In this document: piece after piece, positions 1 to 31,353 of the stretch
How the letters are laid out: every line of letters starts with the position of its first letter
How positions within the stretch are numbered: the stretch's first letter is position 1
DNA from: Tannerellaceae bacterium
GTDB taxonomy: Bacteria; Bacteroidota; Bacteroidia; Bacteroidales; Tannerellaceae
Direction of reading: 5' to 3'
Assembly: GCA_031273385.1 (NCBI GenBank)
Contig: JAISRY010000144.1
Coordinates: 1 to 31,353, forward strand
Length of the DNA: 31,353 bases
The notes under the pieces: generated by a model
The model's input: the letters and a program-made list of their open reading frames with translations, nothing else
Told to the model about the DNA's origin: nothing
Databases searched by the model: none
Program-made: the position numbers and the translations under genes

Positions 1-413
1 TTTATTTTCCTGTCTTCGTTGGCAAAGACGATATAGGGGAATACCTGGGCCGAAGAATCCCTCAGCCACATGGCATGGATATCGCCGGTGATGACGAACG
101 TATCGGGCTTTCCGTCTACTGTTTTGTGTTCGCAGGTGGTATCCAGCGTGTTGGGAAAGCAGTTCTCAAACATCCAGGCCAACTTCGGGTCTTTCAGCTT
201 TGCCTTTGTCTCCCTGATCGCTTTTTCCACCGCTTCGGAAGTAAACTGCCGCTTCTCGGGAAGCGGCCTTTGACTAACATACTGCAGGGAGTCCCCAGTG
301 TTTATCCCCTGCTTCACAGCGGCATCCGCCAGGCGTGCAAAAGAGCGTTGCCCCACAATCAATCCGGCCACCGACAGCCCCCCATTTCTCAAGAAGTTTC
401 TACGACTTGTCAT
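1..413 (-). CDS. GH125 exo-alpha-1,6-mannosidase, 5' part
   Basis: This is the N-terminal 137 codons of a gene that runs off the left edge. The protein begins with a twin-arginine type leader (SRRNFLRNGG, then a hydrophobic stretch), which predicts Tat export. The segment DIHAMWLRDSSAQVFPYI near the window edge is the hallmark N-terminal motif of family GH125, metal-independent exo-acting alpha-1,6-mannosidases that trim mannans and N-glycan cores. An in-frame ATG also exists at 440. I chose 413 because a promoter -7 element lies at 445-452 and would put the transcript start at or inside the 440 ATG. The family assignment rests on motif recognition from about a third of a typical protein, and the catalytic acid and base lie outside the window. 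Confidence 0.82.
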   Translation of the reverse strand, partial: MTSRRNFLRNGGLSVAGLIVGQRSFARLADAAVKQGINTGDSLQYVSQRPLPEKRQFTSEAVEKAIRETKAKLKDPKLAWMFENCFPNTLDTTCEHKTVDGKPDTFVITGDIHAMWLRDSSAQVFPYIVFANEDRKI

Positions 414-444
414 AGTATTTTGCTTATTATTAATTTCCATGATA

Positions 445-474
445 CAAAAATACACTAAACTGCCGGATACCAAA
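445..474 (-). promoter_or_regulatory. Bacteroidota-type promoter for the GH125 gene
   Basis: On the minus strand TTTG (471-474) is followed after 18 bases by TATTTTTG (445-452), matching the Bacteroides pattern TTTG, about 19-21 bases, TAnnTTTG. The predicted start of transcription falls about 5 bases downstream, next to the ATG at 440, which favours translation from 413. Confidence 0.55.
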
Positions 475-532
475 AGAAAACAAAAGAAATTCAGTCGTTT
501 GACCGCGCGACAAAGGCCAAAGAGAAGATAAA

Positions 533-1822
533 TTAATCCGTTTTTTTATGTTCAAGCAAATGGGAAAGCTCTTCTTCTACTTCTTCTATGCTAGGTAATG
601 CTGACTTCAAATTCTCGGGTATAGCTTTACTTAATTGGTAATCACTTACTCCAATTGCTTGATTATAGCCTGACAAGGCATATTGAGCCATAACTTCATC
701 TTTCCCCTTACAGAGCAGTAACCCGATGGTTTTATTATCGTTTACCCCTCTTAATTTATCGTTTACCACATTGATGTAGAAATTCAATTGTCCGGCATAC
801 TCAGGCTTAAAAGGTGTAGCCTTTAATTCCACGACAACGTAGGCGTGAAGCTTGATGTTGTATAGAATCAGATCGGCGTAAAAATCTTTGTTTCCGATTT
901 GAAAGTGTTTCTGGCGGGCGACAAACGCAAAGCCCATTCCCATTTCCAAAAGATACTTGGTAACATGGCTCACTAACTGTTTTTCTATATCTCGTTCGTC
1001 CGCGTGTTCTTTAACTCCTGCTAAGTCAAAAATATAAGGGTCTTTCAATAGGTAGTTGGCTAAATCGCTTTGCGGTTGGGGGAGTGTGGCGGTGAAATTA
1101 TTTACTTTCTGCTTTTTGATTTGTCGTTGGAATAAACCGCTTTCAATCTGCAAGTCAAGGATAGTGCTGCTCCAGCCAAATTCAACGCTCTGTTTCATAT
1201 ACCAATACCTGATTCCTAAAGGTAATTTGCTATCCAGTAATATCATGTGGCTTGCCCAGTTAATTTTGGAAACAGGGGAGCAAATGAAACTGCTTTCAAT
1301 TTGCGCAAGAGATTCCTGCGTAATTGCGACTAATGTTTCTGTGATGTTTCCCAATTGGGCAGGAGGTTCCTGCCCAATTGTATTATGCTCTGAATTAGGT
1401 ATTTGTATTTGCGCAGGAAGTTCCTGCCCAATTTCGGAATCATTCAAAATCTTTGCTATCGAAAGAATTTTTGCAACAGTAGGCATTTCCAATTCCTTGT
1501 CGGCAACAATTAGTTGATTTATAATATTTAAAGGATACTGTTTGGCAAATTGGCACATATATTTTAAGTTTCTGGGAGAATAGCCTTTCTTTTCAGGATA
1601 TTTATCCCGGATAGCTTTCGATATCCTTTCAATAACTTTACCTCCCCAACCTAATCTTTTCTGATTGAATAGAATAAAATGTCCGATTTTCCAATAATGC
1701 AATAGCATTTGTACATTGGCTGCGGAAATAAGCTTTACTTGTGCCTGTTCTATTTCCGAACCTATTTCACGAATAAAATCGTTAAACTCTTCCTGTTGTA
1801 TGGTGCCATCTTGTTTATTCAT
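533..1822 (-). CDS. DUF1016 / YhcG-like PD-(D/E)XK nuclease
   Basis: A 429-residue protein of the DUF1016 family. It has the helical N-terminal domain (about 10-125, with YWKIG and GWGGKVIERIS motifs) and the C-terminal PD-(D/E)XK nuclease domain (about 255-420). Candidate catalytic residues are Asp317 (FYADLILY), Glu332 and Lys334 (VELKA), and Gln345. Members are found near restriction, defence and mobile loci, but the substrate is unsettled. The linker (131-184) holds three 18-residue repeats, each beginning with a version of IGQELPAQI, encoded by palindromic DNA. The gene is AT-richer than uvrA beside it and appears to have its own promoter, which suggests a horizontally acquired single-gene insertion between uvrA and the GH125 gene. 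Start at 1822 is the only ATG giving the full N-terminal domain. Confidence 0.85.
   Translation of the reverse strand: MNKQDGTIQQEEFNDFIREIGSEIEQAQVKLISAANVQMLLHYWKIGHFILFNQKRLGWGGKVIERISKAIRDKYPEKKGYSPRNLKYMCQFAKQYPLNIINQLIVADKELEMPTVAKILSIAKILNDSEIGQELPAQIQIPNSEHNTIGQEPPAQLGNITETLVAITQESLAQIESSFICSPVSKINWASHMILLDSKLPLGIRYWYMKQSVEFGWSSTILDLQIESGLFQRQIKKQKVNNFTATLPQPQSDLANYLLKDPYIFDLAGVKEHADERDIEKQLVSHVTKYLLEMGMGFAFVARQKHFQIGNKDFYADLILYNIKLHAYVVVELKATPFKPEYAGQLNFYINVVNDKLRGVNDNKTIGLLLCKGKDEVMAQYALSGYNQAIGVSDYQLSKAIPENLKSALPSIEEVEEELSHLLEHKKTD
1298..1432 (-). repeat. Three in-frame palindromic 27-bp repeats spaced 54 bp apart
   Basis: Inside the DUF1016 gene, 27-bp copies lie at 1406-1432, 1352-1378 and 1298-1324, exactly 54 bp apart. 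They encode IGQELPAQI, IGQEPPAQL and ITQESLAQI. The middle copy is a perfect dyad: 13-bp arms 1352-1364 and 1368-1380 around GGT. The first has 6-bp perfect arms (1413-1418, 1422-1427) with further imperfect pairing, and the third is degenerate. The spacer halves of the 54-bp units are not conserved. Confidence 0.8.
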
Positions 1823-1855
1823 ATAGCCGTTTATTTTATTTGTTCAACCATGAGG

Positions 1856-1863
1856 CAAAGATA
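1856..1863 (-). promoter_or_regulatory. Candidate -7 element for the DUF1016 gene
   Basis: TATCTTTG on the minus strand fits TAnnTTTG and sits 33 bases ahead of the start codon at 1822, in the short gap after uvrA. No convincing TTTG is seen at the -33 distance. Confidence 0.35.
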
Positions 1864-1882
1864 CTTATGAATTGTCTGAAAA

Positions 1883-4675
1883 TTATAACAGTTTCTCTTT
1901 CAGAAACAGGCCGGTATACGACTCGGGGCATTGGGCGATCTCTTCGGGGGTGCCGGCGCAGACTAAGTTGCCGCCCGCTTCTCCTCCTTCGCGGCCTAAG
2001 TCTATGACGTAGTCGGCGCATTTGATGACCTCCATGTTATGCTCGATGATGATGACGGTATGGCCTTTTTCGATGAGGGCGTCGAATGCTTTGAGGAGTG
2101 TTTTTATGTCGTGGAAATGCAGGCCTGTCGTGGGTTCGTCGAAGATAAAGCAGGTGGGTTGCTGCTTCTCCTGTCCCAGGTAAAAGGCCAGTTTTACGCG
2201 TTGGTTTTCCCCGCCGGAAAGGGTGGAAGAGGTTTGTCCCAGTTTGATATATCCCAGCCCGACATCCTGTAGGGGGGTTAGTTTCTTTACTATTTTCTTT
2301 TCCTGTGCGCCTTTTGAACGGTCGAAAAATTCGATGGCCTGGTTGACCGTCATCTCCAATACATCATAGATATTGACGCCAAGGTACTCCACGTCAAGGA
2401 TATCGGCTTTGAAACGTTTTCCGTGGCATTCGTCGCAGGTCAGACTGATATCGGCCATGAACTGCATCTCTACCGTTATTTTTCCCTCTCCTTTACACTC
2501 TTCGCACCGTCCGCCCTCTTTGTTGAAAGAGAAGTAGGCGGCGGTGAATCCCAGTTGTTTCGACAACGGTTGATCGGCATACAGTTTGCGGATCTCGTCG
2601 TACGCGCCGATGTAGGTGACGGGATTGGAACGGGAACTTTTGCCGATCGAATGTTGATCGACAAACTCAATGGCGTTGATGAGATGGGTATCGCCCTCCA
2701 ACGCGATGCAGTCGATATTGAAACGCGCCGCCCCATCCAACTTATGCCTGACGCCCTCGTGGAAAATGTCGCGCACCAGCGTGCTTTTCCCCGAACCGCT
2801 GACACCCGTAACCACCGTCATGACATTCAGCGGGAATGTCACATCTATCCCTTTCAGGTTATGCTTGCGGGCGCCTTTTACCTCTATGCAGTTGTTCCAC
2901 AAACGGCGGAACGGCGGGACGGGAATCCTGTCTTCCCCCGTCAGGTAACGGACGGTATAGCTCCGGGCGCCCTTTTCCAGATGGGCGATGTCGCCCTGGT
3001 AAACGACCTCCCCGCCTAATCGTCCGGCTTTCGGGCCAATGTCGATGATGTAATCGGCGGCGCGGATAATCTCTTCGTCATGCTCTACCACGACTACCGT
3101 ATTTCCTAAGGCCTGCAACCGGCGCAGTACCTTGATCAGCAATCCCGTATCGCGGGCGTGCAGCCCGATGCTCGGTTCGTCCAGGATATAGAGCGAACCG
3201 ACAAGGCTGCTTCCCAGTGAGGCGGCCAGGTTGATCCGTTGGCTTTCCCCTCCGGAAAGGGAGGAGGAGAGACGGTCTAAGGTCAGGTACCCCAGGCCTA
3301 CGTCTATCAGGAATTGCAGGCGGCTGTTGATTTCGATGAGCAGTCGTTTGGCGATGGCCGCGTCCGTATCGTCCAGCGACAGCGCGTCGAAAAACCGCTT
3401 GACCTCCGTAACGGGGATCATCACTAACTGGGCGATATTCTTCCCCCCGACCCTGACATATAACGCTTCCGGCTTCAGGCGGCTGCCTTTGCAGGCGGGG
3501 CAGACGGTCTTCCCCCGGTAACGCGCCAGCAAGACGCGGTATTGGATCTTATACAGGTTTTCTTCCACGAAACGGAAAAAGTCGTCAATGCCGTGCAACC
3601 CGCGCGCGCCGTGCCACAGGAGCTTTTTCTCTTTCTCCGTCAGCTCGTAGTAGGGGCGGTGGATCGGGAAGTTATGCTTCTCGCTCTGTGTGATAAAACG
3701 GGTCAGCCATTCGCCCATCACCTCCCCTTTCCAGCAGACGACGGCGCCCTGGTAGACCGACAGGCTCCTGTCGGGCACCACCAGGTGTTCGTCGATTCCC
3801 AGCACTTTACCGAATCCTCCGCACTGCGTGCATGCGCCCACCGGGTTGTTGAAGCTAAACATCATATCCGACGGCTCCTGAAAAGTCATACCGTCCGCCT
3901 CGAATTTCTTTGAGAACTCTTTCGTCACCACCTCGCCATCCTGAGCGTACACGCGGATAAGGCAGATGCCGTGTCCCTCGAAAAAGGCCGTCTCCACCGA
4001 ATCCGCCAGCCGGCTCTTCAGGGTCTTATCTTCCGACACCGTCAGGCGGTCGACCAGCAGTTCGACGACAGGAGAGGCGAGCAGCTCCCCGCTATCGATC
4101 ACCTCCTGTATGCGATAGGCCGTATCGTTGATAAAGAGGCGGGTGTACCCCTCTTTCCGGAGAATCTCCAGTTGCTCTTTCATCGTTCGTCCCTCGGAGA
4201 GGATAACGGGAGTCAGGACGGCGAACCGCGTCGCCGGGGGGTAGGAAAAGACCCATTGGAGAATGTCGCCCACCTGGTGTTTCTTCACCTCTGCCCCGGT
4301 AACGGGCGAGATGGTTTTCCCGATCCGCGCGTACAACATCCGGAGATACTCGTAGATTTCGGTAGACGTCCCCACCGTAGAGCGCGGGTTGCGGGTGTTG
4401 ACCTTTTGCTCGATGGCGATCGCCGGGGGGATTCCTTTTATGTAGTCGGTTTCGGGTTTGCTCATCCGCCCGAGGAACTGGCGGGCGTAGGAGGAGAGGC
4501 TTTCGACATACCGGCGTTGCCCCTCGGCATATAGCGTGTCGAAAGCGAGGGATGACTTCCCGCTGCCCGACAGTCCTGTGATAACGACCAGCTTCTCCCT
4601 TGGGATCTGTACGTCTATATTCTTCAGGTTATTGACGCGGGCGCCTTTGATCAGGATATGATGCTGTTCCGTCAT
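1883..4675 (-). CDS. uvrA: Excinuclease ABC subunit A (UvrA)
   Basis: Damage-recognition ATPase of nucleotide excision repair, 930 residues, close to the usual ~940. It shows two ABC modules: Walker A at 34-41 (GLSGSGKS) and 624-631 (GVSGSGKS), and two signature motifs (LSGGESQR near 473, LSGGENQR in the C-terminal module), each followed by an ILDEP or IFDEP Walker B. Zinc-binding CxxC pairs are at 282/285 with 392/395, and 724/727 with 747/750. The stretch 130-250 between Walker A and the first zinc pair is long enough to hold the UvrB-binding domain, which argues against the short UvrA2 class. Bacteroidota often encode more than one UvrA, so this could be a paralogue. It follows trpB2 by two bases and is surely co-transcribed with it. 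Confidence 0.93.
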
Positions 4676-4677
4676 AG

Positions 4678-6039
4678 TTAAAGGATCTTTTCCAATCCGG
4701 CCAGGTTCCCGGACAGCTCCTCGTCCGTCAATTCATAATTCCCCAGGTCTCCCGCCAGGTACTGGTCGTAGGCTGCCATATCGATCAGTCCGTGTCCGGA
4801 GAGATTGAAGAGGATAGTACGTTGCTTGCCCTCCGCTTTCGCTTTGTTCGCTTCGGCGATCGTTGCGGCGATGGCGTGCGACGATTCGGGCGCGGGGATG
4901 ATCCCCTCTGTTTGGGCAAACAGGGTAGCCGCCTCGAACGTGTCTAACTGGTGGATGTCGACGGCTTCCACCAGGCCGTCTTTGCGCAGCTGGCTGACAA
5001 TCGCCCCGGCGCCATGGTACCGCAAGCCGCCGGCATGGATATGGGCGGGCGCAAAACTATGCCCTAAGGTAAACATGGGGATCAGGGGGGTGTAACCCGC
5101 TTCGTCGCCGAAATCATACTGATACTGCCCGCGCGTCAGTTTCGGACAGGAGGCCGGCTCGGCGGCCACCACGCGGATATCTTTCCCGCCCAGTATCTTA
5201 TGGCGGAGGAATGGGAACGCAATTCCCGAAAAGTTCGAGCCTCCGCCGAAGCAGCCGATAATCACGTCGGGGTATTCCCCTGCCATTTCCATTTGCTTTT
5301 CAGCTTCCAGCCCGATCACCGTCTGGTGTAGCATGACATGGTTCAGCACGCTGCCCAGGGTGTATTTGCAATTGGGCGTCTGCATGGCCAGTTCTACCGC
5401 TTCGGAGATGGCCGTACCGAGGCTGCCCTGGTAGTTGGGATGGTCGGTGAGCGTTTTGCGGCCGGCTTTTGTGCTCATACTGGGGGAGGCGATGACCTGT
5501 GCGCCGAACGTCTGCATGATAGAACGGCGGTAGGGTTTCTGATGGTAGCTGATCTTCACCATATAGACGGCCAGCTCCAGCCCGAACGCTTTCGCGGCGT
5601 ACGACAGGGCGGCTCCCCACTGGCCGGCTCCCGTTTCGGTCGTTATGTTGGTGACGCCCTCTTCCTTGCAGAAGTAGGCTTGTGCGATGGCGGAGTTGAG
5701 CTTGTGCGACCCGACGGGGCTTACGCTCTCATTCTTGAAATAGATGTGCGCCGGCGTATCCAACGCTTTCTCCAGTCCGTAGGCGCGAACCAGCGGGGTG
5801 GGGCGCCATATCTTATACAGGTCGCGCACTTCGTCCGGGATGTCGATCCAGGCGTCGGTTTGATTCATCTCCTGGTGTGCCAGCGCTTTGGCGAACAGGG
5901 GATATAACTCTTCTTCCCTTAGCGGCTCTTTGGTGGCCGGATTCAGTATCGGAGCGGGTTTCGTCTGCATATCGGCAACGATATTATACCAGGCGACAGG
6001 GATGTCTTTCTCCGCTAATAAAAACTTTTTCGTACTCAT
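4678..6039 (-). CDS. TrpB2-type tryptophan synthase beta chain (PLP enzyme)
   Basis: A 453-residue PLP-dependent enzyme of the TrpB2 group, longer than the ~400 residues of canonical TrpB. The PLP lysine is Lys113 in GSHKLN. The phosphate-binding glycine-rich loop is GCFGGGSNFSG, and TGAGQWG is also present. The N-terminal extension (about 1-60) is typical of TrpB2. TrpB2 enzymes make tryptophan from indole and serine and often work without TrpA; no trpA or other trp gene is present here, so indole salvage is the likely role. The stop codon is two bases before the uvrA start. A short 6-bp hairpin (6075-6089) lies upstream, but I see no Trp-rich leader peptide or convincing attenuator. Confidence 0.9.
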   Translation of the reverse strand: MSTKKFLLAEKDIPVAWYNIVADMQTKPAPILNPATKEPLREEELYPLFAKALAHQEMNQTDAWIDIPDEVRDLYKIWRPTPLVRAYGLEKALDTPAHIYFKNESVSPVGSHKLNSAIAQAYFCKEEGVTNITTETGAGQWGAALSYAAKAFGLELAVYMVKISYHQKPYRRSIMQTFGAQVIASPSMSTKAGRKTLTDHPNYQGSLGTAISEAVELAMQTPNCKYTLGSVLNHVMLHQTVIGLEAEKQMEMAGEYPDVIIGCFGGGSNFSGIAFPFLRHKILGGKDIRVVAAEPASCPKLTRGQYQYDFGDEAGYTPLIPMFTLGHSFAPAHIHAGGLRYHGAGAIVSQLRKDGLVEAVDIHQLDTFEAATLFAQTEGIIPAPESSHAIAATIAEANKAKAEGKQRTILFNLSGHGLIDMAAYDQYLAGDLGNYELTDEELSGNLAGLEKIL

Positions 6040-6303
6040 TGGTTCATTTATTATTCATACGGTTATTAAAAATACAGCCTTACAGGCTGCCACAGAGGAC
6101 AAAGGAACGAATAATATTTTCATTTTTCTTCTGCCTCTATTTTTTTCTTCTGCAACCGGTGATCTTTTCATTAGGATAAAAGCCGGTTTTCTGTCATATT
6201 GTGCGATTTCTCAGCGGCAGAACTCTGGTGTGACAAAAAGCTTATGTGATGATTAACCACATTTATAGGATTCGCAAATAGTGGGCATTAGTGAAAGGGG
6301 TTT

Positions 6304-6861
6304 TTAATCCTTGAGATAATCTTTCAGCTTATTCCGTAAAATTGACAATGATTTAGAGATATGATATTCTACAGATTTTGTACTGATACCCATAGAATCT
6401 GCTATTTCCTTGATCGTCTTATTCTCTATCCGGCTGAGTTGGAAAATCAGTCTTGTTTTGGGAGGTAGCTGTTTCAGGGTCATATTGACAATATTTTGAA
6501 TATCGGAAACAAATAATTCCTGAGGATCTGTGGATTCTAATATTGATATACGGAAGGCCAATTCTCTTTTTAGGATATTAGTCATATCGTCTCGTACTTG
6601 AGTAGAAAGTTGCAGGTGCGTAAGATGGTCTAAACATCTATTTTTTATTACAGTTAACAGAAATGCTTTTCGTTGAACCAGTGAAAAAGTTTCGTCCCAA
6701 TTTTCCCATAATTTCATCATTGCTTCAGAAGCGACATCTTCAGATAAATACACATCCCGCAAATAAGAGTGGGCATAAAGATAACACCGACGGAAATATA
6801 CAGCATAGATTTCACTGAATGCAATACTTTTTACGGGTGTATCATTCTTTGTCGGCTCCAT
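6304..6861 (-). CDS. ECF RNA polymerase sigma factor (Bacteroides expansion family)
   Basis: A 185-residue sigma-70 family ECF factor. Region 2 spans about 18-85 (YFRRCYLYAHSYLRDVYLSEDVASEAMMKLW pattern) and region 4 about 125-182, with a helix-turn-helix around IKEIADSMGISTKSVEYH. It belongs to the Bacteroidota sigma factors that partner FecR anti-sigma factors at SusC/SusD loci. The placement is odd: such genes usually sit directly upstream of fecR, but here it is the last gene, 57 bases after the phosphodiester glycosidase and about 9 kb from fecR at 17047. No other sigma factor lies near fecR. Cognate pairing with the fecR here is inferred from shared strand and neighbourhood. Confidence 0.88.
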   Translation of the reverse strand: MEPTKNDTPVKSIAFSEIYAVYFRRCYLYAHSYLRDVYLSEDVASEAMMKLWENWDETFSLVQRKAFLLTVIKNRCLDHLTHLQLSTQVRDDMTNILKRELAFRISILESTDPQELFVSDIQNIVNMTLKQLPPKTRLIFQLSRIENKTIKEIADSMGISTKSVEYHISKSLSILRNKLKDYLKD

Positions 6862-6918
6862 CTAATAACTCTTATGTGTATAAATATGAGGATTTAAAGC
6901 GTACCACTACAAATGTAA

Positions 6919-8712
6919 TTACAATAAGATTATTTTAATCGTTTGTGTACCACTACGTGAGATCAACCGGAGAAGATATATGCCGGGAGGATGGGTATTC
7001 CGTAGAAATCGTTGTTCAAATTGCCCCTTATCACAAAAGCGATCTACCAAATGTTCTATTTCTATTCCTGCCATATTAATGAGAGAGATTGTAATGTGAG
7101 AGGGTGTTGCAACATTGAAAGAAATGAGGGCTTCTTCTTTGATTAAAGTAGGCACACAAATTAGTTTTCCGATATTACTATTCACTATTTTACTGATTGC
7201 CACATCACTTTCTTTGCCAACATCTATCCAAATGGAGTCGGAATGTCTTCCTACGGTCGCAATAACATAGCCGCTTCGATTTGCTTCTCCGGCAGTGAAT
7301 AGACCGGATGGAGAAATTGTGCCATTTAATGTATTGGTTTGTTTGAAAGAGATTCCTTCAGGCGAATTGGCTGCAATAATATCGTCATACCGGTTATAAA
7401 TAAAGAAATCAAGCTGTACCGATGTTTTTTCGGGCAGGCTTATACGGGGACGTTTAAACGAAACCGATTGAACGGTATGATCAATCGGTGCGGTTGACAG
7501 TACCTGAAGCGTATTCAGTACATTCCGTTCGCCTGCGGTATCTGACGGTTTATTACGCACAGTTTCATTAATAACCATTGTTGACGAACCGCCTCCATCA
7601 AAATTGATGACATGGTATGCCCCTAATTTCACCATGAAAAGGGCAGTCTCTATGCAGTTGAGACCTATGCTCCATCCGTTTCTTCGACCGTCAACCACGA
7701 CAAAAAACAACATTTTACCATCTCTCGACATTCCGGCCATTGTGTGTGGCGCCACTTCATATGCACGCCCATTTGGATACATCGTGCTGTTATCAAAGCG
7801 ATTATATTCTCCTTCATGCAATGTCCCTCGCCTGATTATGCTCGGATAACCGTGAAAAGCCTGAATAATATCATTCGTATGCGCTCCCCATCCGACAGCA
7901 CGAATCATTTGTTCAATGTAGATCGTATCCCCGGTCGCTGCATTTTCCATAAATATTTCAACAGCTTTTCCCGACAGTCGGATTACATAATTATCCTGAT
8001 CAGGTTGGATAGGTTTTTCTTGTATGTCAATGACTTCACAACGTATTGGAGAACTGTTGAATTTCCATTTATCAAGAGCTCTTATTTTGATATATTTGCC
8101 TGTAGCTGTAAGCGTTTTCCCATTATATCTGTTATATAAAACGACATTCTTCGGAGTGGTCATACTATGTAATTCATCGGCTCTGTCATTAATCATTTCA
8201 ATAGGCAATCGCGTATTATTTGAAAATCGTATGTCTGTAAAATATGCTGGCTGTAATACATTTGCCCTTTTAGCCGTGTCAATAGTCAAAACAGAACGAT
8301 TTATCAAAGTCCCGTCATGCCACTCTCCATTGTGGCTCATTTCTCCGTTGCGGATATTTGTGCCGATCGCCACTCCACCGTTTATATCATAAAAATCGTG
8401 ATTAATTCCCATAACTGAGCGATGATTCTCATAACTATTGGCTTGACATTGTTGTAAAACAGATTCTCCTATTCGATCGGGAACTTTATTGTTTGATTGA
8501 TAAGACTCTACTGTGTTGTTTGGATTATTTAAATCAACGGTTATAACGTAAATTGCCAATGGCTTTTCAGGATAAAGAAGTTCAGTAAAAAATATACCAG
8601 GACCTACTGTGTGGTGAGATATCGTATCTGACTGTCCCCAATCCGACATTTGAGCGCTGAGCTCACTATGGGAAATAACGATTGAAAAAAAAAGGATGAA
8701 GCTCTTTTTCAT
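6919..8712 (-). CDS. Exported phosphodiester glycosidase (NAGPA family) with T9SS sorting domain
   Basis: A 597-residue secreted protein with a signal peptide at 1-20. A phosphodiester-glycosidase domain (NAGPA, uncovering-enzyme family, PF09992 type) spans about 95-405. Its signature is VDGRRNGWSIGLNCIE at 340-355 and DGGGSSTM at 372-379, the conserved loop of the family. The family cleaves sugar-1-phosphodiester bonds, as in GlcNAc-1-phospho-6-mannose, and bacterial members act on extracellular polysaccharides. A bacterial Ig-like stretch follows at about 410-500, then a type IX secretion sorting domain at about 515-597 (ending GIYLLRLIS...KIILL). This predicts delivery to the cell surface or medium. 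It is the only recognisable carbohydrate-active enzyme of the locus. A strong hairpin lies just upstream in the intercistronic gap. Confidence 0.85.
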   Translation of the reverse strand: MKKSFILFFSIVISHSELSAQMSDWGQSDTISHHTVGPGIFFTELLYPEKPLAIYVITVDLNNPNNTVESYQSNNKVPDRIGESVLQQCQANSYENHRSVMGINHDFYDINGGVAIGTNIRNGEMSHNGEWHDGTLINRSVLTIDTAKRANVLQPAYFTDIRFSNNTRLPIEMINDRADELHSMTTPKNVVLYNRYNGKTLTATGKYIKIRALDKWKFNSSPIRCEVIDIQEKPIQPDQDNYVIRLSGKAVEIFMENAATGDTIYIEQMIRAVGWGAHTNDIIQAFHGYPSIIRRGTLHEGEYNRFDNSTMYPNGRAYEVAPHTMAGMSRDGKMLFFVVVDGRRNGWSIGLNCIETALFMVKLGAYHVINFDGGGSSTMVINETVRNKPSDTAGERNVLNTLQVLSTAPIDHTVQSVSFKRPRISLPEKTSVQLDFFIYNRYDDIIAANSPEGISFKQTNTLNGTISPSGLFTAGEANRSGYVIATVGRHSDSIWIDVGKESDVAISKIVNSNIGKLICVPTLIKEEALISFNVATPSHITISLINMAGIEIEHLVDRFCDKGQFEQRFLRNTHPPGIYLLRLISRSGTQTIKIILL

Positions 8713-8764
8713 CTGTATATGATTTTCAAAGAATTAATGATCGTTCCAAATCAATGTTTAAATT

Positions 8765-8812
8765 AAGTATGTATAGAAAAGTCTAAGATAAAAGACTTTT
8801 CTATACATACTT
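8765..8812. repeat. Perfect 20-bp inverted repeat (intercistronic hairpin)
   Basis: Arms 8765-8784 and 8793-8812 are perfectly complementary over 20 bp around the 8-base loop AAGATAAA. It begins six bases after the stop codon of the DUF4623 gene and lies 52 bases before the phosphodiester glycosidase start. There is no clean U-run after either stem, so it is not a textbook intrinsic terminator. An attenuator, RNA-processing or mRNA-stabilising stem-loop, or the remnant of a miniature element, are the options. Confidence 0.9.
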
Positions 8813-8818
8813 GTATTG

Positions 8819-11173
8819 TTACGGAATTACGATTTTTTTTGTTGCGGAATGTCCATATAAATCAGTATAACGAACAACGTATATTCCTCCTTTTGTCCAT
8901 TCGGGCTTTAAGGTGTTCGTATGGGACTGGGATTGGATAATCCGGCCATCCAAAGCAAATAAATCCACTTTTTTTACAATTTCAGAAAATGATATGGTTT
9001 TTGATATTGGATCTACAAAAACGGATATGCCTTTTTCCGTATCATTTTTTCCGATACCCGAAGGTGCATCCAAATTGAGTTTCCATGCAGCAAAACCATT
9101 ATTTGCAGAAAGAACATAAAGTACCGGCATTGCTTGTGAGTCGAACCCAACTTCAATATCTCCAACTGTACTGGGATTTGTTCCCAAAATAGGAGAGGTA
9201 GCCCAAAGAGTTCTTGTGTCCGGCTCTCCTGGTGTAAGAGTATATACCTCCACTTTATTTTCATTTAATACTGCAATATAATCCAATCCGTTTTTATTGG
9301 TGATATAGCGGATGACAGAACCATTAAGAGTCGATTCCATACCGCTGATTACCGTTCCGTTATGATATAAAAACTTACCATCTTCTCCTTGTGCATTCCA
9401 ATAAAACGTTTTATCCGCTTTTACGCTGACGCTTCCTTTTCCGGTAGAAGGGATTGTAAATTCTTCTTCAGCATAAAAACCTTCCCATATATTGGGTGCG
9501 CGCATCCCAAATGTATAAACATAATTATCAGATGTTGATGATTGTGAGGTTGCATATAATTTGGCCGTACCAGCTGCAACACTGCCAATTGCCGAAATAT
9601 TGCCGCCAAGCAGAGCCGGGCATTCGGAATCGTATGCAAATGTGACGTTGCTTAAACTGCCTTCATGTTGGTTGTTCGGGAACGAAAAAACATTCATTGT
9701 TTCCCGCTCGTTCACAACAAACGAGACGAGTAAAACGCCATCTTCCGTCACTGTTCCGTCATGGATTTCCTTACCCCAAATGCCACCAATGGAAAGTTCT
9801 CCTTTAATTGCTCCGTTATCCGCATCATAAATAAATATATTTTTCCGTGAATCCCCGCTAGGCCCCCACGGATCTTCGCTACTGTTAGGCATATCCGGAT
9901 CAAAATAAATCTTCTTGACCACATAAACGCTTTTCTCTCCACCAACAATCCCATAAGCCAGACCGGTCGTTTTATCCTGATCGTTTTCATTTGCAGAATA
10001 AAAACCCGGAAGGTTATTCCCTGCACTTGAATTTTCCCATAGCAGAGTAAATTGGTCGTTCGACCGGTTTACCGGCTGATCAAACAAACCGGTTATTTTA
10101 AATGCCCCGAAGCCATTATTTGAAGATAAGCTGTAAACATAAAGGTCTTTATCTATCCACTTGAAATCAAGATCACCAATGTTGTTACCACTATTGATAT
10201 CACCCAAGAAAGGAAGCTGGGCTACACAGTTAATGGAATTCAGATTGTCAGGAAGCATCGAATATATTTTAGCAACCGTTCCGTTTCCGGAAGGAAGAGA
10301 TGACGTCCTGCTATAGGAGTTTAACAAGAAATAATATCTTCCATTGTGTGGATTCGTTCCTACATATTTAACTGTTTGGGAAAGCGTCAATTCAGGCGTC
10401 ATAGCTTGTGTGTTCCCTAAATATGAACCATCTGCTGCAAGCAGATGCAGTGGCTTATTTGCTCCTTTAACAAATACGCTTCCGTTGGGATTTACAGAAC
10501 AGTTGTAAAAATTGTTATTGTCAGGTACTTTTCCGAATAGTGTTGCAGTAGTAGAAATTGTCCCGTCAGACGCTAATGCATAGTTTTTTATAAAAACCGG
10601 TTTTTCAGGATTTGGGTTAGCCAATCCTTCTGTTGCTCCGGCGATCCATATTTTCCCCGTTCCTGCAGAAATGTCTCCTGAGATGCTCAGTTTTTCCACA
10701 CGAATAGTAGTCGCCTCAGGAATTTTTGTTATAATCGGTACGGCATCTACGCCGTTCCACATACAAAAAACGATATTATTTCCTATAACGGAAAGACTTA
10801 CGGTGTATATTTTACCTTCTTTTATCTCAATATCGGTAATTTTATGAATGGCACCAAAATCAGGATCTGCATTTAAAGGAGCCGTATTCAGACTGCCTGC
10901 CCAAGCGCCGGTATTCGCGTTATAGTAGTTAATTTCATTACCATCCGTTCCACTTCCGGTAAGGATAAAAACGTATTCATTATTGCCAAACTTTCCATAA
11001 GCCAATCCCCTGTTCACATTGTCTCCAATATCTCCAACGCCGGAAAAATCTCTGGCTTCATCCAGGTTATTTCCAGCTTTAGATATTTGCCAGACAGTTG
11101 TCACTTCAACGGTTGCATTCAGTATACTTAAATAAAAAAATGCAGTTACAATAAGCGTAATTTTTCTGTTCAT
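8819..11173 (-). CDS. DUF4623-type exported protein, internally duplicated, T9SS sorted
   Basis: A 784-residue exported protein with a signal peptide at about 1-20 and a type IX sorting domain at about 715-784. It resembles Bacteroidales DUF4623 proteins, whose function is unknown. The body appears to be two related halves. Residues ~28-375 and ~378-705 each open with a W...AGNNL...GLAYG pattern, carry a YxAxxGxxxGxL motif, an ISAxGxxxAGTxK motif, and close with LYVLSxNNGFxAxK. The repeated short motifs spaced along the chain suggest beta-propeller-like blades, which would fit a surface glycan-binding role. It lies between susD and the phosphodiester glycosidase. Function is inferred only from context. 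Confidence 0.72.
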   Translation of the reverse strand: MNRKITLIVTAFFYLSILNATVEVTTVWQISKAGNNLDEARDFSGVGDIGDNVNRGLAYGKFGNNEYVFILTGSGTDGNEINYYNANTGAWAGSLNTAPLNADPDFGAIHKITDIEIKEGKIYTVSLSVIGNNIVFCMWNGVDAVPIITKIPEATTIRVEKLSISGDISAGTGKIWIAGATEGLANPNPEKPVFIKNYALASDGTISTTATLFGKVPDNNNFYNCSVNPNGSVFVKGANKPLHLLAADGSYLGNTQAMTPELTLSQTVKYVGTNPHNGRYYFLLNSYSRTSSLPSGNGTVAKIYSMLPDNLNSINCVAQLPFLGDINSGNNIGDLDFKWIDKDLYVYSLSSNNGFGAFKITGLFDQPVNRSNDQFTLLWENSSAGNNLPGFYSANENDQDKTTGLAYGIVGGEKSVYVVKKIYFDPDMPNSSEDPWGPSGDSRKNIFIYDADNGAIKGELSIGGIWGKEIHDGTVTEDGVLLVSFVVNERETMNVFSFPNNQHEGSLSNVTFAYDSECPALLGGNISAIGSVAAGTAKLYATSQSSTSDNYVYTFGMRAPNIWEGFYAEEEFTIPSTGKGSVSVKADKTFYWNAQGEDGKFLYHNGTVISGMESTLNGSVIRYITNKNGLDYIAVLNENKVEVYTLTPGEPDTRTLWATSPILGTNPSTVGDIEVGFDSQAMPVLYVLSANNGFAAWKLNLDAPSGIGKNDTEKGISVFVDPISKTISFSEIVKKVDLFALDGRIIQSQSHTNTLKPEWTKGGIYVVRYTDLYGHSATKKIVIP

Positions 11174-11240
11174 AACGATAAAAATTTAAGTGAGATAATT
11201 ATAATAATAGATATTCAATCCAAATGATTATTTATCCGTG

Positions 11241-12689
11241 TCAGTAACCTGGATTCTGCGTTAATATACCTTTGTATTCAATAATATATTTAGTTGGAAT
11301 CGGGAAAAGAATCTGATCCGGCTTGAGTACGCTATTCGGCATTTTACTAGCGACTTCATAAAACTTGCCGTGTCGTACCAAATCCTGATAACGATGTCCT
11401 TCCAGGTAAAACTCATGTGCACGTTCTAACAAAACAGAATCCCGGAATTGTTCTTTAGTCAGGTTTTTGGGAAGATTCGGCAATCCTGTCCTGAGCCTGA
11501 TTTTATTGAAATATGCTACCGCTCTGTTTGTTGGCCCATTCAATTCATTATCAGCTTCTGCCATGGATAGCCATACATCAGCATACCGTTGTCTGACAAT
11601 AATATGATTTGAATTATGGCCAACCATCGCCGGATCTTCATCATACTTCATAGCGATGGCGCCAATCATATTACTGCGATTGTAGCTTTTCCCATCAATT
11701 CCGGTATATGATTGAGGCAATCCAAGCAATCGTTTGTCTGCCGGTTTAAAGGTATCAATAAATGACCATCTCACATAATATACTCCCCATTTAGTCCCTT
11801 TCCAGGGATATGATGAAGGCAATGAAATCGCATGCCATGTATTTCCATTATTCGGGATACTTTGCTTACGTGGAATACCATATATGACTTCTTTGTTCCG
11901 TTGATTATTGATACTGAAAATACTGAGATAATCCGGTTGAAGTTCATAATAATTCAGATCCATAATTGCTTGCCCGTATGTCATAACCTTTTCCCAGTCT
12001 TTTTCAATCATATACAATTGCATTAGAATCATATAGGCGATTCCTTTGTTCATTCTTCCATATTCTTCCTCTAAAAGCTGATCTTTGGGATGTTTCAGGA
12101 AAGGTAATGCCAGATCAATCTCATCCTGGATTATTTTAATGTATTCTTCGCGCGAAGGCCGGGGAGTATATTCCACAACATTGGGGTTCAGTATCAAGTG
12201 ATCAGGGACAATCGGTACGGTGCCAAAATAGATATAGAAATGATGTAACAAATAAGCCCTGATCGCTCTTGCTTCCGCAATATATAAGTTTTTAATATCT
12301 TCTGATATATTGTCCAACGCTTCCATCCTGAGAATGAACGAACGGCATGTTGTGACTTCTTTGACTTTTGAGAATTTATCCAGCAAATCCATTTCGGGTC
12401 GGGAAAAGTTGTCGGGATTATAACGATGCTCCATAAACCAATCCCATCCGTTATTTCCTCCTAAAATATCAGCGGCCATATCACTTATTAAAAAAGCGCC
12501 CAATTGATTCCCGTTTATCCATCCGCCATGAGGCCCCTGCATAATCTCATAAAGTGATGCGAGTGCGGCTTTACAATCGCTTTCATTCTTGAAAAAATTA
12601 GATTCTTCCAATTTTGAAAATTCCTCTCGTTCAAGAGTACATGAAAAATAAAGGAAGAATGAGACTAAAAAATAGATATTCTTTTTCAT
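11241..12689 (-). CDS. SusD/RagB-family outer-membrane lipoprotein
   Basis: A 482-residue SusD/RagB family nutrient-binding lipoprotein. The signal peptide ends in a lipobox with the acylated cysteine at 17 (LYFSC). The chain has the TPR-rich helical layout and family motifs such as EARAIRAYLLHHFYIYFGTV in the N-terminal half, the RQRYADVWLSMAEADNEL segment, and a C-terminal LLERAHEFYLEGHRYQDLVRHGK motif. It caps the SusC channel on the cell surface and binds the incoming glycan. It starts 18 bases after susC, so the two are co-transcribed. The ligand cannot be read from the sequence. Confidence 0.93.
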   Translation of the reverse strand: MKKNIYFLVSFFLYFSCTLEREEFSKLEESNFFKNESDCKAALASLYEIMQGPHGGWINGNQLGAFLISDMAADILGGNNGWDWFMEHRYNPDNFSRPEMDLLDKFSKVKEVTTCRSFILRMEALDNISEDIKNLYIAEARAIRAYLLHHFYIYFGTVPIVPDHLILNPNVVEYTPRPSREEYIKIIQDEIDLALPFLKHPKDQLLEEEYGRMNKGIAYMILMQLYMIEKDWEKVMTYGQAIMDLNYYELQPDYLSIFSINNQRNKEVIYGIPRKQSIPNNGNTWHAISLPSSYPWKGTKWGVYYVRWSFIDTFKPADKRLLGLPQSYTGIDGKSYNRSNMIGAIAMKYDEDPAMVGHNSNHIIVRQRYADVWLSMAEADNELNGPTNRAVAYFNKIRLRTGLPNLPKNLTKEQFRDSVLLERAHEFYLEGHRYQDLVRHGKFYEVASKMPNSVLKPDQILFPIPTKYIIEYKGILTQNPGY

Positions 12690-12707
12690 TGTTGTTTCGA
12701 ATTAATA

Positions 12708-15700
12708 TTAGAGATAAAGTTGAAATCCAACCGAATATGTCCTTTGATTAGGAAGAGAAGCCGGACGACTATCCGATTCCGGATCCATTCCTTTATAGGG
12801 AGTGATCAGGAAAGGATTTTGAAGAGCGGCAAATATACGGAAATAGCCTTTATGAAAAGGTATCTTGTATCCAAAATCAATATTACTGATGCGGATATAC
12901 CAGGCTTTTGACAAATAGTAGTTTCCCGTTTCAAAGCCGCTAAACCGTTGAAGAGAAGAGGGAAGCACTCCTGTCCGGTTATCACTGTTCCATCGATTTT
13001 TCACATCAACAACCTGGTTTAACCCTTGTTCCATATTTGTCGCATCTGTAAGCAAAGCATAAGTTGCGTTGGTCATCCACCTGTTGAATACACCATATAT
13101 GCCGATATCTAAATCCAGGTTTTTATACTTGAACATATTGGCAAGTCCTATCGTAAAAGGAGTATTAATTCCTATCAATACTTTATCTGCATTATTCAAT
13201 ATTCCATCAGGAGCGCCTGTACGTTTGGGGATATTATTTTCATCTAATATTATTTTGCCATTTTCATCTTTCAAATAACCATCTATATCTTTAAGTTTAA
13301 CTGTTCCCGGTATAGCTCCGGTAGTGTAGGAAAGTTCTTCTCCTTCTTGAACTAATCCATCCGATAGATGATACCACAATTCTCCGAAATAAGCTTTTTC
13401 CGAATCGTAGATGTCCGGTCGCCAACTCTCATCTCTTTTTAGCCAACGATCACGATAGAACGTATAAGTGAAATTTGTATTCCACGAAAAATCAGGCATC
13501 CGGATGTTTTGACTATTCAATGTTAATTCGTATCCATACGTTTGTTTTTTTTGATCAAGATTCGCTGTAATACCGGTTGCTTCGCCTGTTGAAAGTAAAG
13601 GTTTCCACCCTAAAATATCTGTAATTACCCGGTTGAAATATTCCATTGTCCCCGATAAACGGCCTTGCCATAAGTCAAAATCAATTCCCAGATTAAAGTC
13701 GGTTTGTGTTTCCCACTTTAAATCCGGATTACCTAATCCGCCTAATTTAATGGATGCGACGACTTGCTCTCCCCACACGATTAAATCACCCGGCACATAA
13801 TAGTTCGAAAAAGCAGTTCCTATGTTGTCATTACCGGTTTGCCCGTATCCTGCACGTAATTTAAGCTGCCCTATCGTTGGACGGAGGTTTTCCATAAAAG
13901 ATTCCTGTGCGATATTCCATCCTAAAGAGACACCTGGAAAATAACCCCATTGATGATTTTTTGCGAAATTCGACGACCCGTCCACACGAAGATTTGCTGT
14001 CAGGAAATATTTTTCGTCAAACGAATAATTGAATCGTCCAATATATGCCAGTGTTTCCGATTTGCTGCCATAAGACCCTATTGACGCCCTATCGGCTGCC
14101 AAACCTAAATAATTCCACAAAAAATTATCAGAAGGGAAGTTCCAACCGGTAGACCGGGTACCCTGTAAATTGGATTGAATATATTCCGAGACAAAAAGCG
14201 CATTAATACTATGTTTGCCAAATAATGTATTGTTATATGAAGCGGTAAATTGAAGCTGGTAATCATTTTTTTCATCAATACGTTTATCTGCACGGCCTTT
14301 AGTCTTTGCACCGAGTACAGAAGTCGTCGGGATGTAGGAAAATCCCTGACTCATATAAATATCTGCACCTCCCCTGACTTTCAATTCCAATCCGGGAAAC
14401 AGGTCGTAGGCAAAATATAGATTACCCATCAAGCGATCGTTTTTTGTTTTATTTGAAATATCCAGAATAGATACAGGATTTGATAAGAATGAAGCGTATT
14501 GGTTGATGGTATATTCATCGGACGGATTTTTCACTTCAAGATTTGAGGGGAATTGTAATGCCGTGCGAATCAGGTCGGAGGCTTCGGCATATCCATCCTG
14601 TAAAGGTATATTATCCATATTTGTACGATTCGCGTTCAATGTAACGCCAAACCGGGCTTTATCCCTGAATTTCTGGTCAATATTTATTTGTGCGGTAAAT
14701 TTCTCATAATTGTTATTGATAATGATACCTTCTTGATCAAAATAGCCAAATGAAGCAAAATATTTTGACGATTCACCACCACCCTGTATATTTGCTCCAT
14801 AATTTTGCACCTTTCCGACGCGGGAAATCTTATTAAACCAATTAGTCCCTCTTCGATTGTTCCACACGTCAAAATCTTCAGGTAAATAACGGTCCCTGTA
14901 TGTAGGCAATGTCGGATCATTCCATTGTTTTGAGCCATAAGGCGCAATCTGATTATCATACATATATCTCTCTTTGATGACACGGTTGTTTTCAATCATA
15001 AAATCGTTGGCATTCAACAATTCCGGAAGATTATAAGCAAATGACCAACCGATATTCCCGGTAACTTCCACTTTCGGCTCTTTACTCGTCCCTCGTTTGG
15101 TAGTGATCAATATCACGCCTCCGGCCGCTTTAGAACCATATATTGATGTTGCCGAAGCATCTTTTAGTATATCAATGCTTAATATATCGTTAGGGTTCAC
15201 TGATGCAAGGATAGCATCTGTGTCGCCGGCACCAAATTCACCGGCAGAGGCGTTTGAAAATGATGACGTTATAGGGAATCCGTCAATAACGATTAGCGGA
15301 TTACGATTAGATGCGCTTCCACGAATTTGAAGATTTACCCGTCCTCCGGGTTGAGCGGATGCCAATGATGCGGTTAAGCCTGCCGCTTTTCCGCTTAAAA
15401 AATGCGTAATCGTTGTTCCGCCGACAGGAGGAATTGTATTCATCTGAACACTTGTATGAGAACCGGTAATCTCTTTCCGCTTTAATGTTCCATAACCAAC
15501 GACCACAACATCATTCAATAACTTTGAATCTTCTTTGAGGATGATCTTGAGCATAGAACCATTTGACACCTTGATTTCCTGATTAATGTACCCTAAGTAT
15601 GAAATAATCAGGATAGCGTTTTTAGGCGCTTTAAGCAAAAATTTCCCATCTATATCACTAATCACCCCGTCGGAACTTCCTTTAATTAAAATATTCGCTC

Positions 15701-16094
15701 CCGTCAGCGCTTCTCCCGATTCATCCAATACAAATCCCGATACGCGGATATCAGCGTCTTCTTGCCCGGTTTTCTGCTTCGCATACAGGATGATATTCTT
15801 TTTATTGATCTCATAAGAAAAAGGAATCTTATCAAGAGCTGCCTGTAGGATTTCCGAAACACTTCCTTTTTTCCCCTGAATCGAAATGGGTTTCTGGATA
15901 TCAATTTCGGATTCGTTGTAAACGAAAAGAAAATCCGTCTGTTTTTCTATTTGCGAAATAATTTCTGCAATGGTGTTGATTTCTTTTTCGAGTATGATTT
16001 GCTGAGATTGCGCGAACGTATTTTGCGTCCCGAAAAATAAGAACAATAATATGGTTGTTCTAATCAGATAAAAGATAACATTTCTTATGTGCAT
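12708..16094 (-). CDS. SusC/RagA TonB-dependent outer-membrane transporter with STN domain
   Basis: A 1128-residue TonB-dependent transporter with a signal peptide at 1-29. An STN (secretin/TonB N-terminal) domain at about 34-105 marks it as a signal-transducing receptor that contacts FecR in the periplasm. Next come a carboxypeptidase-regulatory-like domain at about 115-190 (VSGFVLDESGEALTGANI pattern), the SusC hallmark VVVGYGTLKRKEITGS at 197-212, a plug domain, and a 22-strand type barrel ending in an aromatic residue stretch (YSVGFQLYL). fecR precedes it by 14 bases. Together with SusD it would import an oligosaccharide, and ligand binding would relieve FecR control of the sigma factor. 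Confidence 0.95.
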   Translation of the reverse strand: MHIRNVIFYLIRTTILLFLFFGTQNTFAQSQQIILEKEINTIAEIISQIEKQTDFLFVYNESEIDIQKPISIQGKKGSVSEILQAALDKIPFSYEINKKNIILYAKQKTGQEDADIRVSGFVLDESGEALTGANILIKGSSDGVISDIDGKFLLKAPKNAILIISYLGYINQEIKVSNGSMLKIILKEDSKLLNDVVVVGYGTLKRKEITGSHTSVQMNTIPPVGGTTITHFLSGKAAGLTASLASAQPGGRVNLQIRGSASNRNPLIVIDGFPITSSFSNASAGEFGAGDTDAILASVNPNDILSIDILKDASATSIYGSKAAGGVILITTKRGTSKEPKVEVTGNIGWSFAYNLPELLNANDFMIENNRVIKERYMYDNQIAPYGSKQWNDPTLPTYRDRYLPEDFDVWNNRRGTNWFNKISRVGKVQNYGANIQGGGESSKYFASFGYFDQEGIIINNNYEKFTAQINIDQKFRDKARFGVTLNANRTNMDNIPLQDGYAEASDLIRTALQFPSNLEVKNPSDEYTINQYASFLSNPVSILDISNKTKNDRLMGNLYFAYDLFPGLELKVRGGADIYMSQGFSYIPTTSVLGAKTKGRADKRIDEKNDYQLQFTASYNNTLFGKHSINALFVSEYIQSNLQGTRSTGWNFPSDNFLWNYLGLAADRASIGSYGSKSETLAYIGRFNYSFDEKYFLTANLRVDGSSNFAKNHQWGYFPGVSLGWNIAQESFMENLRPTIGQLKLRAGYGQTGNDNIGTAFSNYYVPGDLIVWGEQVVASIKLGGLGNPDLKWETQTDFNLGIDFDLWQGRLSGTMEYFNRVITDILGWKPLLSTGEATGITANLDQKKQTYGYELTLNSQNIRMPDFSWNTNFTYTFYRDRWLKRDESWRPDIYDSEKAYFGELWYHLSDGLVQEGEELSYTTGAIPGTVKLKDIDGYLKDENGKIILDENNIPKRTGAPDGILNNADKVLIGINTPFTIGLANMFKYKNLDLDIGIYGVFNRWMTNATYALLTDATNMEQGLNQVVDVKNRWNSDNRTGVLPSSLQRFSGFETGNYYLSKAWYIRISNIDFGYKIPFHKGYFRIFAALQNPFLITPYKGMDPESDSRPASLPNQRTYSVGFQLYL

Positions 16095-16108
16095 AGGTTA
16101 TAATTTGA

Positions 16109-17047
16109 TTAGTAAATTGTATAGGTATTATTCTCTTCATTTCTTTCGTATGTGAATTGATAACTTCTTTGCAAAATAGAAAGGATGTGATCAATGCCAT
16201 CTTTATTTCTGAACTTACCCGAACACATCTGCTGGCCGATTTGTGGATTTTTAAGTTCAATAGTGACTTCATGCAATAATGATAAATGCTCAAATACGAT
16301 CAATAAGGGTTCATTTCTGAATGAATAGATCCCTTTTCTCCAGAGAAATTTATCGTCATCTTTTATCTCTGTTTTTGATAGAATCCCATTCTCCAATCGT
16401 AGTTTTTCATTCGTTTGAAGCAATATATCAGTATTCCTCTTGTGATCTTTGACACTGACGGATCCTTCAAGCAAGGAACATTCAAACAGAGAGGCATTTT
16501 TGTAGGAAAGAAGATTAAATGAAGTTCCCAGTACCGTAATATCATATTGAGATGTTTTTATTAAAAAAGGATGCTTTTCATCTCTTGCAACTTCAAAATA
16601 GGCTTCTCCTTCAAGCTCTATTGTACGAACATTATCTTTATTCCCTGTCGGCAACCGGATAGAAGAGTTTGAATTTAACCAGACATTCGTTCCGTCCGAT
16701 AGCGTAATTCCTATCCTCTGACCGGGAGGAGAGGTTATCGTATTGACGCCAAATGAGCTTTCATACTTCAGAAGCGAAAATAGCCCGACTCCTGTACCTG
16801 ATAAAATAAACAAGACAACTGCCGTCCGTGATAAATATTTCGTAAAAGATGAAATCTTTTTCTTTCTCGATTCCAAAGGAGCTGCATGGTCAATCGTTGA
16901 ATGCCAGATTGTAAGATCATAAAGTTTGCGAAGTTCCATGAACTCCTTTTGATGGTCGTTGTTTGATTCAATCCATGACATGACCTCTTCTATTTCGCAA
17001 GGGAGCAGCTTCCCTTTCAGATATTTCTCAATTAATTGATGATCCAT
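16109..17047 (-). CDS. FecR-family anti-sigma factor
   Basis: A 312-residue inner-membrane anti-sigma factor. The cytoplasmic N-terminal part (1-70, EKYLKGKLLPCEIEEVMSWI) would hold the sigma factor. One membrane helix lies at about 74-93. The periplasmic FecR domain spans about 100-195 (PPGQRIGITLSDGTNVWLNS and ELEGEAYFEVARDEKHPF motifs). The C-terminal DUF4974 domain at about 245-312 is STN-like and contacts the STN domain of SusC. It is the first gene of the locus. The upstream gap (17048-17183) is divergent with the SUI1-like gene, and I see no good TAnnTTTG element for this gene there, consistent with an ECF-type promoter. Confidence 0.93.
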   Translation of the reverse strand: MDHQLIEKYLKGKLLPCEIEEVMSWIESNNDHQKEFMELRKLYDLTIWHSTIDHAAPLESRKKKISSFTKYLSRTAVVLFILSGTGVGLFSLLKYESSFGVNTITSPPGQRIGITLSDGTNVWLNSNSSIRLPTGNKDNVRTIELEGEAYFEVARDEKHPFLIKTSQYDITVLGTSFNLLSYKNASLFECSLLEGSVSVKDHKRNTDILLQTNEKLRLENGILSKTEIKDDDKFLWRKGIYSFRNEPLLIVFEHLSLLHEVTIELKNPQIGQQMCSGKFRNKDGIDHILSILQRSYQFTYERNEENNTYTIY

Positions 17048-17154
17048 AATTAATCAGTATGCTTTATAATATAGATACGAATAACGCCCCTCTTTCCATA
17101 AACGAACAGTCTTGTTTTGCAATACTTTAACATTATGCCCTCAGAAATTTAGCG

Positions 17155-17162
17155 TATTTTTG
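17155..17162 (+). promoter_or_regulatory. Candidate -7 element for the SUI1/addA-like operon
   Basis: TATTTTTG fits TAnnTTTG and lies 21 bases ahead of the ATG at 17184. No TTTG is seen at the expected upstream distance, so this is a partial match only. Confidence 0.4.
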
Positions 17163-17183
17163 CGGCATAAGCGATCAGGTGAA

Positions 17184-17528
17184 ATGAAAGAGAACAATTG
17201 GAAAGAGAGGCTGGGGGTGATGTATTCTACGAATCCCGACTTCCGGTATGATACGGGGGGCGAGGCGGAAGAGGTGACGGCCGCCCGGGAGAAGCAGGCG
17301 TTGCGTATTGCGTTGGACAAGCGCAACAGAGGGGGTAAAGTGGTGACGTTGGTGACCGGTTTCCGCGGGACGGCGGATGACCTGGCCGCCCTCGGCAAGC
17401 TATTGAAGGTAAAATGCGGCGTGGGGGGATCGGCCAAAGAGGGCGAGATCATCGTTCAGGGCGACCACCGACAGAAAGTATACGATGTCTTACAAAAGGA
17501 GGGCTACCTGAAAAGCCGCATCATCTAA
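17184..17528 (+). CDS. yciH: SUI1/eIF1-like translation factor (YciH family)
   Basis: A 114-residue protein with the SUI1 domain in its C-terminal two thirds: LDKRNRGGKVVTLVTGFRG, then LKVKCGVGGSAKEGEIIVQG and a final DVLQKEGY. Bacterial YciH is the homologue of eIF1 and can affect start-codon fidelity and general translation, though its role in most bacteria is unclear. The reading frame stays open upstream to 17112. I placed the start at 17184 because the -7 element at 17155-17162 would put the transcript start near 17168, and homologues start near here. The addA-like gene follows after five bases. Confidence 0.9.
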   Translation: MKENNWKERLGVMYSTNPDFRYDTGGEAEEVTAAREKQALRIALDKRNRGGKVVTLVTGFRGTADDLAALGKLLKVKCGVGGSAKEGEIIVQGDHRQKVYDVLQKEGYLKSRII

Positions 17529-17533
17529 CCCCT

Positions 17534-20500
17534 ATGCTGACGGTATACCGGGCTTCGGCAGGATCGGGGAAAACCCACCGTTTGACGGGCGAGTACCTTA
17601 AGTGGCTCTTTTCACAGCCGGGAGCCTATAAGCGTATCCTGGCGGTTACCTTTACCAATAAGGCTACCGACGAGATGAAAGGGCGTATCATCAAAGAGTT
17701 GTACAGGCTGGCTTCGGGGTACGAATCGGATTATATGGCGGAGCTGGCCGCCCTCCATTCCCTTTCGGAGGAGCAGGTACGTACAAGGGCGAGGAAAACG
17801 CTCATCACGATTCTGCATGACTATTCGGCCTTTAATATCAGTACGATCGACCGTTTCTTCCAGCAGACGATGCGTGCCTTTACCCGTGAGATAGGGCTGC
17901 AGGGCGGGTATGGGATAGAGATGGACCAGGAGTTGGTGCTGACCGAGGTGATCGACCGGCTGATGGACGACCTGGAGAAGCCGGAAAACAAAGAGTTGCT
18001 CGGCTGGCTCCTGCGCTTTGCCGAAGAGAAGATAGAGAATGGGGGCGAATGGAACCTGCGCCGCGAGATGAAGACGCTGAGCAGGGAGGTGTTCAAGGAG
18101 AGTTATAAGGCGTTTAGCGACAAGGAGGCGGAAGATATCCGCGATAAGCGGTCGCTCGAACAGTATAAGGATACCCTCTACGCCGTTATCCGTTCCGTCG
18201 AGAGCGAGGCGAAGCGGTTGGGCGAAGAGGGGGTAGGCATCATGAGGCGGTTCGGTTTGCAGCCGTCCGACTTTAAGGGGGTAAGCCGTTCGCCTTTCTA
18301 TCTTTTTGAAAAATGGAGCGCCGGCGAGATGAAAGAGCCTACCGCTACGTTCGCCGGCCTGGCCGATACGGTGGAGAACTGGTATACCAGGACGACGCCC
18401 CCCGCCGTCATACAGATTATCGGCTGCGCCTTTGAAGAGGGGCTGAACGAATGTGTCCGGCGCGTCGTCGCTTTTTTTGGGGATATGGCGGGATACTATT
18501 CGGCCAAGGAGATCGTGCGGCATTATTATACGCTGGGTATACTGGGCGACGTCTCCCGCCAGATCGCCGCCTACCGCGAGGAGAAGAATATCATGCTGAT
18601 CGCCGATACGGCGGAGCTGTTGCACAAGGTCATCGACGAGAGCGAAACGCCCTTTGTCTACGAGAAGACGGGGACGCGTATCGACCATTATATGATCGAT
18701 GAGTTTCAGGACACCAGCCGTATGCAGTGGCACAACTTCTATCCCCTGATCCGCGAGAGCCTGGCGCACCGCCATTACAATATGGTCGTCGGGGACGTGA
18801 AGCAGAGTATTTACCGTTTCCGCAACTCGGACTGGAAATTGCTCGACGAGCAGGTGAAAAGCGATTTCCTCCCCGGGCAGGTCGAAGAGGAGACGTTGAA
18901 AGAAAACTGGCGCAGTTGCCGGCATATCGTCTCGTTCAATAATGCCCTTTTCACGATCGCCCCCGCTTTGCTGCAATCCCTGTATAACGAATCCCTGGAG
19001 GCCTCTTCGCTGACGGAGGGCGAACAGGCGCCTTTCCTTTCCAGGATTATGTCGGCCTACGAGGGGAGTTTCCAGCTGACGCCGCCGCCCTTGCAGGGTA
19101 AGGAGGGGCATGTGCGGGTCGAGTTTCTTCCCGATGAGGAGGAGGCCGACTGGAAAGAGGCCTCCTTGCAGCGGCTTCCCCAAGTGTTGGAAGAGTTGCA
19201 GGACAAGGGCTATGCGCTGAAAGAGATAGCTATCCTCGTTAGGACGAACCAGGAGGGGGCGTCGATCGCCGATGCGCTGTTGGCGTATAAGGAGGAGCAT
19301 CCGCCGGGCGCTTACCGCTACGATATTATTTCGGACGATGCGCTGTTTACCGGCAGCTCTCCGGCGGTGCGCTTCTTCGTCGCCCTGTTGCGCTACATGA
19401 AGAATCCGGAGGAGAGGACAAACAGGCAGATGGCGCTGATCGCCTGTGCCGCGCTGAAAGGGGATTCGTCGCCGGAGGAGTGGGGCGAGGATTTCCCGCC
19501 CGCCGTCCGCCGGTCGCTGGAGGCCTTGTCGCGCCGGTCGCTGTATGAAATCGTAGAGGGGCTGTTCCGGCTGTTTGCGGATCTCTTCCCGGAGAACGAA
19601 CAGGTGTTCATACAGGCCTTTTTCGACATGGTATCGGAGTTTGCACGGAAAGAGAGCGCCGACCTTAGCCGTTTCCTCAAATGGTGGGACGAAACGGGGG
19701 AGCGCAAGACGATCGCCACGCCCGAAGAGCAGGATGCGGTACGAATACTGACCATACACAAGTCGAAGGGGCTGGGGTTTAAGGCGGTTATCCTCCCTTT
19801 CGGCAATTGGGAGATCGACCACCGCGCCACCCAGACGGTTATCCTTTGGTGCCGCCCCGAAAGGGAGCCGTTCGACCGCCTCTCCCTTGTCCCGGTACGT
19901 TACGGGCAGATCCTGACGAAAACCATCTTTGCCAAAGATTATTTCCATGAGCGGCTACATGCCTCGATCGACAACCTCAACACGCTGTATGTCGCTTTTA
20001 CCCGCGCCGAAGAGGAGCTGATCGTCTTTGCGCCCCGCCCGTCCAAGGTGGACAAAGAGAGCGGGGAGATCGGGAAGATCGGCGGTATCGCCGATTTGCT
20101 GTGGGCAGGCCTGTGTACGCCGGAAGCGCAGACGCGGAGCGGGGAGGAGCTGATTCCGCTGTCGGGGTCGTTTGACCGGGAGGAGGGAACGTTTGAGTTG
20201 GGCGGCGCATGGCGTCCGGCGGCGGCTGCGGATAAGGAGCGGGGGACGGAAGAGATCCCGATGCGCCGCCTCTCGTCGGCTTTGCCCGACGAACGGTTGC
20301 GGCTGCGGCTTCACGGCAAAGGCTTCTTTTTCGACAGTCCGGGGCGGAAGCACGGGGCGTTGATGCACGAGGTGCTGAGCAGGATCAATACGAAGCGGGA
20401 TATCCCCGCCGCAGTGGAAAGTTACCGCCTGGAGGGGATTATCGACCGCGAAGAGGAGCGGGCGCTGGCGGCGCGCTTGCAGGAGTTGCTGGCTTTGCCG

Positions 20501-20770
20501 GAGGTCGCCCCCTGGTTTGAAAGCCCCCAGCGCGTGCTAAACGAGGTGAGCATCCTTTCGGGAGATGGGATTACGCGCCGCCCGGATCGTGTGATGATCG
20601 AGGGGGACAGGGTGATCGTGGTGGATTATAAGTTTGGGCAGCAGGAGGAAAAGCGCCACCTGAGACAGGTCGGACGCTACCTTTCGCTCATCCGCCGTAT
20701 GGGTTACGCCAGGGTGGAGGGCTACCTCTGGTATGTCGAATTAAATAAAATAGAACCGGTGATGGACTGA
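17534..20770 (+). CDS. AddA/RecB-like UvrD-family helicase-nuclease
   Basis: A 1078-residue superfamily 1A helicase fused to a RecB-type nuclease, for double-strand-break end processing. Walker A is at 7-14 (ASAGSGKT), followed by AVTFTNKATDEMK (motif Ia). Motif II IDEFQD is at 388-393, and GDVKQSIYRFR is motif III. TIHKSKGLGFKAVILPF and LYVAFTRAEEELIVF are motifs V and VI. The C-terminal nuclease has His945 (ALMHEVL), the Asp of PDRV, and Asp1031-Tyr-Lys1033. The start at 17534 gives the conserved MLTVYRASAGSGKT opening; an in-frame extension back to 17414 overlaps the gene before it and is rejected. The partner AddB-type nuclease subunit is not next to it, which is worth noting because the pair is often adjacent. 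Confidence 0.88.
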   Translation: MLTVYRASAGSGKTHRLTGEYLKWLFSQPGAYKRILAVTFTNKATDEMKGRIIKELYRLASGYESDYMAELAALHSLSEEQVRTRARKTLITILHDYSAFNISTIDRFFQQTMRAFTREIGLQGGYGIEMDQELVLTEVIDRLMDDLEKPENKELLGWLLRFAEEKIENGGEWNLRREMKTLSREVFKESYKAFSDKEAEDIRDKRSLEQYKDTLYAVIRSVESEAKRLGEEGVGIMRRFGLQPSDFKGVSRSPFYLFEKWSAGEMKEPTATFAGLADTVENWYTRTTPPAVIQIIGCAFEEGLNECVRRVVAFFGDMAGYYSAKEIVRHYYTLGILGDVSRQIAAYREEKNIMLIADTAELLHKVIDESETPFVYEKTGTRIDHYMIDEFQDTSRMQWHNFYPLIRESLAHRHYNMVVGDVKQSIYRFRNSDWKLLDEQVKSDFLPGQVEEETLKENWRSCRHIVSFNNALFTIAPALLQSLYNESLEASSLTEGEQAPFLSRIMSAYEGSFQLTPPPLQGKEGHVRVEFLPDEEEADWKEASLQRLPQVLEELQDKGYALKEIAILVRTNQEGASIADALLAYKEEHPPGAYRYDIISDDALFTGSSPAVRFFVALLRYMKNPEERTNRQMALIACAALKGDSSPEEWGEDFPPAVRRSLEALSRRSLYEIVEGLFRLFADLFPENEQVFIQAFFDMVSEFARKESADLSRFLKWWDETGERKTIATPEEQDAVRILTIHKSKGLGFKAVILPFGNWEIDHRATQTVILWCRPEREPFDRLSLVPVRYGQILTKTIFAKDYFHERLHASIDNLNTLYVAFTRAEEELIVFAPRPSKVDKESGEIGKIGGIADLLWAGLCTPEAQTRSGEELIPLSGSFDREEGTFELGGAWRPAAAADKERGTEEIPMRRLSSALPDERLRLRLHGKGFFFDSPGRKHGALMHEVLSRINTKRDIPAAVESYRLEGIIDREEERALAARLQELLALPEVAPWFESPQRVLNEVSILSGDGITRRPDRVMIEGDRVIVVDYKFGQQEEKRHLRQVGRYLSLIRRMGYARVEGYLWYVELNKIEPVMD

Positions 20771-20787
20771 TATTCGACAATAATGTA

Positions 20788-20795
20788 TATTTTTG
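20788..20795 (+). promoter_or_regulatory. Possible -7 element ahead of psd
   Basis: TATTTTTG lies 15 bases before the ATG at 20811, in the 40-base gap after the helicase gene. No -33 TTTG is evident. It may allow separate expression of the phospholipid genes or be chance. Confidence 0.3.
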
Positions 20796-20810
20796 CAGAC
20801 ACAAAAGAAA

Positions 20811-21533
20811 ATGATGGCCATTCGGAAAATAAAGAAAATAAAGGTACATAAGGTACATAAAGAGGGAACAGGCTTGTTGTTGTCGCTGTTTTCAATCTTG
20901 TTTGTCGTCAATCTCGGATTGTTTCATACGGTGGGGAAGTGCGCCCTGTTTTATTCCGCCGCCGTGCTGTCTTCCTTTTTGTTTCTCCTGGTGTTGAACT
21001 TCTTCCGCAGTCCGTTCCGCCGCTTCCCTTTCGACCCGGAGGGGTTGGTTATTGCGCCTGCCGACGGGACTATCGTCGTGATCGAAGAGGTCATGGAGCG
21101 CGAGGTGCTGAAGCGGGAGTGTATTCAGATTTCCATCTTTATGTCTGTCTTTAATGTCCATGCCAACTGGTTTCCGGTCAGTGGGACGGTCAGGCATGTC
21201 TCCCATACCGACGGTCGCTTTATGGCGGCTTACCTGCCGAAGAGCAGTACGGAGAACGAGCGTTCCACGATTGTGATTACGACGCGGAGCGGCGTGGAAA
21301 TCCTGGCGCGCCAGATTGCCGGCGCCGTTGCCCGCAGGATCGTCACGTATGCCAAAGAGGGGGAGAGCTGCGATGTGAACGAGCACCTGGGATTTATCAA
21401 GTTCGGCTCGCGCGTGGATGTCTTTATCCCGCTCGACAGCGAAGTGCTGGTCGATATGGACCAGCAGGTGATCGGGAACCAAACCGTCCTGGCTCGCCTG
21501 GAACGCCCTCTTGTCAACCAACCGAATCAATAA
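20811..21533 (+). CDS. psd: Phosphatidylserine decarboxylase
   Basis: Forms phosphatidylethanolamine from phosphatidylserine. It is a 240-residue protein of the short Psd type common in Bacteroidota. Two membrane segments lie near the N-terminus (about 22-65). The catalytic part has VIAPADGTIVVIEEV, the ISIFMSVFNVHANWFPV block and ERSTIVI. The pyruvoyl-forming site is the Gly-Ser of KFGSRVDV near the C-terminus, where self-cleavage gives beta and alpha chains. Two adjacent ATGs (20811 and 20814) and an upstream TTG (20793) are possible starts; I chose the first ATG. The pssA gene, making its substrate, follows after four bases. Confidence 0.92.
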   Translation: MMAIRKIKKIKVHKVHKEGTGLLLSLFSILFVVNLGLFHTVGKCALFYSAAVLSSFLFLLVLNFFRSPFRRFPFDPEGLVIAPADGTIVVIEEVMEREVLKRECIQISIFMSVFNVHANWFPVSGTVRHVSHTDGRFMAAYLPKSSTENERSTIVITTRSGVEILARQIAGAVARRIVTYAKEGESCDVNEHLGFIKFGSRVDVFIPLDSEVLVDMDQQVIGNQTVLARLERPLVNQPNQ

Positions 21534-21537
21534 GGAG

Positions 21538-22242
21538 ATGAATCACGTGAAGAAACATATTCCCAATACGATTACCTGCCTCAACCTGGTGGCGGGATGC
21601 ATTGCCGTCGTCATGGCGTTGGAGGGGCGTCTGCTCGATGCCGCCGCCTGGGTGATGGCGGCCGCCGCGCTGGATTTCCTCGACGGTTTGGCGGCGCGGC
21701 TGCTGAAAGCCTATTCGCCGATCGGGAAAGAGTTGGATTCGCTGGCCGACATCGTGAGCTTCGGCGTGGCGCCGGGGATGGCGCTCTTTTGGCTGCTTCG
21801 CGAGGCGTCGGCGGCCTTGCCGTTGGGGGAAATGAATGGATACGTCCCTTTCCTGGCCTTCGTGATACCGGCCTTTTCGGGGTTGCGGCTGGCTAAGTTT
21901 AATATCGACGAACGGCAAACCTCTTCGTTTATCGGCCTTCCCGTTCCGGCGCATGCGCTCTTCTGGTCTTCTTTGGGTTATGCTTTGCAGCCTGCCGTGC
22001 AGGGCAACGAGCGGGCGTTTACCGCCGCGGCGATACCGTTGGCCGTCGTCACCTCCTTGCTGCTGGTATCGGAGATTCCCATGTTTTCGCTGAAGATAAA
22101 GTCTTTTGCGTGGAAAGGGAATGAATTGCGCTACCTGTTGGCGGGCTGCGCGGTTGTGTTTATCCTCTTTGCCGGCTTCCTCGGCGTAGCCGGTACGGTA
22201 TTGCTCTATGTTCTTTTGTCTCTTTTTAATCGAAAAAGGTAA
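21538..22242 (+). CDS. pssA: CDP-diacylglycerol-serine O-phosphatidyltransferase
   Basis: Makes phosphatidylserine from CDP-diacylglycerol and serine in the inner membrane. The CDP-alcohol phosphatidyltransferase motif is complete: Asp46, Asp49, Gly50, Ala53, Arg54, Gly63, Asp67, Asp71, with the canonical spacing. About seven hydrophobic segments cover the rest of its 234 residues. The start is uncertain. ATG 21538 sits one base after AAGGAG, too close for that to serve as a ribosome site, while GTG 21547 has AAGGAG nine bases ahead and would give the opening VKKHIPNTITCLNL, which matches the usual family N-terminus. It is coupled to psd and to the DUF4834 gene six bases downstream. Confidence 0.92.
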   Translation: MNHVKKHIPNTITCLNLVAGCIAVVMALEGRLLDAAAWVMAAAALDFLDGLAARLLKAYSPIGKELDSLADIVSFGVAPGMALFWLLREASAALPLGEMNGYVPFLAFVIPAFSGLRLAKFNIDERQTSSFIGLPVPAHALFWSSLGYALQPAVQGNERAFTAAAIPLAVVTSLLLVSEIPMFSLKIKSFAWKGNELRYLLAGCAVVFILFAGFLGVAGTVLLYVLLSLFNRKR

Positions 22243-22248
22243 TGAATT

Positions 22249-22512
22249 ATGATTAGAATCGTTCTGTTTTTGTTTTTCTTCTTTCTCCTGTTGATGTTCC
22301 TGATGGGCTTTTCCGTCGTTCGTATGTTCAGGAATATGTTGTTCGGCAATGGGGCGAACGAACGGAAGCCCGGACAGCAGCAGCGGCCGGGCAACAAAAA
22401 GAATGCCGGACAGTCGCGCACGTCGCGCCAGCCGCAGGATGCTCCCCCCCGGAGAAAGCTATTCCCGAAAGATGAGGGCGAATATGTGGATTACGAAGAG
22501 GTAAAGGAATAG
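22249..22512 (+). CDS. DUF4834-family small membrane protein
   Basis: An 87-residue protein with one strongly hydrophobic N-terminal segment (about 3-27). A polar, basic, Gln/Pro/Arg-rich middle (35-70) and an acidic tail ending EYVDYEEVKE follow. This build and its place after pssA match the DUF4834 family, found in Bacteroidota and of unknown function. It would be anchored in the inner membrane with the tail most likely in the cytoplasm. It ends one base before the convergent tadA stop codon, leaving no room for a terminator. Confidence 0.75.
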   Translation: MIRIVLFLFFFFLLLMFLMGFSVVRMFRNMLFGNGANERKPGQQQRPGNKKNAGQSRTSRQPQDAPPRRKLFPKDEGEYVDYEEVKE

Positions 22513-22513
22513 G

Positions 22514-22954
22514 TTATCTCCGTTCACGAAAGAACGCGATCATTTCCTCTGCGCACGCCGCCTCCAACACACCGCCCCTGACCGCCGTCTTGGGATGCAA
22601 CGCCTCCGGCGCATACCGCCTGAACCCCCTTTTCTCATCCGGGGCGCCATATACTACGGTACGTATCTGCGACCAGCCGATCGCTCCGGCGCACATCACG
22701 CAGGGCTCGACCGTTACGTAAAGGCTGCAATCCATCAGGTATTTCGCCCCCAACTCGCCGGTAGCCGCCGTAATAGCCAGCATCTCGGCATGCGCCGTCG
22801 GGTCGTTCAGCCGCTCGGTCTGATTATGTGCGCGTGCGATGATTCGGTTGTTGCACACGATCACCGCCCCGACGGGCGTCTCTCCCTCTTCCCCGGCCTT
22901 ACGCGCTTCCGCGAGGGCTTGCTTCATAAAATATTCGTCGTCGAAAGGATTCAT
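22514..22954 (-). CDS. tadA: Nucleoside deaminase, TadA-type (tRNA A34 deaminase)
   Basis: A 146-residue zinc-dependent cytidine/deoxycytidylate deaminase-fold protein. The zinc and proton-shuttle motif is His55-Ala-Glu57, and the second zinc motif is Pro84-Cys85-x2-Cys88. TPVGAVIV and AHNQTERLNDPTAHAE are typical of TadA, which converts adenosine to inosine at the wobble base of tRNA-Arg. A guanine deaminase-like activity cannot be excluded from sequence alone. Its ATG overlaps the stop of the upstream small gene (ATGA at 22951-22954), so translation is likely coupled. Confidence 0.9.
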   Translation of the reverse strand: MNPFDDEYFMKQALAEARKAGEEGETPVGAVIVCNNRIIARAHNQTERLNDPTAHAEMLAITAATGELGAKYLMDCSLYVTVEPCVMCAGAIGWSQIRTVVYGAPDEKRGFRRYAPEALHPKTAVRGGVLEAACAEEMIAFFRERR

Positions 22955-23181
22955 CTTCTCATCTCATGTTCGTTGAACAGGGTAGGATAATCTTTATCCA
23001 GTGTCTTAAGGATATGGGTGAGGATGGTTTCCCTTAGCCAGTGCGACTTGTTGGAAATATTGTATTTCGACAGGTAATACGCCACCGCCTTGTGCTCCTC
23101 CTCATTCAGCATAAAGGTGACTTTATGCACGCGCGGCTGCTTTCTGTCAGCCGCCGCCGTATATGTACGCCTCTTTTTCAT
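22951..23181 (-). CDS. Small conserved basic protein, possibly ribbon-helix-helix
   Basis: A 76-residue protein with a basic N-terminus (KKRRTYTAAADRKQPR). A predicted strand (HKVTFMLNEEEHKAV) and two helices follow, with NKSHWLRETILTHIL resembling the second helix of ribbon-helix-helix DNA-binding proteins. No firm family name can be given. The frame is open upstream to 23310, but a well-formed promoter at 23187-23217 limits the start to 23181. Coupling to tadA by a 4-base overlap suggests a shared unit; I do not know whether it regulates tadA. Confidence 0.7.
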   Translation of the reverse strand: MKKRRTYTAAADRKQPRVHKVTFMLNEEEHKAVAYYLSKYNISNKSHWLRETILTHILKTLDKDYPTLFNEHEMRR

Positions 23182-23186
23182 GCCTG

Positions 23187-23217
23187 CAAATATATAGGTG
23201 AAACCTTGAATAACAAA
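23187..23217 (-). promoter_or_regulatory. Bacteroidota-type promoter for the small gene and tadA
   Basis: On the minus strand TTTG (23214-23217), 19 bases, TATATTTG (23187-23194): an exact match to TTTG-N19-TAnnTTTG. The -7 element ends only six bases before the ATG at 23181, implying a leaderless or nearly leaderless message. Confidence 0.6.
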
Positions 23218-23234
23218 GAAAAACCGTATTTTTG
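23205..23234 (+). promoter_or_regulatory. Candidate promoter for yraN
   Basis: CTTG (23205-23208), 18 bases, then TATTTTTG (23227-23234), 14 bases before the ATG at 23249. It is divergent from and interleaved with the promoter on the other strand. Confidence 0.45.
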
Positions 23235-23248
23235 TCCGAAAAACAGTT

Positions 23249-23629
23249 ATGGGAGAGAAGAACCTGATCGGTAAGGGCGGCGAACAGCAGGCCTGCGAAC
23301 ACCTGATCAAACAAGATTACCGCATTTTACATACCAACTGGTGCTGGCGCCATTACGAACTGGACATCGTGGCCACCGACGGGCGCGAGCTGGTCGTCAT
23401 AGAGGTCAAGACCCGTTCGGCCGAGAACATCCTTTCGCCCGAAGATACCGTAGACACCGCCAAAATCAGACGCACCGTTTCGGCTGCCGACGTGTATGCC
23501 CGCCTTTACCGGACGAATATGCCCGTCCGCTTCGACATCATCACGTTGATAGGGGAAAAGGACGGGCCCTACGAGATAGAGCACCTGGTAGAAGCCTACT
23601 ACGCCCCGGTCAGGGGAAGACGGTACTAA
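23249..23629 (+). CDS. YraN / UPF0102-family nuclease-like protein
   Basis: A 126-residue protein of the YraN (UPF0102) family, which has a Holliday-junction-resolvase-like fold. GEQQACEHL lies near the N-terminus. The PD-(D/E)XK-like residues are Asp39 (ELDIVA), Glu52 and Lys54 (IEVKTRS), followed by AKIRRTVSAADVY. Its biological role is not established. Length is normal for the family. The start at 23249 follows a candidate -7 element by 14 bases. The next gene in the same direction, holB, lies 502 bases away beyond the repeat field. Confidence 0.88.
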   Translation: MGEKNLIGKGGEQQACEHLIKQDYRILHTNWCWRHYELDIVATDGRELVVIEVKTRSAENILSPEDTVDTAKIRRTVSAADVYARLYRTNMPVRFDIITLIGEKDGPYEIEHLVEAYYAPVRGRRY

Positions 23630-23641
23630 ATCCAATCTAAT

Positions 23642-23905
23642 TCGGGACAAACTAACAACTCCCTCGGGAGAAACTTTTAACTCCCTCGGGAGAAACTAAT
23701 GATTAGGTCGGGAACAACTAATGGTTTCACAGCTGTGAGGTGATCGCCTCACAGGAGTGAGACGATCGTTTCACAGGAGTGAGGCGATCGCCTCACAGCT
23801 GTGAGACCATTAGTTCACAGCTGTGAGACGATCATCTCACAGCTGTGAGACGACAAGTTGCTGCCGACCTAATCGTTAGTTGTCAACGACCCAATCATAA
23901 GTTGT
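23642..23905. repeat. Tandem array of twelve degenerate 22-bp units
   Basis: Twelve consecutive windows of exactly 22 bp fit without a gap or insertion. Units 1-4 (from 23642) begin TCGGGA, units 5-10 (from 23730) begin CAGCTGTGAG or CAGGAGTGAG, and units 11-12 (from 23862) share CGACCnAATCnTnAGTTGT. Many units hold self-complementary cores: CTCACAGCTGTGAG, GGCGATCGCC, and the near-palindrome CTCCCTCGGGAG. In the central block the centres alternate every 11 bp, about one helical turn. The period is not a multiple of three and no plausible gene crosses it. Function unknown. Confidence 0.9.
23716..23815. repeat. About 100-bp imperfect palindrome within the 22-bp array
   Basis: Symmetric about the GATC at 23764-23767 (centre 23765.5). 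Arms 23718-23752 and 23779-23813 pair over 35 bases with two mismatches that are G-T compatible in one strand. The middle 18 bases pair again apart from facing AGGA bulges at 23753-23756 and 23775-23778. Its inner arm contains the perfect 18-bp palindrome GTGAGGCGATCGCCTCAC at 23779-23796. Confidence 0.85.
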
Positions 23906-23918
23906 TCTCGAAGAAGCC

Positions 23919-24083
23919 ATTAAGGGGCTTAAAGGAATTGAGGATTTTAAGGGGATTAAGCGGATAAGAGTCTTAAGGGGCTTAAGGATTTTAAGGAGCT
24001 TAAGCCGCTTAAGAATCTTAAGAAACTTAAGCTCCTTAAGCCCCTTAAAATTCTTAATCATCTTAATTGAGAATCTTAAGGGG
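23919..24083. repeat. Tandem array of 9-bp CTTAAG-type units
   Basis: Seventeen nonamers of the form (C/A/T)TTAAGnnn with some decay, and one 8-bp unit at 23964-23971, run from 23919 to 24070. An isolated CTTAAGGGG copy follows at 24075-24083. Seven to eight units carry the full palindrome CTTAAG. TTAAGGAGCTTAAG (23991-24004) has an inverted partner at 24026-24040, so the array can fold on itself. It starts 14 bases after the last 22-bp unit and stops 18 bases before the holB -7 element. Confidence 0.88.
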
Positions 24084-24101
24084 AATATCGGAGAATTGTG
24101 C

Positions 24102-24109
24102 TATTTTTG
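24102..24109 (+). promoter_or_regulatory. Candidate -7 element for holB
   Basis: TATTTTTG fits TAnnTTTG, 22 bases before the ATG at 24132. The -33 position falls inside the end of the CTTAAG array and shows no TTTG. Confidence 0.4.
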
Positions 24110-24131
24110 GTTCTTTAATTAAGGAGAGAAG

Positions 24132-25256
24132 ATGTATTTTAGAGATGTCATAGGACAGCAGGAGGTGAAGCGGCGGTTGATCGAAACGGCACAACGGGAG
24201 GCCATACCGCACGCACAACTCTTTTGCGAACAGGGAGGCGCAGGCGCTTACCCTCTGGCGTTCGCCTACGCCCGATACCTGAATTGTACCGACCGGTCCG
24301 ACACCGATGCCTGCGGGCATTGCCCCTCATGTGTCAAGTATGATGTGTTTGCCCACCCCGACCTGCATTTTATCTTTCCGATAGCGGCTAAAAAGGAGAA
24401 GAAGAAGGAGGTGTGCGACGACTATCTCCCCGAATGGCGGAGCTTTCTGAAAGGACATCTCTACTTTGGCCTCGACAACTGGGTGGAAGCTATGGACGCC
24501 GGCAATACGCAGCCCCTGATCTACTCGAAAGAGAGCGACGAAATCGTACGGAAGCTCGGGCTAAAGATCTATGAGGCGGCCTACCGCATACTGCTGGTCT
24601 GGCTGCCGGAGAAGATGCACGACACGTGCGCCAATAAGCTATTGAAAATGATCGAAGAGCCGCCGGCAAATACCGTCATCCTGATGGTTTCCGAAGCTCC
24701 CGATATGATATTGGGGACGATACAGTCCAGGGCGCAGCGGATGAATGTCCGCCCCATAGCGGAAGAAGACCTGGCGAAAGCGATGATAGACAGGTACAGC
24801 CTGACGGCGGATGATGCCGCATGGATCGCACACCTGGCCAACGGCAACTGGCTGAAAGCCGTAGAGGGGATCAGCCTGAGCGAAGAAAAGACATTCTTCC
24901 TGGATCAGTTCAAAGGGATGATGCGCAACTCCTGGTCGCGCAACGTGAAAGGCATGAAAACTATGGCCGACCTGTTGGCCGGTATCGGGACGGAGCGGCA
25001 GAAAAACTTCCTCTCCTATTGCCAGCAGTTGGTACGCGAAAACTTCATGTCGCACTTCCAGCTGCCGGAACTGAACTATATGAACCGCGACGAGGCTACC
25101 TTTGCGCAGAAATTCGCCCCCTATATCAACGAGCGGAATGTGCTGGAGCTGGTGGAAGAGCTAAGCCGGGCGGAGCTGCATATCGAGCGGAACGTCTCCG
25201 CCAGGATGGTGTTTTTTGATTTATCCCTGCGTATCACCGTACTGTTGAAGCGGTGA
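24132..25256 (+). CDS. holB: DNA polymerase III delta' subunit
   Basis: Clamp-loader subunit of 374 residues. It opens with the family start (YFRDVIGQQEVKRRL) and has the clamp-loader zinc site C-x8-C-x2-C-x2-C at Cys52, Cys61, Cys64 and Cys67. The P-loop position reads EQGGAGAYP without the Lys-Ser/Thr needed for ATP, as expected for delta', which does not hydrolyse ATP. The sensor-like segment TCANKLLKMIEEPPANTVILMVSE is clear, and SRAQRM follows with the SRC position altered. An AAGGAGA stretch lies about five bases before the ATG. gldB follows after 24 bases. Confidence 0.92.
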   Translation: MYFRDVIGQQEVKRRLIETAQREAIPHAQLFCEQGGAGAYPLAFAYARYLNCTDRSDTDACGHCPSCVKYDVFAHPDLHFIFPIAAKKEKKKEVCDDYLPEWRSFLKGHLYFGLDNWVEAMDAGNTQPLIYSKESDEIVRKLGLKIYEAAYRILLVWLPEKMHDTCANKLLKMIEEPPANTVILMVSEAPDMILGTIQSRAQRMNVRPIAEEDLAKAMIDRYSLTADDAAWIAHLANGNWLKAVEGISLSEEKTFFLDQFKGMMRNSWSRNVKGMKTMADLLAGIGTERQKNFLSYCQQLVRENFMSHFQLPELNYMNRDEATFAQKFAPYINERNVLELVEELSRAELHIERNVSARMVFFDLSLRITVLLKR

Positions 25257-25280
25257 GCGCTACCTGAAAAGCAGAAAAAT

Positions 25281-26270
25281 ATGTGTAACAAGATCCTTTG
25301 TGCGTTGTGCTGCCTGCTCTGTGCGACAGGTTGCCGGGGGCAGGGCGAAAGCCGCTTCGCTTCGGCTCCCCCCGTTCCCATCCACCGTTTCGACAAGGCG
25401 CTGTATCGAGTGGTCGAGTCGGATGACTCTTTGCTCTACGCCCGCCTGCTGGAGGAATACCGCGATATGCTGGAGGTGACGGGGAAAGGCATCCTGAATA
25501 TGCGGTCGCCCGAACTGCCGGAATTTCCCGCCCGACTGGTGAATTACTATTCCGAACCGACGCTGAACGGCCTGTATCGCGATGCCCTCGCGCTGTACGA
25601 CTCCGTCGCCGCTATCGAGCGACAGTTGGGCAGCGCGTTCGCCTACCTGAAAGAGGCGTTGCCCTCCACCGTCGTCCCCAACGTGTATATGCATGTTTCC
25701 GGATTGAACCAGAATGTGCTGGTGGCCGGCAACCTCCTGTCGGTTTCGATCGACAAGTATATGGGAAAAGATTACCCGCTGTACGGGGAGTTCTTCTATG
25801 AATACCAGCGCGAACGGATGCAGCCCGCCCTCGTCGCGCCCGACTGCCTGGCGGGATGGATCATGTCGGAGCGTCCTTTCGAGGGAAAGGAGAACGTCCT
25901 GCTGGAGAGGATGGTGTATGAGGGAAAAATCAAATACCTGCTTTCCGAAGCCTTTCCCTCCCTCGCGCCCGCCACCCTGATGGGCTATACCGAAGAGGAG
26001 TACGACTGGTGCCGCGAGCATGAGGGCTCACTATGGAAAACCGTCGTCGGGGAGAAGCACCTCTATACGCCGGATCAGCTGACAACCGACCGCTACTTCG
26101 ACGACGCCCCGGGCTTTCCCGTCCCGTCTGTGCCCGGACGGATCGGGGTATGGATCGGCTGGCAAATCGTCGCCCACTACATGAAAGAGACCCGCGCGAC
26201 GCCCGAAAGCCTGATGCAGGCACGCGACGCACAGCACATCCTGGCCGCCTCGAAGTACAAACCCCTCTGA
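25281..26270 (+). CDS. gldB: GldB-family lipoprotein (gliding-motility-associated)
   Basis: A 329-residue lipoprotein. The signal peptide is unusually cysteine-rich and ends in a lipobox with Cys18 (ATGC). The rest matches GldB-related proteins: FDKALY at the start, IYMHVSGLNQNVLVAGNLLSVSIDKYMG-type central motifs, LVAPDCLAGWIMSERPF, and a C-terminal VPGRIGVWIGWQIVAHYM. GldB was found through gliding motility in Flavobacterium but also occurs in non-gliding Bacteroidales, where its job is unclear. In this window it accompanies proteins with type IX secretion signals. It probably shares transcription with holB. Confidence 0.85.
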   Translation: MCNKILCALCCLLCATGCRGQGESRFASAPPVPIHRFDKALYRVVESDDSLLYARLLEEYRDMLEVTGKGILNMRSPELPEFPARLVNYYSEPTLNGLYRDALALYDSVAAIERQLGSAFAYLKEALPSTVVPNVYMHVSGLNQNVLVAGNLLSVSIDKYMGKDYPLYGEFFYEYQRERMQPALVAPDCLAGWIMSERPFEGKENVLLERMVYEGKIKYLLSEAFPSLAPATLMGYTEEEYDWCREHEGSLWKTVVGEKHLYTPDQLTTDRYFDDAPGFPVPSVPGRIGVWIGWQIVAHYMKETRATPESLMQARDAQHILAASKYKPL

Positions 26271-26287
26271 ATGGAGCGCACAAAAAA

Positions 26288-26315
26288 CCCGTCCTGTTCT
26301 CACGAACAAGACGGG
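26288..26315 (-). terminator. Intrinsic terminator of the glycogen operon (distal)
   Basis: Stem CCCGTCCTGTTC / GAACAAGACGGG (12 bp with one C-A mismatch) around the loop TCAC. Read on the minus strand it is followed at once by a run of six T (26282-26287). The plus strand has no U-run after it. Confidence 0.75.
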
Positions 26316-26345
26316 CGGAATTCATCTAATTTAACCTAAAATGCT

Positions 26346-26387
26346 ATGAAAAAAACTCTGTGTTGTTATATAGGCCCATGCTTCTAA
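26346..26387 (+). other. Thirteen-codon open frame behind a shared leader motif
   Basis: ATG at 26346 opens MKKTLCCYIGPCF then a stop. It is preceded by TTAACCTAAAATG (26331-26343), whose own two-codon frame (Met-Leu-stop) overlaps this ATG as ATGA. The same leader arrangement occurs ahead of the debranching-enzyme gene. No promoter is seen upstream on this strand and the frame overlaps a hairpin. It may be a relic of a lost gene's 5' end rather than a live peptide. Confidence 0.2.
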
Positions 26388-26399
26388 TCATATAACAAC
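26362..26399. terminator. Candidate bidirectional terminator hairpin
   Basis: A perfect 10-bp inverted repeat, GTTGTTATAT (26362-26371) and ATATAACAAC (26390-26399), with an 18-base loop. It lies 17 bases beyond the GH57 stop codon on the minus strand. On that strand a T-rich run follows six bases after the stem. The large loop and AT-rich stem make it weaker than the hairpin at 26288-26315. Confidence 0.4.
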
Positions 26400-26416
26400 C
26401 GTTGGCGGGCTTTTGT

Positions 26417-27727
26417 TTAATTCTTCTCGATAATGATGCCCTTTACCGTTTTCTTCCTTAAACGTTCCACCTCTTTCTGTAGCATTTCAATCTCTTTGCC
26501 CTGGTTCTTAATCGTCGTCAGCAGGGAATTTAGCTCCTCGTTCTCTATCGACGAGGGGTACTGGGCATTAACGCGAAAGATGAAGTCCGACAAGACATTC
26601 ATGTAGTTGTTGAATGCATCGTACGGATTGTCATACGGGCTGAATCCCCTCCCGCCGGTATGCTTGGTATTCATATAATAGAAATGGTCGCTGCTCTGCA
26701 GGTAATTCCAGTCCTGCCGGATACGGCGGTCTTCGATGAGGCGTACCCGCTCGCTGATCTTATTTATCTTGCGGAACGCCTCCTGTTGCAGGATATTCCC
26801 GAGCCACGAACTGCAATCTTTCTCTTCGTCCACCCACGACATGGCATACGGGACGACGATCGAGTCCACCGGCTTCAGCAACGAGAAGACCTCCGACGGT
26901 AGCGAGAAGCTGATCCCCTTTTCAGCCGCAAAGCGCGGGAGCGCCCGGAAGAAATCGAAAATCCCCGACTCCGCCGGATGCAGCGACCCGAGCGTCTCGT
27001 AATTGATAAAGATGTTGATGATCTGCTCCGGCTCGGGCTGGGAGGCGATCCAGGAGATATACTTGTCGGCAGTCAGCGGATACTCGTTCCAGTTGTAGTT
27101 GTTGAAGCGCAGCGACAAGTCTTCGCTGAAGCGGTCGTTCTTCAACAACAGTTTCAGCTGTGGCTGCATGGCCGAGGCGTAGACGTAGTTCGGGCTTTTC
27201 CAGCCCAGGACATGTTTCGCCCCCTCTGTCAGCATCCCCTTAAAGCCCAACTGGTAGACGAGTCCGGATATCTCGTCGGAGTAGATCAGTTCCGTATTGC
27301 GGAATACCTTAGGCTTAATGCCGAACATGGAGTAGATCTTTTCGCGGTGCAGCTTCACCTGCGACTTGAACTCTTCATGGTCGCCGAGGGAGGCGAGCGA
27401 ATGGGCGTATGTTTCGGTCAGGAACTCCACGTTCCCGGTCGCCGCCAGTTCCTTAAAGCTGTCGATCACTTCGGGGGTGTATACCTCCATTTGCTCCAGC
27501 GCCGTCCCCGAAATGGAGAAAGCGGCTTTGAACCTGCCCCCGCTCTGCCGGATCATATCGAGGATGGCTTTGTTGGCCGGCAGGTACGAGCGTTCGGCGA
27601 TGCGGCGGATAATCTCTTCGTTCTGGAAGTCATCGTAGTAATAATGGTCGTTTCCAATGTCAAAGAAACGGTATCTTTTCAGACGGAACGGTTGATGTAA
27701 TTGGAAATAAAAGCAAATCGTTTTCAT
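26417..27727 (-). CDS. GH57 alpha-amylase-like protein, acid/base Asp replaced
   Basis: A 436-residue family GH57 protein. The five conserved regions can be traced: HQP at 11-13; SGTALEQ at 73-79; RNTEL at 143-147 with the nucleophile Glu146; INYETLG at 241-247, where amylase-type enzymes have DYETFGEH; and SWVDEEKDCSSWLGN at 297-311. Position 242 is Asn where the catalytic Asp is expected, and the following GEHQ is GSLH. The enzyme may therefore be inactive or altered. A coiled coil (about 398-426, EELNSLLTTIKNQGKEIEML...) ends the protein. It is the third gene of the glycogen operon, 40 bases after the glycosyltransferase. Confidence 0.88.
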   Translation of the reverse strand: MKTICFYFQLHQPFRLKRYRFFDIGNDHYYYDDFQNEEIIRRIAERSYLPANKAILDMIRQSGGRFKAAFSISGTALEQMEVYTPEVIDSFKELAATGNVEFLTETYAHSLASLGDHEEFKSQVKLHREKIYSMFGIKPKVFRNTELIYSDEISGLVYQLGFKGMLTEGAKHVLGWKSPNYVYASAMQPQLKLLLKNDRFSEDLSLRFNNYNWNEYPLTADKYISWIASQPEPEQIINIFINYETLGSLHPAESGIFDFFRALPRFAAEKGISFSLPSEVFSLLKPVDSIVVPYAMSWVDEEKDCSSWLGNILQQEAFRKINKISERVRLIEDRRIRQDWNYLQSSDHFYYMNTKHTGGRGFSPYDNPYDAFNNYMNVLSDFIFRVNAQYPSSIENEELNSLLTTIKNQGKEIEMLQKEVERLRKKTVKGIIIEKN

Positions 27728-27767
27728 ACTATTTTATTTTTATCGTACATTATATTATATATACTCG

Positions 27768-29027
27768 TTAATGTGTCAGTTGGTCGTAGATGCGGCGCAC
27801 CTTCTGGCCGGCATATTCCCACTTGATGTTATCCACCTCCCGCTTCCCCTGTTCTTTGAGGAAAGCGTGCATGGCAGGATAGGTGATAATAGAATACATG
27901 GCGTCGGCCATGGCTTCAATGTCCCAATAGTCCACCTTTACGGCGTAATTCAGAATCTCGGCGCAGCCCGATTGCTTGGAGATAATCGTCGGGACGCCGC
28001 ACTGCATCGCCTCCAGCGGAGAGATACCGAACGGTTCCGAAACGGACGGCATGACATAGACATCGCTCGCTTTCAGCACTTCGTATACCTGCTTCCCCCG
28101 CATAAAACCGGTGAAATGAAAGCGGTCGGAAATGTCCCGCGCCGCAGCCAGGTTGATCATCTGGTTCATCATATCCCCGCTTCCGGCCATCACAAAGCGG
28201 GCGTTGGGCGATTTGGACAGTACCTTTGCCGCCGCTTCGACGAAGTATTCCGGCCCTTTCTGCATCGTGATCCTCCCCAGAAAGGTGATAATCTTGTCTT
28301 TCACCCCTTTCTTGTCCTGTATGGCCAGTATCTCCGGGCTTAGCGGCTCTACGGCATTGTGGACGGTCGTCACCTTTGAGGGATCCTGGTGGTATTTCTC
28401 GATGACGGTCAGGCGGGTAAGGTTGCTTACCGTAATGATATGGTCGGCATTGTCCATGCCGTTTTTCTCAATGCCGTAGACATTGGGGTTGACGTTCCCG
28501 CGGCTGCGGTCGTAGTCGGTGGCATGGACATGGATCACCAGCGGCTTGCCGCTGATTTTCTTCGAATGGATACCGGCAGGATAGGTCAGCCAGTCGTGCG
28601 CATGAATAATGTCGAACGATTCCGTGCCGGCGATCACCCCGGCGACGATGGAATAGTTGTTGATCTCTTCCAACAGGTTGTCGGGATAGCGTCCCGAAAA
28701 CTCCATACACCCCAGATCGTTGGTATACCGGTAACTGAAATCGGCATAGATGTGATTGCGGTAGTCATAGTATTTCTGAGGATCCATGTATTTACCGATG
28801 CGGCTTTTTACATAATCCATCGGTACGTCGTGCCACACGATAGGCGTATGGCAGGCGCCGATTACCCGGAGGAAGCTCTGGTCTTCCTCCCCACAAGGTT
28901 TAGGTATAACGAACGTTATATCCATATCCGGCTGCATAGCCATGCCCCGGGTCAATCCGTAACTGGCAGTCCCCAATCCCCCCAGAATGTGGGGCGGAAA
29001 CTCCCATCCATACATTAATGCTTTCAT
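27768..29027 (-). CDS. Glycogen-synthase-like glycosyltransferase (GT4/GT5 type)
   Basis: A 419-residue GT-B fold glycosyltransferase. The N-terminal domain opens MYGWEFPPHILGGLGTASYGL, a nucleotide-sugar glycine loop like that of starch and glycogen synthases, and holds DIIHAHDWLTYPAGI. The C-terminal half has FLGRITMQKGPEYFVEAA and the E-x7-E motif in EPFGISPLEAMQCGVPTI. Between a debranching enzyme and a GH57 protein, the likely role is alpha-glucan chain synthesis in the cytoplasm from an activated glucose donor. Donor choice (UDP- or ADP-glucose) cannot be told from the sequence. It starts 14 bases after the debranching gene. Confidence 0.85.
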   Translation of the reverse strand: MKALMYGWEFPPHILGGLGTASYGLTRGMAMQPDMDITFVIPKPCGEEDQSFLRVIGACHTPIVWHDVPMDYVKSRIGKYMDPQKYYDYRNHIYADFSYRYTNDLGCMEFSGRYPDNLLEEINNYSIVAGVIAGTESFDIIHAHDWLTYPAGIHSKKISGKPLVIHVHATDYDRSRGNVNPNVYGIEKNGMDNADHIITVSNLTRLTVIEKYHQDPSKVTTVHNAVEPLSPEILAIQDKKGVKDKIITFLGRITMQKGPEYFVEAAAKVLSKSPNARFVMAGSGDMMNQMINLAAARDISDRFHFTGFMRGKQVYEVLKASDVYVMPSVSEPFGISPLEAMQCGVPTIISKQSGCAEILNYAVKVDYWDIEAMADAMYSIITYPAMHAFLKEQGKREVDNIKWEYAGQKVRRIYDQLTH

Positions 29028-29041
29028 AGTATTATCTTTTA

Positions 29042-30976
29042 TTATTCCGAGTTATATTTTTTCAATAATTTGACCACCCTTAAAATGGCCGCCACATTCA
29101 TGGCAAACGAGATGGCGCCACGCCCGGTGAATGGCGGATTCCCGTCAAACAGCTCCGGTATGGTGCCTATGCAATGCAATTTAACCTCTTCTTCCATACT
29201 GATTAACATCCGTTCGGCAAACGATACCCCGCTTTTGCCGAACACCCTGAGATAGGCCTCGATATACGCCCCCAGCAGCCATGGCCACGCCGTCCCCTGG
29301 TGGTACACCAAATCCCGTTCGTACTGCGGCCCCACGTAATAGGGCTTATACCCCTCGCTCTTGGGGCTGAGCGAACGCAGCCCTTTGGGGGTGAGCAGCT
29401 CTTTCGTCACGATATCCACGACAGCCCGCTTCTGCAGCTTCGTCAGCGGCGAATAGGGGAGGGAGACGGCAAAAATCATATTCGGGCGCACGCTCCAGTC
29501 GACCGTCGACCCGCTCACCGAATCGAACAGGTAGTTATAGCCGTTGACGAACGTCTCGGCAAAGGAGTAACTGATCTTCCCGACAAGGGCGTCGATCTTT
29601 TCCACCGCCTCCCCCCCGTTCAGCTCCGTATAGAAACAGAGGGCGTTATACCATAGGGCGTTGAACTCGACGATATACCCCGAACGGGAAACGACAGGCC
29701 TCCCGTTCACGGTAGAGTTCATCCACGTGATCGCCTTATCCTTTCCATTGGCATACAACAGGCCGTTATCCATCAGCCCCATGTCGGGATGCCGCTGCTC
29801 TATAATATAATGTATGATTTCCGGCACGATTTCGCCGTAAAGCGCCCGGCAACGTTCAAGCCCCTCGCTCAGCGCATACTGGTGGATCGCCCATATACAC
29901 CACAACGGAACGTCCGGGCGGTCGATCTCCCTGATAACGGGATCCCCCGTTTCGTCCCGCATAAAATTCCGCAACGCCGGTATAGCCGTATGCATAATCT
30001 TCTCGAAACGCACCGGGTCGTCAATAGAAAGCGTGCATCCGGGCAGGGAGATAAACAGATCCCTCGCACGGGTTTTGAACCAGGGATAGCCTGCCAGGAG
30101 GTAGGCGTCCTGCTCTTTAGGGCGGAAATAGAATTGTTGCGCCGAGTTTTTCAGGCAATTGAAGAAGCTGGTTCTCGGCGTGCGCGCGTGTACTTCCTCT
30201 TCGTATAGCGCTTTCAGGCGTGCGGGGACGGCTTCGGTATCTCCCGCGCTGAACAGGATAGACTCCCCTTTCTTTATCGGCAACTCAAAATAGCCCGGCA
30301 CATAAAGGTCTTCCTTATACGGATAGCCCCGCTCCTGCTCCTTGGGATACTCAATCCCATGGTACCAGTAAGGCTCGAACACAAACCGGGCTTTCTTGCT
30401 GAATTGCATGAACAGTTCGGGATAGCCGTGATAAAGGCGCGTCTTGATCCCGTTCGCGATCTCGGCAAACGACTGGTCGATCGCCCCGTTAGCCTGCGCC
30501 AGGTTCTTAACGCTCCTGAACGCGAGGAAAGGGCGGAAACGCAGCGTCGTCGCCGAATGAGCGTCTTCCAGCGTATACTTGATCAGTATGCGGTTCTCAT
30601 ACATGGAAAAAACCTTCTCCTTTGAGAAAATCACGCCTCCCACCCGGTAAAGGGTGCGGGGCACGGTGTCGCAACTGTATTCCCGGATATACTTATGCCC
30701 TTTCGGACTGAAGTTTTCTCCTTCGTACTTATGTAACCCAAGGTTAAATTCTGCTCCATGCTGAATAACCGTCTCATCAAGCGATGATAAAAGTACATGG
30801 TTGTCGTCATCAATTGCCGGCACGGGTATGACAAGAAGCCCGTGGTATTTCCTTGTATTGCAATCGACAACAGTCGTACAATGATAGGCGCCTTTCCGGT
30901 TTGTCCGGAGAACCTCCCGACTCAACGACTCCTGTAAATTTATCATTATCGTCTTGTCAAATTCAAGGTAACTCAT
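29042..30976 (-). CDS. Glycogen debranching enzyme (amylo-alpha-1,6-glucosidase)
   Basis: A 644-residue protein of the archaeal/bacterial-type debranching enzymes (GH133). The N-terminal domain has SREVLRTNRKGAYHCTTVVDCNTRKYHGLLV-type motifs (19-49). The (alpha/alpha)6 catalytic domain runs from about 285: AGYPWFKTRARDLFISLPG (295-313), DVPLWCIWAIHQY (355-367), TWMN at 417-420 followed by EFNALWYNAL (437-446), and YHQGTAWPWLLGAY near the C-terminus. It removes alpha-1,6 branch glucose from glycogen. It is the first gene of the operon. Position 420 is Asn where I recall Asp in many relatives. The start at 30976 fits the promoter 65 bases upstream, and a five-codon frame ends on this ATG. Confidence 0.9.
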   Translation of the reverse strand: MSYLEFDKTIMINLQESLSREVLRTNRKGAYHCTTVVDCNTRKYHGLLVIPVPAIDDDNHVLLSSLDETVIQHGAEFNLGLHKYEGENFSPKGHKYIREYSCDTVPRTLYRVGGVIFSKEKVFSMYENRILIKYTLEDAHSATTLRFRPFLAFRSVKNLAQANGAIDQSFAEIANGIKTRLYHGYPELFMQFSKKARFVFEPYWYHGIEYPKEQERGYPYKEDLYVPGYFELPIKKGESILFSAGDTEAVPARLKALYEEEVHARTPRTSFFNCLKNSAQQFYFRPKEQDAYLLAGYPWFKTRARDLFISLPGCTLSIDDPVRFEKIMHTAIPALRNFMRDETGDPVIREIDRPDVPLWCIWAIHQYALSEGLERCRALYGEIVPEIIHYIIEQRHPDMGLMDNGLLYANGKDKAITWMNSTVNGRPVVSRSGYIVEFNALWYNALCFYTELNGGEAVEKIDALVGKISYSFAETFVNGYNYLFDSVSGSTVDWSVRPNMIFAVSLPYSPLTKLQKRAVVDIVTKELLTPKGLRSLSPKSEGYKPYYVGPQYERDLVYHQGTAWPWLLGAYIEAYLRVFGKSGVSFAERMLISMEEEVKLHCIGTIPELFDGNPPFTGRGAISFAMNVAAILRVVKLLKKYNSE

Positions 30977-31001
30977 ATATTTGAATACATGTTTAGGTTA
31001 A
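30977..31001 (-). promoter_or_regulatory. Leader with five-codon upstream frame
   Basis: In the 5' leader of the debranching gene, TTAACCTAAACATG (30988-31001) opens the frame Met-Tyr-Ser-Asn-Ile-stop. Its TGA overlaps the gene's ATG as ATGA. This is an arrangement for translational coupling, if it is used. Confidence 0.35.
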
Positions 31002-31040
31002 GTTTTTTAATTCAGGGAATCGCTTCCATGGATTAAAAAC

Positions 31041-31072
31041 CAAATGTATTATTATTAAAGGAAACAACCAAA
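31041..31072 (-). promoter_or_regulatory. Promoter of the glycogen operon
   Basis: On the minus strand TTTG (31069-31072), 20 bases, TACATTTG (31041-31048): an exact match to the Bacteroides sigma-ABfr pattern. The predicted transcript start lies near 31035, giving a leader of about 60 bases before 30976. Confidence 0.65.
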
Positions 31073-31353
31073 TTTTACAAAAAGTTTATCTCAACAAATG
31101 CGATTTTATTTGCTCGGGGGTACTTACAGGCCAGGGTCAACGCATTAAAATGTATTTTCGAGCTTATAATGACGACGAATCGCAATCGTTTGAAAATCAA
31201 ATAGTATCCGTCATTGCGAGTACCCAATAAACCAGGTTTATCAAAAAGGAAAATGACGGCGATAGCAATCCCGTTAGGGGGACCGAGCGGGAGAACGTCA
31301 TGTCGACCGAGCGCAGCGAGTGGAGACACCTCAGATCGAAAGGGCAGGCGGGT
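31073..31353. repeat. Non-coding right end with a likely dispersed repeat
   Basis: No credible gene is seen in the last 370 bases. From about 31213 the text holds GTCATTGCGAG, a short dyad ATAAACC-A-GGTTTAT (31227-31241), AGCAATCCCGTTAG, and then GTCGACCGAGCGCAGCGAG followed by TGGAGACA. Phrases of this kind occur as dispersed intergenic repeats in several bacterial groups, including Bacteroidota. That identification is from memory and was not searched. Confidence 0.4.

Follow-up and report, generated by a model that had tools for sequence, protein, structure and literature searches.

Introduction

The closest printed element that we found is BrickBuilt, a MITE of Porphyromonas gingivalis that consists of gapless tandem units of 23 nt and occurs in 19 intergenic copies in ATCC 33277 (PMC4596501). 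Unit number is described as variable, some copies as lacking a leader or a tail, and three of four intact copies as carrying target-site duplications. The word "palindrome" is absent from its main text; when the printed consensus is repeated, two dyads occur 11.5 bp apart (scores of 0.82 and 0.75), the better of which is reached by 207 of 5000 shuffled consensuses. The literature covered excluded most subscription journals and hence provides weak evidence of absence from print.

Here, we describe a family of 22-bp arrays, referred to as F1, represented at positions 23642–23905 of the window, i.e., the whole 31,353-bp stretch of Tannerellaceae DNA that was analysed. Like BrickBuilt (PMC4596501), F1 consists of gapless short tandem units of nearly equal length, and is intergenic and dispersed. 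The two differ in period (22 rather than 23) and have unrelated letters, the dyads of the F1 consensus are stronger (1.0), and inverted arms take the place of the BrickBuilt leader and tail. Moreover, 22-bp arrays form several families per genome, which differ by species. Sequence, period and flanks thus rule out F1 as BrickBuilt.

Plasmid iterons also feature a repeat spacing near 22 bp, corresponding to two helical turns; they are direct repeats, confined to a single origin with a rep gene next to it. In contrast, F1 is palindromic, is found as 13 arrays in 12 contigs, and is flanked in the window by yraN and holB. Inverted arms of tandem repeats are shared by F1 with Galileo and Tetris, which are, unlike F1, eukaryotic and have longer arms and encoded or related transposases. 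To our knowledge, REPINs do not include a 22-bp tandem array. Galileo and Tetris are described as foldback transposons of Drosophila (PMC3688188, PMC4079207). Bacterial MITEs resemble F1 in being short, non-coding, dispersed and intergenic (PMC10969869); an element with terminal inverted repeats (TIRs) and a target duplication was found in a related genome, whereas F1 shows neither an outer TIR nor a target-site duplication here, and an internal 22-bp array does not define a MITE. REP, BIME and REPIN sequences are likewise presented as dispersed extragenic palindromes occurring in inverted pairs (PMC3733652, PMC3116915). The RAYT-type Y1 transposase domain PF01797, detected in 5 of 14 control genomes, was not found in the genome carrying the window, an absence that is weak because this genome is 70% complete. 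REP tag letters, counted anywhere in the 13 F1 arrays rather than at palindrome ends, are present in 4 (GTAG/CTAC) or 11 (CGTC/GACG, inside units) of them, and membership of F1 in the REP/REPIN group is not supported.

Organization of the array between yraN and holB

The window belongs to a genome (G000) of 2.31 Mb in 251 contigs. The region of interest is organized as follows.

23249–23629, plus strand: yraN (UPF0102), the upstream neighbour (Pfam UPF0102, 83.8 bits; cut-off 23.6)
23642–23726, no strand: left arm of the F1 element, 22-bp units of the TCGGGA / AACTAATG type (in-register cutting, arm listing)
23727–23848, no strand: central block of six TCAC-N4-GTGA cores and alternating CGATCG-type dyads (core positions, tandem repeats)
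23849–23905, no strand: right arm, approximately the reverse complement of the left arm (in-register cutting, arm listing)
about 23929–24081, no strand: second palindromic array, 9-bp period, CTTAAGnnn (lag-9 signal, tandem repeats, genome matches)
24102–24109, plus strand: TATTTTTG, a possible -7 promoter element of holB, presumed so from the consensus TAnnTTTG (identical letters occur upstream of holB in L081, one of the correctly oriented loci to which this comparison was restricted)
24132–25256, plus strand: holB (DNA polymerase III delta prime), the downstream neighbour (Pfam DNA_pol3_delta2, 125 bits; cut-off 27)

Cutting the 23642–23905 interval every 22 bp reproduced the twelve in-register, indel-free units reported in the original prediction, and the array is confirmed as real. 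The exactness of the period was also verified, as identity is 0.678 at lag 22, 0.586 at lag 44 and 0.495 at lag 66, and all of 10,000 base shuffles stayed below the lag-22 signal (mean 0.248, standard deviation 0.028, maximum 0.343). Of the two lags proposed for autocorrelation, only 22 yielded a signal; no sequence periodicity is found at lag 11 over the interval (identity 0.261), and the 11-bp statement therefore applies to dyad centres only. These alternate every 11 bp as predicted, with TCAC-N4-GTGA cores starting at 23727, 23749, 23771, 23793, 23815 and 23837, in exact 22-bp steps, and CGATCG-type dyads between them. The three unit families originally recognized are indeed distinct unit types, but the outer two (TCGGGA and CGACC) are oppositely oriented arms around the central cores, which gives the array a rough overall two-fold symmetry. 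Each of the six frames contains 4 to 8 stop codons, in agreement with a non-coding nature, and the units abut directly, without unique spacers, which rules out a CRISPR, as had also been noted. Self-folding of the array is far stronger than that of dinucleotide shuffles (200 each), both as RNA (-153.1 kcal/mol, z -15.3) and as DNA (z -14.4).

The adjacent CTTAAGnnn array has its own dispersed matches in the genome, and a similar 9-bp TTAATAnnn array is found in G006 (L164:18447-18629). Between tadA and yraN, positions 22951–23181 of the minus strand encode a 76-aa MobC_2-like protein, which at 24.7 bits misses the cut-off of 27.5 and is probably of the ribbon-helix-helix type, a fold often binding arrays. 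A similar gene adjoins tadA in G010 (L258).

F1 arrays are dispersed in the genome

A search of the own genome with positions 23600–24140 returned 73 matches, either to the 22-bp or to the 9-bp array. F1 accounts for 13 arrays in 12 contigs, window included. With the non-palindromic AGGA/TCCT cores used to set orientation, array gaps in the alignment of the copies measure 22 or 44 bp; the exceptions are the single-core L041, for which the aligner's placement was poor, and L039, which is cut off by the end of its contig. Core-to-core intervals are 22 bp in 44 of 46 cases and 44 bp in the other two, and none is off-phase. The 58 core-bearing units differ on average at 5.75 positions per 22 bp between unit pairs; half-site invariance among them arises by construction, since the search motif fixes most half-site letters. 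The number of units varies among copies by whole units. Inner non-palindromic cores mostly share one orientation per array, which fits direct duplication, whereas L034 and L039 are mixed.

Genes next to F1 arrays look unrelated, and no common flanking gene was seen, as judged by eye. CTTAAG repeats of 9-bp period adjoin F1 at 3 of the 12 flanked loci compared (window, L031 and L033). Outside the arms, no terminal repeats common to F1 copies were found beyond other repeats among the best 60 listed (11-mer ends, 350-bp flanks). Gene order around yraN differs in G013, G006, G010 and G015, so no orthologous empty site is available for F1, and in all four congeners the 1.5 kb on either side of yraN are free of 22-bp arrays. 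The flanks of F1 array L040 fall on separate contigs in G013. A single special site, for instance a segregation locus or an origin with iterons, had been envisaged; the 13 dispersed arrays with seemingly unrelated neighbours and the situation at yraN in the congeners do not support it, nor does the array located inside a transposed element in a related species. The dispersed-repeat core of the observation is well supported. F1 has no demonstrable outer TIR, target duplication or empty site, and a transposase was not found, which counts against a foldback or MITE-like nature.

The same genome also contains non-palindromic tandem arrays with a period of 7 bp (ATAGTGA/TATTCAC), located at L131:13470-13586, L133:8143-8217, L049:2990-3110 and L036:131-221.

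Arrays of the same geometry and different sequence in related genomes

A search of 39 other genomes with F1 revealed a marginal 47-bp match in G015 only (E 4.6e-4), and no match in the other 38. Dominant periods of 5 to 60 bp were then scanned de novo in non-coding DNA, lag 44 being counted with 22, as for the G013 array L137, which features a 44-bp lag only. Period-22 arrays make up 31 of 45 periodic arrays in G006 (800 kb sampled), 5 of 5 in G019 (100 kb), 6 of 8 in G012, 4 of 11 in G013, 1 of 3 in G020, 0 of 1 in G030 and none in G021, in which no periodic array was found; the corresponding figures are 1 of 13 for the named loci and 1 of 2 for the window. None was obtained in resampled non-coding sequence (one resampling per set). 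In unbiased G000 contigs, only 1 of 9 arrays has period 22 and belongs to a family other than F1, which counts against the foldback or MITE-like reading of F1.

The nearest holB in a protein search is that of Tannerellaceae bacterium Kf353_bin119 (83% identical), and others among the 34 loci are from Tannerellaceae, Parabacteroides, Proteiniphilum and more. As holB match coordinates coincide, G013, G012, G007, G010 and G016 are probably the Kf353_bin119, Roe453_bin14, Nc350_bin163, Ct408_bin127 and Gx485_bin124 MAGs, respectively.

Period-22 families differ in sequence from one another among the relatives compared, and several unrelated core families coexist in one genome. Some G006 cores have half-sites similar to those of F1 (TCAC-N4-GTGA; CACATATGTG with CGATCG). 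Dyad axes were analysed in 53 lag-22 arrays (31 from G006, 12 from G000, 5 from G019, 4 from G013 and 1 from G020), many of which are members of one family and thus not independent. In all 53 the top-scoring axis falls between bases, and 28 have their runner-up at a distance of exactly 11.0 bp. Best dyad scores average 0.698, against 0.552 in the column-permuted null; compared with 60 permutations, 33 arrays have a p of 0.05 or less and 13 exceed all 60. In one G019 family, represented by 18 copies (of 21 distinct sequences listed), all 42 core intervals are 22 bp long. The 22-bp geometry, the unusual part of the observation, is common to unrelated sequences in one bacterial family, as the counts show.

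The original prediction had offered constraint on spacing, or copying followed by drift, as the source of the exact period. This either-or statement is supported, because copies and relatives hold 22 bp while bases differ; the relatives keep the 22-bp phase with other sequences. The two outcomes that the original prediction had named as refuting it, an equal lag-22 signal in shuffled sequence and a lack of phase constraint in relatives, did not occur.

A second fixed period, 21 rather than 22 bp, characterizes an array family of the GCTCCCGTCC/ATTTTAAAT type found in three congeners. Its sites map to L048:730-845, L050:290-450, L115:3212-3355, L116:13612-13737 and L119:5028-5120 in G000, L147:1-95 in G013 and L159:425-521 in G006.

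An array within a transposed element

At locus L269 of G012, a 558-bp insertion, which starts with TTCTACTTTAAC and ends with GTTAAAGTAGAA, carries a 22-bp array. The insertion features 12-bp TIRs and is bordered on both sides by a 4-bp target duplication, CTAT. The site is uninterrupted in G007 and G015; G016 also lacks the insertion, but the site is diverged there. This array-bearing element, of another family than F1, thus combines the two features that define MITEs, TIRs and a target-site duplication. Ends matching the extended pattern number 74 in G012, 6 in G007, 5 in G015 and 3 in G016 (0 in the reversed control), and seven inward-facing pairs of such ends, 549 to 698 bp apart, are found in G012.

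At locus L276, arrays occupy the same gap in G012 and G016 and are 62% identical, without gaps. Same-family arrays resemble each other anyway, so this identity does not settle orthology. A degraded array lies beside the right-hand gene in G007, and G015 has no array.

In G012, the 22-bp arrays (L269:5960-6520, L276:12000-12800) are bordered by inverted stretches, about 95 bp long and rich in CTGAAAG, that recur many times in G016. At L282 in G016, the start of the gene downstream of a 22-bp array resembles Cas9, judging by eye from MRKIIGLDLGTNSIGWAL.

Origin of the arrays and alternative explanations

The interval in the window is probably one copy of a non-coding, non-autonomous, foldback or MITE-like dispersed repeat element. 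Its design would be that of inverted outer arms enclosing a minisatellite in which every 22-bp unit has two dyad centres, separated by 11 bp. Copies are dispersed, advance in exact 22-bp steps and have foldback symmetry; families of the same geometry exist in relatives, and in one of these an array of another family lies inside an insertion bounded by TIRs and target duplications, with empty sites elsewhere. F1 itself may have dispersed by transposition, relying on an enzyme whose gene lies outside the element, and unit number would change as whole units are directly duplicated or lost. Mobility does not explain the 22-bp period. The leading inference is that the phase is kept by a dimeric DNA-binding protein, either a transposase or a host regulator, that would read dyads two helical turns apart; a protein of this kind was not found. 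The interpretation given in the original prediction is partly supported.

A broader reading, which we put forward tentatively, is that dispersed intergenic arrays of Tannerellaceae are defined by geometry rather than by sequence, with even dyads every 11 bp, a repeat every 22 bp, and families turning over between species. This would imply a trans-acting reader co-evolving with the arrays, conceivably a mobilising enzyme or a DNA-binding protein that dimerizes or forms filaments; the specificity of this reader would change while the two-turn spacing remains fixed.

The arrays might instead be primarily functional binding sites, iteron-like or for a nucleoid or segregation protein, each locus being kept by cell need, with 22 bp reflecting helical phasing and dispersal being secondary. 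The exact spacing of F1 despite base changes, the dyads falling between bases with second axes 11.0 bp away, and the recurrence of similar half-site cores in G006 are in line with this proposal. We consider it unlikely, as sites differ among species, the congeners have no array near yraN, unrelated core families share one genome, the G012 array sits in a transposed element, and no reader protein is known.

Somewhat less likely still is a neutral origin, in which slippage-prone palindromic sequence gave rise to minisatellites and 22 bp is a historical accident. Whole-unit variation in number, the 7-, 9- and 21-bp arrays of the same genomes and an unremarkable spectrum of substitutions between units (transitions 0.40, complement 0.36, other 0.23) fit such an origin. 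It is at odds with the sharing of 22 bp and dyads by different sequences in several genera, with the lack of off-phase intervals in F1 and among the 42 of G019, and with the dispersal of oriented arrays as wholes. Conservation of the weak/strong base pattern alone was also discarded, the substitution spectrum being not special.

Pairing tests bear on a structured RNA or hairpin DNA element, in which a transcript or single strand would form a long stem serving as a target of recognition or processing; a full turn of the RNA helix takes 11 bp. Besides the strong folding of the window array, 38 of 51 arrays (excluding two that were shorter) fold better with their units in native order than after shuffling of the units (p 2.7e-5, a result inflated by moved edge units), and complementarity is slightly higher between mirrored halves than between others (p 0.012 to 0.2 in 12 settings). 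Arm covariation, which a maintained hairpin should leave, was negative in two families, within loci for F1 (12 loci; p 0.17, 0.11 and 0.59) and in G019 (18 loci; p 0.68 to 0.87). An initial test for compensatory change within dyads gave p 1.6e-11; it included axes outside arrays and is treated as an artefact, as the signal was gone after edge removal (own 0.684, other 0.700), with 11 of 12 settings non-significant and one significant in the opposite direction (p 0.046). Compensatory pairing is therefore weak between mirrored units and absent within dyads. An Rfam 15 search of positions 23000–25000 with E up to 1 gave 29 weak matches, none of which reaches the gathering score. Arrays are found in all gene orientations; around the 31 G006 arrays these are ++ 9, -- 8, -+ 7 and +- 7 (background gaps: ++ 37, -- 76, -+ 43, +- 15), a mixture not expected of strict terminators or promoters, which led us to reject a terminator or 3'-end function. 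Taken with the missing covariation, these data make a hairpin element improbable.

A phage or plasmid origin was rejected, as F1 has no match in phages and two patterns have none in viral contigs; one G019 array has no match in plasmids.

Significance

If spacing is selected independently of sequence, these arrays would represent a natural experiment in which the recognition sequence of a DNA-binding or mobilising system is replaced wholesale and geometry is kept, and each genome would offer many predicted sites for finding the reader protein. On a more cautious view, MITEs that carry minisatellites, which the literature that we found describes in one species, become a recurring theme of a bacterial family. 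Such repeats are expected to break assemblies and to disturb intergenic regions.
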